Shown one piece after another: positions 1-55,343 of a DNA stretch of 55,343 nt. How positions within the stretch are numbered: position 1 is the stretch's first letter; each line of letters begins with the position of its first letter. The notes under the pieces were generated by a model. The model worked only from the letters and a program-made list of their open reading frames with translations, was not told the origin of the DNA and searched no databases. A program made the position numbers and the translations under genes. Origin of the DNA: Limisphaerales bacterium (GTDB taxonomy: Bacteria > Verrucomicrobiota > Verrucomicrobiia > Limisphaerales > SXTU01); NCBI GenBank assembly GCA_009773355.1, contig WRPG01000032.1, forward strand, positions 1 to 55,343, written 5' to 3'.

Positions 1-750
1 CCAGTGGTGGGCGACGTGACGCGACTGGACACCCTCCGCGCGCTGCCCGGGCCGTTCGACTGGGTGGTGAACACGGTCTCCTCCTCCAAGGGCGGCGCGG
101 AGGTCTATCGCTCGGTCTATGTGGAGGGGACGAAGAACCTTATCGCCTGGCTCGCGGATGGGCCGGTTCGGAAGTTCGTCCACACCAGCAGCACGAGCGT
201 TTACGGCCAGACGGACGGAAGCGAAGTCACCGAGGACAGCCCGGCAGAACCCAAGGCCGACACCGGCCGGCTCCTGGTGGAGACGGAGAACCTCCTGCGG
301 GCGGCGGCGCGTGAACGGAACTTTCCAGCCGTGGTGCTGCGCGTGGCGGGAATCTACGGGCCGGGGCGCGGACACCTCTTCCAGCAGTATCTCCGCGGCG
401 AGGCGCGCATCAGCGGCGACGGCACGCGCCTGCTGAACATGATTCACCGCGACGATGTCGTGGGCGCGGTCATCGCGGCGCTGGAACGCGGCGCGCCGGG
501 CCGGACTTACAACGTGGCGGACAACGAGCCGGTAACGCTGTTGAACTTCTTCCAATGGCTCGCGGGCCAGTTGAACCGGCCGCTGCCGCCGTTTGCCACC
601 GGGGAGGAAAACGCCGTCCGCAAGCGCGGCGTGACGAACAAACGCCTGTCCAACCGGCGGCTGCGGGAGGAATTGCGGTGCGAGCTGCGGCACCCGACTT
701 TTCGGGAGGGCTACCTGGCAGAGATGCGGAGGCTCGGGTTGAAGCATTGA
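1..750 (+). CDS. NAD-dependent epimerase/dehydratase (SDR family), 5'-truncated
   Basis: Extended short-chain dehydrogenase/epimerase-like protein whose N-terminus, including the usual GxxGxxG nucleotide loop, lies left of the window. Visible are the mid-domain strand WVVNTVSSSKGG, the TSSTSVYG strand that carries the catalytic Ser/Thr in this superfamily, the 'LRVAGIYGPGRG' segment and the downstream 'YNVADNEPVT' segment typical of nucleotide-sugar epimerases. At the place where YxxxK is expected the sequence reads ADTGRLLVETE, so the catalytic Tyr and Lys appear to be absent; atypical SDRs of the YeeZ type look like this. The frame is open from base 1. The exact substrate cannot be told. 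A lone gene followed on the same strand, 93 nt later, by the formylglycine-generating enzyme gene. Confidence 0.85.
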   Translation, partial: PVVGDVTRLDTLRALPGPFDWVVNTVSSSKGGAEVYRSVYVEGTKNLIAWLADGPVRKFVHTSSTSVYGQTDGSEVTEDSPAEPKADTGRLLVETENLLRAAARERNFPAVVLRVAGIYGPGRGHLFQQYLRGEARISGDGTRLLNMIHRDDVVGAVIAALERGAPGRTYNVADNEPVTLLNFFQWLAGQLNRPLPPFATGEENAVRKRGVTNKRLSNRRLREELRCELRHPTFREGYLAEMRRLGLKH

Positions 751-843
751 ACGAAGGATCCCCGCACCCCGGCCCAAAGGATTCCGTTGGCGTGGCGCGA
801 TTGAAACCGGCAGTCTTGCCCTCACGTCCAATCCGCACCGAAC

Positions 844-1989
844 ATGAGCAAAGCGCCTGAGCCGAATCCGCATCACGTCAGTCCGTGGAAGTTTGTCGCC
901 GCGCTCGTCGTGGTCGTCGGACTTGTCTGGTTCGTCTCGCCGATGCTCGAGAAGAAGGCGGGGAAGGATTACGCGCGGCGCAACGACGCGCCCAAGGGGT
1001 TGGGTCACACCCCGCCCCTGCCTAGGGAACAGCCGGTGGCCGCAGCCGCCGCGAATCCGGGCGACCACTCGTGGACGAACGGCATGAAATGGATTCCCGG
1101 CGGCACGTTCCAGATGGGCTCCGAGGAAGGCCAGCCGGACGAAAAGCCGGTTCACGAAGTCACCGTGGATGGCTTCTGGATGGACACCCACGAGGTCACC
1201 AACGAGGAGTTCGAGAAGTTCGTGAAGGCCACCGGCTACGTCACCATCGCCGAGCGCAAGCCCAAGCAGGAGGATTTTCCCGACGCCCCGCCGGAGGCCC
1301 TGGTGCCCGGCGCGATTGTCTTCACCCCGCCACCGGGCGACGTGCCGCTGCACGACCACATGGCCTGGTGGCGTTACGTGCCCGGCGCGAACTGGCGGCA
1401 CCCCGAAGGCCCCGACTCCACCCTCCAAGGCCGGGAGAAATACCCCGTCGTGCAGGTCGCGTGGTTCGACGCGATGGCCTACGCGAAATGGGCGGGCAAG
1501 CGGCTGCCGACGGAAGCCGAGTGGGAGTTCGCCGCGCGCGGCGGCAAGGCGAGGCTCACCTACATCTGGGGCAACGAGAAGACGCCCGACGGCCGGTGGA
1601 TGGCCAACATCTGGCAGGGCAAGTTTCCGAACGGCAACACGGTTCAGGACGGCCACAAGTCCCAGTCACCCGTGGGCAGCTACCCGCCCAACGACTACGG
1701 CCTCTTCGACATGGCCGGCAATGCCTGGGAATGGACGAGCGACTGGTATATGCCGGACTATTACGCCAAGAGTCCGAAACAGAATCCCCAAGGCCCGCAG
1801 GAAAGCTACGACCCCAACGAGCCGGGCGTCTGGAAGCGCATCACCCGCGGCGGCTCGTATCTCTGCACCGAGGCCTACTGCTGGGGCTATCGGCCCGCGA
1901 TGCGCATGAAGACCTCGCCCGACACGGGCCTGAACCACACCGGCTTCCGCTGCGTGCGGAACGGGCCGGCCCCGACGACTGTGAAGTGA
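844..1989 (+). CDS. Membrane-anchored formylglycine-generating enzyme (SUMF1/EgtB family)
   Basis: 381 residues. An uncleaved signal anchor lies near residues 16-32 (FVAALVVVVGLVWFVSP), followed by a Pro/Ala-rich linker to about residue 75 and then a complete FGE-sulfatase domain starting at 'MKWIPGGTFQMGS'. The 'LPTEAEWEFAARGG' and 'DMAGNAWEWTSDW' signatures are present. Near the end GGSYLC...YC places two cysteines at about residues 341 and 346, the spacing of the two active-site cysteines in true formylglycine-generating enzymes, and the chain ends in 'HTGFRCVR'. Family knowledge: such enzymes oxidise a sulfatase cysteine to formylglycine using O2 and copper. Because both cysteines are kept, I favour real FGE activity over a purely structural homologue; the anchor suggests it works at the membrane on exported sulfatases (inference). 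No sulfatase gene is in the window. Confidence 0.88.
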   Translation: MSKAPEPNPHHVSPWKFVAALVVVVGLVWFVSPMLEKKAGKDYARRNDAPKGLGHTPPLPREQPVAAAAANPGDHSWTNGMKWIPGGTFQMGSEEGQPDEKPVHEVTVDGFWMDTHEVTNEEFEKFVKATGYVTIAERKPKQEDFPDAPPEALVPGAIVFTPPPGDVPLHDHMAWWRYVPGANWRHPEGPDSTLQGREKYPVVQVAWFDAMAYAKWAGKRLPTEAEWEFAARGGKARLTYIWGNEKTPDGRWMANIWQGKFPNGNTVQDGHKSQSPVGSYPPNDYGLFDMAGNAWEWTSDWYMPDYYAKSPKQNPQGPQESYDPNEPGVWKRITRGGSYLCTEAYCWGYRPAMRMKTSPDTGLNHTGFRCVRNGPAPTTVK

Positions 1990-2041
1990 GGAGCGCGCGC
2001 CCAACCGGAAGGCGACGGACTCACCGCTCGCGCCGCCGGCT

Positions 2042-3460
2042 TCACACCCGCTTGGTCAGGCTCACGCCCAGCTTCAGCAGCTTCTGCGCGTCGGCCTCGG
2101 ACTTCGCCTCGGCGTAGATGCGGAGGATGGGTTCGGTGCCGGAACCGCGCAGCATGAGCCACGAGCCGTCCCCGGCGCAGAACTTCACGCCATCGTAGCT
2201 TTTCACGTCCTTGAGCGGAGACTTGAGGAGCTTCGCGGGCGGATTCGTCTTGCAGAACTCCATGAGCGCGGCGCGCTTCTCCAGCGGGAAGTGCGTGTCA
2301 ATGCGGCCATAGCGGTGCGGGCCGTAGTCCTTTTCCAGTTGGGCGAGCAGCTTGGTCAGCGGCTTGCGCTCGGTGGCGAGCATTTCGAGCAGCATCAGGC
2401 CGGCGAGAATGCCGTCGCGCTCCGGGACGTGGCCGGGGAAGCCGATGCCGCCGCTCTCCTCGAAGCCGAGCAGCACGCCGCCCTTGATGATCTCGCTCGC
2501 GATGTATTTGAAGCCCACGCCGGTCTCGACGAGCTCGAGGCCGAGCGCGGCACACATCTTGTCCACCATCGAGGTGGTGGTGAGCGCCTTCACGACGCGG
2601 CCTTTGCCGTGTTTGTTGACCGCGTAGTGGTGGAGCAGCAGGCAGATGAGCTGGTGCGTGGAAAGCGGATTTCCCCGGCCGTCCATGCCGCCGACGCGGT
2701 CGGCGTCGCCGTCGGTGACGAGGCAGAGGTCGTGCGGATGCTTCGCGAGGTAGGCCATGCTGCGGCCGTAGTTCTTCGCGATGGGCTCGGGGTTGATGCC
2801 GCCGAAGAACGGGTCGTGCGCGGCGTTGATGGTCGTCACCTTGCACGTCGTGCCGGCGAGCAGGCCCTCGAAGCAGCCCGCGCCGACGCCGAAGAGCGCC
2901 TCGTGCGCGAACTTCAGCTTGGACTTCGCGATGAGCGGGAAGTCCACGAGCCTCTTCAGCGCGGCGTAGTAGGGCGCGCGGATGTCCTTCACGAGGATTC
3001 GTCCGGCCTTCACGGCGTCGGCGAAGGGCGTGGCCTTGACCGGCTCCTTGTCCAGCATGGCCTCGACGGCGCTGCAAACTTCCGGCGGGGCGGAGCCGCC
3101 GAAGTGGGCCTTGAGCTTGAAGCCGTTGAACGAGGGCGGATTGTGGCTGGCCGTGAGCATCACGCCGCCGATGCCATTCTGCTTCTTCACCGTCCATGAG
3201 ATGGCCGGTGTGGGGGTGGGCGTGTTGGTCAGGGTGACGAGGAAGCCGTTGGCCGCGAGAATCTCCGCCGTGCGCTGCGCGAACTGGTCCGAGAGGAACC
3301 GCCGGTCATAGCCGACGACCGCCTTCTTCTCCGTGCCGGCGACGGGGTTGGCGTTCCAATAAGCCGCGGTGGCCTGCGCCACGCGGCTGACGTTCTCGAA
3401 GGTGAAGTCCTCCGCGATGACGGCGCGCCAGCCGTCGGTTCCGAATTTGATTTTGGCCAT
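2042..3460 (-). CDS. Phosphoglucomutase/phosphomannomutase family protein
   Basis: 472-residue alpha-D-phosphohexomutase, a cytoplasmic enzyme that interconverts hexose 1- and 6-phosphates. All four signature loops are visible: the phosphoserine loop TASHNP (Ser about residue 105), the Mg-binding loop DGDADR (about 250), the sugar-specificity loop FEESGG (about 332) and the phosphate-binding loop RGSGTEP (about 436). Start MAKIKFGTDGWRA is typical of the family. It lies 30 nt behind rpe on the same strand, so the two are probably co-transcribed. GlcNAc-6-P, glucose and mannose substrates cannot be separated from sequence by eye; length and the 'KFGTDGWRA' start resemble bacterial PGM/PMM members rather than GlmM. 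Confidence 0.92.
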   Translation of the reverse strand: MAKIKFGTDGWRAVIAEDFTFENVSRVAQATAAYWNANPVAGTEKKAVVGYDRRFLSDQFAQRTAEILAANGFLVTLTNTPTPTPAISWTVKKQNGIGGVMLTASHNPPSFNGFKLKAHFGGSAPPEVCSAVEAMLDKEPVKATPFADAVKAGRILVKDIRAPYYAALKRLVDFPLIAKSKLKFAHEALFGVGAGCFEGLLAGTTCKVTTINAAHDPFFGGINPEPIAKNYGRSMAYLAKHPHDLCLVTDGDADRVGGMDGRGNPLSTHQLICLLLHHYAVNKHGKGRVVKALTTTSMVDKMCAALGLELVETGVGFKYIASEIIKGGVLLGFEESGGIGFPGHVPERDGILAGLMLLEMLATERKPLTKLLAQLEKDYGPHRYGRIDTHFPLEKRAALMEFCKTNPPAKLLKSPLKDVKSYDGVKFCAGDGSWLMLRGSGTEPILRIYAEAKSEADAQKLLKLGVSLTKRV

Positions 3461-3490
3461 AAAGTGGGAGTTGAGGGCGGATGACGAGGC

Positions 3491-4210
3491 TCAAGCGGAC
3501 AGCGGCAATGTGGCGGAAGCCGGCTTCTCGCATTGCAAGTCCGCCAGTGCCGGGTCGTTCTTCTCGGCGATGGCGCGCATCTTCTTCACCGCCGCCTTGA
3601 GGCTGTGCTGGCCGAAGATGCCGGTGCCGCTGACGAAGACATTCGCGCCCGCGCGGGCGCACTCGCCCACGGTGTCGAAAGTGATGCCGCCGTCCACCTC
3701 GATGTGATAGTCGAGGCCCATCTCGCGCTTCCACGCGGCGGCCTGCTGAATCTTCGGCACACACTCGTGAATGAACGGCTGGCCGCCGAAGCCGGGAACC
3801 ACGGTCATCACCAGCAGCAGATCAATGTGGTCGAGGAATGGCCGCGCGTTCTCGATGGCCGTGGGCGGATTCACGGCGAGGCCGACCTTCTTGCCGAGTG
3901 ACTTGATTTTCCAAAGCAGCCCCTCGACCCGGTCACCCAGTTCGACGTGGACGATGATCTGGTCCGCCCCCGCCTTCACGAACGGCTCCAGCAAAATCTC
4001 CGGCTTCGAGCACATGAGATGCACGTCGAAGAACTTCTTGGTCATCGGGCGCAAGGTCTTCACCACCGCCGGGCCAAAGGAGATGTTCGGCACGAAGTGG
4101 CCGTCCATGATGTCGAGGTGCAGCCACTCGGCCCCGGACTGGTCAAAGCGCTGGGTGTCCGCCGCGAAGCGCCCGTAATCAGCCGCCAGCAGCGACGGTG
4201 CGATAATCAT
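3491..4210 (-). CDS. rpe: Ribulose-phosphate 3-epimerase
   Basis: 239-residue TIM-barrel enzyme interconverting ribulose 5-phosphate and xylulose 5-phosphate in the pentose phosphate pathway. Recognisable family segments run in order: IIAPSLLAADYGRF at the start, HLDIMDGHFVPNISFGP (metal ligands His and Asp), DVHLMCSKPE, the TVVPGFGGQ loop, and the phosphate-binding end EVDGGI...GANVFVSGTGIFG. It is the first gene of a probable two-gene operon with the phosphohexomutase. The last ~15 residues past the barrel look like a small non-conserved tail. A transketolase gene at 16,891 uses the same pathway. Confidence 0.95.
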   Translation of the reverse strand: MIIAPSLLAADYGRFAADTQRFDQSGAEWLHLDIMDGHFVPNISFGPAVVKTLRPMTKKFFDVHLMCSKPEILLEPFVKAGADQIIVHVELGDRVEGLLWKIKSLGKKVGLAVNPPTAIENARPFLDHIDLLLVMTVVPGFGGQPFIHECVPKIQQAAAWKREMGLDYHIEVDGGITFDTVGECARAGANVFVSGTGIFGQHSLKAAVKKMRAIAEKNDPALADLQCEKPASATLPLSA

Positions 4211-4302
4211 GCGGCGAGGCTAGCGGGCGGGCGGAGGAGGGTCAACCGGCGCGCGTGCGAGGTTGAAAAAGTTTCGCCGTGTCCGCACTGTCCGCACGAG
4301 TC

Positions 4303-5832
4303 ATGTCGCCCGTCGCCATCCTGTCCTGCATCGCGGCCTACTTTTGTTTCTTGCTGGCGATTGCCTGGTTCACCAGCCGGAACGCGACCAATGACTCCTA
4401 CTTCCTCGGAAACAAGGCGTCGCCATGGTATGCGGTGGCGTTCGGCATGATTGGCGATTCGCTCTCGGGGGTGACGTTCATCTCGGTGCCGGGGTCGGTG
4501 GGCAAGTCGGCGTTTTCCTATCTCCAAATCGTGTTCGGCTACGTGCTGGGCTACGCGGTCATCGCGTTCGTGCTGCTGCCGCTTTACTACCGGCTGAACC
4601 TCACTTCGATTTATAGCTATCTGCACGGGCGCTTCGGCTCGTGGTCGCAACGCACCGGCTCGGCCTACTTCATCCTGTCGCGGACGCTGGGCGCGGCGGC
4701 CCGGCTGTTTCTCGCGGCGAGCGTGATTCAGACGTTCGTGTTCGATCAGGCGGTCCTGTTTGATAGATGGCGCGTGCCCTTTTGGCTGTCGGTAGCGAGC
4801 ATCATCGGGCTGATGCTGGCCTACACCTACAAGGGCGGCATCAAGACGCTGGTGTGGACGGACACGTTCCAGTCCACGTTCCTGCTGCTGGGAGTGGTGT
4901 TGTCCATCTGGGCCATCGCACGGCAGCTCGGCCTCGACTGGGGCGGGCTGTTCAAGACCATCGGCGAAAGCCCAAACTCGCAGGTGCTCTTCTGGGACGC
5001 AAAGGAGGGGACCTATTTCTGGAAACAGTTCTTCGGCGGTGCGTTCATCGCCATCGTGATGACCGGCCTCGACCAGAACATGATGCAGAAAAACCTGAGC
5101 TGCCGGTCGCTGCGCGAGGCGCAAATCAACATGGTGAGCTTCAGCCTCGTGGTGGTGCTGGTGAACCTGCTGTTTCTGGCAATGGGCGCGCTGCTCTTCA
5201 CCTACGCCAGCGCCAAGGGCGTGGCGCTGCCGGCGCGCACCGACCACCTGTTCCCGATGCTGGCGCTGCAACACCTGGGCACATTCGCGGCGGTGGTGTT
5301 CGTGCTCGGGCTGACGGCGGCGACGTTTTCAAGCGCGGACTCGGTGCTGACGACGCTGACCACGAGCTTCCTGATAGACATTCTCGGCACCGAGCAGCGG
5401 AAGGATTTGGACGAGGCGCGCAAGACCACGCTGCGGCACCGGATCCATGTGGGGTTCGCCGTCGTGCTGCTGCTCACCATCATGGCGTTTCAGGCGGTCG
5501 GCACGCCGAGCGTCATCAGCGCGGTGCTCAAGCTGGCGAACTACACCTACGGCCCGTTGCTCGGCCTGTTCGTGTTCGGCCTGGTCTGCGCACGGCGCGT
5601 GCGGGACGGCTGGGTGCCGCTGGTCTGCGGGGTGCCGCCGATTGCGTGTTACCTGCTCGACACGAATTCGAAGCGCTGGTTCGACGGCTACAGCTTCGGC
5701 AACGAGCTGCTCATCTTGAACGGACTGCTGACGGTGGCGGGGCTGGTGCTCATCCGCCGGCCGGAGCTTTCCCCGCACGCGGGCGGCGGAGAGCGCCCGC
5801 CGGAAGCGCCCCGTCCGGCACCGAATCCTTGA
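4303..5832 (+). CDS. Sodium:solute symporter (SSS family)
   Basis: About 509 residues, nearly all hydrophobic, with roughly 13 predicted transmembrane helices. The N-terminal stretch 'FLLAIAWFTSRNATNDSYFLGNKASPWYAVAFGMIGDSLSGVTF' (shown here only as family context; key points are S/T-rich helix 2 and the 'GDSLSG' break) and the later 'FSSADSVLTTLTTSF' sodium-site-like segment are typical of LeuT-fold SSS transporters. I choose ATG 4303; an in-frame GTG at 4279 would add eight residues. It is divergent from rpe across about 90 nt. Substrate unknown; sugars, myo-inositol-like or organic acids are all possible in this family. Confidence 0.88.
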   Translation: MSPVAILSCIAAYFCFLLAIAWFTSRNATNDSYFLGNKASPWYAVAFGMIGDSLSGVTFISVPGSVGKSAFSYLQIVFGYVLGYAVIAFVLLPLYYRLNLTSIYSYLHGRFGSWSQRTGSAYFILSRTLGAAARLFLAASVIQTFVFDQAVLFDRWRVPFWLSVASIIGLMLAYTYKGGIKTLVWTDTFQSTFLLLGVVLSIWAIARQLGLDWGGLFKTIGESPNSQVLFWDAKEGTYFWKQFFGGAFIAIVMTGLDQNMMQKNLSCRSLREAQINMVSFSLVVVLVNLLFLAMGALLFTYASAKGVALPARTDHLFPMLALQHLGTFAAVVFVLGLTAATFSSADSVLTTLTTSFLIDILGTEQRKDLDEARKTTLRHRIHVGFAVVLLLTIMAFQAVGTPSVISAVLKLANYTYGPLLGLFVFGLVCARRVRDGWVPLVCGVPPIACYLLDTNSKRWFDGYSFGNELLILNGLLTVAGLVLIRRPELSPHAGGGERPPEAPRPAPNP

Positions 5833-5979
5833 GAAAACTGGCGGGGCGGGCGCGGGCCGACGCTCAGGGTTGCCCTGATGCCATTTTCAGTTTGAAAGCG
5901 GGACGAAGCAGGCGGACTATGCGCGGACGTTGACGGGAGCCGGCGGGTGGAATCGCCGATCCGTCACTTCAAAAGACCC

Positions 5980-7074
5980 ATGCCCAAAATTCTAATCGTT
6001 GACGACGACGCGCAGCTTCGCTCGACCATCCAGATGGTGCTCAAGCTGAAGGGCTACGAGGTGATTGACGCCGACAATGGTTCGACCGCCCTCAAGCTCG
6101 CGCGCGCCGCCCTGCCCGACCTCGTCATCAGCGACATCAACATGCCGCAGGCCGACGGTTACGCCGCGCTGGCCGAACTCCGCAAGGACCCGACCACCGC
6201 CGCCATCCCGCTCATCCTGATGACGGGCGAGTCCGACAGCGCCGGGATGCGCAAGGGCATGGAACTGGGCGCGGATGACTTCCTGTCCAAGCCCTTCGCG
6301 ATGAACGCGCTGCTCAAGGCCGTCGAGGCCCGCCTCAAAAAGCAGGACGTGGTCAAGCAGACCGCCGAGAAGAAGCTCGCCGAGCTGCGCGCCAACCTCA
6401 GCCTCATGCTCCCGCATGAGCTGAACACGCCGCTCGTCGGCATCCTCGGCTACGGCGAGATCATCAGCACCTGCGCGGACACGCTCCAGCCCGGCGAGCT
6501 GGCGGAGATGGGCAAGAACATCCTGGAATCCGGCCAGCGGCTGCAACGGCTCATCCAGAACTTCCTCATTTACTCGCAGCTCGAACTGCTCCGCGCGGAC
6601 GACAAGGAAATCTCCGCCATGCGCGCCAAGCGGATCGAGGACGTGAACGAGCCGTTGACCCTCGTCGCCCGCACGAAGGCGCAGGCGGCCAGCCGGTTGA
6701 ACGACCTGCGCGCAGACATCTGCCACGGCGGCGTCTGCTGCGCCGAGGATCTGTTGAGCAAGATCGTCGAGGAGATCCTCGGCAACGCGCTCAAGTTCTC
6801 CAAGCCCGGCACGCCCGTGAAGTTCAGCGTCGTGCCGGAGGGCAAGCTGCTCAAGATCGTCGTGGCCGACCAGGGCCGCGGGATGAAGCCCGAATACATC
6901 AACAGCATCGCGGCCTACGTGCAGTTCGACCGCCGCCAGCACGAGCAGCAGGGCAGCGGCCTGGGCCTGGTCATCGCCAAGCGGCTCATCGAGCTGCACG
7001 GCGGCACGCTGCTGCTGGAGAGCACGGAGAACGTCGGCACCACCGCCACCGTCCGGCTGCCCATGCCCGCCTGA
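5980..7074 (+). CDS. Receiver domain fused to histidine kinase (REC-HisKA-HATPase)
   Basis: About 364 residues, no membrane segment, so cytoplasmic. Residues 1-120 form a CheY-like receiver (acidic pair in ILIVDDD, phospho-acceptor Asp about 52 in ISDINMP, Lys in LSKPF). A dimerisation/phospho-acceptor segment follows with H-box LPHELNTPLVGI (His about 146). The C-terminal ATPase domain shows the N box (EEILGNALKFS), G1 (VADQGRGM) and G2 (GSGLGLVIAKRL). ATG 5980 is preferred because MPKILIVDDD is the natural receiver start; a GTG at 5947 is in frame. It is the first of three same-strand phosphorelay genes with gaps of 17 and 74 nt, so it probably serves the two downstream HPt proteins. Confidence 0.92.
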   Translation: MPKILIVDDDAQLRSTIQMVLKLKGYEVIDADNGSTALKLARAALPDLVISDINMPQADGYAALAELRKDPTTAAIPLILMTGESDSAGMRKGMELGADDFLSKPFAMNALLKAVEARLKKQDVVKQTAEKKLAELRANLSLMLPHELNTPLVGILGYGEIISTCADTLQPGELAEMGKNILESGQRLQRLIQNFLIYSQLELLRADDKEISAMRAKRIEDVNEPLTLVARTKAQAASRLNDLRADICHGGVCCAEDLLSKIVEEILGNALKFSKPGTPVKFSVVPEGKLLKIVVADQGRGMKPEYINSIAAYVQFDRRQHEQQGSGLGLVIAKRLIELHGGTLLLESTENVGTTATVRLPMPA

Positions 7075-7091
7075 CCCCAGCCGCACTCGCC

Positions 7092-8351
7092 ATGTCCGCG
7101 GGCAAAAAAATCCTCATTGTCGAAGACGACCCGATCATTGCGGACCTGTATCAGCGCAAGTTTGCCGCCGAGCAGTTCACCGTCGAGCTGGCCGGCGATG
7201 GCAGCACCGCGATGGAGTCGCTCAAGTCGCACCGGCCCGACGTGGTGCTGCTGGACCTCCAGCTTCCGCAGGTCAACGGCATCGAGGTGCTGAAGTTCAT
7301 CCGCGCCACGCCCGAGCTGCGGACGCTGCCCGTCATCGTCTTCACCAACGCCTACCTCGGCAACATGGTGCAGTCCGCGTGGAAGGCCGGTGCGAACAAG
7401 TGCCTCACCAAGGCCATCTGCACGCCGCGCCAGGTGGTGGACGTGGTGCGGCTCACGCTCGCGGAGGCGCAGTCCAAGGCGGACGCCAGCCCCGCCGAGA
7501 CGTCCGCGCCGCCCGTGCCGGAGCCGGCGGTGATGAGCGCCCCGGCCCTGACCGTGGCCGAGACGGAGCGCGACGCCGCGTTTCAAGGCGAGGTGCGCCG
7601 GCAGTTCATGCAGACCTCGCCGCAGATGCTGGTGGACGTGCGCCAGCGCCTGCAGGCCGTGGTGAAGAGCGAGGCTGACGCCGCGTATCTGCGCTGGATC
7701 GAGGAGCGCGCGCAGTTGCTGCGGGAAATGTATCGCACGCTGCATTCGCTCACCGGGAAGGCGGGCCTCGCCGGCTTCAAGCAGGTGGCCCAGCTCTCCA
7801 GCGCGCTCGAAGCCTTCCTTCGGGAACTGCACGAGGCCCCGCAGAACGCCAACTCCTCGTCGCTCCGCACCTTTGCCCACGCGATGGATTTCCTGTCGCG
7901 CCTGCTGGAGATCGAGGGCCAGGCCGAGCACGACCCCACTTCCACCCCGCTGGCGCTCATCGTGGATGACGAGGTCTTCTCGCGCCGCTCGATCATCTCG
8001 GGCCTGGAGAAGGCGGGCATCGCCTACGTGAGCCTGGACAACCCGCTGGAGGGCCTGGAGATGCTGCAACGCCAGCGCTTCGACCTCGTGTTCCTCGACA
8101 TTGACATGCCGGAGATGGACGGCTTCACGCTCTGCCAGAAGCTCCGCCAACTGCCCGACTACGCGCGCACGCCGGTCGTGTTTGTCACCGGGTTGAATGA
8201 CTTCCAGATGCGCGCCCGCTCGTCGCTGGCGGGCGGCAGCGACATCATCGCCAAGCCCTTCCTGCCGATTGAACTGGCGGTGAAGTCGCTCACCCACATG
8301 TATAAGGCCCGCCTCCTGCCGGCAGACCGGGCCGCCACCGGGTCCGCCTGA
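7092..8351 (+). CDS. Receiver-HPt-receiver phosphorelay protein, copy 1
   Basis: 419 residues. First receiver at residues 5-125 (Asp about 55 in LLDLQLP), an Ala/Pro-rich linker, an HPt-like four-helix segment about 165-275 with LHSLTGKAGLAG (His about 218 in the expected H-S-L-x-G context), then a second receiver about 285-410 (Asp about 336 in FLDIDMP, conserved Lys in IAKPF). No DNA-binding or enzymatic output domain is visible, so it looks like a phosphate shuttle or scaffold. It is a clear paralogue of the next gene, sharing domain order and phrases such as 'NGIEVLKFIR' and 'SAWKAGANKCLTKAICTP'. It follows the kinase gene by 17 nt. Confidence 0.88.
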   Translation: MSAGKKILIVEDDPIIADLYQRKFAAEQFTVELAGDGSTAMESLKSHRPDVVLLDLQLPQVNGIEVLKFIRATPELRTLPVIVFTNAYLGNMVQSAWKAGANKCLTKAICTPRQVVDVVRLTLAEAQSKADASPAETSAPPVPEPAVMSAPALTVAETERDAAFQGEVRRQFMQTSPQMLVDVRQRLQAVVKSEADAAYLRWIEERAQLLREMYRTLHSLTGKAGLAGFKQVAQLSSALEAFLRELHEAPQNANSSSLRTFAHAMDFLSRLLEIEGQAEHDPTSTPLALIVDDEVFSRRSIISGLEKAGIAYVSLDNPLEGLEMLQRQRFDLVFLDIDMPEMDGFTLCQKLRQLPDYARTPVVFVTGLNDFQMRARSSLAGGSDIIAKPFLPIELAVKSLTHMYKARLLPADRAATGSA

Positions 8352-8425
8352 ATCTCGTTCCCCAGTCTTGCCAACCTCGTCCCGCCAACGGAAACTAGCC
8401 CGCCATTGAAGAACCGGTTGCCCCG

Positions 8426-9994
8426 ATGAAAAAAGTCCTCATCGTCGAAGACGACGCGATCATCGCCAACATCTACCAGCGCAAGCTCCAGATGGACGGC
8501 TTCCAGGTCCAGCACGCCGCCGACGGCGAGCTGGCGATGGAGATGATCAAGTGCAACCTGCCCACCATCGTCCTGCTCGACCTCCAACTGCCCAAGGCCA
8601 ACGGCATTGAAGTCCTGAAGTTCATCCGCAGCCGCGAGGAATCCAAGACCCTGCCCGTCGTCGTCTTCACCAACTCCTATCTCGGCACGCTCGTCCAGTC
8701 CGCGTGGAAGGCCGGCGCGAACAAGTGCCTCACCAAGGCCATCTGCACGCCCAAGCAGGTGTCCGACGTGCTCAAGGCCACGCTCGCCGGCGAGGATTCC
8801 GTCGGTGGCCCGCCCCCCGGCGCCGAGGCCGCCGGCGCGATCGTCATGCCCAGCGCGGCGCCCACGGCAGCCGCACCGGCGGACGGCCCCATCAAGATGG
8901 CTCCCCTTGCGCCCGCGCCCGCCGCGCGCGCCGAGGAAACGCCGTTGCTCTCCGGCCTGCTGAAGATGACTTCGCAGCCCAAGCCCGCCGCGCGCACACC
9001 GCAGGTTCCCAAAAGCCTCGCGCCCGCCGCCCCCAAGGCTCCCGCCGGCGACATCCCCCTCAAGCTGGCCGGGGACAGCGCCCCCATCGCGATGAACCTC
9101 GCGCCCGAGACGGCCAAGTCCGGCGGGGCCATCAAGATGGAGGGGTTCGGCCTGCCCGTCGCCGGGGGCAAGCCCGGCCCCGCCGAGGACTATGTCGCCC
9201 CCAGCGAAAGCAACCTGCTCGAAGTGGAGCAGAACTTTCAACACGAGCTGCGGCGCGGCTTCGCGGAGAATCTCCCGCAGTCCATCGGCTACCTCCGCCA
9301 GCGCCTGCAGGCCTTCATCAAGAACGAGAGCGACACCGCCAACCTGCGCTGGATGGAGGAGCGCAGCGCCATCCTCTTCGACATGTATCGCAAGACGCAC
9401 TCGCTCACCAGCGGCGCGGGCGTCGCCGGCTGCGCGGTCATCGCGCGCATCTCCTCGGCCTTCGAGGCGCTGCTCACGGAGCTTTACGAGAACCCCAAGA
9501 GCATCAACCCCTCCACCACGCGCACCCTCGCGCACACGGTGGATTTCCTCGCCCAGCTCGCCGGCGATGTGGATGCCGCCGAGTCCGTCAAGCTCGGCAC
9601 CGCCAGCGTGCTCGTGGTGGACGACGAGGCGCTTTCGCGCAAGGCCGTCATGCGCGGCCTGGAAAAGGCGGAACTCAAGGCGATGGACGTGGCCGACCCC
9701 GGCGCGGCCTTCGAGCAGTGCAAGAAGCAGAACTTCGACCTCATCTTCCTGGACATAGACATGCCGGGCATGAACGGCTACGACCTCTGCAAGCAGATCC
9801 GCCTGCAACCGCAGCACGCCAAGACGCCCGTCGTCTTCGTCACCGGCCTCACCGACTTCGCCAGCCGCGCCAAGTCCACCATCAGCGGCGGCAACGACCT
9901 CATCGGAAAGCCCTTCCTCATCATCGAACTCGCCGTGAAGGCCCTCACCTTCCTGATGAAGGCGCAGTTCAAGCCGTCGGCCAAGCCCGCCTGA
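8426..9994 (+). CDS. Receiver-HPt-receiver phosphorelay protein, copy 2 with long linker
   Basis: 522 residues with the same architecture as the preceding gene: receiver (Asp about 52), HPt-like bundle with THSLTSGAGVAG (His about 325), second receiver (Asp about 443, Lys in IGKPF). The difference is a linker of roughly 130 residues (about 130-260), rich in Ala/Pro, which carries several spaced short motifs of the type IKM/LKM/LKL/IAM. Such repeated short motifs in a disordered linker could be docking sites (inference). Its 3' end overlaps the convergent bioD gene by 26 nt. The paralogous pair suggests a duplication followed by linker expansion. Output partner unknown. Confidence 0.88.
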   Translation: MKKVLIVEDDAIIANIYQRKLQMDGFQVQHAADGELAMEMIKCNLPTIVLLDLQLPKANGIEVLKFIRSREESKTLPVVVFTNSYLGTLVQSAWKAGANKCLTKAICTPKQVSDVLKATLAGEDSVGGPPPGAEAAGAIVMPSAAPTAAAPADGPIKMAPLAPAPAARAEETPLLSGLLKMTSQPKPAARTPQVPKSLAPAAPKAPAGDIPLKLAGDSAPIAMNLAPETAKSGGAIKMEGFGLPVAGGKPGPAEDYVAPSESNLLEVEQNFQHELRRGFAENLPQSIGYLRQRLQAFIKNESDTANLRWMEERSAILFDMYRKTHSLTSGAGVAGCAVIARISSAFEALLTELYENPKSINPSTTRTLAHTVDFLAQLAGDVDAAESVKLGTASVLVVDDEALSRKAVMRGLEKAELKAMDVADPGAAFEQCKKQNFDLIFLDIDMPGMNGYDLCKQIRLQPQHAKTPVVFVTGLTDFASRAKSTISGGNDLIGKPFLIIELAVKALTFLMKAQFKPSAKPA

Positions 9995-10697
9995 TCGAAG
10001 CCCCGCGTTCCAGTTCCCGCAGCGCGGCCTGGACACCTCGCCCGCTTGCCGCACCCGACCGCTTCAGCCACGGCAGCCGCACGACGCGCAGGTCTGGCAG
10101 ACACGCTCGTAGCAAGGCGGCGTTTGACCGCGCCGCCGCATCGGCATCGGGCATGTCCATCAGCACCACCGATGCGTGCCGGCACGCCCGCATCGGCAGC
10201 GCCTCGATCACCAGCCGCGCCTGATTGACCGCGCCCAGCCGGTTCGGCACCACCACCACCGGCACCGCGCCCAGCGCGGAGAGCAAGTCCCGATTGTCAA
10301 AGCCTTCGCCCAGCGGACTCAGCAGCCCGCCGGCCCCTTCCACCAGCACAACTTCAAACTGCGCCGCCACCGCCCGCACCCGCGCGACGACGTTCGCCAG
10401 CTTCACTCCCCTGTCCGCCTGTCGGGCGGCCAACGCCGGAGCCAGCGCCGCGCGGAAATGCCACGGATTCACCTCGTCCAGCGTCAGCACGCCGCCATTC
10501 GCCGCGTGCAGTGCCACCGCATCCTCGCGCCCGCCGGAGCACAGCGGCTTGAGCGCCACCGCGTTGATTCCCTGCGCGCGCCACCGCCGTGTCAGCAGCG
10601 TCGTGAGCACCGTCTTGCCCACGCCCGTGTCGCTGCCCGTCACGACCACGATGCGGCCCTGGCCGCCGCCCGCCGCCCTTTGTCCGCCGCCTTTCAT
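9969..10697 (-). CDS. bioD: Dethiobiotin synthetase
   Basis: 242 residues. P-loop NTPase of the BioD type: Walker A GSDTGVGKT at about residues 21-29, 'ALKPLCSGG' substrate segment, 'DEVNPWHFRAALAPALAAR' characteristic of BioD, and 'LVEGAGGLLSPL' loop. The family makes dethiobiotin from 7,8-diaminopelargonic acid, CO2 and ATP in biotin synthesis. The first ~14 residues are Gly/Ala-rich and probably unstructured; a later start is possible but none is clearly better. Its ATG overlaps the stop of the upstream lipoprotein gene by one base (TGATG), so translation may be coupled. No other bio genes are present nearby. Its 3' end runs 26 nt into the convergent receiver gene. Confidence 0.9.
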   Translation of the reverse strand: MKGGGQRAAGGGQGRIVVVTGSDTGVGKTVLTTLLTRRWRAQGINAVALKPLCSGGREDAVALHAANGGVLTLDEVNPWHFRAALAPALAARQADRGVKLANVVARVRAVAAQFEVVLVEGAGGLLSPLGEGFDNRDLLSALGAVPVVVVPNRLGAVNQARLVIEALPMRACRHASVVLMDMPDADAAARSNAALLRACLPDLRVVRLPWLKRSGAASGRGVQAALRELERGASIRRAWPTA

Positions 10698-11266
10698 CAG
10701 AACTTCGCCTTGATGCCGCGAATGGCGGTCCCCACCGCCGGCACATGTTCAAACAGGCCCGCCGTGCTGTCCCAGAAGTCCTGGTGCAGCACCACGCGCC
10801 CCTGCGCGTCGAAGCGCACCAGCGTGACGCCGATGGTGCGGATGGTCTGGCCGGGCCGGAGCTGCTTGAGCCGCGTGTCCATCACCCAGCGGAAGTAGTA
10901 GTTCCCGCCCGACTCCGCCACGTCCTCGAACCGCACCGTCACGCTCTCCGCATTGCGCACCGTGGCGAGGAAATAATCCTCGATGACCGCCGCGCCGCTC
11001 AACGACTTGAGCGTGTCGTTGAGGTAGGCCTCCGGCGCATAGACCAGCCGTGTCTGCTGGCGCACCGAGTCCTCGGTCATCACCGCGAAGAAGTCCTTCA
11101 CCCGCTGCACCGCCGCGCGCTCGGCCTCGCCGCCCTTCACCACGCCCAAGGTGTTCGTCCGGGCCGCCAGCGCGTCGTGGAACGGCCTAGCCGTGTCCAG
11201 CACCACGGGCGTCGTGCGGCAGGCGGCCAGCCAGAGGGGAAGGAGCAGCAGGAATCCGAATCGCAT
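10697..11266 (-). CDS. Predicted lipoprotein with NTF2/SnoaL-like domain
   Basis: 189 residues. A lipoprotein signal sequence ends in LAAC (Cys about residue 16). The mature part (about 50-180) reads as an alpha+beta fold: a helix 'AVQRVKDFFAVMTEDSV', then 'GAAVIEDYFLATVRNAESVTVRFEDVAESGG' and alternating strands ending in 'VVLHQDFWDST', which is the look of NTF2/SnoaL-like proteins. The fold assignment is by pattern only. No catalytic residues can be named. It is co-transcribed with bioD (one-base overlap), but nothing suggests a biotin role. Divergent from apaG. Confidence 0.75.
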   Translation of the reverse strand: MRFGFLLLLPLWLAACRTTPVVLDTARPFHDALAARTNTLGVVKGGEAERAAVQRVKDFFAVMTEDSVRQQTRLVYAPEAYLNDTLKSLSGAAVIEDYFLATVRNAESVTVRFEDVAESGGNYYFRWVMDTRLKQLRPGQTIRTIGVTLVRFDAQGRVVLHQDFWDSTAGLFEHVPAVGTAIRGIKAKF

Positions 11267-11435
11267 GCGCCGAAGCTACGGCAAACCCCTCCGGTGGCAA
11301 GCGTGCGGCGCGACACCCCGCCCGTGCCAGCCCCCATCGCGTCAGCGGCCCGCCGCCCAATCGCGTGCAAGCTTGGAACCTTCGCCCAGATGCGCCACGG
11401 TTCCCTTCGCCCGGCGCGTCCGGGCGCAGCCCATT

Positions 11436-11846
11436 TTGAAACCCGACCTCCTCGAACTGCCCGGCCTGAGCGTGACGCTGGACCGCCTTGTCTATGCGCC
11501 GGAGCTGCCCGCGCCGCCGGACCGGCCGCACTCGTTCGTCTACTTCATCAGCATCCACAACGGCTCCGACCGCACCGTCACCATCAAGGGCCGCAAGTGG
11601 GTCGTCACCAACTCGCGCGGCGAGGTCACAGCCATCGAGGGCGACGGCGTGGTGGGCGAATTCCCCGTGCTGCGGCCGGGCGAGAAGTTCAGCTACAACA
11701 GCCGCCACCTCCTCGACACGCCGCGCGCCATCGCCGAGGGCAGCTACCTCGGCGTGGACGAGCAGGGCGTGCGGGTGGTGGTGCGCATCCCGACCTTCGA
11801 GATGGTCGTGCCCGGCGGCGCGGGGCCGAAGGAGATGTGGGCGTGA
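11436..11846 (+). CDS. apaG: ApaG domain protein
   Basis: About 136 residues of a single ApaG beta-sandwich (fibronectin-III-like). The strands FVYFISIHNGS, TIKGRKWVVTNSRGE and the hallmark GDGVVGEFPVLRPGEKFSYNS are nearly textbook for the family. The role of ApaG is poorly defined; older links are to Co/Mg resistance and nucleotide metabolism. No in-frame ATG lies anywhere before the domain; I use TTG 11436, with another TTG at 11373 as alternative. The gene is divergent from the lipoprotein/bioD pair. Confidence 0.88.
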   Translation: MKPDLLELPGLSVTLDRLVYAPELPAPPDRPHSFVYFISIHNGSDRTVTIKGRKWVVTNSRGEVTAIEGDGVVGEFPVLRPGEKFSYNSRHLLDTPRAIAEGSYLGVDEQGVRVVVRIPTFEMVVPGGAGPKEMWA

Positions 11847-11986
11847 AGGAGGGGCAAAGTTTCAGCCCGCCGCGCCCGCCGGCTCCCGCCCGCCGCAATT
11901 GACTTGGCAAGGCCCGGCGAGGTTGTTACTCACCCGCCCCGCGACCGAACCCGTCGCACGAGAAAACCCAACCCGGAATTGAACTT

Positions 11987-12586
11987 ATGGCCGAAGTCGA
12001 AATCCCCACGGAAGCCGGCAGCAAGGAGGACAAAAAGGTCGGCATCAAGATCGCCATCATCGCCGTCGTCATGGCCATCGTGTCCTCCTACGGCAAGAAC
12101 GCCGCCAACGACATGATCATCAACGAGGTCAAGGCCTCCAACGGCTACGCCTGGTATCAGGCCAAGCGCATCCGCGGCGCGCTCAACGACCAGGCCATCA
12201 GCCAGATTGACCTCGACCTGCTCGGCAGCCCCACTGACGCCCAGCGCGAGGCGATGGGCAAGCTGAAGAAAAAGCTCCAGGAGAAAAACGCCGAATACAA
12301 AAAGGAGAATGACGACATCCTCAAGGAAGCCGACACCACCAAGGCCGAGGCCGCGCTGGCCGGCAAGAAGAACGACGCCTTCGACCGCGCCGAGATCGCG
12401 CTGCAAGTCGCCGTGGTGCTTTGCTCGCTGACGCTGCTGACCGGCAGCTCCGTCTTCTCGCGCGCCGGGGTGGCCCTGGCGGCCCTGGGCGTGGTGCTGG
12501 CGGTCATGGCGTTCTTCAAGAAGCCCGACCCGCCGAAGCCGGAAGTCCAGCCGCCGCCCGCCGCGACCGCGCCGGCCAAAAGCTGA
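11987..12586 (+). CDS. DUF4337-like membrane protein
   Basis: 199 residues. Arrangement: charged N-terminus, one membrane helix (about 18-38, IKIAIIAVVMAIVSSYG), the phrase 'ANDMIINEVKASNGYAWYQAKRIRGAL', a charged coiled-coil stretch about 80-125 (KLKKKLQEKNAEYKKENDD), two further membrane helices about 138-180, and a Pro-rich end. This helix order and the 'A....W..YQ.K..R' core match what I recall of DUF4337; function unknown. It stands alone between apaG and a lipoprotein gene. Inference: inner-membrane protein with a cytoplasmic or periplasmic coiled-coil loop. Confidence 0.78.
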   Translation: MAEVEIPTEAGSKEDKKVGIKIAIIAVVMAIVSSYGKNAANDMIINEVKASNGYAWYQAKRIRGALNDQAISQIDLDLLGSPTDAQREAMGKLKKKLQEKNAEYKKENDDILKEADTTKAEAALAGKKNDAFDRAEIALQVAVVLCSLTLLTGSSVFSRAGVALAALGVVLAVMAFFKKPDPPKPEVQPPPAATAPAKS

Positions 12587-13011
12587 CCGAGGGAAACGGA
12601 GCGGGCCTGGCTGGCCCCCGTTTTCAGCCCGAACGCCGAAATGGGATTGCCAAAAGAAACAATAGGGGGCGGTAAGCAGGATGTTCGCGACCGGGAGTGG
12701 ACGCGAAGAGTCGTCCGGTGACAGGCTGGCCAGGCGCTTCACCTTCTTTCGTGGTCTTTGGTTTCGTTCGGGCCCCTTCGAACTTCGGGTTCAGTGGCAA
12801 TTCTCCCGCCAAGCCCATCGCTTTCGCGAGCCGGCTCAGGCGCAACCTGAGCCTCGGCCCCGTCCCTGCCAATCGGGACTATACCGGAGTGCGTTCCCGA
12901 CGAACGGGCCTACGTTCCCGCAGTCTTCGGCGAAGCGCGGAGGGACCGGCCGGAGACTGCGGCCCAGCTGCGCCCGGCCCGCCGTTCTTTTCCACCCAAC
13001 CGTCTCTCACC
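12587..13011. other. Non-coding stretch of about 425 nt, nothing recognised
   Basis: The frame of the next gene stays open back to GTG 12697, but that upstream part reads as low-complexity Arg/Pro/Ser sequence and precedes a clean signal peptide, so I treat it as untranslated. Some GC-rich partial palindromes occur around 12,900-12,960 that faintly resemble arms of the dispersed repeats, but they are too degenerate to call. Confidence 0.5.
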
Positions 13012-13590
13012 ATGAAAAAGCTCCCGTTCCTCCTCGGCGCGCTGGCCGCGCTGTGGCTCACCGCCGGCTGCGCCGCCATGCATTCCAGCGGCCGTAGCAC
13101 GGCCAAGTCACCGTGGCCGGACTTCGCCGCAGCCAAGGCCGCCTTCGACCGGATCGAGCCGGGCCGGACGACCCTGGCCGAGCTGCGCACCCTGGGCTTC
13201 GATCCCTACACGAACCCGAACGTCCGCATCCTGAACTACCTCGACATCCAGAACCGTTTCCTGCCCAACCAGTCCGTCCGGCAGGAGGACTTGCCCGCGC
13301 CCGTCCGGCTGTCGCTCGCGGCGCAGGAGCAGTCCGTGGCCTACGAGCTGGACCTGACCGTGATCAACAGCCAGCGCTATGGGAACTTGTTCCTCGACGT
13401 GTTCGCATTCAACCGCAAGACCCACGAGACCGGCTGGAACTTCAAGGCTCTCGTCCTCCTGAACCACGACAAGGTGCTCTACAAGCTCTGGTCCGGCCAG
13501 CCCAACGTGGACCGCTTCGAGCAGAAGAAGCGCCCGCTCGGCCCGTTCCAGGAGATCAACAGCGCGGCCAGCCTCTCGGTCATGCCGTAG
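13012..13590 (+). CDS. Predicted lipoprotein, weak SmpA/BamE-like N-terminal motif
   Basis: 192 residues. ATG 13012 gives a good lipoprotein signal MKKLPFLLGALAALWLTAGC (Cys about residue 20). The mature part opens with 'FDRIEPGRTTLAELRTLGFDP', a helix-turn-helix-like pattern also seen in SmpA/OmlA (BamE) lipoproteins where 'I..G.T..EV..LLG' is conserved. The rest, with 'LNYLDIQNRFLPNQSV' and 'FKALVLLNHDKVLYKLWSG', is not something I can assign. Located at the outer or inner membrane by lipidation. Function unknown. Confidence 0.78.
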   Translation: MKKLPFLLGALAALWLTAGCAAMHSSGRSTAKSPWPDFAAAKAAFDRIEPGRTTLAELRTLGFDPYTNPNVRILNYLDIQNRFLPNQSVRQEDLPAPVRLSLAAQEQSVAYELDLTVINSQRYGNLFLDVFAFNRKTHETGWNFKALVLLNHDKVLYKLWSGQPNVDRFEQKKRPLGPFQEINSAASLSVMP

Positions 13591-13697
13591 CCAGCCGGTG
13601 CTGTCGGCGGCCCACCACGGGTCCAGCAGCGCCCAGCGCAACCTGGCAGCGCCAAACTCATTGCCCCGAATTGCGCGCGGCGATAGTGTCCGCCCCC

Positions 13698-14861
13698 ATG
13701 CAAATCGCGCCCGCCTTCAAAGCGCCGACCCGTCTGCTGATGGGCCCCGGCCCCAGCAACGCCCCCGCCGAAGTCCTCGCGGCCATGAGCCAGCCGCTCG
13801 TCGGCCACTTGGACCCGGTGTTCGTCAAGATGATGGAGGAGTTGAAAACGATGCTCCGCGCCGTGTTCCTCACGCGCAACGACATGACCTTCCCCATCAG
13901 CGGCACCGGCAGCGCGGGCATGGAGTTTTGCTTCGTGAACCTGGTGGAGCCGGGCGACGAGGTCATCGTCGGCGTCAACGGCGTCTTCGGCACGCGCATG
14001 GTGGACGTGGCCGAGCGTTGCGGCGCGCGGGTGACGAAGGTCGAGTCCGGCTGGGGCAACAGCATCGCCCCGCAGCAGATCGCCGAGGCCCTGCGCACGG
14101 TGAGCAAGCCCAAGCTCGTCGCCATCGTCCACGCGGAGACTTCCACGGGCGCGCTGACGCCGGTCGAGGAGATTTCCAAGCTCACGCACGATGCCGGCGC
14201 GTTGCTGCTGCTGGACACGGTGACTTCGCTGGGCGGCTGCCCGGTGCGGATTGACGAGTGGAACGTGGACGCGGTTTACAGCGGCACGCAGAAGTGCCTG
14301 AGCTGCCCGCCCGGCCTCGCGCCTGTGTCGCTCAACGCCCGCGCGCTGGAGGTTGCCCGCCGCCGTCGCACCAAGGTGCAGAGCTGGTATCTGGACGTGA
14401 ACCTGCTCGCGTCCTACTGGGGACAGGAGCGTGTCTATCACCACACCGCGCCCATCTCGATGAACTACGCGCTGCACGCGGCGCTTCGCCTCGTGCTGGA
14501 GGAGGGCCTGGAAAACCGCTGGCGTCGCCACAAGCAGAACCACTTGGCGCTCAAATCCGCCCTCGCGGCCATCGGCCTCGAACTCGCCTCGCAGGACGGC
14601 CACCAGCTTTGGCAGCTCAACGCCGTCCGCGTGCCGCAGGGCGTGGACGAGGCCGACGTGCGCAAGCGGCTGCTGAACGACTTCAACATCGAGGTCGGCG
14701 CCGGCCTCGGCCCGCTCAAGGGCAAGATTTGGCGCGTCGGGCTGATGGGCGAGACTTCCTCGCGCGAGAACGTCCGGCTGTTCCTCTCCGCGTTCTGCCA
14801 GGTGCTCAACGAGTGCGGCCGCAAGACCGACGCGAAGGCAGCCTTGGCGGCGGTGGAGTGA
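13698..14861 (+). CDS. Class V aminotransferase, alanine/serine--glyoxylate type
   Basis: About 387 residues. PLP-dependent fold-type I enzyme. The start 'RLLMGPGPSNAPAEVLAAMSQPLVGHLDP' and the segment 'ISGTGSAGMEFCFVNLVEPGD' are signatures of the alanine-glyoxylate/serine-pyruvate aminotransferase group. The PLP-binding lysine is in GTQKCLSCPPG (about residue 199), after the Asp-containing 'LLLDTVTSLGG'. The usual C-terminal substrate Arg lies in 'IWRVGLMGE'. Start ATG 13698 fits the family; the frame is open further upstream but without homology. Expected to transfer an amino group from alanine or serine to glyoxylate. Neighbours give no pathway context. Confidence 0.92.
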   Translation: MQIAPAFKAPTRLLMGPGPSNAPAEVLAAMSQPLVGHLDPVFVKMMEELKTMLRAVFLTRNDMTFPISGTGSAGMEFCFVNLVEPGDEVIVGVNGVFGTRMVDVAERCGARVTKVESGWGNSIAPQQIAEALRTVSKPKLVAIVHAETSTGALTPVEEISKLTHDAGALLLLDTVTSLGGCPVRIDEWNVDAVYSGTQKCLSCPPGLAPVSLNARALEVARRRRTKVQSWYLDVNLLASYWGQERVYHHTAPISMNYALHAALRLVLEEGLENRWRRHKQNHLALKSALAAIGLELASQDGHQLWQLNAVRVPQGVDEADVRKRLLNDFNIEVGAGLGPLKGKIWRVGLMGETSSRENVRLFLSAFCQVLNECGRKTDAKAALAAVE

Positions 14862-14949
14862 GCGGATGGCGGATAATTTCCTTTGAAGCCGCCGGTCGAA
14901 TTGCCAGTATGCATCTGCTTTCTGACGCCTGCCTTGCAAGCGTGAGTTT

Positions 14950-15897
14950 ATGGCCAACACTTCTTTGACGCGCAAATTGCAGGACGTGGAGGCGGTGCCC
15001 GCCGCCGTGACCCCGCCGGACCACACCACGGAAACGTCCTTCTTCAAGAAACCCAAGCTCGCCACCGGCAAGTCCCGCAAGCGCGACATCCCCGAGGGCT
15101 TGTGGACCAAGTGCCCCAAGTGCGCCACCATGCTCTACGACAAGGAGCTGGATGCGAACCTCAAGGTCTGCCTCAAGTGCGGCCACCACTTCGCCATTGG
15201 CTCGCGCGAGCGCATCAACGCGCTGGTGGAGACGTGCTCCTTCGAGGAGATGGACGCGGGCATGACCAGCGTGGACGTGCTCAAGTTCACGGGTGTCGCC
15301 ACCTACACTTCCAAACTCGAAGCCTACCGGAAAAGCACCGGCCTCAAGGATGCCGTCATCACCGGCATCGGCACCGTCGGCACGCAGCGGGTGGCACTGG
15401 GCGTGATGGACTTCAGCTTCCTCGGCGGCTCGATGGGGTCGGTCGTCGGCGAGAAGCTCACACGGGTCATCGAGGCCGGCACGGACCGGGGTTTGCCGGT
15501 CATCATCATCTCCACCAGCGGCGGCGCGCGGATGTATGAAGGCATGTTCAGCCTCATGCAGATGGCGAAGACCAGCGCGGCGCTGGCCTACCACGCGCGG
15601 AACAAGCTCCCTTACATTAGCGTGCTGACCCACCCGACGACCGCCGGCGTCATGGCCAGCTACGCGAGCTTGGGCGACCTCATCATCGCCGAGCCGGGGG
15701 CCATGATCGGCTTCGCCGGCCCGCGTGTCATCAAGGACACCACGCAGGCCGAGCTGCCGCCGGGCTTCCAGACGGCGGAGTTCCTCCTCGACCGCGGGCT
15801 GGTGGACGCCATCGTGCCGCGCAAGGAACTCAAGGCCGCCCTCGGTGGTTATCTGGAGGCCATGATGGCCGGCCACCGTCGCCAGCAGGCGGCGTAG
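14950..15897 (+). CDS. accD: Acetyl-CoA carboxylase carboxyltransferase subunit beta
   Basis: 315 residues. N-terminal zinc ribbon with Cys at about 55, 58, 74 and 77 (CPKC...CLKC), followed by the crotonase-fold carboxyltransferase core: 'SFLGGSMGSVVGEK', 'PVIIISTSGGARMYEGMFSL', 'YISVLTHPTTAGVMASYA', 'FAGPRVIK', and the end '...AEFLLDRGLVDAIVPRKEL'. It transfers carboxyl from carboxybiotin to acetyl-CoA with AccA, giving malonyl-CoA for fatty-acid synthesis; accA is not in the window. The extra ~45 residues before the zinc ribbon are variable in the family. 88 nt downstream of the aminotransferase; convergent with the next gene 3 nt away. Confidence 0.96.
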   Translation: MANTSLTRKLQDVEAVPAAVTPPDHTTETSFFKKPKLATGKSRKRDIPEGLWTKCPKCATMLYDKELDANLKVCLKCGHHFAIGSRERINALVETCSFEEMDAGMTSVDVLKFTGVATYTSKLEAYRKSTGLKDAVITGIGTVGTQRVALGVMDFSFLGGSMGSVVGEKLTRVIEAGTDRGLPVIIISTSGGARMYEGMFSLMQMAKTSAALAYHARNKLPYISVLTHPTTAGVMASYASLGDLIIAEPGAMIGFAGPRVIKDTTQAELPPGFQTAEFLLDRGLVDAIVPRKELKAALGGYLEAMMAGHRRQQAA

Positions 15898-15900
15898 GCG

Positions 15901-16683
15901 TCACTTCGCCTTGGTGCGCTTCCGGGCGTCGGTGAATTCTCGGCGCAGGTCAATGAGCGCGACGGTGTGCTTGCCGTTCACGTTGCCCTTGTCCAGCGCC
16001 TCCACCAACTGGGCGAACTTCTCGTCCAGCATCGGCCGGATGGTGAAGTCGTCAGCCTTGAGATTGGGCAGGCAGAACTGGTTCAGGCGCGAGATGCTGG
16101 TGTTCAAGTTGCCCTCGTCACGCGAGCGCTGGAAGGCGAGCGCAGCGGACAGGAAATACTCCGCGGCGGCGGGGAAGTTCTTCGCATTCACCGAGCGGAT
16201 CGCGTAGTCGAAATACAGCAGGCCGAACGGGTGGGCGTTGCGGTTCTCGATCACCTCCACCATGAGGAGCAGCTTGCGATTGAAGTCCTCGTTTTGCTGC
16301 GCCAGCGAGTTGCTCGAGACGCCCCCGGCGGAGGCCATCTGGGTGCGGAGCGACTGCGCCAGCTCGGCGATCTTGCGGTCCATCGCCTGCTCGCGCGAGG
16401 CGAGGCGCGCGTTGAGGGTGCCGTCCAGTTCGCGGTTGAAGGCGGCGTAGCGCTGCTCATTGGCCGTCTCCAGCGACTTCTGGATGGCGAGCTTGTCCTG
16501 CTCGTAGTTCTTGTGGCTGGCGAACCAGGCAAAGAGCACGAGGATGGCGGCCATCCCGAGCATCAGGCCGGCGGCGACCTTCACGATGTCCATGAGCCGG
16601 CGCTCGTTGTCGTGCATGGCCTGCACCTGCGCCTTGAGGGCCTCCAACTCGGCGTGCGGAAGGTTTGGATCCGTCGGGTTCAT
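15901..16683 (-). CDS. Membrane-anchored coiled-coil protein of unknown function
   Basis: 260 residues. Order: acidic helix with 'HAELEALKAQVQAMHDNERRLMDIVKV' (coiled coil), one membrane helix at about 37-56 (AAGLMLGMAAILVLFAWFAS), then a long helical region about 60-140 with 'KIAELAQSLRTQM', and a C-terminal helical repeat-like part 'YFDYAIRSVNAKNFPAAAEYFLSAALAFQRS' resembling one TPR hairpin. No enzyme motif. The start ATG 16683 begins MNPTDPNLPHAE; the frame stays open much further upstream antisense to transketolase, which I reject. Convergent with accD, divergent from tkt. Confidence 0.8.
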   Translation of the reverse strand: MNPTDPNLPHAELEALKAQVQAMHDNERRLMDIVKVAAGLMLGMAAILVLFAWFASHKNYEQDKLAIQKSLETANEQRYAAFNRELDGTLNARLASREQAMDRKIAELAQSLRTQMASAGGVSSNSLAQQNEDFNRKLLLMVEVIENRNAHPFGLLYFDYAIRSVNAKNFPAAAEYFLSAALAFQRSRDEGNLNTSISRLNQFCLPNLKADDFTIRPMLDEKFAQLVEALDKGNVNGKHTVALIDLRREFTDARKRTKAK

Positions 16684-16890
16684 GGGCGTTCGCTGGTGGT
16701 CGCAGCATGGCGCGCACGCGCCGGGTTGTCCACGAGGATTTGGGTGGGCCATCAGGCGGCGGGCGCTTCCTGGAACGCGCCCCGCTGCCCGCAACGGCCA
16801 AATTCCTCCTTCCCATTTTCGCGTCCCGTTCCTAACGTCACCCGCTCTGTTGGAACCCAAAACCTGTAGCAACCCAACCCGACCGAACCT

Positions 16891-18972
16891 ATGGCCGCTG
16901 ATAATTCCGTTGTCGCAAAAGTCGAAGCTCCGCCGCTGAAGCCCCTCGCGCTCAAGTCCCGCCTCGCTTCCACGCCCGCCAATCCGCCGAAATATTCCGT
17001 CACCGTCCAGAACGCCGCCGGCCAGCCGGTTGTCGTCGCCGACCCGCGCGCGACGCGTGCGCTCGTCGCGCTGATGGACGTTCATGCCGTTGTCGGTGGC
17101 GCGGCCTGCCATTGGGGCGGACCGGCGGCCTTCGCGGAAATCATGGCGGCGGTCCATGCGCAGATGTTCGCCACGCAAGGCCGCCAGTGGCACGAGGCGT
17201 TCAACTTCGTCAACGACGCCGGCCACACGGAGAACGGCGTCTATGCCCTCCGCGCGCTCTACGGCTTCGACGGGATGACCTTCGACACGCTCAAGGGCTT
17301 TCGCAGCATCGCCAGCAAGTTCACCGGCCACGGCGAGTCGCACCTCAACCCCGAGGGCGTGCTCGTCTCCAACGGCCCGCTCGGCTCCAGCCTCCCGCAG
17401 GCGCAGGGCCTCGCGATGGGCGACCGCACCGCCGGCCGCGACCGCGTCACTATCTGCACCGTGTCCGACGGTGCGGCGATGGAAGGCGAGGCGAAGGAAG
17501 CCTTCGCCGCCGTCCCTGGCCTCGCCGCGAAGGACCGCGTGAGTCCGTTCGTGCTCATCCTCTCCGACAATGACACGAAGCTGTCGGGTCGCATCACGAA
17601 GGACGCGTTCTCCATGCAGCCGAGCTTCAACGCGATGGCCGCGCTGGGCTGGAATGTGATTTCCGTCGCGAACGGCCACGACTTGCAGGCGGTTTACCTT
17701 GCGGTGGAAAAGGGTGTCGCCGCCGCGAAGGCGAACCCGAAGCAGCCGGTTTGCCTGTGGGTGAAAACCATCAAGGGCTACGGCATCAAGGCCACCGTCG
17801 AGAACTCCGCCGGCGGCCACGGCTTCCCGCTCGCCAACGGCGAGAAGATTCCCGACTGGGTGACCGAGCTTTACGCCGGCGACACCGCGCCCGCCGAGTT
17901 CGTGTCGTGGTCCGCGTCGCTGCGCGCGGACTGGGAGAAAAAGGAAGCTGACAAAAAGGCGAAGGCCGCTGCTGCCGCCGCGTCCGGTGCGCCCGCTGCG
18001 CCAGCCGTGAAGAAGGACAAGGTTCAAGCCGGCCTCGCGAAGGGGGCCGTCCGCGCCGCGATGGACGGCCTGCCGGTCTTCTCCATCTCCTGCGACGTGC
18101 AAGGCTCCACCGGCATCAGCGCGTTTCAGAAGGCGCTGCCCGACCGCTTTGTCGAGGTCGGCATCGCCGAGGCGAACATGGTCAGCGTGGGCGCGGGCTA
18201 CGCGAAGTCCGGCTACATCCCCATCGTGGACACGTTCGGCCAGTTCGGCGTGACCAAGGGCAACCTGCCGCTGACGATGGCCGCGCTTTCGCAGGCCCCG
18301 GTCATCGCGATGTTCAGCCACATCGGCTTTCAGGACGCCGCCGACGGCGCGAGCCACCAGGCGACGACTTACATCGCCGCCGTCAGTTCCATCCCGCACA
18401 CCTGCGTCATCATGCCGAGCTGCCCGGACGAGGCTGAGTCGCTGATGTATCAGGCCATCCACCGCTACGCCGCCGACCGCGCGGCGGGCAAGGACGGCGA
18501 GAGCTACCTCTTCTTCGTGGGTCGCGAGAACTACCCGATGAGCTGGATTCCCGGCGCGACCTATCCGTGGGGCAAGGCGCAGGTTCTCGCTCAGGGAACC
18601 GATGTCGTCCTCATCGGCTGCGGCGTGCTGCTGGACAAGGCCATCAGCGCCGGCAAGAAGCTCGCCGAGCAGGGCGTGAAGGCGACGGTCATCAACAACC
18701 CGTTCATCAACCACGTGGACATCGAGACCATCGGTGCCGCCGTGAAAGCCGCGAACGGCCGCGTCGTGACCATCGAGGACCATCAAGTAGTTGGCGGCAT
18801 GGGCGCGCAAGTGAGCCACGCCTTGAGCCGTGCGGGCATCGCGCATCGCATGACCTCGCTGGGCATCCCCGGCGAGTTCGGGCAGAGCGCCTACCTCGCC
18901 GAGGAACTCTACAAGCTGCACGGCCTGAGCGCCGAGAAGCTGGTTGAGTCTGCGCTGGCTTTGCTGAAGTAA
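16891..18972 (+). CDS. tkt: Transketolase
   Basis: 693 residues. Thiamine-diphosphate enzyme moving two-carbon ketol groups in the pentose phosphate or Calvin pathways. N-terminal ThDP domain has 'GHGESHLNPEGVLVSNGPLGSSLPQAQGLAMG' and the Mg/ThDP loop 'SDGAAMEGEAKEAF'; the pyrimidine domain starts about residue 378 and has 'VEVGIAEANMVSVGAGYAKSG'; the C-terminal domain follows from about 565. Between the first two domains is an unusual Lys/Ala-rich linker (about 347-372, KKEADKKAKAAAAAASGAP). The first ~40 residues are also an unconserved extension. Same pathway as rpe at 3,491. The gene ends 18 nt before a strong terminator hairpin. Confidence 0.92.
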   Translation: MAADNSVVAKVEAPPLKPLALKSRLASTPANPPKYSVTVQNAAGQPVVVADPRATRALVALMDVHAVVGGAACHWGGPAAFAEIMAAVHAQMFATQGRQWHEAFNFVNDAGHTENGVYALRALYGFDGMTFDTLKGFRSIASKFTGHGESHLNPEGVLVSNGPLGSSLPQAQGLAMGDRTAGRDRVTICTVSDGAAMEGEAKEAFAAVPGLAAKDRVSPFVLILSDNDTKLSGRITKDAFSMQPSFNAMAALGWNVISVANGHDLQAVYLAVEKGVAAAKANPKQPVCLWVKTIKGYGIKATVENSAGGHGFPLANGEKIPDWVTELYAGDTAPAEFVSWSASLRADWEKKEADKKAKAAAAAASGAPAAPAVKKDKVQAGLAKGAVRAAMDGLPVFSISCDVQGSTGISAFQKALPDRFVEVGIAEANMVSVGAGYAKSGYIPIVDTFGQFGVTKGNLPLTMAALSQAPVIAMFSHIGFQDAADGASHQATTYIAAVSSIPHTCVIMPSCPDEAESLMYQAIHRYAADRAAGKDGESYLFFVGRENYPMSWIPGATYPWGKAQVLAQGTDVVLIGCGVLLDKAISAGKKLAEQGVKATVINNPFINHVDIETIGAAVKAANGRVVTIEDHQVVGGMGAQVSHALSRAGIAHRMTSLGIPGEFGQSAYLAEELYKLHGLSAEKLVESALALLK

Positions 18973-18990
18973 CGCCATCGAATTCGCAAG

Positions 18991-19023
18991 ACGGCTGGAG
19001 CGCCCCCCGGGCGCTCCAGCCGT
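18991..19023 (+). terminator. Rho-independent terminator after transketolase
   Basis: A perfect 15-bp inverted repeat (18,991-19,005 and 19,009-19,023, core GGCTGGAGCGCCC) with a 3-nt CCC loop, followed by TTCGTTTC. It starts 18 nt after the tkt stop. The T tract is interrupted but the stem is very strong. Confidence 0.8.
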
Positions 19024-19205
19024 TTCGTTTCAACAAGGGGTTGGGGGCGGCTGCGGACCTGCCGCCTGGTCCAGCGGACAGGCAGCGGGGCCGGGCGCGG
19101 CTAGGGACAAATGCGGGCGGAAATCAGCTTGGGAAACGGGCCGTTTTCTGCATACTTCCGGCTGAAGCAATCGCCGGTCACGTTCACCTTCACTTACCGT
19201 CACTT

Positions 19206-21827
19206 ATGAAACGATCCTTGTTCTCCCCCGGGTTTGCCGCGCTGGCCGGGCTGGGGTTGGTGCTGGCCGGCCCGGCGGCGCGCGCGGCGGATGTGGCGCA
19301 GTTCAACCTGCTCAAGGGCCAGACGTTCCTCCAGACGGGCACGGGCGCGCCGGTGGCCAGCAGCCCATCCAACTTCGTGATGCAGAGCGAGGGCAACGCC
19401 CAGGTGATGGGGGCGTTGACGAACATGACGTTCACCAAGCCGAGCGCGCAGGTGGTGAGCCTGTCAGCCGATGGGGACGGCGGCTTCCGGTTTGAGCAGG
19501 CGTTCAGCTCGATGGCGGACCTGAACACGGCGTTTCCCGGCGGCACCTACACGGTGACGATGCAGACGGTGAGCGACGGCACGCGCGCAGTGGCCCTGTT
19601 GCTGGACGGGGACTTGTATCCCGACACGCCGCACATCAGCAATTTCACGGCGGCGCAGGCGGTGGTCCCGAGCCAGGATTTCACACTGACGTGGGACACA
19701 TGGTTCAGCGGCACGGCACAGGACATCATCCAGGTGCGCATCGTGGATGGCGGCAATCAGGACGTGTTCTCCTCCCCTGAGCAGGGGCAGCCCGGCGCGC
19801 TGACGGGATTGTCCACGGCGTTCCTGATCCCGGCGCGGAAGCTCCGGCCCGGCCAGACGTATGGCGTGGAGGTGGTGTTCGGGCGGTCGTCGGACTTCAA
19901 CCAGAGCAGTTATCCCGGCGCGACGGGTTTGGCGGCTTACTTCAAGCGGCTGCAATTCCAGCTCGTCACCACCGGCACGCCGACGGGGCCGACGGCGGGC
20001 GAGTTTGAACTGGTGTTCAACTTCTTCCCGGGAACCTTCGACGGGACGAACGGCAGCGTGAGCTTCCCGCAGTATCTGGGCTATTACTTCGCGCTCTACA
20101 ACATTGACAACGACACGAACTACCCGGCCTCGGTCACGTTCACGGGGCCGGGCGGCTCGGGCCTGACCAATGTGCCCAGCCAGGTGAACGGCTCGAGCTT
20201 CGGCAGCTCGGCTTTTTACTCGTCGCCGGCGGTCTTCTTTTCGCCCGGCAACCTGCCGCAGGGCGCCATCTACTCCCCCACGCAGCCTTCGGGCGGCATC
20301 TACACCGTCGGCTACAAGACGAGCAATTACATGTTCAACCTGCTCGACCCGCTGGCGGCGGACCAGCAGATCCTCGTGGTCCCGACGGTCGTGCTGTCCG
20401 CGACCAACACGATCCAGGAAATCCGGTGGACTTACAAAACCACCAACGGCGCCACGGTCGGCCCGCAGGCGTTCATGGAGAACATCGAGATTCGGGTGAA
20501 CGGCACCAGCGGGGGCCGGTTGTATGACGGCGGGAATGATTACAACAGCCGCATCCTGCCGGCGGTGACGAACCACACGCCCACGGCGTCCGTGCCGTGG
20601 ACGAATGTCAGCTCGATCCAGATGCTCTTCGTGGACACCGTGGGCAACCAATACGTGAGCTATTGGGATCGCGCCACGCAGCCGGTGGAGATCACGACGA
20701 CCGGCCTGCCTAACGCCACGCAGGGGACGCCTTACAGCTTCCTCCTGAGCAGCCAGGGCGGCACGCAGCCGGTGAGCTGGAGTTTGCTCTCGGGCTTCCT
20801 CCCCAGCGGGTTGTTCTTGAGCGCGGGCACGGGCGAAATCCTCGGCACGCCCGGCGAGAACGGCAGCTTCCCCCTCACCTTCCAGGCGAGGGACACCGCG
20901 CAGGCCGTGACCAACCGCGCGCTGACCCTCTTCGTCGCGGCGGGCAGTTTCCCCGCGCCCGTCCTGACCAACGCCGCCCGGCTCGGGAACGGCCAGCTCA
21001 AGGTCGTGCTTGGCGCGGTGAGCAACCAGACCTACACGCTGGAAAGCTCCACCAATCTCATCAACTGGGTGCCGCGCGTCACGCTGCTGGCCACCAACGC
21101 CCAGATGGACCTGATTGATCCCGACGCGCTGGCCATGTTCCCCCGGCTGTTCTACCGGATGCGCATCGGGCGGACGTTCGGCACGGCGTTCAACTTCCAC
21201 TTCTACGCCCCGGGCGGAAACTTCGGCGCGGGCCTGACGCCCACGCCCGGCTTCCCCGTCGCCCTGAACAGTTACTCCGCGAACTTCGACACCGAGAACG
21301 CCCGCAGCAACCCGCCGCCGGCCAGCGTCCTCTTCACCGGGCCGAACGGGTCGAGCTTGAGCAGCGGCCCCGCCGACGCGCAGAACTCGAACCTCGGATA
21401 CGGCGAGGCGCGCTTCCAGTCCGCCGTCGTCTTCAACCCCGTCGTCCCGCCCGGCGGCGCCTGGACGGTCAACTACCACGGCTCGAACCTCACCTTCACC
21501 GTCCCCGCGCCACAGGCGGCGAGCCGGCTCGTCATCCCGGTGCCCACCGCGACCCTCACCGGCGGCAACCTCACCAGCGTCAGTTGGGTCTACAAGGACG
21601 CCACCACCGGGGCGACCCTGGGCCAGCCGCCGGGCCACCTGACCGGCGTGCAAGTGCAGGTGGACGTGCAGGGCCAGGGCCGCGTCTACAACTCGGAAAA
21701 TGTCCCGCCCGGCACCACCAGCGTCGGCGGCATCAGCGGCGTCGTCTGGAACGACGTGGTCAACCTCTTCATGGTGTATGACGACTCGCTGGGGAACCAC
21801 TACGTCGTCAACTTCAACCGGCCCTGA
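19206..21827 (+). CDS. Secreted beta-sandwich protein with putative Ig (He_PIG-like) domain
   Basis: About 873 residues. Signal peptide MKRSLFSPGFAALAGLGLVL...ARAAD, cleaved near residue 28. Two related halves can be seen: a module about 260-495 ('FNFFPGTFDGTNGSVSF...VGNQYVSYWDR') and a C-terminal module about 660-873 ('FNFHFYAPGGNF...LGNHYVVNFNR'), both with a 'PPGG.[WY]TV.Y..SN..F' strand, with a weaker relative at the N-terminus. Between them about 497-580 is a putative Ig domain (GLPNATQGTPYSFLLSSQGG) and the verrucomicrobial-looking phrase 'YTLESSTNLINW'. No catalytic motif. Likely cell-surface or secreted structural/adhesive protein. ATG 19206 chosen because it starts the signal peptide. 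Confidence 0.8.
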   Translation: MKRSLFSPGFAALAGLGLVLAGPAARAADVAQFNLLKGQTFLQTGTGAPVASSPSNFVMQSEGNAQVMGALTNMTFTKPSAQVVSLSADGDGGFRFEQAFSSMADLNTAFPGGTYTVTMQTVSDGTRAVALLLDGDLYPDTPHISNFTAAQAVVPSQDFTLTWDTWFSGTAQDIIQVRIVDGGNQDVFSSPEQGQPGALTGLSTAFLIPARKLRPGQTYGVEVVFGRSSDFNQSSYPGATGLAAYFKRLQFQLVTTGTPTGPTAGEFELVFNFFPGTFDGTNGSVSFPQYLGYYFALYNIDNDTNYPASVTFTGPGGSGLTNVPSQVNGSSFGSSAFYSSPAVFFSPGNLPQGAIYSPTQPSGGIYTVGYKTSNYMFNLLDPLAADQQILVVPTVVLSATNTIQEIRWTYKTTNGATVGPQAFMENIEIRVNGTSGGRLYDGGNDYNSRILPAVTNHTPTASVPWTNVSSIQMLFVDTVGNQYVSYWDRATQPVEITTTGLPNATQGTPYSFLLSSQGGTQPVSWSLLSGFLPSGLFLSAGTGEILGTPGENGSFPLTFQARDTAQAVTNRALTLFVAAGSFPAPVLTNAARLGNGQLKVVLGAVSNQTYTLESSTNLINWVPRVTLLATNAQMDLIDPDALAMFPRLFYRMRIGRTFGTAFNFHFYAPGGNFGAGLTPTPGFPVALNSYSANFDTENARSNPPPASVLFTGPNGSSLSSGPADAQNSNLGYGEARFQSAVVFNPVVPPGGAWTVNYHGSNLTFTVPAPQAASRLVIPVPTATLTGGNLTSVSWVYKDATTGATLGQPPGHLTGVQVQVDVQGQGRVYNSENVPPGTTSVGGISGVVWNDVVNLFMVYDDSLGNHYVVNFNRP

Positions 21828-21898
21828 CGGGCCGGGCGGGGCGGGGCCGCCTCCACGGGAAGCGCCGGCGGCCCGCGCGGCGGAGGACGCAGCGGGGC

Positions 21899-22366
21899 CT
21901 ACTTTTTGGGCGCCTGCTCCGCGATGGCCTTGAACATGGCGTCGGCGTCGGGGGCGGCTTCCAGGGCGGCGCGAAAATCCTTGTTGTGAAGAATCTTCGC
22001 GATGTTCGCGAGCGTGTGCAGGTGCTTCTGGAACTGGCCCTGCGGGACGAGGAAGAGCATGACGAGCTTCACCGGTTGGTTGTCGAGCGCGTCGAAGTTG
22101 ATGCCCTTGGTGCTGCGGCCGAACGCGCCGATGACCTCCGGGATGAGGTCGGTGCTGGCGTGCGGGATGCCGATGCCGAAGCCGATGCCGGTGCTCATGG
22201 AGTTCTCGCGCTTGCGCACGACGGCGGCGATGGCTTCGCGGTGCTCGGGCTTGATCTTGCCGCAGTGGACGAGCAGGTCGAGCAGTTCGTCAATGGCCTC
22301 CCAGCGGTTGCCGGCCTTGAGGTCGGCGACGATTTGCTCCTGCCGAAGAATGTCCGCGAGCGTCAT
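21899..22366 (-). CDS. ptsN: PTS IIA-like nitrogen-regulatory protein
   Basis: 155 residues, a complete EIIA fructose/nitrogen-type domain. The active-site histidine is in GIGIPHAST (about residue 70), preceded by 'AVVRKRENSMSTGI'. The strand 'VKLVMLFLVPQGQFQKHLHTLANIAKIL' is also typical. Family knowledge: phosphorylated by a PTS phosphotransfer chain and regulates nitrogen/potassium/carbon metabolism; no transporter domain is attached. Stands alone, convergent with the secreted-protein gene (72 nt) and divergent from gltX over a 266-nt gap that holds a palindromic repeat. Confidence 0.88.
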   Translation of the reverse strand: MTLADILRQEQIVADLKAGNRWEAIDELLDLLVHCGKIKPEHREAIAAVVRKRENSMSTGIGFGIGIPHASTDLIPEVIGAFGRSTKGINFDALDNQPVKLVMLFLVPQGQFQKHLHTLANIAKILHNKDFRAALEAAPDADAMFKAIAEQAPKK

Positions 22367-22447
22367 ACGAGAAAATCCGCCCGGCCATTTCGCCGGAAGG
22401 GCAGGGGTGATTCAAGAACGAATTCCGGCGGCGATGCGATTTGACGG

Positions 22448-22553
22448 GGAGCGCGGCGTTCACGCCGCAGGAAGGCGGACACGGAAGGGAGCTTCAGTGG
22501 CTCGGGACTGCTCCTTGCGCAAGTCGCCTTCTGCGGCGTGAACGCCGCGCTCC
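22448..22553. repeat. Twin-hairpin repeat, GGAGCGC type, copy 1 (intergenic)
   Basis: Arms 22,448-22,477 and 22,525-22,553 are reverse complements except for one inserted G; the outer 23 nt match perfectly. Each arm is itself a hairpin, GCGGCG-TTCA-CGCCGC. Spacer 47 nt. Lies between divergent ptsN and gltX. Same design as the copies at 41,207 and 46,016. Confidence 0.85.
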
Positions 22554-22632
22554 GCTTGCGCTCGTGTCGCACGCGGCCCTATGCTCCGCAGACGATTTGA
22601 GTGACGATGATCCAACCCGCACCCCGAACCCC

Positions 22633-23970
22633 ATGAGCGTCCGCGTCCGTTTCGCCCCCAGTCCCACCGGCTATCTGCACATCGGCGGCGCGCGCACGGC
22701 GCTGTTCAACTGGCTTTACGCGCGCCACACCGGCGGCACGTTCATCCTCCGCGTCGAGGACACCGACGCCGCGCGCAATTCGCAGGAGGCCGTCAACGTC
22801 ATCCTCGACGGCCTCCGCTGGCTGGGCATGGACTGGGACGAAGGCCCGCTCACCGCCGACGCCACCGGCCCTAGCAAGGGCGACCGTGGGCCTTACTTCC
22901 AATCGCAGCGCAAGGAGAACTACGCCCGCCGCGTCGAGGCGTTGCTCTCACGCGGCCTCGCCTACGAGAAGGACGGCGCGGTGCGTTTTCGCATGACCCG
23001 CGAGCCGGTGCTCATCCGCGACCTCGTCGTCGGCGACGTGACGCGTGCGCTCACCGACCGCGAGGAGGCGGACCCGGACTTTGTCATCATGCGCTCGGAC
23101 GGCTCGCCGGTCTTCCACTTCGTCAACGTCGTGGACGACTTGGAGATGGGCATCACGCACGTCATTCGCGGCGAGGACCACCTGAGCAACACCTCCAAGC
23201 ACGTCGCGCTCTTCCAGGCATTCGGCGTCGAGCCGCCGAAATACGCCCACATCCCGCTCATCCTCAACGCCGACGGCTCCAAGATGTCCAAGCGCGACGA
23301 CGGCGCGGCGCTGGCTTACTACACCGAGAACGGCTACGCGCCCGAGGCCGTGCTCAATTATCTCTGCCTGCTGGGCTGGTCGCCGAAGGACGGCCGCGAG
23401 GTCATCCCGTTGAAACAGCTCATCGCCGACTTCGATCTGCCGCAAATCCTCCGGCACAACGCCCGCTTCGATCACGAGAAGCTCAAGTGGATGAACGGCG
23501 AATACCTTCGCGCCATGCCCGCCGACCGCTTCTACGAGCTGTCCGTCCACACCCTCGCGCGCGCCGGCGTGGACACGAACCGCTTTCCAACCGCCTACGT
23601 GAAGGCCGCGTTGGACACCTGCATGGGCAAGCTGCGCATCCTCACCGAGCTGCCGGCCTACGGCGGCTTCTACTTCACCGATCCGGTGGCGCTGGACGCC
23701 GAGGCGAAGGCCGCGCTCACGCCGGAAGCCCGCGAGCGGCTTAAGAAGCTGCGCGACGCCTACGCCGGCCTCGCGGAGTTCAGCGCCGCGAACTTGGAAG
23801 CCGCCTTGAAGGAAACCGCCAAATCCCTCGGCGTGAAGAACGGTGTGCTCGTGCATCCCGCGCGCTTCGCCTGCACCGGCCGGCCCAGCGGCCCGAGCCT
23901 TTACCATCTCATGGAAGTGCTCGGCCAGGACCGCGTGCTGGCGCGCATGGACGCGGCGCTGGCGGTGTGA
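22633..23970 (+). CDS. gltX: Glutamate--tRNA ligase
   Basis: 445 residues. Class I synthetase with the HIGH-type motif in APSPTGYLHIGGARTALFNW (about residues 8-27) and the KMSKS-type loop SKMSKRDDGA (about residue 217). The glutamate-specific 'DTDAARNSQEAVNVILDGLRWLGMDWDEG' and 'IRGEDHLSNT' segments confirm the family. The end 'RPSGPSLYHLMEVLGQDRVLARMD' is the normal anticodon-binding terminus; total length is a little short for the family (about 470) but no domain seems lost. It could charge tRNA-Glu only, or also tRNA-Gln if the organism uses GatCAB; not decidable here. ATG 22633 is the natural start. Confidence 0.96.
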   Translation: MSVRVRFAPSPTGYLHIGGARTALFNWLYARHTGGTFILRVEDTDAARNSQEAVNVILDGLRWLGMDWDEGPLTADATGPSKGDRGPYFQSQRKENYARRVEALLSRGLAYEKDGAVRFRMTREPVLIRDLVVGDVTRALTDREEADPDFVIMRSDGSPVFHFVNVVDDLEMGITHVIRGEDHLSNTSKHVALFQAFGVEPPKYAHIPLILNADGSKMSKRDDGAALAYYTENGYAPEAVLNYLCLLGWSPKDGREVIPLKQLIADFDLPQILRHNARFDHEKLKWMNGEYLRAMPADRFYELSVHTLARAGVDTNRFPTAYVKAALDTCMGKLRILTELPAYGGFYFTDPVALDAEAKAALTPEARERLKKLRDAYAGLAEFSAANLEAALKETAKSLGVKNGVLVHPARFACTGRPSGPSLYHLMEVLGQDRVLARMDAALAV

Positions 23971-24138
23971 GTTTCCGGCCCTGGCACCGTCCAGGGGCGG
24001 GATTCCTTGCTTGCTTGGAGGCCGAAAATCAGCATTGTTCGTCCCACAATTAAGCGGACGGCAGGACGCCGGCACAGGGGACGCAGTGGCAGGCTGCCAC
24101 CCGGCAGGAGCGGATGCCGCCGCCAGTTTTCCGCCGCC

Positions 24139-27100
24139 ATGAAACGCCTCCTCCGATCCTTCACGCTCGCGCTTGCCGCCGTGCTGCTGTGGAGTCTGCC
24201 CCAGCCCGCCGCCGCCTCGCACTTCCGGTTCGCCAACCTCTCCTGGAAGCGCGCTCCCGGCACCAATTCGCTGGCCGTGGAAATCACCGTCACCGAGGCG
24301 TGGCGCATCAGTTCCGGCGGCATCGGGGAGATTTTCTACCAGTTTGGCGACGGCAGCCCGGGCTTCAGCACCGCCACCGCCACCCGCGTCGCCACGTTGT
24401 CCGACGTGGTCGGCGAGCAATACGAGGTCTGGCGCCACACCACGACCCACACGTATCCGTCCAACGACGTGTTCACTGTCTCCGGGTCGTCCTGCTGCCG
24501 CATCAGCACGCTGGTCAACGCGGCGGACGCGAGCGAGTCCCTCACCATGCTCGTGGACCTGCGCAACCCGGCGAACACCGGCTCGCCCGTCACCACCGCG
24601 CCGGTCATCCTCCAGATGCAGGCGGGCACGAACAACTCCGTCGCCCTGCCCATCGTGGACCCGGACGGCGACGCCTTCAGCGTGCGGTTCGCGACCAGCG
24701 CGGAGTCCTCCATTTCATCGCTCCCGACCGTGGGCGCGAACACGATCAGCGTCACGGCGGGCGGCGTGCTGAACTGGAACACCATCGGCGGTGCCAGCGG
24801 GCAGAAGTTCGCCTTGCAGGTCATCATCGAGGAGAATCGCGCGGGCAACACCACCGGCACCAACGGCCGCGTGCCGCTGGACTTCATCATCGAACTGGCC
24901 GGCTCGCTCACGAACCTCACGCCCACCGTCACGGGCACCAACGGCTCCATCACCCTCGCGCCGAACCAGACCTTCACGACGACCTTCGTGGGCACGGACC
25001 CCGAGGGCGGGCCGCTGCGCGTCAACCACCAGGGACTGCCGCCCGGCGCGACCATCACCCCGGCGGACGGCACCACGAACGCCTCGCCGGCCAGCGTGAT
25101 GTTCTCGTGGACGCCGGCCCCCGCCGACGTGGGCAGCTCCTACGCGGTGCTGATCTTCTTCACGGACCAGGGCGGGCTGCAACGCGCCGCGTCCTTCGCG
25201 CTCACCGTTTCGGCCTCGGCGGTCGTGCGGGACTTTGAACTCCTGAGCATCAACGCCGCCGGCACCGCCAGTGGCAGCGGAGCTTCGCTCAACCCGGTCG
25301 TCAGCAGCAACGGCCAGTATGTCGCCTTTGTCAGCGACGCGGCCAACCTCGTCGCCAACGACAACAACGGCGCGCGGGATGTCTTCTGGCGCGACCGCGT
25401 GTCCGGCACGACCCGCCTGGTGAGCCGCACCCCTGCCGGCGCAAGCGGCAACAACGAGTCCGATGCGCCGGTCATCAGCGCGGACGGCCGCTATGTGGCC
25501 TTCCACAGCCGCGCGAGCGATCTGGTGGCCGGCGACACCAACGCCGGCTACGACGTGTTCCTCTGGGACGCGCAGGACAACAGCGTGACGCTGGTGAGCC
25601 GCACGGCGACGGGCGCAAGCGGGGCAGGGGATTCGTTCGTGCCGAGGCTGTCGGCCAATGGCCGCGTGGTGGCCTTCCTGAGCCTGGCGGGAAACCTTGT
25701 CCCCAACGACACCAACGAGACGACGGATGCCTTCGCCTACAACTTGGACACCGCCGTCATGTCCCTGGCGAGCGTCAACACCAATGGGCAGAGCGGCAAC
25801 GGTTTCACCGGCGTGCCGGCCCTCAGCGCGGACGGGCGGCATGTGGCCTTCGTCAGCCGCGCCACCGATCTCGTCACCAATGACACGAGCACGACCGAGG
25901 ATGTCTTCGTGCGCGACCTGCAGCTTGGCGTGACGCGGCTGGTGAGCGTGAACGTCGCCGGCACGGGCGGCGGCAGCCGGCTGTCCTTCGACCCGGTTAT
26001 CAGCGCCGACGGACGGTTCATCGCCTTCGCCAGCGGCGCGACCAATCTGGTGGCGGTGCCGGACCTGAACAATTTTCCCGACATCTTCGTGCGCGACACG
26101 CAACTGGGGATGACCAAGCTCGCGAGCATCAACCGGCTCGGCACGGCGGCGGGCAGTGACGGCGGCAATCCGGCGGTGCGGCCCCTCTCGTTCAAGCCGG
26201 TGTTGAGCGCGGACGGGACGAAGGTGCTCTTCGAGAGCGCGGCGGCGGACCTGGTGCCCGGCGACAACAACAACGGTCGGGACGTGTTCCTGCGCGACCT
26301 GGTCGGCGACACCACGACGCTCGTGAGCGTGAACCGGTTCGGCACCGGCGCGGGCACCGGCCTCTCCGCCATCACGCCCTACAGCCTGAGCGCGGACCTG
26401 CGTTACATCGCCTTCCTGAGTGACGCGGCGGACCTGGGGGCGGCGGACACGAACGGCAAGACGGACGTGTTCCTGCGCGATCTCGCCACCAACAGCACCA
26501 AGATCATCTCCCGCGTGAACCTCGGCGGGTTCTCCGGCAGCGGCCACAGCTTCCAGCCCGTCCTCAGCGCGGATGGCTCCACGGTCTTCTTCACTTCCGA
26601 GGCGGAGAACCTGGACAGCCGCGACGCGAACGCGGTGAGCGATGTCTTCGCCGCCTCGACGGCCTTGGGCACGCCGAACTTCGGCGTGGTGGACGTGGGC
26701 GTGAGCATCTCGACCGTCACCGCGCGGACCGTGGGCAGTTCATTCACGCTCACCGTCACGGTCACGAACCACAGCGCCGCGCCCGCCACCGGCCTGGTGC
26801 TTGGCAACAGCGGCCCGTCCTTGCTCCAGTTCCTCTCCGGCACGGCGTCCCAAGGGACCATCGGCACCAACTCCTGGCTGGTGGGCGACCTGGTGGCGAA
26901 CGGGAGCGCGACGGCGGTCGTCACGCTCGTGGCCACAAACCTTGGCGAGGGCGACGTGATCGTCTCAATCATCCGGCGCGACCAGCTCGACTCGAACCTG
27001 AACAACAACGCGGCGCTCTCGACCATCACCGTGAACCAGACCGCCGCCGGGGCGCTGTTTTACCTGCCGGGGAACACGGCCTATCTCAGCCGCACGAACA

Positions 27101-30100
27101 GCCCGTTCTTCGCGGACATCCTGTCCGGCGCGGTGACGCTGGAGGCGTTCGAGCGCGGCAACTTCAGCCTCGCGGGCGTGACGGCCTCGGCCGGCACCAA
27201 CTTCGCGGCGTCCGCGAGCACGGACTCGGTGGACGCGGACGACGGTCTGGTGGATGGCAGCGGCAACGGGGGCCAGTCCTTCCTCGTCACCGGCACCAAC
27301 GCGGTCACGTTCTCCTTCAACGCGGCGATCCTGGGTCGGCTGCCGACGAGGGTGGGCATCGTGCTCACCGACGGCGACGACGAGGGCGCGGGCATCGAGG
27401 TCTTCGGCACCAACGGGGTTTTGCTGGGCGTCCTCGGGCCGTTTGCGATCGGGGACAATGTGTTCACGGGCGAGACCGCAGAGGACCGGTTCCTGGGCGC
27501 GGAGTTCGCGGGGGGCATTTCGGCGGTGCGGGTGTTCTACGCCTCGCCGGGCTTCGAGCTGGACCACCTGCAGTTCGACATTCCCACGACCGATCTGGCG
27601 ATGAGCGGGACGGGGCCGGGCACGGCGGCGTTTGGCTCGAACTTCGTGCTGACGCTGACGGTGACCAATCGCGGGCCGGTCACGGCCACGGGCGTTGTGG
27701 TGACCAACGCCGACCCCGGCGACGTTAACTTCTTAGGCGTCACGACCTCGCAGGGGACGGTGGACACGATGACTGGCAGTTGGAGCGTGGGCACGCTGGC
27801 CGCCGGGGCCAGCGCGACGTTCACGGCCACGCTCACGCCCGGCGGCAGCGGCCTGCTGCTCTTCCGCGCGGGCGTCAGCAGCGCGCTGCCGGACGCGCAC
27901 ACGGCCAATGACAGCGTCAGCCTGGGCGTCACCGTGCCGAACCTGGCGCCGAACATCCGGTTCGCCTCGAACACGCTCGTGCTGCCGGAGGATTTGCCGG
28001 CGTTGTCCTTCCCGGCCTTTGCGCAAGTTCATCCGCAGGAGACCAACCAGCTCATCACCAACGTCACCGTGACGGTGGACAACCCGGCGCTCTTTGCCGT
28101 GCCGCCGGGCTTCCAGACCAACGGCACGCTTGAACTGACGCTGGCTGGCAACGCGGTCGGGACGGCGGTCGTCACCGTGACGGCCACCGACAACGGCGGC
28201 ACGCTGGCCGGCGGCGTGGACCGGGCGACCAACACCTTCACCATCACGGTCAGTGACATCAATGACGCGCCGGTGATCACCTTCACCACGAACCTGCTGG
28301 TGGCGTTGGAGGATTCCGGGGCGAACACGCTCGCCGCGTTCGCCACCTTCGCCACCGTCGAGTCGGGGCAGGCCATCACGAATGTCACCACCACGAACAG
28401 CAATCCCGCGCTCTTCTCCGTCCAGCCCTTCTTCACCGTGGGGGGCACGCTCATGTTCACCCCGTTCCCCGAGGCCACGGGCACAGGGGTCGTGACGGTC
28501 ATTGTCCAGGACGACGGCGGCACGGCGTCCGGCGGCGTGGACCGGGCCACGAACACCTTCGCCATCGCGGTCCTGCCGGTGAACACCGCGCCGACCTTCA
28601 CGCTGACCAACTTTCCGGCCGCCGACGGCGTGCTGGACTGGGAGCGCGATGCCTCCACGAACGCGGCCCTGGGCGTCAAGGTGGCCGTGGACGCCTCCGG
28701 CAACGTCATCGTGGCGGGCGACGAATACCTCGGCCAGGACTACAACATCGTCGTCGCGAAGTATTCCCCCGCCGGCACGCTGCTGTGGACGAACACGTTC
28801 TCCGGTTCGCCGGGCGGCACCGACCAGGTCAAGGGGCTGGCCTTGGACAGCGCGGGCAATGTGCTCATCACCGGCGCCTCCATCGCCAGCACCTACGATT
28901 ACGTGACGCTGAAGTATTCGGCGGCCGGGGTGGCGGTCTGGACCAACTACTTTGACAACGGCGGGGATGACACGCCCGAGGCCATCACCGTGGACAGCGC
29001 GGGCAATGTCTTGGTGACGGGGCACTCGAAGAACGGACTCTACGGCGACTATCTCACCATCAAATACATGGCCGACGGCACGCCGGTCTGGACGAACCGC
29101 ACCTCCTACGCCGGGCCGGGCAACGACACCGCCAAGTCAGTCGCGGTGGACGCCAGCGGGGACGTGTATGTGACCGGCGATGGGTCCAACACGGACTACA
29201 CCTACGCCTTCACGCTGAAGTTCGCCGGGGCCACCGGCACGCCGGTCTGGACGAACCAGTTCGACATCAACGGTGAGAACAGCTACGGCGTGGCGTTGGC
29301 GGTGGACGGCAGCGGCGACGTGCTGGTGGCGGCGAATTATCTGGAGGTGGTGGTCAAGTTCGCGGTCGTCAAATACACCGCCGCCGGCGTGCCGGTCTGG
29401 ACGAACCGCTACGACCGCGCGTCCGGGCAGGACCAGCACCTCCGGGCGATGGCTGTGGACGGCTCCGGCAGCGCCATCGTCACCGGCGAAACCTACAATG
29501 GCACGGATTTCGATTACACCATCCTCAAGGTTCTCAGCAGCGGGGTGGCGGCTTGGACGAACCATTACGACGGGGTGGGCGGTGGCGTGGCGGACTACCC
29601 GCTCGCCATCACGGTCAGTTCCTCGGCGGACGTGTTTGTGACCGGGCATTCCACCCGCACCAACGGCAAGGATTTCCTCACCGTGAAATACTCCGCCGCC
29701 GGCGCCGGCGTGTGGACCAACCGCTACGACAGCGCGAGCCACGGCGACGACCAGGCCAACGCGCTGGCGGTGGACGCCTCCGGCAACGTCTTTGTGACCG
29801 GCACGGTGGGTGATCCGGTCGCCACCAGCGTCCTGCGCACCATCAAGTATGCGTTCACCCCGGCGGACGGGGCCAACCAGACCGTGACCAACACCGTCGG
29901 CGCGGTGACGGTGACCGGCTTCATCGCCAGCAGCAGCGTCGGCACGACCAACGAGTCGGCGCAGACCCTCAGCTTCATCGTCACCAACGACAACAACGCG
30001 CTCTTCTCCGTCCAGCCCGCCATCAGCCCCGCCGGCGTGCTGACTTACACGGTGGCTCCCGGCGTCTCCGGCCTCGCGGTCGTCACCGTGCGCGCGCAGG

Positions 30101-33100
30101 ACAACGGCGGCACGGCCAACGGCGGCGCGGACCTGAGCGCGCCGCAGTCCTTCAACATTACTGTGCTCATGTCGGCGGGCGGGACGGTCTTCACCTGGCT
30201 CGGTGGCACCGGCCCCTGGAATACCCCGGCCAACTGGTCTCCCAACGGCGTGCCGGGCGTGGCCGACACCGTGACCATCGGCAGCGGCAACGCGCAGGTC
30301 ACCAACGCCGTCACCGTCAGCACGCTGACGCTGTCGGGCGGATTCATTTCGGGGGCGGGTTCACTCTCGATTCGCTCCGCGATGACCTGGTCCGGCGGGA
30401 CTTTGATTGGCGCGGGGACGACGACCATAGCCAACGGCGCGGTGCTGACCGTCAACGGCGGGGCGGACAAGGATTTGCGCCGCCGGCTGGACAACTACGG
30501 CACGGTGACGTGGACGGCGGGCCGCATCCTCGGCCACGACGCCGCCACCATCTACAACTTCGCCGGCGCGCTGTTCGACACCCAGTCGGAGGCGACGTTG
30601 TTCGAGAGCGGGGACGGCACCGTCAAGACCCTCCACAACTTCGGCACGGTGCGGAAGTCCGCCGGCACGGGCACCAGCGCCTGGAGCGGCACGTTCAACA
30701 ACAGCGGCACGGTGAACGTGCAGACCGGCACGCTCAACCCGGTGGGCGCGGTCACGTTGAGCACCTCCGCCTACAGTGGCGCGGGGAAGTTCATGCTGAC
30801 GGGTTGCACGCTGGCGGGAACGCTGGCGATTGAATCCAGGGCGGACGTTGATTTCGCCTCCGGGACGATGTTGGGCACGGGGACCATCGTGGGCACACTG
30901 AACTGGACGGGCGGCATGATGGGTTCGGGCGGCACGACGACGATTGCCACCAACGGGGTGCTGCTGATCAGCGGGGCCACCGACAAGGACCTGCGCCGGA
31001 CGCTGGACAATTACGGCACGGTGACGTGGACGGACGCACGAATCCTGGGACACAGTTCACCCATCATCAACAACCAGGCCGGCGCGGTCTTCGAGGCGCG
31101 GGCCAACACCACCCTGTATGAGAGCGGCGACGGAACCATCAAGACCTTCAACAACTCCGGCACCGTGCGCCGGACGGTGGGAACGGGAAACACCGTTTGG
31201 AGCGGACTGTTCAACAACAGCGCGACGCTCATCGTGGAGACGGGAATGCTTTCCCTCAGCGGCGGCGGCACCAGCGCGGGGTCGTTCACCAACCTGGCCG
31301 GCGCGACGCTGGAGTTCTCCGGCGGCACGCACACGCTCAACCAGGGCGCCAGCTTCACGGGCGCGGGGACGAGCCTGATTGACGGCGGCACCGTGAACGT
31401 CAGCGCGGGCGCGACCGCGTCGGTGACGGGCACCTTCGCGCTGGCGACCGGCACGCTGGGCGGCACCGGCACGTTCCTGGTCACGTCCGGCAGCCAGTTC
31501 AACTGGACGGGCGGCACGATGGACGGAACGAGCGGCGTCACGGTCATCACCAACGGCGCGACGCTCACCGCCAGCGGCGCGGCGGACAAGGATTTGCGTC
31601 GCCGGCTGGACAACCACGGCACGGTGGCTTGGACGACCGGGCGCATTCTCGGCCACAGCACTCCCGTCATCAACAACTACGCCGGGGCGCTGTTCGACAC
31701 GGGGACCGACGCCACGCTCTTCGAAAGCGGGGACGGCACCGTCAAGACCTTGAACAACGCCGGCACCGTGCGGAAGTCCGGCGGCACGGGCACGAGCTTC
31801 TGGAATGGGGTGTTCAACCAGAGCGGCACGGCGGATGTGCAGACCGGCACCTTGAACCCCGTTGGCGCGGTGATGCTCAACCCCTCCAGCCACAGCGGCG
31901 TGGGCCGCTTCCTCATCACCGGGGCGACGCTGGCGGGCACGCTGACCATCGCCAGCGGGGCGAATGTCGAGCTGGCCAGTGGCGCGTTGGCCGGCACCGG
32001 GACGCTGGCCGGCACGCTGAACTGGACCGGCGGCACCATCGGCTCCGGTGGCACCCTGACCATCGCCACCAACGGCGCGCTGGTGGTCAGCACCACGGCG
32101 GACAAGGACCTGCGGCAGGCGCTCGACAACTACGGCACGGTGACGTGGACGGCGGGGCGCCTCCTCGGCCACGGCAGCCCGGTCATCCACAACCGCGCCG
32201 GGGCGGTGTTCGAGGCGCGGGCGGACGCGACCCTGTTCGACAGCGGGGACGGCACGGTGAAGACCTTCAACAACTCGGGCAAGGTGCGCCGCACGACGGG
32301 CACGGGCACCACGCTCTGGCATGGCCTGCTCAACAACGATGGGATGCTGGCGGCGGAGAGCGGGACGCTGTCGCTGGCCGGGGGCGGGACCAGCAGCGGG
32401 ACGTTCACGAACCTGGCGGGGGCGACGCTGACGTTCTCCGGCGGCACGCAGACCTTGAACGACGGCGCGTCCTTCACCGGCGCGGGCACCAACCAGATTG
32501 CCGGCGGCACGGTGAATGTGAACGCGGGTGCGACCGCGTCGGCGGCGGGGCTGTTTGAGTTGTCCTCGGGCACGCTCGGCGGCACCGGCACTTTCTTGGT
32601 GACCTCGGGCAGCCAGTTCAACTGGCCCGGCGGCACGATGGCCGGCACGACCGGCGTCACGGTCATCACCAACGGCGCGACGCTCATCGCCAGCAGCGGG
32701 GCAGACAAGGATTTGCGCCGCCGGCTGGACAATTACGGCACGGTGACGTGGACGGCGGGGCGCATCCTCGGCCACGCCACGCCCACGCTGAACAACTACG
32801 CCGGCGCGCTCTTTGACGCGCAGGTGGATGCGACCTTGTTCGACAGCGCGGACGGAACGGTCAAGACCTTCAACAACGCCGGCACGCTGCGCAAGTCGGC
32901 GGGCACGGGGACGACCACGGTGTATGGGACGTTCAACCTCGGCGGCACCGCGAACGTGCAGACCGGCACGCTGAATCCCATCGGCGCGGTGACGGCCACG
33001 GCGGCGGGCTACTCCGGGGCGGGCCGGTTCCTGTTCACCACGGGGACGTTGAACGGGACGCAGACCGTCGCCGCCGGGGCGAACGTGGAACTGGCGTCGG

Positions 33101-34032
33101 GAACCCTGTTGGGCACCTGGACGCTGGCGGGCACGATGAACTGGACGAGCGGCACGCTGGGTGCGGGCGGGAGCACGACGATTCCCGCCGGCAGCATGCT
33201 GCTGGTCAGCAGCACAGCGGACAAGGACCTGCGGCGGACGCTGGACAACTCCGGCACCGTGCTCTGGACGGGGGGACGCCTGCTGGGCCACAGCACGCCG
33301 GTCATCAACAACAACGCCGGTGCGGTGTTTGAAACGCAGGTGGCCGCGACGTTGTTCGAGAGCGGGGATGGCACCACCAAGACCTTCAACAACAACGGCA
33401 TGGTGCGGAAGAGCGTGGCCACCGGCACGACCACTTTCCACGGCACGTTCAACCACAACGGCGGGCTGGAAATCCAGCTCGGCGTCCTGTCGCTCGTGAA
33501 CGGCTACGCCCCCGCCGCCGGCAGCTCGCTGAAGGTGTTCCTCGGCGGCCTGACGGCGGGGACGCAATTCGGCCAGTTGCAGGTGGGCGGCGCGACCGCG
33601 TTCACCGGCACGCTGAACCTCGTGCTGACGAACAGCTTCGTCCCCGTGGCGGGCAACTCGTTCCTCGTCGTGGACAGCGGCAGCGGGTCGGGAACCTTCT
33701 CCTCGCTGACTGGCGATGCGCTGGGCGGCGGCTTGACCTTGGTCCCCGGCTACGCCGGCGGCGACCTGACGCTTACCGCCACGATGATCGCCAGCCTGCC
33801 GCCGCTGTCGCCGCAGGCCGTCGGGCCGGAGCGACTGCTTCGCTGGCCGGGGGACGCGGGCGGCTATGTCCTTGAGACGGCCAGCTCCATCACCGGCCCC
33901 TGGGCGCCGGTGATGGTGCCGGTGGCGCAGGAAAACGGGGACAGCGTTGTCCGCTTGCCTGCCGGCGGCACGCGCTTTTATCGTCTTGTCCCCGGCGCCC
34001 CGCCGCGACCAGGCGACAACCCAACCCAATAA
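24139..34032 (+). CDS. Giant secreted multidomain beta-propeller/beta-helix protein
   Basis: About 3,297 residues with signal peptide (cleavage near 26, ...QPAAA-SHF). Order, in approximate residues: novel N-terminal domain 26-250; Ig-like 255-360; TolB/PD40-like propeller 363-841 (repeated 'SADGRYVAF.S.A.DLV..D.N...DVF.RD'); DUF11-like 850-968; unassigned 970-1150 with Asp/Gly-rich calcium-type loop; second DUF11-like 1152-1267; two cadherin-like modules 1273-1484; SBBP-type second propeller 1498-1908 (repeated 'VD.SGNV.VTG'); Ig-like 1911-2011; beta-helix-like region 2014-3098; compact domain 3115-3217; C-terminal 'LETASSITGPW...RFYRL' motif. The beta-helix part is a 1,119-nt super-repeat (separate entry). 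No enzyme motif. Likely surface adhesin or matrix protein. Start ATG 24139 begins the signal peptide. Confidence 0.85.
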   Translation: MKRLLRSFTLALAAVLLWSLPQPAAASHFRFANLSWKRAPGTNSLAVEITVTEAWRISSGGIGEIFYQFGDGSPGFSTATATRVATLSDVVGEQYEVWRHTTTHTYPSNDVFTVSGSSCCRISTLVNAADASESLTMLVDLRNPANTGSPVTTAPVILQMQAGTNNSVALPIVDPDGDAFSVRFATSAESSISSLPTVGANTISVTAGGVLNWNTIGGASGQKFALQVIIEENRAGNTTGTNGRVPLDFIIELAGSLTNLTPTVTGTNGSITLAPNQTFTTTFVGTDPEGGPLRVNHQGLPPGATITPADGTTNASPASVMFSWTPAPADVGSSYAVLIFFTDQGGLQRAASFALTVSASAVVRDFELLSINAAGTASGSGASLNPVVSSNGQYVAFVSDAANLVANDNNGARDVFWRDRVSGTTRLVSRTPAGASGNNESDAPVISADGRYVAFHSRASDLVAGDTNAGYDVFLWDAQDNSVTLVSRTATGASGAGDSFVPRLSANGRVVAFLSLAGNLVPNDTNETTDAFAYNLDTAVMSLASVNTNGQSGNGFTGVPALSADGRHVAFVSRATDLVTNDTSTTEDVFVRDLQLGVTRLVSVNVAGTGGGSRLSFDPVISADGRFIAFASGATNLVAVPDLNNFPDIFVRDTQLGMTKLASINRLGTAAGSDGGNPAVRPLSFKPVLSADGTKVLFESAAADLVPGDNNNGRDVFLRDLVGDTTTLVSVNRFGTGAGTGLSAITPYSLSADLRYIAFLSDAADLGAADTNGKTDVFLRDLATNSTKIISRVNLGGFSGSGHSFQPVLSADGSTVFFTSEAENLDSRDANAVSDVFAASTALGTPNFGVVDVGVSISTVTARTVGSSFTLTVTVTNHSAAPATGLVLGNSGPSLLQFLSGTASQGTIGTNSWLVGDLVANGSATAVVTLVATNLGEGDVIVSIIRRDQLDSNLNNNAALSTITVNQTAAGALFYLPGNTAYLSRTNSPFFADILSGAVTLEAFERGNFSLAGVTASAGTNFAASASTDSVDADDGLVDGSGNGGQSFLVTGTNAVTFSFNAAILGRLPTRVGIVLTDGDDEGAGIEVFGTNGVLLGVLGPFAIGDNVFTGETAEDRFLGAEFAGGISAVRVFYASPGFELDHLQFDIPTTDLAMSGTGPGTAAFGSNFVLTLTVTNRGPVTATGVVVTNADPGDVNFLGVTTSQGTVDTMTGSWSVGTLAAGASATFTATLTPGGSGLLLFRAGVSSALPDAHTANDSVSLGVTVPNLAPNIRFASNTLVLPEDLPALSFPAFAQVHPQETNQLITNVTVTVDNPALFAVPPGFQTNGTLELTLAGNAVGTAVVTVTATDNGGTLAGGVDRATNTFTITVSDINDAPVITFTTNLLVALEDSGANTLAAFATFATVESGQAITNVTTTNSNPALFSVQPFFTVGGTLMFTPFPEATGTGVVTVIVQDDGGTASGGVDRATNTFAIAVLPVNTAPTFTLTNFPAADGVLDWERDASTNAALGVKVAVDASGNVIVAGDEYLGQDYNIVVAKYSPAGTLLWTNTFSGSPGGTDQVKGLALDSAGNVLITGASIASTYDYVTLKYSAAGVAVWTNYFDNGGDDTPEAITVDSAGNVLVTGHSKNGLYGDYLTIKYMADGTPVWTNRTSYAGPGNDTAKSVAVDASGDVYVTGDGSNTDYTYAFTLKFAGATGTPVWTNQFDINGENSYGVALAVDGSGDVLVAANYLEVVVKFAVVKYTAAGVPVWTNRYDRASGQDQHLRAMAVDGSGSAIVTGETYNGTDFDYTILKVLSSGVAAWTNHYDGVGGGVADYPLAITVSSSADVFVTGHSTRTNGKDFLTVKYSAAGAGVWTNRYDSASHGDDQANALAVDASGNVFVTGTVGDPVATSVLRTIKYAFTPADGANQTVTNTVGAVTVTGFIASSSVGTTNESAQTLSFIVTNDNNALFSVQPAISPAGVLTYTVAPGVSGLAVVTVRAQDNGGTANGGADLSAPQSFNITVLMSAGGTVFTWLGGTGPWNTPANWSPNGVPGVADTVTIGSGNAQVTNAVTVSTLTLSGGFISGAGSLSIRSAMTWSGGTLIGAGTTTIANGAVLTVNGGADKDLRRRLDNYGTVTWTAGRILGHDAATIYNFAGALFDTQSEATLFESGDGTVKTLHNFGTVRKSAGTGTSAWSGTFNNSGTVNVQTGTLNPVGAVTLSTSAYSGAGKFMLTGCTLAGTLAIESRADVDFASGTMLGTGTIVGTLNWTGGMMGSGGTTTIATNGVLLISGATDKDLRRTLDNYGTVTWTDARILGHSSPIINNQAGAVFEARANTTLYESGDGTIKTFNNSGTVRRTVGTGNTVWSGLFNNSATLIVETGMLSLSGGGTSAGSFTNLAGATLEFSGGTHTLNQGASFTGAGTSLIDGGTVNVSAGATASVTGTFALATGTLGGTGTFLVTSGSQFNWTGGTMDGTSGVTVITNGATLTASGAADKDLRRRLDNHGTVAWTTGRILGHSTPVINNYAGALFDTGTDATLFESGDGTVKTLNNAGTVRKSGGTGTSFWNGVFNQSGTADVQTGTLNPVGAVMLNPSSHSGVGRFLITGATLAGTLTIASGANVELASGALAGTGTLAGTLNWTGGTIGSGGTLTIATNGALVVSTTADKDLRQALDNYGTVTWTAGRLLGHGSPVIHNRAGAVFEARADATLFDSGDGTVKTFNNSGKVRRTTGTGTTLWHGLLNNDGMLAAESGTLSLAGGGTSSGTFTNLAGATLTFSGGTQTLNDGASFTGAGTNQIAGGTVNVNAGATASAAGLFELSSGTLGGTGTFLVTSGSQFNWPGGTMAGTTGVTVITNGATLIASSGADKDLRRRLDNYGTVTWTAGRILGHATPTLNNYAGALFDAQVDATLFDSADGTVKTFNNAGTLRKSAGTGTTTVYGTFNLGGTANVQTGTLNPIGAVTATAAGYSGAGRFLFTTGTLNGTQTVAAGANVELASGTLLGTWTLAGTMNWTSGTLGAGGSTTIPAGSMLLVSSTADKDLRRTLDNSGTVLWTGGRLLGHSTPVINNNAGAVFETQVAATLFESGDGTTKTFNNNGMVRKSVATGTTTFHGTFNHNGGLEIQLGVLSLVNGYAPAAGSSLKVFLGGLTAGTQFGQLQVGGATAFTGTLNLVLTNSFVPVAGNSFLVVDSGSGSGTFSSLTGDALGGGLTLVPGYAGGDLTLTATMIASLPPLSPQAVGPERLLRWPGDAGGYVLETASSITGPWAPVMVPVAQENGDSVVRLPAGGTRFYRLVPGAPPRPGDNPTQ
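30466..33430 (+). repeat. In-frame tandem super-repeat inside the giant exoprotein gene
   Basis: Six units begin with the codons for DKDLR at 30,466, 30,982, 31,585, 32,101, 32,704 and 33,220. The steps are exactly 516, 603, 516, 603 and 516 nt, so an A-B pair of 1,119 nt (373 residues) occurs three times (the last without its trailing spacer). A units read RRRLDN/ALFD/VRKS...VQTGTLNP; B units read RR[TA]LDN or RQALDN/AVFE/VRR. Length is fully conserved, with substitutions only. Confidence 0.93.
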
Positions 34033-34043
34033 GCCAACCCCCA

Positions 34044-34448
34044 GTGCACGAACTCATCTTACACCTCCTCGGCGATTATGTGCTCCAGACCGAGCAGATG
34101 GCCGTGCGCAAGCAGCGCAGTTGGTTCTGGGCGGTCATCCACGCGCTCGTCTATGCCGCGCCGTTCTACGTTTATCTCGGCATCGTCAACGGCAACTGGA
34201 CGCAGGGCTTTTATGCCTGGGCGGTGATCTTCGGCACGCACGCGGTGATTGACCGCATGGCCATCGCCTCGACCATCTGCCGGATCAAGAACCTCGTCTG
34301 GTTCGGCCCCGACGCGCCGGAGAAGGAGGAGAACACCGGCTACGGCATCGAGACGCCGCCCTTCATCCGCTTCTGGCTCGTGGTGATCGTGGACAACACC
34401 ATGCACCTGGCCATCAACCACATTGCTTTGAACTATCTCAACCAGTAG
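34044..34448 (+). CDS. DUF3307-like small membrane protein
   Basis: 134 residues starting at GTG. 'LLGDYVLQTEQMAVRKQRSWFWAVIHALVY' near the start is the signature I associate with DUF3307 (conserved H..GD..LQ...MA..K...H). Membrane helices lie at about 27-50, 57-72 and 108-125, with His residues in several of them (HALVY, GTHAVIDR, HLAINHIAL). Function unknown; possibly a metal-ligand-bearing membrane protein. It begins 11 nt after the stop of the giant exoprotein gene and ends 21 nt before the cyclase gene, so read-through transcription is plausible. Confidence 0.82.
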   Translation: MHELILHLLGDYVLQTEQMAVRKQRSWFWAVIHALVYAAPFYVYLGIVNGNWTQGFYAWAVIFGTHAVIDRMAIASTICRIKNLVWFGPDAPEKEENTGYGIETPPFIRFWLVVIVDNTMHLAINHIALNYLNQ

Positions 34449-34469
34449 GCGCGGCACCCCAGGCTACCC

Positions 34470-35756
34470 ATGACTGACAAAACCATGTTCCGGCTCAACC
34501 CGGCCAAGAACCCCTTCCTCGGCAACCTCCCGGAGGCGGCGCTTGAGGACTTGATTGGCCGCGCGAAGATTCAGCAGCTTCACGAGGGCGACGTCTTCAT
34601 CCGCGAGGGCGAGCCGTCCGACTCCATCTACTTCATCAATTTCGGCGATGTCGTCATCCTCAAGGGCGGGGTCGAGATTGACCACCAGCACGCGGGCGGT
34701 GTCATCGGCGAAATGGGCGTGCTCACCAACGCCCCGCGCAGCGCCACCATCAAGTGCGCCGGCGAGGTCGAACTGCTCCGCGTCGAGGCGGAGGACTTCG
34801 TCCGCATCGTGGACAGCCAGCCCGCGATGCTGCGCAACCTGGTCATTGACCAGTTGAAGAAGGTCACTTCGTCGCAGGACGTGCGGGTCAACCAGGGCAA
34901 GCAGATCGTCGAAGCCAAGGAGGTCTTTGGCCGGCTGGTCTCGCCGGAGGTCTATGAGCGCGTCATCAGCAAGCGCAAGCCTGAGGAGATGTTGAGCGGC
35001 ACGCTCGAGGACGCCGCCGTGCTCTTCTTCGACATCCGCGGCTTCTCCAACGCCTCGGAGAAGATGGGGCCGCAGCCGCTCCTCAAGGCGCTCAACGACC
35101 ATCTTGGCATCATCAACGCCCGCGTCTCGAAGCATCGCGGCACCATCGTCAACTTCATCGGCGACGCCGTGCTCGCCATCTTCGGCTGCCCCGTGCCGCT
35201 GCCCGACGCCGCCGGGGCCGCCGTGCGCTGCTACCTGGAGGCGCGCGAGGAACTCAACGCCTTTCACCAGCATCGCCGCGCGACGGGCGAGCACTGCTTC
35301 GATCTGGGCGCGGGCATCAACTTTGGCGGCCTCGTCTCCGGGGCCATCGGCTCGAAGGAGCGCATGAGCTATTCCGTGCTGGGCGACGAGGTCAACCTCG
35401 CGGCCCGCCTGGAAGGTCTCACCCGCTACTATCCCACCGAGGTCATCTTCTCCGAGTCCTGCTACGACCAGTTGCCGGGGGACTTGAAGCAGGAGGCGCT
35501 GCTCATGGACCGCTGCACCGTGAAGGGCCGCAAATCCCCGACCGGCCTCTACACGCTCCTGCCCATGCCCAACGCGGATCGGGAGGCCTACGACGCCGCG
35601 CTCAACAAGTATTTGAGCGGCGACTTTCTCGCGGCCGAGAGCGCCTTCAACGCCATCCCCGGCCCGCTCGCCGCCTATATGCGCCGCCGCTGCGGCCAGC
35701 TTCAGGTGGAGCAGGGCAAGTTCTGGCCCGGCTACTACTCGTGGGAAGTGAAGTGA
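34470..35756 (+). CDS. Cyclic nucleotide-binding domain fused to class III adenylate/guanylate cyclase
   Basis: 428 residues, cytoplasmic. A cNMP-binding/CRP-like domain at about 15-130 ('IQQLHEGDVFIREGEPSDSIYFI', 'GVIGEMGVLTNAPRSATIKC', with the phosphate-binding Arg in 'PRSA'), a short linker, then a cyclase catalytic domain about 178-355. Metal-binding Asp are in FFDIRGFS (about 188) and NFIGDAVLAIFG (about 232); the transition-state motif is GDEVNLAARLEG. Both metal Asp are kept, so it should be active. An attached cNMP-binding domain suggests feedback by its own product (inference). ATP versus GTP choice is not determinable by eye. Confidence 0.9.
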   Translation: MTDKTMFRLNPAKNPFLGNLPEAALEDLIGRAKIQQLHEGDVFIREGEPSDSIYFINFGDVVILKGGVEIDHQHAGGVIGEMGVLTNAPRSATIKCAGEVELLRVEAEDFVRIVDSQPAMLRNLVIDQLKKVTSSQDVRVNQGKQIVEAKEVFGRLVSPEVYERVISKRKPEEMLSGTLEDAAVLFFDIRGFSNASEKMGPQPLLKALNDHLGIINARVSKHRGTIVNFIGDAVLAIFGCPVPLPDAAGAAVRCYLEAREELNAFHQHRRATGEHCFDLGAGINFGGLVSGAIGSKERMSYSVLGDEVNLAARLEGLTRYYPTEVIFSESCYDQLPGDLKQEALLMDRCTVKGRKSPTGLYTLLPMPNADREAYDAALNKYLSGDFLAAESAFNAIPGPLAAYMRRRCGQLQVEQGKFWPGYYSWEVK

Positions 35757-35781
35757 CCCGGACGGATCCGGATCCTTCTCA

Positions 35782-36519
35782 TCAAGGCCTCGCGGCCACG
35801 CTGGCACGATCGCGTTGCCGCCGCACCTCGGCCATGATGTAGAACATCTCCCGCGCGATTTCGCGGCAGCGCTCGTTGTAGGCGGTGGTTTCCGTGGGCG
35901 TGTCATCGCAAAGCCGGGGGTCGGTGTAATGGATGGCGTGCCGGGCGATGGCACCCTTGACGATCGGACACGACTTGTCCGCCGAGCTGCACGTCATCAG
36001 CGCGATGAACCTGCTCCTCGGATTGGCGTCGGCATTGTAGAGCTTGGAATACGCGCGGATGGGCGGGCGGTCACCGGCATAGCGGACGAGGTAGAGCGGA
36101 TTGTCCCCCGTCGTGGCGTCCTGGATGTCGAAGCCCGCGCGGCGCATCGCCGTGACTGTCCGGCAGTTGCAGGCGGTCACATCCGTGCCGCCGGAGAAGG
36201 TGGAAACCTGGTCGAGCCTATAATGGTAGGCCGCCGTCTGCGCCCAGATCTGCGACATGTGGCTGCGCCGCGAGTTGTGCGTGCAGATGAAGGTCAACTG
36301 TGCCGGCTTGCCCGCCGCGAGTTGCACGGAGATGTCGGCGGCGATGGCCCCCAGCACGACTCGCCGCTCGGCGGGAACGCGGTCCAGTTCGCTGGCGACC
36401 TCCTGCACGTAGGGCTGGAGTGCGGGCAGCAGGCCGGGCTTCGACGTGGCTTCGCGGAGGCCGGAGCAGCCCGCGACGCCCAGGAGGGCGAGGAGGGCGA
36501 GGGCGAGGCGCGCTTTCAT
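35782..36519 (-). CDS. Low-molecular-weight phosphatase/arsenate-reductase-like lipoprotein
   Basis: 245 residues. Signal sequence MKARLALALLALLGVAGC with lipobox Cys about 18, so the protein is probably exported and lipid-anchored. The domain from about residue 70 has the CX5R P-loop FICTHNSRRSHM (Cys 79, Arg 85) followed by 'IWAQTAAYHY', then 'TFSGGTDVTACN', 'IALMTCSSADKSCP' and the end 'YNERCREIAREMFYIM'. These match the LMW-PTP/ArsC-like group. Reaction could be phosphotyrosine hydrolysis or arsenate reduction; the extra Cys pairs favour the latter chemistry but this is uncertain. An exported member is odd because ArsC normally uses cytoplasmic thiols. Start ATG 36519 fits the signal peptide; ATG 36537 is also in frame. 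Third gene of a minus-strand group, 24 nt after the PhnD-PQQ gene. Confidence 0.82.
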   Translation of the reverse strand: MKARLALALLALLGVAGCSGLREATSKPGLLPALQPYVQEVASELDRVPAERRVVLGAIAADISVQLAAGKPAQLTFICTHNSRRSHMSQIWAQTAAYHYRLDQVSTFSGGTDVTACNCRTVTAMRRAGFDIQDATTGDNPLYLVRYAGDRPPIRAYSKLYNADANPRSRFIALMTCSSADKSCPIVKGAIARHAIHYTDPRLCDDTPTETTAYNERCREIAREMFYIMAEVRRQRDRASVAARP

Positions 36520-36543
36520 GTGGGAGGAAATCATCACCCGCCC

Positions 36544-38592
36544 TCAGTCCGGCTGCAAATCCACGCACACCACGCTCGCGCTGCTGCGGACGTAAAGCCG
36601 CGTCCCCACCAGCGCCGGATGCGAATACACGTCCCCGTCGTCCGCGAACAGCTTCACCCGCGACAAGATGGAGCACCGCTCGGACTTCGCGTCGAGCAGC
36701 AGGAGTTCACCGCCCATCGTCGCCACCAGCACCCGCTCGGCATCGGTGAACAACGCCGCGTGGTCGCCCAGCGCGGATTCTTCGCGGTGCCAGAGCGGCT
36801 TCAGACCTGACCGCGCATCGAGGCAGTGCAATCCCCGGTGCGCGCCGAAGACCCGCCCGCCCGTCACCACCGGCGTCGCGGTGTCCGGTTTCAACTCCGC
36901 GAAGACCGCCGCCGGCTTGGGAATTATCCGCCCCGCGTCATCGAAGCGATACAGCCGCGTGCCGTTGTTTTCAGTGGCGACGACAAGGCCACCGTCCACG
37001 GCGACGGGCGTGGGCACGTTGAAGTCGCCTTCCGTGGGCGGCACGAGCTGCCAGAGCCGCGCGCCGGTCTTCACGTCCCAGCCGCCGAGCGAGGTCTTGT
37101 CGTAGCCCACAATTTGCCGCCGCCCCCCGAACTCACCGCAGATGAAGGCCGCATAAGCCGCCGGCTCGCCGGGCGTGCTCCAGCGCGTGCGGCCGGTGAC
37201 GCGGTCGAGTGCCGCGAGCGAGGCGTTCGTGCCGCCGGGGTTCACGATGAGCAGGTCATCCACCACCAGCGGAGGGGGGCACATCCCCCACGTCGGCAGC
37301 TCGGCCTTGAACTCGCGCGGCAGGTTTCGTTTCCAGAGCAGTTTGCCGGTCGCGGCGTTCACGCAGCGCAGCTCGCCGAACGCCCCGAGGAGATACGCGC
37401 GGCCTTGGTGAATGACCGGCGTGGCGCGCGGCGACTGGCCGTAGTCCAGCTTGCCGGGCGCGGGAAACGCGGCCAGCCAGACCAGTTCGCCCGTGTCGGC
37501 GTTCAGGCAGCGGTAAACATCCTGCGCGTCGGCAAAGTCGCGCTCGGCCAGGTAGAGCCGCCCGCCGCTCACGCTCAAACCGGCAAGGCCGCCGGTCATG
37601 GCGGCCTTTTTCCAGACGAGCTTGGGTTGCGCGGGCAGACGCGCCGGCAGTCGGGGCACATGGCCATCGCGGCCCGGCCCGCGCCAGTCCGGCCATTCGC
37701 CCGCGCTGCTCTGTGACCCGCTGTTCAACGGCTTGAAGCCGTCGCGGCTTTCCAGCGCCTTGAGGAGCCTCGCGTCGGTCCTGATGCCGAGCAGCGTGCT
37801 GAGAATCTTCTCCCGCTTCTCCGCCGCGATGGCGTCGGCCACGAACACGGTGATGAACGGCACCGGCTGCGACGTGCCAATCACCTTCAGCGCGCCGGGC
37901 GTGGCGCTGCCACAGCCCTCCATGAGGCGGAGCGCGTAGGCGGGCACCACGGCCACCGGCAGCGGGGTCGCGTCACTGTCCAGCACGTCGAGCGCGGCAT
38001 CGGTGTAGACGGGGCGGCGCACTGGCTTGGCGGGCACCTCCACCCCGGCCGCACGCAACGCGGCCAAGGCGGCAGTGCTCTTCCCGTCCGCCTCGGTCAG
38101 TCCGAAGAGAAGCCTCCGCCCGGCAATGTCCTTCAGTGTTTTGGCCGGGTCGCTGGAGCGCGCAACGAACGCGGCGGCGAGCGTGGTCTCGCCGTCGAGG
38201 CCGGTGAGTTCGGCGACCGGCTGGCTCTTGAGGCCGGCCTTTTGCGCGCCATGCGTGACCGCCGAGCGGTCGCCGATGATGATGACTTCGCGTCCTGCTC
38301 CCGCGCGGGTGAGTGACTCGGTGAGATCGTCGGAGAACTCAATGGCCACGCGTTGCCGCAGGGCAGACTCCAGCCGCGCCGCAAGCTGGCGGTAATCGCG
38401 CTGGCCGAAGCCCTTCACGCACGCGCAGGCCAGTTCGCGCGAGAGCGGGTCGAGCACGACGAGCAGAACCGGCTCCGAGGCGCGGGAGGAAAGTTTCCCC
38501 GAGGCACAGCTTGCGACAAGCAGGGCCACCAGCGCGAGTAGCGCGACATTCCAATGTCGCGACAGCGGAAAGGGTGGCATGGGCGGATGCAT
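36544..38592 (-). CDS. Lipoprotein fusing a PhnD-like binding domain to a PQQ-type beta-propeller
   Basis: 682 residues. Lipobox VASC (Cys about 29). Residues about 40-275 look like a periplasmic PhnD-type (phosphate/phosphonate/phosphite) binding domain: 'REVIIIGDRSAVTHG', 'AAAFVARSSDPAKTLKDIAGRRLLFG', 'VAVVPAYALRLMEGCG', 'FITVFVADAIAAEKREKILSTLLGI'. From about 295 ('GEWPDWRGPGRDGHVPRLP') to the end is a PQQ/BamB-like propeller with repeats 'LYLAERD..D.YRCLNADTGELVW', 'RAYLLGAFGELRCVNAATGKLLW'. The signal peptide residues SRHWNVALL are encoded by an arm of a palindromic repeat. The pairing of a ligand-binding domain with a propeller suggests an exported sensor or binding protein (inference). 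Confidence 0.85.
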   Translation of the reverse strand: MHPPMPPFPLSRHWNVALLALVALLVASCASGKLSSRASEPVLLVVLDPLSRELACACVKGFGQRDYRQLAARLESALRQRVAIEFSDDLTESLTRAGAGREVIIIGDRSAVTHGAQKAGLKSQPVAELTGLDGETTLAAAFVARSSDPAKTLKDIAGRRLLFGLTEADGKSTAALAALRAAGVEVPAKPVRRPVYTDAALDVLDSDATPLPVAVVPAYALRLMEGCGSATPGALKVIGTSQPVPFITVFVADAIAAEKREKILSTLLGIRTDARLLKALESRDGFKPLNSGSQSSAGEWPDWRGPGRDGHVPRLPARLPAQPKLVWKKAAMTGGLAGLSVSGGRLYLAERDFADAQDVYRCLNADTGELVWLAAFPAPGKLDYGQSPRATPVIHQGRAYLLGAFGELRCVNAATGKLLWKRNLPREFKAELPTWGMCPPPLVVDDLLIVNPGGTNASLAALDRVTGRTRWSTPGEPAAYAAFICGEFGGRRQIVGYDKTSLGGWDVKTGARLWQLVPPTEGDFNVPTPVAVDGGLVVATENNGTRLYRFDDAGRIIPKPAAVFAELKPDTATPVVTGGRVFGAHRGLHCLDARSGLKPLWHREESALGDHAALFTDAERVLVATMGGELLLLDAKSERCSILSRVKLFADDGDVYSHPALVGTRLYVRSSASVVCVDLQPD

Positions 38593-38640
38593 CTAGCCGT
38601 GATGAGAGGACAAAGCCCCGACATTGGAATGTGGAGCCAC
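38538..38640. repeat. Palindromic repeat, GACATTCCAATGTC type, copy 1
   Basis: Left arm about 38,538-38,561 (core CGACATTCCAATGTCG, itself a 7-bp hairpin) and imperfect right arm about 38,619-38,640. The left arm is inside the coding sequence of the PhnD-PQQ lipoprotein, the start codon (38,590-38,592) is in the spacer, and the right arm is upstream of the gene. The same core recurs at 52,228-52,302. Confidence 0.75.
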
Positions 38641-38660
38641 AGGCTTGGGCATGTTGAAAC

Positions 38661-39776
38661 TCAGCTCTTCGCCTTGAAGACGCGGATGGCGTCGCGCGTG
38701 GTGTCGAGCAGGTAGTAGCGGCTGCCGTCCGGGCTGCGCTCCACGGTGACGCGCACGCAGTCGCCGCGTGTCTCGATAACGGCCACGACCTCCAGCAGCT
38801 TGCCGGCCGCCGAGAAACGCTTGATGGACGTGGGCGGGCCGGACTCGGCGGTGAGGATTTCACCGTTCGGCAGCACGCGCATGCACTTGGGCTCGCAGCA
38901 GCCGCCGAAGTCGTCGGGCTTCACCTTGCCGGCCTTGCCGAACTTCGCGAGTTCCTTGCCGTCGCGGTCGCGGGACTCGATGAGGTGGCGGCCATTGTGC
39001 GGAATCCAGAGGTTCCCATTGTGCGCCTGCAAATCCATCGTCGAGCAGCAGCCGCGCAGCTTGTCCACCACCAGCTTCGGGTTCGCGAGTGCATGATCGA
39101 AGCGATAGACCCGGTAGCCGAAGTCAGTGGGCGAGCCGAGCACCATGAACACGTCCTGCTCGGTGGCCGCCAGCCCGGTGACATCAATGCGCCGATTTTC
39201 AAGGCTGGTCTTCATGCTCTTGAGCGCCGCGTCGTAGGACTGCTTGGTCTGTTTGATCATCTGCTTGACCATCTCCTCGATCTCCTTGGTGATGACGACC
39301 GGCTCGCTGGCCGACGGGGCCATCCCCGAGGCGAGCACCTTTCCGGTGGCGTCGAGCTTGAGCAGCTTCCCTTCGCCCGCGACAAAGATGGAGCGGTCTT
39401 TCGCGACGGCGATGGCGGTGGGCTTGATCTCCAGCGGCCAGGTCTTGAGCAGCTTGCCGTCCGGCGAATAGACCCGGACGCCGCTGGCGCTTTTGGACGC
39501 GGCGGAGCTGTCGCGCGGCGCGAAGCACGCGAGGATGTTGCCCTCGGCGTCGAGGCAGTAGTTGCGCAACGCGCCGGGTTTCTTGGCGTCGCCGACCTGG
39601 ATGAGCGCGACCTCGGTGGTGGACGGCTTCCACGCCGAGTCTTTGCCCCGGGCCGCCGCCGCCTCGCGCCGCTGCTTTTCGTAGCTGGATTCGGCTGCGG
39701 GACTGTTCGTGATGCCGGTCAACAACGCCCCCGCGAGCAGCGGGAGCGCGATCAGTGAGTTTGATTTCGAGGTCAT
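38661..39776 (-). CDS. Secreted NHL/six-bladed propeller-like protein
   Basis: 371 residues. Signal peptide MTSKSNSLIALPLLAGALLTG..., cleaved near 29. The rest reads as a propeller of 'DAEGNILACFAPRD', 'RVYSPDGKLLKTWPLEIKPTAIAVAKDRSIFVAGEGKLLKLD', 'RVLPNGEILTAESGPPTSIKRFSAAGKLLEVV' blades, the NHL style. About residues 170-215 form a charged helical insertion. Several cysteines occur in pairs (GCCSTMD, GGCCEPKC), unusual for a propeller. Shine-Dalgarno-like GGAGAA lies 6 nt before ATG 39776. It is 68 nt upstream of the PhnD-PQQ gene on the same strand, so the three exported proteins may form an operon. Confidence 0.8.
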   Translation of the reverse strand: MTSKSNSLIALPLLAGALLTGITNSPAAESSYEKQRREAAAARGKDSAWKPSTTEVALIQVGDAKKPGALRNYCLDAEGNILACFAPRDSSAASKSASGVRVYSPDGKLLKTWPLEIKPTAIAVAKDRSIFVAGEGKLLKLDATGKVLASGMAPSASEPVVITKEIEEMVKQMIKQTKQSYDAALKSMKTSLENRRIDVTGLAATEQDVFMVLGSPTDFGYRVYRFDHALANPKLVVDKLRGCCSTMDLQAHNGNLWIPHNGRHLIESRDRDGKELAKFGKAGKVKPDDFGGCCEPKCMRVLPNGEILTAESGPPTSIKRFSAAGKLLEVVAVIETRGDCVRVTVERSPDGSRYYLLDTTRDAIRVFKAKS

Positions 39777-40014
39777 GGGTTCTCCGTTGGTTTGAGGTGT
39801 TGGGTGCCGAACTGGAACTTGCCTTTTCACCAAACACCGTTGGCTGGCAAAGGTTGTTTGGGAACTGACGGCAATTAAGCGCCATTCCTCCCCGATTGCA
39901 CGAAGAAAATCGCCTCGGAGGTTGGCGTGGGATGCGTCCTCACCAGAAACGAAGGAGGCGGGTGGGCCATCGTGGCCGCGCCCGCCTGTTACCCACTGCC
40001 TACTGCACTGCCCT

Positions 40015-40476
40015 TCACGCCACCTTCACTTCCATCGGACTCGGCTTGGGCGTCACGGTCTTCGGCAGGTGGACCAGCAGGACGCCGTCCTTGAACTCCG
40101 CCGCGACCTTGTCCGCCGGGGTCTCCTCCGGCAGCGTGAAGCTCCGCACGAAGCTGCCATAGGCGCGCTCAATGCGGTGATACTTCTTGTCCTTCTCTTC
40201 CTTCTCAAACCGGCGTTCGCCCGAGAGCATGAGGACACCGTCCTCGACCGTCACCTTCACTTCCTCCCGTTTCACTCCCGGCAGCTCGGCCTTGAGCAGG
40301 AATTCCTTCTCGTCCTCGGTGATGTCCACCAAGGGCGACCAATCCGCCACGGCCAAGGCTTCCTTGCTCGTGGTGGCGCGTCCCGGCAGGTTCATCCACG
40401 AACCCAGCCGGCCCTGCAGCTCCTCCATTTCCTTGAAGGGGCTCCAACGACTCAGGTCAATCATAACCGACTCCAT
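40015..40476 (-). CDS. Small heat shock protein, Hsp20/alpha-crystallin family
   Basis: 153 residues, a single alpha-crystallin domain from about 50 to 145. Key segments: 'WSPLVDITEDEKEFLLKAELPGVKREEVKVTVEDGVLMLSGER' (domain start), 'SFVRSFTLPE' with the usual Arg, and 'KDGVLLVHLPKT' (the GVL motif). N-terminus WSPFKEMEELQ is the typical bacterial amphipathic arm. The C-terminal I-x-I-like anchor is weak (MEVKVA). ATP-independent holdase in the cytoplasm. A start at ATG 40464 (MIDLSRW) is equally likely. Stands alone. Confidence 0.93.
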   Translation of the reverse strand: MESVMIDLSRWSPFKEMEELQGRLGSWMNLPGRATTSKEALAVADWSPLVDITEDEKEFLLKAELPGVKREEVKVTVEDGVLMLSGERRFEKEEKDKKYHRIERAYGSFVRSFTLPEETPADKVAAEFKDGVLLVHLPKTVTPKPSPMEVKVA

Positions 40477-40535
40477 CCTGGCGGACTCGTTCCCGCCGAT
40501 CCGGGTGCCGCCTTTGCCCGGCCCGGCTCCCCAAG

Positions 40536-40576
40536 GGAGAGGGTGGCCGCTCCACCCCTCCGCTCCGACCCTCTCC
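40536..40576. repeat. Short inverted repeat GGAGAGGGT/ACCCTCTCC
   Basis: Perfect 9-bp arms at 40,536-40,544 and 40,568-40,576 with a 23-nt spacer, upstream of hsp20 and downstream of the methyltransferase gene. A related hairpin CCCTCTCC-CAGC-GGAGAGGG lies at 41,336-41,355. Confidence 0.55.
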
Positions 40577-40715
40577 GCCCTCCTTCAACAGGTTACTCGC
40601 CCGCAACGTGGTGAACCGCTTTTCCCCGCTTGGCGGAAACTGCTCCTGCGTTGCTCCAGGCAGCGGGCTGCAAAGAACGCGACTCCGCTTGCGCATTGCG
40701 TTTTACGTCCCGCGC

Positions 40716-41174
40716 TCAATACACCCACGGCACGAACCTCCACGTCCGCCCGCGATACGCCGCATACTCAGGAAACTTCGCCAGCAACAACCGCTCTTCC
40801 AGCCGCGCCTTCGCGTCGAAGAACACGCAGAGCACCACCGTTGCCACCATTGCCGCCGCACTCTGCCACAACAACGCCCAGCCCAGTGAAGCCAGCATCA
40901 CGCTGCTGTAGAGCGGGTGCCGCAGCCAGCGGTAGATGCCAGCTTGCACAAGTTCCGCATCGGCCTTCGGAGTTGGATTCGGCGTGCGGCTGCGGCCCAG
41001 TGAGCGCACGCCCCAGATTCCCACCACCGCGCCGAGCGCGAAGAGCACCGCACCCGCCAAAAAGCCCTCTTCGCTCTGCCACGCGCCACGTTGCGTCACG
41101 CCGAGCGCGACCACCGCAAGCATCAGCACGCTTTGGCCGATGACCCAGATTCGGTCGGAATGGTTGCAGTTCAT
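40716..41174 (-). CDS. Isoprenylcysteine carboxylmethyltransferase-like (PEMT/ICMT) membrane protein
   Basis: 152 residues, four to five membrane helices. The C-terminal half carries the family signature 'QAGIYRWLRHPLYSSVMLASLGWALLW' (R-HP-Y) and 'LLLAKFPEYAAYRGRTWRFVPWVY'; the family binds SAM here. I start at ATG 41174 (MNCNHSDRIW); the frame continues upstream to 41237, but that part would be encoded by the arm region of the repeat at 41,207, so I exclude it. Substrate unknown; bacterial members are often annotated 'isoprenylcysteine methyltransferase' without a known prenyl-protein target. Confidence 0.85.
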   Translation of the reverse strand: MNCNHSDRIWVIGQSVLMLAVVALGVTQRGAWQSEEGFLAGAVLFALGAVVGIWGVRSLGRSRTPNPTPKADAELVQAGIYRWLRHPLYSSVMLASLGWALLWQSAAAMVATVVLCVFFDAKARLEERLLLAKFPEYAAYRGRTWRFVPWVY

Positions 41175-41206
41175 GGTTGCAAAGGAGGCCTCATCCGCCT
41201 CGCCCC

Positions 41207-41313
41207 GGAGCGCGGGTCTCCGGCCCGCAGCAGCCACCCCGACTCAGAAGGGCTTCGGACATCTGCCCGCCCCGCTGCGCCCGTTGCCGCTGCGGCCCGG
41301 AGGGCCGCGCTCC
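41207..41313. repeat. Twin-hairpin repeat, GGAGCGC type, copy 3 (intergenic)
   Basis: Arms 41,207-41,230 and 41,290-41,313 match at 21 of 24 positions after reverse complementing; spacer 59 nt. Each arm forms its own hairpin (about GCGGG...CCCGC and GCGGCC...GGCCGC). It lies upstream of the methyltransferase gene and would be read as its N-terminus if the frame were extended. Confidence 0.75.
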
Positions 41314-41335
41314 GCCCGACGCTGGCTGTCTTTCT

Positions 41336-41355
41336 CCCTCTCCCAGCGGAGAGGG
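41336..41355. repeat. Hairpin CCCTCTCC-CAGC-GGAGAGGG
   Basis: 8-bp perfect stem, 4-nt loop, 71 nt past the stop of the dehydrogenase gene on the minus strand. There is no T tract in that direction, so a terminator role is not supported; the sequence is related to the inverted repeat at 40,536. Confidence 0.55.
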
Positions 41356-41425
41356 CAGGGGTGAGGGGGAACGGCGGTTCAGTTCTCGATCCGCTTCCCA
41401 ACGTCCATCGTGCATCAGCTTCACT

Positions 41426-42424
41426 CTACAAAACCGTCCCTTCCAAAAACGCCTCGCCCGCGCCGCGCCGGTGAATGTTAGTTGTCGTTACCCGCGCGAT
41501 TTCGCCGAGCGCCTCGCGCGTGAGGAAGGCTTGGTGCGCGGTGATGAGCACGTTGGGGAACGTCAGCAGGCGCGACAGCTCGTCGTCCTGCAGCACCTCG
41601 CCCGAGTGGTCCTCGAAGAAGATGCCTTCCTCCTCCTCATACACATCCAGCGCCACACCGCCGAGCTGGCCGCTCTTGAGCGCCTCGATGACGGCGGCGG
41701 TGTCCACGAGCTTGCCCCGGCTGGTGTTGACCAGCACCGCGCCCGGCCTCATGCGCGCGATGGACGCGGCGTTGATGAGGTGGTGCGACTGCGGCGTGAG
41801 CGGCAGGTGCAGCGTCACCACGTCGCTACCGGCGAGCAAGGTGTTGAAGTCCGTGTAAGTCACGCCCGCGTCGCGCGCCCAGTCGGGCGAGGGGAACGGG
41901 TCGTAGGCGAGCACATTCATCCCGAAGCCGCGCAGGATGCCGGCGGCGATGCGCCCAATCTTCCCCGTGCCCACCACGCCGACCGTCTTGCCGTTGAGGT
42001 CAAAACCAACGAGGCCGTTGAGCGCGAAGTTCAGTTCGCGCACGCGGTTGTAGGCGCGGTGAATTTTCCGGTTCAGCGCCAGCAGCAGCGCGAGCGTGTG
42101 CTCCGCCACCGCGTGCGGCGAGTAGGCCGGCACCCGCGTCACGGCCAGGTCCAGCTCGCGCGCGGCGACGAGGTCCACGTTGTTGAAGCCCGCGCAGCGC
42201 AGCGCGACGTGCCGCACGCCCAGCTCCGCGAGCATCATCAGGCACGCACGGTCCACGCGGTCGTTGACGAACACGCACACGGCCTGCGCGCCGCTGGCCG
42301 AGGTGGCGGTGGTGGCGTTGAGCCGGAACTCGTGGAAGCGCCACGCGAGCTGGTCCGCATGCGCGGCGCGCTGGAAGTAGTCGCGGTCGTAGGTCTTCGT
42401 GTCGTAGAAGGCGACAGTTCTCAT
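41426..42424 (-). CDS. ldhA: 2-hydroxyacid dehydrogenase, D-lactate dehydrogenase type
   Basis: 332 residues. N- and C-terminal halves of the D-2-hydroxyacid dehydrogenase catalytic domain around a Rossmann domain with GVVGTGKIG at about 149-157. The catalytic Arg is in VNTSRGKLVD, the Glu in 'YEEEEGIFF', the His in 'LITAHQAFLT'. The 'CAGFNNVDL' and 'DVYEEEEGIFFEDHSG' phrases are those of NAD-dependent fermentative D-lactate dehydrogenase rather than phosphoglycerate dehydrogenase. It would reduce pyruvate to D-lactate. It lies 51 nt after the P-type ATPase on the same strand, at the tail of the oxidase cluster; a fermentative enzyme beside a high-affinity oxidase fits low-oxygen physiology (inference). 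Confidence 0.9.
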   Translation of the reverse strand: MRTVAFYDTKTYDRDYFQRAAHADQLAWRFHEFRLNATTATSASGAQAVCVFVNDRVDRACLMMLAELGVRHVALRCAGFNNVDLVAARELDLAVTRVPAYSPHAVAEHTLALLLALNRKIHRAYNRVRELNFALNGLVGFDLNGKTVGVVGTGKIGRIAAGILRGFGMNVLAYDPFPSPDWARDAGVTYTDFNTLLAGSDVVTLHLPLTPQSHHLINAASIARMRPGAVLVNTSRGKLVDTAAVIEALKSGQLGGVALDVYEEEEGIFFEDHSGEVLQDDELSRLLTFPNVLITAHQAFLTREALGEIARVTTTNIHRRGAGEAFLEGTVL

Positions 42425-42475
42425 GGGCGAATCGTGGTTGAAACTGCCTTGCTCAGGCGAGCAGAACCAGCCGTC

Positions 42476-45208
42476 TCAACGCTGACTCGCGCGCCGCCGG
42501 GCGAAGAACTTGCGCGTCTCCTCGACCCACAGCACGACGCTGGCGACCGCGCCGATGAGGAAGAAGTTGAACAGCGGAATCGGGACGGTGTGGAAGATGC
42601 GGTTCATCGGCTCGGTGTAGATGACCAGAACTTGCAGGAGGTTGCCCAGGATCAGGCCGCCGAGCAGCCAGCCGTTCTTGAACAGGCTCAGGCCCAGCAC
42701 GGACTGTTGTTCGCTGCGGCAGTTGAGGACGTTGAACCACTGGCACACGGCCAGCACGGTGAACGTCTCGCTGCGCACCAGTTCGAGCGGCGCGCCGGTG
42801 GACAGCCGCCAGACGAAGTAGCCCAGCGTCGCCGCCACCGATGCGGCAACCATGCCGAGCATCCGCGTCACCATGCCGCGCGTGATGAGCGGCTCGTCGC
42901 GCGGGATGGGCGGGCGGTTCATCTCATTGCCCTCGGGACCTTCCATCACGAGGTTGATGGTCAGCACGCCCTCGGTGACGATGTTGATCCACAGGATTTG
43001 CACCGCCGCGAGGGGCAGGGGATAGCCGAAGAACAGCGCGCCCAGCAACACGACCACCTCGTCAATCGAGGTCGCGAAGAGGAAGAGAATGACCTTCTTC
43101 AGATTGCGATAGACCAGCCGCCCTTCCTCGACGGCGCTCACGATGGTGGCGAAGTTGTCGTCGGCGATGACGATCTTGGCCGCGCCCTTGGCGACCTCGG
43201 TGCCGGTGATGCCCATTGCCACGCCCACGTCCGCACGGGCCAGCGCGGGCGCGTCGTTCACGCCGTCGCCGGTCATGGCCACGACGTTGCCCTTCGCTTG
43301 AAGCGCCTCGACGATGCGGAGCTTCTGCGCCGGATGCACGCGCGCAAAGACCGAGATGCGGTCGAGGTCGTGCCGCAAATCCTGCTCGGGCATCGCCTCC
43401 AACTCGCGGCCATCCACCGCCAGGTCGCCGTCGCGCGCGATGCCCAGCGAACGGGCCACGGCCAGGCCGGTCGCCTTGTGGTCGCCCGTCACCATCACCG
43501 GTCGGATGCCCGCCAGCCGGCATTCGTGGACGGCGGCTTTCACTTCCTCGCGCGGCGGATCCATCTGCCCGACGAGGCCAAGGAACGTGGCGCGGTGGTC
43601 GAACTGGGCGAAGCCGGAAGTCTCATCGAGCGCCGCCTCGGGCACCTCGGCAATCGCGAGCAAACGCAGGGCGCGTCCGGCCAGCTCGGCGGAGGTGGCC
43701 TCGAAAGCACGTCGGCACGGCTCGTCCAGCGGGACAAGTCGCTCGCCCCGCCGCGTGAACGCGCAGAGGCCCAGCACCATCTCCGGCGCACCCTTGAGGC
43801 AAATGCGACCACGCGCCGAGTGACCATGTTGCGTGGCCATCATCTTGGTGGCGGAGTCGAAAGGAATCTCAGCTCGGCGCGGATGCCGTTGCCGGAGCGC
43901 GGCGGGGTCAACGCAGCCCTTCAAGGCCAGCGTGAGCAGCGCTGCCTCGGTCGGGTCGCCCAACGGACGCCAGCGCGGGTCGGCGCGGTCGGGCGGCACG
44001 AGCTGGGCGTCGTTGCAGAGCGCGCCGGCTTCGAGCAGCGCCACCAGCGCGGGGTCATTCACCACTGAGATTTCCTTGCCGTCCACGAGCAGCTTGCCCT
44101 CCGGCGCATAGCCGGCCCCGGTGATTTCCACGGTGCGGTCATCCGGCAGCCACAGCGTGGTCACGGTCATTTCGTTGCGCGTGAGCGTGCCGGTCTTGTC
44201 GCTGCAAATGACGCTGGTGGAGCCGAGCGTCTCCACGGCGGCGAGCCGGCGCACGACGGCCTTGCGTGCCGCCATGCGCTGCATGCCCACCGCAAGCGCG
44301 ATGGTCATCGCCACGGGCAAGCCTTCCGGCACCATCGAGACCATCTGGCTGATGGCGACCATGAGAATCTCGATGAACGGCAGCCCGCGCATCAGCCCAA
44401 CCACAATGACAAGCACGAACAGGCCGATGGCGGCCCCGACGAGGTAGCGGCCAAACTGCGCGATGCGCTGCTCCAGCGGCGTCTTCGGCTCCTCGGCAGA
44501 CTCCGTCAGGCTCGCGATGCGCCCGACCTCGGTGTCCACGCCGGTCGCGACCACGAGCGCCTTGCCCCGGCCGGCGGCGATGTGCGTGCCGGAGTAAAGC
44601 ATGTTGCGCCGGTCGGCGAGCGGCGTGTCGGAGGGCAGCGGCTCGGGGTGCTTGGTGACGGGCAGCGATTCCCCGGTAAGCGCGGCCTCGGCGGCTTCCA
44701 GTGCGTTGCCCTCGATGAGCCGCGCGTCTGCGGCCATCGCGTCGCCCGCGGCGAGCAGCACCACGTCGCCGGGCACGAGGTCGCGCGCTTCAAGCAGCGA
44801 CTCGCCGCCGCCCCGGAGCACCCGCACCCGCAGGGCGGAAAGTTTGCGCAGCGCCTCCATCGAGCGCTCGGCCCGGCCCTCCTGAAACGTGCCGATGAGC
44901 GCGTTGACGAACACCACGAGCAGAATCACGAGGGCGTCGCCCCGGTGCCCGACCGCAAAGGACACCGCCGCCGCGATGAAGAGGATGTAGATGAGCGGGC
45001 TGACAAACTGGCGGAGCAGGACGACGAGCAGGGAACGGCGCTTCGCCTCGGGCAGCGCGTTGGGGCCGTGGGCCGCGAGCCGCCGCGCCGCCTCGTCCGG
45101 GGCCAGCCCGTCCGGTGAGGAATTCAGCGCGCGGAACGCCGCATCACTGGGCTGGTCATGCCAGGTGACGGGCGCGGCGTTTTGCTCGGGTGGGGTCACG
45201 GCAGTCAT
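42476..45208 (-). CDS. P2-type cation-transporting ATPase
   Basis: 910 residues. N-terminal cation-ATPase domain ('GLAPDEAARRLAAHGPNALPE'), actuator motif ALTGESLPV, helix-4 motif MVPEGLPVAM, phosphorylation site ICSDKTGTLT (Asp about 337) and hinge GDGVNDAPALARADVGVAMG. Six C-terminal helices include 'LWINIVTEGVLTINLVMEGPEG'. Layout and PEGLP motif place it with Ca2+/Na+/K+-like P2 pumps, not with the CPx copper pumps such as the ccoI product. No N-terminal metal-binding domain. The ion is undetermined. Located 95 nt beyond safE on the same strand, perhaps the tail of the cco operon or its own unit. Confidence 0.9.
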   Translation of the reverse strand: MTAVTPPEQNAAPVTWHDQPSDAAFRALNSSPDGLAPDEAARRLAAHGPNALPEAKRRSLLVVLLRQFVSPLIYILFIAAAVSFAVGHRGDALVILLVVFVNALIGTFQEGRAERSMEALRKLSALRVRVLRGGGESLLEARDLVPGDVVLLAAGDAMAADARLIEGNALEAAEAALTGESLPVTKHPEPLPSDTPLADRRNMLYSGTHIAAGRGKALVVATGVDTEVGRIASLTESAEEPKTPLEQRIAQFGRYLVGAAIGLFVLVIVVGLMRGLPFIEILMVAISQMVSMVPEGLPVAMTIALAVGMQRMAARKAVVRRLAAVETLGSTSVICSDKTGTLTRNEMTVTTLWLPDDRTVEITGAGYAPEGKLLVDGKEISVVNDPALVALLEAGALCNDAQLVPPDRADPRWRPLGDPTEAALLTLALKGCVDPAALRQRHPRRAEIPFDSATKMMATQHGHSARGRICLKGAPEMVLGLCAFTRRGERLVPLDEPCRRAFEATSAELAGRALRLLAIAEVPEAALDETSGFAQFDHRATFLGLVGQMDPPREEVKAAVHECRLAGIRPVMVTGDHKATGLAVARSLGIARDGDLAVDGRELEAMPEQDLRHDLDRISVFARVHPAQKLRIVEALQAKGNVVAMTGDGVNDAPALARADVGVAMGITGTEVAKGAAKIVIADDNFATIVSAVEEGRLVYRNLKKVILFLFATSIDEVVVLLGALFFGYPLPLAAVQILWINIVTEGVLTINLVMEGPEGNEMNRPPIPRDEPLITRGMVTRMLGMVAASVAATLGYFVWRLSTGAPLELVRSETFTVLAVCQWFNVLNCRSEQQSVLGLSLFKNGWLLGGLILGNLLQVLVIYTEPMNRIFHTVPIPLFNFFLIGAVASVVLWVEETRKFFARRRASQR

Positions 45209-45303
45209 GGACTCCGCGCCAAAGAAGCATATTTACCGGTGACGGGCGAAGGCGGACTTGGCGAAGGCCGGCCTTTCCTTGCCGCCGGCTTGCCAGCCGA
45301 AGC

Positions 45304-45978
45304 TCAGTGGCAGCACGCGCCACCAGGAGCCGGACTCAGGTAGGGGATGCCGAGCGCAAGGCCGCGCAGGATGAGGAGCGCCCCGACGATGGCGAGACTC
45401 GCGGGAATGAACCGCTGGAGCCGGAAGCGGAAGGTCGTGTGCAAGCGCGGGCCAAGGAGTGAAAAGCCCAGCATCATCGGCACCGTGCCAAGGCCGAAGG
45501 CGAGCATGGCCTGCGCGCCGTCGAGGAAGTGGCCGGTAGCCGTCGCTCCGGCGGCGGCGGCATAAACGAGGCCGCAGGGCAGGAGGCCGTTCAGCAGGCC
45601 GAGCAGGAAGACGGACGAGAGCGAGCGCTGCTGGAGGAGTTTGCCGAAGCTCGACTTCAGCCAGCCAACGGCGGTGATGGCGGGCAGGCCGAGGGCAAAG
45701 CGCGACGAAGCGAGCAGGCCGAGCAGAATCGCCGCGCCGGCGGCGAGGGAAATCCAACGCTGGAAACCGGCGAGCGCAAAGCTCTGGCCGATGAGGCCGA
45801 AGATGGCTCCGAGAGTGGCGTAGGTGGCGAGGCGGCCTGAGTTGTAGAGCACGCGTCCGATGAGGAACGTGGCGTGGGTGTTGCCCGTGGTCGGCAACGC
45901 GAGCGCGAGCGGACCGCACATCCCCGCACAGTGGGCGCTGCCCACGAGGCCGAGGAGGAAGGCGGTCCAGAATTCCAT
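45304..45978 (-). CDS. Sulfite exporter TauE/SafE family (UreH-like) membrane protein
   Basis: 224 residues, six membrane helices. N-terminal motif GSAHCAGMCGPLALAL (His-Cys-x3-Cys) at about 13-28 is the signature of the SafE/UreH-like proteins found in cbb3 oxidase clusters; 'RVLYNSGRLATYATLGAIFGLIG' and 'LNGLLPCGLVYAA' are also typical. The C-terminus ends GGACCH, another possible metal-binding site. Inference: copper or heme-related transport for oxidase assembly. It begins 12 nt after the fixH stop. Confidence 0.88.
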   Translation of the reverse strand: MEFWTAFLLGLVGSAHCAGMCGPLALALPTTGNTHATFLIGRVLYNSGRLATYATLGAIFGLIGQSFALAGFQRWISLAAGAAILLGLLASSRFALGLPAITAVGWLKSSFGKLLQQRSLSSVFLLGLLNGLLPCGLVYAAAAGATATGHFLDGAQAMLAFGLGTVPMMLGFSLLGPRLHTTFRFRLQRFIPASLAIVGALLILRGLALGIPYLSPAPGGACCH

Positions 45979-45990
45979 GGTGGCAGGTGG

Positions 45991-46593
45991 TCAGCCGGGG
46001 TGGGCAGGCGCGAGCGGAGCGCGGCCTTCAGGCCGCAGGAACGCACGCACTTCAATGGTGGAACGGAAGCCGCACTCCGCCCCGGCCTTCTGCGGCGTGA
46101 ACGCCGCGCTCCGGGATGGGGTGATGACCACGGTCTGGTCAAAATAGAATTCGTCTCCGGCGACGCTCCATTGCACGCGGACCTTCCAGAGGCCGGGCTG
46201 AAGGGACTTGGCATCGAGCATTTGCTCGCCTGCGGAGTTCACCGCCAACTTCATCTCGCGGTCCAGCTTCGCGTCGGACGGGCGGTAGAAGTTGATTCTG
46301 CCCCGGGCCTGCGCGGCGTGCGCGGCGGGGAGCGCGACGGTGATGCGTTGCTGGGCGTCGTCGTAGGCCACCTTGACCTCGGATTGAATCGGGTGCGTGC
46401 GGGCCTGCCGGTCAATCTGTTGCTGGTGGCGAATCTCCTGGTCGTAGTAGTCGGCGCGGACGAGGTCCATGTCGTTGCGCACGGCGACGACGATCCACGC
46501 GGCCATCGCGGTGCCGAAGAGCAGGAACCAGCCGATGATGGCGTAGGGCCAGAGACTGCGAGGTGGGGCGGGCTTAATGGCGTTCGCGTTCAT
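45991..46593 (-). CDS. fixH: FixH/CcoH family protein with repeat-encoded C-terminal tail
   Basis: 200 residues from ATG 46593 (ATG 46611 also in frame). One N-terminal membrane helix (SLWPYAIIGWFLLFGTAMAAWIVV), then 'VRADYYDQEIRHQQQIDRQART' and a periplasmic beta domain ending 'GLWKVRVQWSVAGDEFYFDQTVV', all usual for FixH. Family role: needed for cbb3 oxidase assembly. A normal FixH would stop near residue 160; here about 35-40 more residues (SRSAAFTPQKAG...FLRPEGRAPLAP) are encoded by the twin-hairpin repeat at 46,016-46,112. The start overlaps the end of ccoG by 20 nt. Confidence 0.85.
   Translation of the reverse strand: MNANAIKPAPPRSLWPYAIIGWFLLFGTAMAAWIVVAVRNDMDLVRADYYDQEIRHQQQIDRQARTHPIQSEVKVAYDDAQQRITVALPAAHAAQARGRINFYRPSDAKLDREMKLAVNSAGEQMLDAKSLQPGLWKVRVQWSVAGDEFYFDQTVVITPSRSAAFTPQKAGAECGFRSTIEVRAFLRPEGRAPLAPAHPG
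46016..46112. repeat. Twin-hairpin repeat, GGAGCGC type, copy 2, forming the fixH 3' end
   Basis: Arms 46,016-46,038 and 46,090-46,112 are reverse complements at 21 of 23 positions. Relative to copy 1 the left arm changed GCGGCG-TTCA-CGCCGC to GCGGCC-TTCA-GGCCGC, two compensating changes that keep the stem. Read in the fixH frame it has no stop codon. Confidence 0.85.
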
Positions 46594-48091
46594 GTTTCTC
46601 GTGCTCCTCATCGTGCTCGCTGCTGCGCGGGCCGACGAAGGCGGTGTTGACGGTTTCGAGCAGTTTGCCGTGCGAATAAACGCCGAGCTTGAGCTTGGTG
46701 CTGGCTCCGTCGAGCTGCTTGGGTTTCAGTTCAATGAGGACGGAGGTCTGCGCGAGCTTCGCGGCCGGCACGATGAAGTCGCTGCCGCCCATGACGCGCA
46801 CCTTGCCCGGCCGGCCCTCCAGCCGCAACTCCACCGGGATGTCGTGCATGGTCTTGTTCACGACCTTCACGGTGTAGAGGTTTTCAATCCTGCCGTCGGC
46901 GGTGACTTGGAAGAGCGAGCCGGGCGCGCGGAGGAGCGTGGTCTCCACATCGCTGCGCGTGAAGACGAGGTAGAGGAAGAGCGTGATGAGGCCGGTCAGC
47001 ACGGCGGCGTAGAGCTTCATGCGCGCGGTGAAGCGCTGCGGTGTGCCATGCGCGATGTTGTCGAGCGACGCGTAGCGCACGAGGCCGCGCGGGCGGCCGA
47101 TCTTGTCCATGATGGTGTCGCAGGCATCAATGCACGCGGTGCAGTTCACGCATTCCATCTGCACGCCGTTGCGGATGTCTATGCCGGTCGGGCACACGGC
47201 CACGCAGGCGCGGCAGTTCACGCAGTCGCCTTTTCCCTCGGTCTTCCGCTGGACGAAGGTCTCGCCGCGATGCAGCGGGGCGCGGGTTTCGCCGCGCTTG
47301 TTGTCGTAGGCGACGATGAGGGTGTTCTCGTCCAGCAGCGCGGACTGGAAGCGGCCGTAGGGACAGATGAACGTGCAGGCCTGCTCGCGAAAGCGCGCGA
47401 AGATGGCGTAGAAGAGCAGGGAAAACAGCGTCATGAACGTGAGACCGGCGATGTGATTGCGCGGGTCGTCGAGCTGGATGCGGAGCAACTGCTCGCTGCC
47501 GATGATGTAGGCGAGGAGCGTGTTGCCCACGATGAAGGAGGCACCGAAGAAGACGGTGTGCTTGAAAGCTTTCTTGGCGAACTTCCCCGCCGTCCACGGC
47601 GCGGCGTCCAGCGCGCGTTGCTCGGCGGCGTCGCCTTCGATGAGATATTCCAGCTTTCGGAACACCATCTCCATCATCACGGTCTGCGGGCAGGTCCAGC
47701 CGCACCAGAGCCGGCCGAACGCCGTGGTGAAAATCATGATGCCGGCGAAGAACACCAGCATCGCGACGGCGAAGATGAGCGTGTCCTGCGGCCAGAAGAT
47801 CTGCCCGAGGATGGAGAAGCGGCGCTCGACGATGTTGACCAGCAGGAGCGGGTTGCCGTTGATGCGAATCCAAGGCCCCGCGAACATGATGGCAATGAGC
47901 AGCCAGCTCAGGTGCTTGCGGTGCTCATGCCAGAAGCCCGAGGGCTTTTTCGGGTAGAGCCAGCGCCGGTGCCCGTCCTTGTCCGCCGTGGTGAGATGGT
48001 CGCGGTAGTCACCCCAGTTGATGTCCTGGGCGACTCCGTGCGAGTCAGGCTCGGCGGCGGGTTTTGGTTTTTCTTCCATGGCGGCGGGCAT
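46574..48091 (-). CDS. ccoG: Cytochrome c oxidase accessory protein CcoG
   Basis: 505 residues. Polyferredoxin membrane protein: five or so membrane helices, 'WCGWTCPQTVMMEMVFRKLEY' and the two 4Fe-4S clusters 'CVNCRACVAVCPTGIDIR' and 'CVNCTACIDACDTIMDKIGRPRG', all diagnostic of CcoG/FixG. A C-terminal Ig-like domain follows ('FQVTADGRIENLYTVKVVNKT'). Family knowledge: copper reduction/insertion step for the CuB centre. The last residues are His/Glu/Lys/Arg-rich (HDEEHEKHERERH), a possible metal-binding tail. 30 nt after ccoP; overlaps fixH by 20 nt. Confidence 0.95.
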   Translation of the reverse strand: MPAAMEEKPKPAAEPDSHGVAQDINWGDYRDHLTTADKDGHRRWLYPKKPSGFWHEHRKHLSWLLIAIMFAGPWIRINGNPLLLVNIVERRFSILGQIFWPQDTLIFAVAMLVFFAGIMIFTTAFGRLWCGWTCPQTVMMEMVFRKLEYLIEGDAAEQRALDAAPWTAGKFAKKAFKHTVFFGASFIVGNTLLAYIIGSEQLLRIQLDDPRNHIAGLTFMTLFSLLFYAIFARFREQACTFICPYGRFQSALLDENTLIVAYDNKRGETRAPLHRGETFVQRKTEGKGDCVNCRACVAVCPTGIDIRNGVQMECVNCTACIDACDTIMDKIGRPRGLVRYASLDNIAHGTPQRFTARMKLYAAVLTGLITLFLYLVFTRSDVETTLLRAPGSLFQVTADGRIENLYTVKVVNKTMHDIPVELRLEGRPGKVRVMGGSDFIVPAAKLAQTSVLIELKPKQLDGASTKLKLGVYSHGKLLETVNTAFVGPRSSEHDEEHEKHERERH

Positions 48092-48121
48092 GAGGAGAGG
48101 GCGGTTCAGGTTGGTGACAAG

Positions 48122-48709
48122 TTACTCGAACGGACTCGGGCCGGTTTGCTTGGGCGCCTGGTCTTCGCGCGGCTTGGGATTCGGCGGCTTCGTGCCCCGG
48201 AACTGGTAGATGTAGCTGGCGACCGCGTGGACTTCGCCGGGCTTGAGGATGCCGCGCCAGGTCAACATGCCTTTGTCGGGCACGCCGTTGATGATGACCT
48301 TCACGTTGTCCACGAAGTTCGAGCCGTGAATCCAGTAGTCGTCGCAGAAGTTCGGACCGACCAACCCGCCGCCGTCGGGGCGATGGCAGGGAGCGCAATA
48401 CATGGTGTAGACCTGTCGGCCTTGGTCGAGCAGCAGTTTGTCCTGCGACGGCGTGAGCGTGGTGATGGTGGCCTCGAACTTCGCAAGCGCGGCGGACTTG
48501 ATGGCCTCGCCGACCTTCCACTCGGCGTCATATTCGGCGGCCTGGAGCGGGCCGGACTTGAACACATGGTAATAGAGCATGTAGGCCACCGAGTAGGCGA
48601 TGCAGCCGTAGAACAGCCACACCCACCAGCGCGGCAGGAGGTTGTCGAGTTCGCGGATGCCGTCGGCGTCGTGCTCGAGCAGCTTGGGTTCGTGCGGTTG
48701 GTCATTCAT
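48122..48709 (-). CDS. ccoP: cbb3 oxidase subunit III (CcoP), mono-heme form
   Basis: 195 residues. FixP N-terminal segment 'DADGIRELDNLLPRWWVWLFYGCIAYSVAYM' with one membrane helix, then a single cytochrome c domain with CAPCH (Cys 105, Cys 108, His 109) and an axial Met candidate in 'GVPDKGMLTW'. Canonical CcoP has about 300 residues and two hemes; here only one CxxCH is present, and no second domain. A good Shine-Dalgarno (AAAGGAG, 6 nt before ATG) lies within the end of ccoQ; the genes overlap by 8 nt. Confidence 0.93.
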   Translation of the reverse strand: MNDQPHEPKLLEHDADGIRELDNLLPRWWVWLFYGCIAYSVAYMLYYHVFKSGPLQAAEYDAEWKVGEAIKSAALAKFEATITTLTPSQDKLLLDQGRQVYTMYCAPCHRPDGGGLVGPNFCDDYWIHGSNFVDNVKVIINGVPDKGMLTWRGILKPGEVHAVASYIYQFRGTKPPNPKPREDQAPKQTGPSPFE

Positions 48710-48893
48710 GGGAAACTCCTTTCCGGGCAGGCTCGCCGTCGTCGAGGGGCAGAGAACCCATCTTGTCGGCGAAGGGCTTCGTCATGCGGGCCGTGAGGAA
48801 CAGCGCGCCAGCGAACACGGCGAAGAACAGGCAGATGGAAATCACGCCGTAGATTCCAACGCCGCCGATGTCGGTGAGAACATTCTTAATCAT
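48702..48893 (-). CDS. ccoQ: CcoQ-like small subunit of cbb3 oxidase
   Basis: 63 residues. One membrane helix (about 12-34, GGVGIYGVISICLFFAVFAGALF) followed by a charged tail 'MTKPFADKMGSLPLDDGE'. Size, topology and position between ccoNO and ccoP identify it as CcoQ; sequence conservation of this subunit is low. It overlaps ccoP by 8 nt and follows ccoNO by 18 nt. Confidence 0.82.
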   Translation of the reverse strand: MIKNVLTDIGGVGIYGVISICLFFAVFAGALFLTARMTKPFADKMGSLPLDDGEPARKGVSHE

Positions 48894-48911
48894 GGGTCAG
48901 GGTGGTTGAGG

Positions 48912-51068
48912 TTAGTTGCTCGCGGTCTTCACGGGCGGCGCGTTGGTCGCCTTGATGTCGGTGCCGAGGCGTTGCAGGTAGGCCACGAGCGCGATGATTT
49001 CGCGGTCGGGCGGTGCGTTGGTGATCGCGCCCTGCTTGAGGTTCTCCACGACTTTGGCGGTCTGGGCTTGCAAGTTGGTTTGCGCGGTGGCCTCGAAGCC
49101 AGCGGGGTAGGGCACGCCGGCCTTGCGCAATGCGCCGAGGCGGGCGGGCAGGGAGTTCGTCTCCAACTTCTGCGTCAGCAGCCACGGATAGCGCGGCATG
49201 ATGGAACCCGGCGAAGTCAGGCGCGGGTCGTCCATGTGGTTGTAATGCCACGCGTCGGGATACTTGCCGCCGATGCGGTGCAGGTCGGGACCGGTGCGCT
49301 TGCTGCCCCAGAGGAACGGGTGGTCGAAGACAAATTCGCCGGCCTTCGAGTAGTCGCCGTAGCGCTCGGTCTCGCTGCGGAAGGGGCGAATCATCTGCGA
49401 GTGGCAGCCCACGCAGCCCTCGCGGATGTAGATGTCGCGCCCGAGCACTTCGAGCGGCGTGTAGGGTTTTACGGCGGCAATGGTCGGGATGTTCTCCTTG
49501 ATGACCCACATCGGGATGAACTCGACGAGGCCGCCGATGGCCACGGCCACGAGTGCGAAGACCGTCATCACCATCGGCTTGGATTCAATCCAGCGGTGGC
49601 CCCACGGGTGTTTCTCCTCGTGAACTTCCGGCTGCGACTTGAGCGCGGAGGCCTGCACCTCGACCTCCGGCACGAACACACCGGACTTGGCGGTCTTCCA
49701 CAAGTTGTAAGCCATCAGGCATGTGCCGAGGATGTAGAACGTGCCGCCGATGGCACGCAGCTTATACATCGGGATGAGCTGCAACACGGTCTCCAGAAAG
49801 TTCGGATACTGCATGAAGCCCTCGCTGGTGAACTGCTTCCACATCAGCCCCTGCGTGATGCCGCTCCAATACATCGGGATGACGTAGAACATCATGCCCA
49901 GCAGCCCGAGCCAGAAGTGCCAGTTCGCAAGCTTCACGGAGTAGAGCTTGGTGTTGTAGAGGCGCGGGAAGAGCCAGTAGAGCACGCTGAAGGTGAGGAA
50001 TCCGTTCCAGCCCAGCGCGCCGGTGTGGACGTGCGCGATGGTCCAGTCGGTGTAATGCGAAAGCGAGTTGACGCTCTTGATGGCGAGCATCGGGCCTTCG
50101 AGCGTCGCCATGCCGTAGGCGGTCACGGCCACGACCATGAATTTCAGCATCGGCTCGGTGCGGAGCTTGTCCCATGCGCCGCGCAACGTGAGCAGGCCGT
50201 TCAACATGCCGCCCCAGCTCGGTGCGATGAGCATCAGCGAGAACACCATGCCGAGCGATTGCGCCCAGTCCGGCAGCGCCGTGTAGAGCAGGTGATGCGG
50301 CCCCGCCCAGATGTAGATGAAGATGAGCGCCCAGAAATGGATGATGGAGAGCCGGTAGCTGAACACGGGCCGCTCCGCCGCCTTGGGCAGGAAGTAATAC
50401 ATCAGGCCGAGGTAGGGCGTGGTGAGGAAGAACGCCACGGCATTGTGCCCATACCACCACTGCACCAGCGCGTCCTGCACGCCGGCGTAAATCGAGTAGC
50501 TCTTGAACGCGCCCGCCGGCACGCCGAGCGAATTGACGATGTGCAGCATCGCCACGGTGACGGCGGTGGCGATGTAGAACCAGATGGCAACGTAAAGGTG
50601 CTTCTCCCGGCGCCTGAGAATCGTGCCGAGCAAGTTCACCGAGAAGGCGACCCAGACGAGCGCGATGGCAATGTCAATGGGCCACTCCAGCTCCGCGTAT
50701 TCCTTGCTCGTCGTGATGCCCAGAGGAAGCGTCACCGCCGCGCTGACGATGATGGCCTGCCAGCCCCAGAAGTTAATCCAGGAGAGCGTGTCGTTGAACA
50801 TGCGCGCCTTGCAGAGCCGTTGCAGCGAGTAGTAGATGCCCATGAACATGCCGTTGCCCACGAAGGCGAAGATGACGGCGTTGGTGTGCAGCGGGCGCAG
50901 CCGCCCGAAGGTGGTGAACTGGAGGTTCAGGTTCAGCTCCGGCCAGAAGAGCTGGCACGCGATCAGCAGCCCCGCGCTGAAGCCCACCAGGCCCCAGACG
51001 ACCGTGGCAATCGCGAACGCGCGGACGATGCGGTTGTCGTATTTGAACGTTTCGATGTTCGGGTTCAT
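48912..51068 (-). CDS. ccoNO: Fused cbb3 oxidase subunits I and II (CcoN-CcoO)
   Basis: 718 residues. Residues about 1-480 are CcoN: 12 or so helices with heme/CuB ligands in 'RPLHTNAVIFAFVGNG', 'QWWYGHNAVAFFLTTPYLGLMYY', 'AGPHHLLYTALPDWAQ' and 'DWTIAHVHTGALGWN'. After a helix at about 510-530 (MTVFALVAVAIGGLVEF) comes CcoO with a c-type heme site EGCVGCHSQMIRPF (Cys 552, Cys 555, His 556). N-O fusion is known in some phyla. Terminal oxidase, O2 to water, pumps protons, high O2 affinity. ATG 51068 overlaps the ccoS stop (ATGA). Confidence 0.95.
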   Translation of the reverse strand: MNPNIETFKYDNRIVRAFAIATVVWGLVGFSAGLLIACQLFWPELNLNLQFTTFGRLRPLHTNAVIFAFVGNGMFMGIYYSLQRLCKARMFNDTLSWINFWGWQAIIVSAAVTLPLGITTSKEYAELEWPIDIAIALVWVAFSVNLLGTILRRREKHLYVAIWFYIATAVTVAMLHIVNSLGVPAGAFKSYSIYAGVQDALVQWWYGHNAVAFFLTTPYLGLMYYFLPKAAERPVFSYRLSIIHFWALIFIYIWAGPHHLLYTALPDWAQSLGMVFSLMLIAPSWGGMLNGLLTLRGAWDKLRTEPMLKFMVVAVTAYGMATLEGPMLAIKSVNSLSHYTDWTIAHVHTGALGWNGFLTFSVLYWLFPRLYNTKLYSVKLANWHFWLGLLGMMFYVIPMYWSGITQGLMWKQFTSEGFMQYPNFLETVLQLIPMYKLRAIGGTFYILGTCLMAYNLWKTAKSGVFVPEVEVQASALKSQPEVHEEKHPWGHRWIESKPMVMTVFALVAVAIGGLVEFIPMWVIKENIPTIAAVKPYTPLEVLGRDIYIREGCVGCHSQMIRPFRSETERYGDYSKAGEFVFDHPFLWGSKRTGPDLHRIGGKYPDAWHYNHMDDPRLTSPGSIMPRYPWLLTQKLETNSLPARLGALRKAGVPYPAGFEATAQTNLQAQTAKVVENLKQGAITNAPPDREIIALVAYLQRLGTDIKATNAPPVKTASN

Positions 51069-51259
51069 TTCAGTTTCGGATTCGGAGAGTTGTCGGGCTT
51101 GGAATCGGGTTTGGCGGCGATCTTCTCGTCGAGCAGCAGTCGCATCGAGGGGGTCGTGGTGTCCTCGTATTGGCCGGACCGCACGGACCAGATGAACGCG
51201 AAGAGGAACGCCACGGCGAAGACGATGCTCAACGGGATGAGGAAGAAGATGACGCTCAT
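51065..51259 (-). CDS. ccoS: CcoS, cbb3 oxidase maturation protein
   Basis: 64 residues. MSVIFFLIPLSIVFAVAFLFAFIWSVRSGQYED is the standard CcoS pattern: one helix followed by a short 'SGQYED' cytoplasmic stretch. ATGA overlaps link it to both ccoI (upstream) and ccoNO (downstream). Needed for cofactor insertion into cbb3 oxidase by family knowledge. The frame can be extended upstream to 51,316, but that part reads the STLN-type repeat and is rejected. Confidence 0.92.
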   Translation of the reverse strand: MSVIFFLIPLSIVFAVAFLFAFIWSVRSGQYEDTTTPSMRLLLDEKIAAKPDSKPDNSPNPKLK

Positions 51260-54108
51260 GCGGCACCTCCGGTGAGTTGAGGGTTGAGAGTTGAAAGTTG
51301 AGAGGCCGCCGCACACCGACTCTCAACTCTCAACTCCCCATCTCTCAACTTCCTCCCCAGCCACGCCGTCATGCCGCAGGCGAAGGCCACGACGGACACG
51401 GAACTGAGCGGCATCAGAATGGCGCAGACCACTGGCGAAAGATTCCCGCTCGCGGCGATGCTCACGCCCACGATGTTGTAGATCGTGGAAATCAGGAACG
51501 CCGCGCGCACCGTTGCCACGGACTGCTTTGCGTAGCGCAGCACTTCCGCCAGCCGCGGCACCATCTGCGCCGACGCGATGATGTCGCTCGCGGGCGAGAA
51601 CGCGCTGACGCTCTCCACCACGGCCACGCCCACGTCGGCCTGCTTGAGCGCGCCTGCGTCGTTCAGGCCGTCGCCGACCATCATCACCGTCTTGCCGTCG
51701 CGCTGGAGGCGTTTGATGAAGTCGAGCTTGTCCAGCGGGCTTTGGTTGAACTGCAAGAGCGCGTCGGAACCGAAGAGCGCGCGGAAGCGCTCGCGTTCGC
51801 GCTCGTTGTCACCGCTTAGGAGCGCCAGTTCGTAACGGGAGGAAAGCTCCGTGATGAGCTGGCCGGAATCCGACCGCAGCGCGCTCGCCAGCACGAAGCA
51901 GCCGCGTTGGCGGCCGTCAATCGCAACGTGAACGTAGGAGCCGACGTGAGGAGGCTCTGATTGAGTCGGGTCTGGGGAAGATGGAGCCTCCTTACGTCGG
52001 CTGCTACACGCGACGCCACGCGATTCCAGCCACGCCGCCGAGCCGGCCCAGATTTCGTGGCCGTCAACCTGGCCTTCCATACCGCAACCCGTCGTTTCGA
52101 GGAACGACCGCACTGGCTCGGGGAAGTGCTGGCCTGCAATCGCCTCGCCGATACGCACGGCCAGCGGATGCGTCGAGTGGCGGGTCATCGAGTAAAGCCA
52201 GCGTTCCTCGGCGTCGGTGAGTTCGCCGTAGCTCGACATTCCAATGTCGAGTCCTTCGGCACGGGTGGCGTTGCTGGTCTCGACATTGGAATGTCGAGCT
52301 ACTTGCGCGCCTTGCCACGTCACGCTGCCCGCGCCCGCCGCCGTGAGCGTGCCGGTCTTGTCGAAGACGATGGCGTTCACGCGGGCCAGCGTTTCGAGCA
52401 CGAAGGGGTTCTTCAGAAACACATTCCGCCGCCCCAGCACGCGCTGCGCGGAGCCGAGCGCGAAGGGCGCGGCCAGCGCCAGCGCGCACGGGCACGCCAC
52501 GATAAGCACGGCGGTGAAGGCGTTCAGGGACTTGGCCGGATTGACCACCGCCCAGAACACCGCCGCGCCGACCGCGACGGTGAGGATGATCTTCGTGAAG
52601 CGTTGGCTGTAGGCGTTGGTGAGCGCGTTGAACGACTCGGTGCGGTCCTTGCGGAATGCGTCCTGATTCCAAAGCGAGGTGAGGTAGCTCTGCGACACGG
52701 GTTTGACCGTCTCGACTTCGATGGCTCCGCCCATCTGCCGGCCGCCGGCGTAGAGGTAATCGCCAGGCTGCTTCGCCAGTGGTTCGGATTCGCCCGTGAC
52801 GAAGCTGTAGTCAATCAGCGCCGGGCCGGAGAGCAGTTTCGCGTCGGCGGGGATTAGTTCGCCGTTTCTCAGCAGGAGGTGGTCGCCGATGGCGAGTTCG
52901 GAAAGGGACACGCGAGATTCCTGCGGAGCGCCGGTCTCCGAACCGGCTTTGTCTGCGACGTCGGCCAGCCGATTTGGAAATCGGCGCTCCACCCGCGTCA
53001 CCGACAGCGGGAAGAACGACTTGTAATCGCGGTCGAAGGCGAGGCGGTTGTAGGTTTTCTGCTGAAACAGCTTTCCGCAGAGCAGGAAGAAAATCAGGCC
53101 GCAGAGCGAATCGAAGTAGCCCTCGCCGCGCCCGCTGGCGACCTCCCACACGCTCTGTGCGAAGATGGCCACGATGCCTGCGGCGATGGGCACATCAATG
53201 TTCAGCAAGCGCTGCCGCAGGCTCGCCCACGCGGAGCGGTAGTAGTCCGCCGCGCTGAAGGCCACGACCGGCACGGCGAGCAGCAGGTTCAGCCAGCCGA
53301 TGAGTTCCTTGAGCTGCGGCCCGGTGAACGCGTCGAGTCCGAAGTAGCCGGTGATGGCGAAGAACATCGCGTTGCCGAACGCAAAGCCCGCGACGCCGAG
53401 TTGCAGCCAAAGGCGGCGGGCGGGGGGATTGGCCGGCTTCGCGTCGAGGTCGGCCAATTTCAACTCCGGCTCGTAGCCCAGCGACGCGAGCAGCGCCGCG
53501 ACTTCGCTCAACTTCACCCGCGCCGGGTCGAAGGCGACGGCGGCCTCCTTGCGCGCGAAGTTCACTTGCGACTGGCCGATGCCGGGCAGGAGGCGGAAGA
53601 GATTTTCCAGCAACCACACGCAGGCGATGCAATGGATGGCCGGCAGGTGGAACGTGACGCGCGTCAGTTTGTCGTCCGCGAAGTCCACCAGCCGCGCACG
53701 CACCGCCGGCTCGTCGAGAAAGGCGAAGCGGTTTGTTGCCGTCGGTTGCGCCACGCGGATGCCGGGCTGCTCGGCGAGTTGGTAGAAGCCGGCCAGTCCG
53801 TTTTCCGTGAGCAGCTCGAACACCGCGAGGCAGCCGGCGCAGCAAAACGATTTGTCCGCGCGTGAGTGGGCCGCGCTGCCACAGGCCGCGCCGCAGTGGA
53901 AGCAGGCTGCCTTCACAGGTGCCTCGCTTCGTTCGGCTGGGATTTGGGCTGCTGCCAATGCGCTCACGTTGGTTGCCGTCGTTGGGGGTCTCGGGGGGAC
54001 TGGTTTTCCCTTACCGGCGACAGAGTGGGGCAGGGGAGCTTGCGGCGCTTTTCGGGAATTGCCGAAGGTCAGCCGCTTTTTGCCGTGCCGCGTGCAAGGG
54101 CAGTCCAC
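51256..54108 (-). CDS. ccoI: Copper-transporting P-type ATPase CcoI, carrying four repeat-encoded insertions
   Basis: 950 residues from ATG 54108; a later start (GTG near residue 49) is possible as the first ~60 residues are not conserved. Then a Cys-rich 'CFHCGAACG...FCCAGC' segment (about 68-100), an HMA domain with CIAC (about 159), the membrane segments, CPC in 'VACPCALALAAPF' (about 538), FDKTGTLT (about 580), HSTHPLAV and GDGLNDAGAL. Loads copper for cbb3 oxidase. Insertions absent from ordinary homologues: about 373-397 (VERRFPN...GAPQES), about 602-627 (VARHSNVE...GMSSY), about 700-727 (ACSSRRKEA...HVGSY) and the C-terminal tail from about 920 (QLSTLNPQL). Each matches a palindromic repeat in the DNA, and the frame continues through. 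Loop placement is inferred from family layout. Confidence 0.9.
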   Translation of the reverse strand: MDCPCTRHGKKRLTFGNSRKAPQAPLPHSVAGKGKPVPPRPPTTATNVSALAAAQIPAERSEAPVKAACFHCGAACGSAAHSRADKSFCCAGCLAVFELLTENGLAGFYQLAEQPGIRVAQPTATNRFAFLDEPAVRARLVDFADDKLTRVTFHLPAIHCIACVWLLENLFRLLPGIGQSQVNFARKEAAVAFDPARVKLSEVAALLASLGYEPELKLADLDAKPANPPARRLWLQLGVAGFAFGNAMFFAITGYFGLDAFTGPQLKELIGWLNLLLAVPVVAFSAADYYRSAWASLRQRLLNIDVPIAAGIVAIFAQSVWEVASGRGEGYFDSLCGLIFFLLCGKLFQQKTYNRLAFDRDYKSFFPLSVTRVERRFPNRLADVADKAGSETGAPQESRVSLSELAIGDHLLLRNGELIPADAKLLSGPALIDYSFVTGESEPLAKQPGDYLYAGGRQMGGAIEVETVKPVSQSYLTSLWNQDAFRKDRTESFNALTNAYSQRFTKIILTVAVGAAVFWAVVNPAKSLNAFTAVLIVACPCALALAAPFALGSAQRVLGRRNVFLKNPFVLETLARVNAIVFDKTGTLTAAGAGSVTWQGAQVARHSNVETSNATRAEGLDIGMSSYGELTDAEERWLYSMTRHSTHPLAVRIGEAIAGQHFPEPVRSFLETTGCGMEGQVDGHEIWAGSAAWLESRGVACSSRRKEAPSSPDPTQSEPPHVGSYVHVAIDGRQRGCFVLASALRSDSGQLITELSSRYELALLSGDNERERERFRALFGSDALLQFNQSPLDKLDFIKRLQRDGKTVMMVGDGLNDAGALKQADVGVAVVESVSAFSPASDIIASAQMVPRLAEVLRYAKQSVATVRAAFLISTIYNIVGVSIAASGNLSPVVCAILMPLSSVSVVAFACGMTAWLGRKLRDGELRVESRCAAASQLSTLNPQLTGGAA
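51273..51350. repeat. GTTGAGA/TCTCAAC inverted repeat cluster at the ccoI 3' end
   Basis: Left block 51,273-51,304 has several spaced GTTGA units; right block 51,319-51,350 has the reverse-complement CTCTCAACT units. It encodes the peptide QLSTLNPQL near the CcoI C-terminus, while in other frames it gives strings such as STLNSQL. Confidence 0.7.
51934..52007. repeat. Twin-arm repeat, GAGCCGACGT type, inside ccoI
   Basis: Arms 51,934-51,957 and 51,984-52,007 match at 22 of 24 positions when reverse complemented; spacer 26 nt. Each arm has a GAGCC...GGCTC-like stem, and the element begins GTAG and ends CTAC, as does the one at 52,228. Encodes about residues 700-727 of CcoI. Confidence 0.85.
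52228..52302. repeat. Twin-arm repeat, GACATTCCAATGTC type, inside ccoI
   Basis: Perfect 24-bp inverted arms 52,228-52,251 and 52,279-52,302, 27-nt spacer, total exactly 75 nt (25 codons). Each arm is itself the hairpin CTCGACATT-CC-AATGTCGAG. Encodes about residues 602-627 of CcoI. Related copy at 38,538. Confidence 0.9.
52925..52990. repeat. Twin-arm repeat, GGAGCGCCG type, inside ccoI
   Basis: Arms 52,925-52,947 and 52,968-52,990 match at 19 of 23 positions; total 66 nt (22 codons). The arms differ but each keeps its stem: GCCGGT...ACCGGC in one, GCCGATTT-GG-AAATCGGC in the other. Encodes about residues 373-397 of CcoI. Confidence 0.85.
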
Positions 54109-54189
54109 CTGCGCATCGGGAAGCCCCCTAGCTGACTATCGGGTCGCCAGCCCGATACCGCTGCCCGCGCCCGCGCGTAGTCTGGGGCC

Positions 54190-55343
54190 ATGAAAACAAA
54201 CACGTTCTCAGCCACGAACGAAGGACAGGGCACCAAGATCATCCCCGTGCGGTTCGCGCCGGAAGCGCCGGTGCGCATCGCCGTGCGCCCGCAGACGACC
54301 GCGCTCGCATGGGTGCCGCGCAAGCCGGCGGTCGCCGCTTACGCCCCGCGCCCGACGCTGACGCTGATGGTCGCCCTGATCGTGGCTGTCCTCGGCGGCG
54401 TGTTTGTGAAGCCCGCGAAGGCCGCGCTCACGAACTCCGCGACGGACTTGGCGGTGCTGGTGGTGAGTGCGACGACCAACGACGCCGCGCTGCCCGCCAT
54501 CCGCCAGGCGCTGGACTTCCTCGGCACGCCCTACACCGTTCACATCGCCAGCGCCCAGCCCGGCAGCCTGACCGCTGACAAGCTCTTCGTCGGCCTGCGC
54601 GGCTTCTACAGCAGCGTGATGCTCACCGACTCCCAGTTGGCTTACTCGCCGGACGGCACCACCTGGACCTCGGCCTTAAACACGGCTGAGTGGGCGGCCT
54701 TGAGCCAATACGAGGCCGACTTCGGCGTGCGCCAGATCAACTGGAGCGGCTATCCCACGCCCGACTCCGGCTTCAACTGGCCCACCGCCGCCTTCGACTC
54801 CACCGGCAACGCCGCCGTCGGCACCTGGTCCGCCGCCGCCAAGCCCTCCTTCCCCTATCTCGTCACCGCCAACCAGTTCGCCGTCTCCAACGTCTGGACC
54901 TACCTCGCCACCCCGCTGGACACCAACACCACCGTCTGGCTCAGTGACGCGGAGGGCCACGCGCTCATCGCGGTGAAGAAGCACGCCGACGGCCGCGAAG
55001 TCCTCAGCCTCACCTTCGACAACGCCCCCTGGCTCATCCACAGCACGGTGCTCTCCCACGGCCTGGTGACCTGGGCCAACAAGGGCCTGTTCCTCGGCGA
55101 GCGCCACACCTACCTCAGCGCGCAGATTGACGACGTGTTCCTCGCCGACGAGATGTGGCCCGCCGGCGAGTTCCGCCAATCGGCCAAGGACTGGCAGGCG
55201 GTGATCAACTGGCAGGCCGCGTTCCGCACCCGCACGCTGGGCAAGAACTTCCGCTACGACATGGCCTTCAACGGCCTCGGGACGGTGGCCGGCGAATACG
55301 AGAACGACGACCTCACGCCCTACGTCCGCACCAACAAGGCGAT
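54190..55343 (+). CDS. Agd3-like polysaccharide deacetylase-type protein, cut by the window end
   Basis: At least 384 residues; no stop before the right edge. ATG 54190 begins MKTNTFSATNEG; an internal hydrophobic segment 'LTLMVALIVAVLGGVFV' at about 57-75 is a signal anchor or late signal peptide. A first domain follows ('LAVLVVSATTNDAALPAIRQALDFLGTPYTVHIAS', 'VRQINWSGYP'), then a carbohydrate-binding-like beta domain and the phrase 'YLSAQIDDVFLADEMW' (about 313-328), resembling the Asp-Asp metal motif of polysaccharide deacetylases. This order recalls Agd3, the fungal galactosaminogalactan deacetylase, and its bacterial relatives. Recognition is by memory of motifs; the C-terminal catalytic part is outside the window. 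Divergent from ccoI. Confidence 0.7.
   Translation, partial: MKTNTFSATNEGQGTKIIPVRFAPEAPVRIAVRPQTTALAWVPRKPAVAAYAPRPTLTLMVALIVAVLGGVFVKPAKAALTNSATDLAVLVVSATTNDAALPAIRQALDFLGTPYTVHIASAQPGSLTADKLFVGLRGFYSSVMLTDSQLAYSPDGTTWTSALNTAEWAALSQYEADFGVRQINWSGYPTPDSGFNWPTAAFDSTGNAAVGTWSAAAKPSFPYLVTANQFAVSNVWTYLATPLDTNTTVWLSDAEGHALIAVKKHADGREVLSLTFDNAPWLIHSTVLSHGLVTWANKGLFLGERHTYLSAQIDDVFLADEMWPAGEFRQSAKDWQAVINWQAAFRTRTLGKNFRYDMAFNGLGTVAGEYENDDLTPYVRTNKA

Follow-up and report, generated by a model that had tools for sequence, protein, structure and literature searches.

Based on an analysis of a 55,343-nucleotide stretch of DNA from a Limisphaerales bacterium (contig WRPG01000032.1; hereafter, the window), the three palindromes inside the gene ccoI are REPINs of three different families. 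We consider it very probable that these inserts were spread by RAYT transposases and survive in genes where the reading frame stays open and the protein loop is tolerant, their peptides being neutral. The original prediction had placed the palindromes at 51934–52007, 52228–52302 and 52925–52990, interrupting the CcoI frame without a stop or frameshift; these coordinates were confirmed, and the 950-aa ORF is unbroken across all three elements, designated E1, E2 and E3. The features of the region, all on the reverse strand, are as follows.

48912–51068, reverse strand: ccoN/ccoO fusion (NF011053, TIGR00780, TIGR00781).
51065–51259, reverse strand: ccoS (FixS, PF03597), overlapping the ccoI stop (ATGA).
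51256–54108, reverse strand: ccoI, 950 aa, GTG start, a P1B-type copper ATPase of cbb3 oxidase maturation.
51264–51270, reverse strand: likely ccoS ribosome-binding site GGAGGTG, assigned by eye, inside the 3′ end of ccoI and downstream of the heptamer hairpin.
51271–51350, reverse strand: inverted arrays of heptanucleotides (GAGTTGA / ACTCTCA) that form a hairpin and encode most of residues 922–946.
51934–52007, reverse strand: E1, a head-to-head REP doublet with GTAGCAGCCGACGTAAGGAGGCTC-type arms, 74 bp, residues 701–725 (CSSRRKEAPSS...EPPHVGSY).
52228–52302, reverse strand: E2, a head-to-head REP doublet with GTAGCTCGACATTCCAATGTCGAG arms, both perfect, 75 bp, residues 603–627 (VARHSNVE...LDIGMSSY).
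52925–52990, reverse strand: E3, a head-to-head REP doublet with GGAGCGCCGATTTCCAAATCGGC-type arms, 66 bp, residues 373–395 (VERRFPNRLADVADKAGSETGAP).

The surrounding cco operon is intact, with FixP (ccoP-type) and FixG (ccoG-type) genes following the ccoN/ccoO fusion. Pfam domains ATPase-cat_bd, HMA, E1-E2_ATPase and Hydrolase were found in the CcoI ORF, and among 55 homologues the CPC, DKTGT, HP and TGE motifs are invariant and GDGxND is at least 90% conserved. Differences between the CcoI core and its nearest relative at codon positions 1, 2 and 3 (0.11/0.07/0.34) indicate that the core is under purifying selection. It should be noted that the first 63 residues of the ORF (53920–54108) are unconserved before approximately residue 64 and have a pLDDT near 30; the real start of CcoI is probably farther downstream than the GTG.

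Coding-like codon usage is absent inside the ccoI inserts, where the score per codon was −0.03, −0.02 and −0.45, whereas elsewhere in ccoI, up to residue 921, it ranged from 0.17 to 0.46. Each doublet folds together with its spacer into one hairpin, as REPINs do. The E2 arm consists of GTAG followed by CTCGACATT-CC-AATGTCGAG, giving a 9-bp stem with the loop CC. The E1 arm is GTAG plus CAGCC-GACGTRAGGA-GGCTC, with a 5-bp stem and a 10-nt loop (the outer pair is mismatched in one ccoI E1 arm), and the E3 arm has an 8-bp stem and the loop CC. These arms fall within the stem-loop range of the GTAG superfamily (5–13 bp stem, 2–20 nt loop) and share its high copy number and predominance of head-to-head dimers. 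The arms of E1 and E2 begin with the superfamily tag GTAG, while E3 begins with GGAG and, departing at position 2, strictly lies outside it. Across subfamilies and genomes, the E1 stems covary (CAGCC/GGCTG, GAGCC/GGCTC, GAGAC/GTCTC, CCGCC/GGCGG) around the near-constant loop GACGTNAGGA, as expected of a REP.

At ≤3 mismatches, the window contains 2 matches to the E1 monomer and 4 to the E2 monomer (shuffles expect 0.00). Genome-wide, the same threshold gave 200 matches for E2 and 151 for E1, with 0 for the reversed control pattern in both cases, and about 26 BLAST matches were found for E3; thus, the elements do recur across the genome, as a search proposed with the original prediction was meant to reveal. 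E1 was present in 21 of the 25 genomes tested within the order, and a phylum-wide pattern search returned only a small number of genomes from this order. E2, of which this genome has 200 copies and no other examined genome of the genus more than 12, is a species-level burst nearly confined to the present genome, which the perfect arms in ccoI fit. Three further REP-type inverted-repeat pairs were noticed in the window (38538–38640, 41206–41314 and 46015–46113), one of them E2-like but with an altered stem (GTAGCGCGACATT), the other two being CGGAGCGCGG pairs.

Two of the families are linked to a RAYT. A RAYT ORF with the HVH motif (L003) has exact E2 doublets at both borders, and a second RAYT (L002, NF047646 above the cut-off) has E3-type arms at both borders, whereas no E1-flanked RAYT was found among the three Y1_Tnp genes of the draft genome (95% complete). 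The E2-linked ORF (L003:1069–1860) terminates within an E2 repeat, with the C-terminus ...GSSTFQCRVEEQPA.

Comparison with 54 CcoI homologues was used to examine whether the sites are empty elsewhere. The E2 loop has 30 residues versus a modal 3 (47 of the 54 homologues); the alignment has a gap in 53 of 54 orthologues, and in the majority of relatives from the order the break falls exactly at about 602|630. The E3 loop has 30 residues versus a modal 11, and the E1 loop 36 versus a modal 22, with highly variable length. The clean gaps foreseen in orthologues were therefore obtained for E2, and the E3 insert is mostly absent from them, but the expectation did not hold for the variable E1 loop, in which some relatives retain relics. 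This loop is long in same-genus relatives too; clear E1-type arms (17/24 and 22/24 matches) lie at the E1 junction in L019, from another family, and weaker ones in the orthologue L023, also from another family, while L016, of the same genus, has a similar peptide at the site with an arm match that is not significant. The idea that E1 is simply a recent insertion was accordingly rejected; its site is older and more complex than those of E2 and E3 and no plain case of presence and absence.

In other lineages, these ccoI loops are filled by different families. L006 has an E1-type arm at the E2 site, L017 a GTTGGAGTCC doublet of the GGAGTC type at the E3 site, and L022 a GGAGCGCCGAGC-type doublet at the E1 site. 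This favours loop tolerance over sequence targeting. In the AlphaFold model of CcoI (mean pLDDT 77), E3 lies between strands 369–374 and 396–401, E2 (pLDDT <50) between strand 596–600 and helix 632–642, and E1 between helix 691–696 and strand 724–730. All three inserts are thus in predicted loops, in agreement with the earlier proposal that they form surface loops. A fixed target-site duplication was sought at insertions and not found; since the net insertion exceeds the element by varying lengths (81 bp versus 75 bp for E2 in ccoI, 75 versus 73 bp in AcrB), the mechanism is not marked by a target duplication of fixed size.

The fourth repeat named in the prediction, a GTTGAGA-type repeat at the tail of ccoI, is of another kind. 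It exists and supplies the C-terminus, but it consists of two inverted period-7 arrays (51274–51304 and 51319–51350) and is a genus-wide heptamer hairpin rather than a fourth REP family. It was present in 4 of 4 same-genus orthologues examined, and its interpretation as a fourth mobile insert was rejected, as it is common to the genus. The hairpin lies directly upstream of the likely ccoS ribosome-binding site and the ATGA overlap.

To assess how REP doublets are placed in genes elsewhere, a census was made of copies with about 1.5 kb per side, that is, 465 kb around the elements or 7.5% of the draft genome, in which coding calls came from a model of codon usage that had been trained on this DNA itself, and not from annotation. 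In frame within ORFs were 33 of 59 E1 doublets (33 of 66 when the set was anchored by arms with ≤1 mismatch) but only 3 of 49 E2 doublets (Fisher p=1e-8 for E1 versus E2), and 6 of 8 E3 elements were inside ORFs. E1 consequently sits in genes nearly at the rate of random spots (50–56% versus 63%) and E2 rarely (6%); E2 fits the extragenic location of REPINs, whereas E1 and E3 do not. With the two flanks scored separately and the frame not presupposed, 31 of the 34 E1 doublets whose two flanks are coding on the same strand were in frame and open, where 1/3 would be expected (p=3e-12).

The hosts named by Pfam include DNA polymerase III alpha (DnaE), valyl-tRNA synthetase (ValRS), UvrA, EPSP synthase (AroA) and ArgJ, as well as AcrB-type pumps, Mfd, FeoB, a DUF3516 helicase, ketoacyl synthase, sulfatase and PSD1 proteins. 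UvrA is present in copies with a doublet in one and a single arm in another. A gene of the PSD family (L067:947–4501) carries both an E1 and an E2 doublet, each in frame. The E1 peptides are stereotyped (GSSRREEAPS...QSLLTSAAT), and the expectation that such peptides recur was correct for this genome, in which SSRR(E/K)EA-type sequences occur in about 20 in-frame copies. The odd recurring peptides of the group, SSRREEAPS, QSLLTSAAT and VARHSNVE, are explained as apparently translated repeats. The E1 family is unusually successful within genes.

We suggest the following route for the inserts. A REPIN is a non-autonomous miniature element, composed of a head-to-head pair of GTAG or GGAG REPs with a short spacer, and RAYT (HUH tyrosine) transposases probably spread it through a single-stranded DNA hairpin. 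Copies would land widely, and the intragenic survivors would be those with an open frame, avoiding the stop-bearing phase (TAG in GTAG), in a tolerant loop. The ccoI gene, with three tolerant loops, would have gathered three copies, each of a different family. The inserted peptides are most likely made yet functionally neutral; we infer this, like the transposition route itself.

Alternatively, transposition could have played little or no part, the inserts arising locally through the formation of hairpins and slippage or through gene conversion between loops that already exist. The heptamers speak for this idea: in AroA, ArgJ, DnaE and the helicase, the very loop that is occupied here frequently contains tandem arrays of 7 bp in REPIN-free relatives. 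The unit varies by species (in AroA, for example, GGCAAAA, AATCCAG, AAATCAA and AACTCCA), and the heptamer-filled loops of genus orthologues (L204–L280) stay in frame. Exact period-7 tracts numbered 24 in the sampled DNA (one being a run of N) versus 0–3 for each other period from 4 to 13, and several of them are located within REPIN spacers. The lack of a linked RAYT for E1 here would fit a local origin too, as would the stems of UvrA, which differ as a set between species (GAGAC/GTCTC-type in five relatives versus CAGCC/GGCTC here); this difference indicates that the UvrA arms have been exchanged or altered as a set. However, the many scattered E2 copies with identical arms, together with the empty sites in orthologues, require copying to new places. 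Of the nine relatives aligned for each of ValRS and AcrB, eight have an empty site and the ninth a REP-type insert. We regard a mainly local origin as improbable, although slippage or conversion could still account for turnover at old sites.

Slightly less probable, in our estimation, is that the insert peptides were co-opted and are kept for a role in their hosts, such as a surface tag or an interaction patch. The stereotyped E1 peptides would agree with this, and so would the UvrA REPIN, which is kept throughout the genus, being retained in five relatives at about 82–87% protein identity. The codon positions of UvrA point the other way. At third positions, the five relatives differ from one another by 0.10 and 0.09 within the two arms, against 0.35 for the spacer and 0.29 for the flanks; position 1 of the spacer (0.35) equals position 3, and position 2 of the arms is not below position 3, with small counts and non-independent pairs behind these values. 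The arms thus appear to be conserved more like DNA than peptide, while the spacer peptide looks unconstrained, and this free drift of the spacer makes a peptide function unlikely. In addition, the host proteins are unrelated, the peptide depends on the frame used, and insert-free ValRS and AcrB orthologues keep their flanks conserved. A second UvrA gene (L202:1132–3099) contains an E1 arm (1576–1599), a GGAGCGCCGAGC doublet (1775–1840) and the in-frame 7-bp arrays CCCCAGA and CAATCGG (1985–2006 and 2737–2763).

Least probable of all is removal of the hairpins by RNA excision or ribosomal bypassing, so that they never reach the protein: the RNA hairpins of the ccoI elements are predicted to be very stable (about −37 to −53 kcal/mol) and bypassing of inserted hairpins is known in other systems, but removal would free the frame and the stops, yet the frame is kept and 31 of 34 E1 doublets are open.

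Beyond the preferred reading of RAYT-spread, neutral REPINs, we offer a tentative and rather doubtful extension, namely that E1 is a REPIN family shifted to life in genes. Length classes and phases with an open frame would have become dominant, arms at old coding sites would be renewed by conversion or re-insertion faster than synonymous decay, and spacer heptamers would remodel the loops of essential proteins species by species. A REP is normally DNA of the gaps between genes, and here it is apparently translated as extra protein loops. REPs were named as extragenic, and in this one genome the gene-avoiding E2 is found beside an intragenic E1 in genes of replication, repair and translation. 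This contrast amounts to a natural experiment that can show whether the location of such elements is set by selection or by the target choice of the transposase, and it also probes how far selfish DNA can write loops of essential proteins.

The pattern had originally been likened to the Rickettsia palindromic elements (RPEs), which are in-frame palindromes in conserved protein genes (Ogata et al.; PMC2229807); one RPE-tagged enzyme, guanylate kinase, remains active (PMC2229807). The likeness stands insofar as in-frame palindromes within conserved protein genes were found here too, but kinship does not: the present elements are no kin of RPE-1 but GTAG/GGAG REP doublets, the E2 and E3 families being tied to RAYTs, and they measure 66–75 bp versus 105–146 bp for RPEs (PMC2229807). 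RPE-4 and RPE-6 are assigned to the CGTC superfamily and not to GTAG in PMC3733652. The ccoI elements work like an RPE but are not RPEs.

With the REPINs of Pseudomonas fluorescens (Bertels and Rainey 2011, PMC3116915), they share an inverted REP doublet with a spacer, a single hairpin, conserved ends, a variable spacer and RAYT linkage; REPINs there are extragenic, whereas E1 and E3 here are commonly intragenic.

Cyanobacterial STRRs are heptanucleotide repeats. TAACTGA heptanucleotide repeats were described in Beggiatoaceae (PMC4679880). Both have in common with the present arrays 7-bp tandem units, many per genome; several arrays here, unlike those as far as described, are in frame in core-gene loops and inside REPIN spacers, with a unit that differs between relatives.

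The closest precedent is the description of GTAG-tagged REPs, including intragenic ones, in Opitutus terrae and further genomes (Di Nocera et al. 2013, PMC3733652), beyond which nothing on verrucomicrobial RAYTs or in-frame heptamers was found in the open-access literature. According to the portion of that paper covered, the two systems share the GTAG tail with a stem-loop, head-to-head dimers with spacers mostly of 20–100 bp, dimers within ORFs that encode 20–30 aa, the striking of DNA-repair genes (one uvrA gene there has two dimers) and the phylum. They differ in that three families occur here in one gene, and in that most REPs there are intergenic, whereas about half of E1 is within ORFs in the present sample; heptamer spacers and arm turnover at orthologous coding sites were seen here and are undescribed in that portion. 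In-frame or intragenic REPs as such are already known (2013), the Rickettsia RPEs being an older precedent. Within the part of the literature covered, what is apparently new is a REP family residing about half in ORFs beside a gene-avoiding family in one genome, as are the heptamer arrays that occupy the same loops and the turnover of arms at an orthologous coding site.
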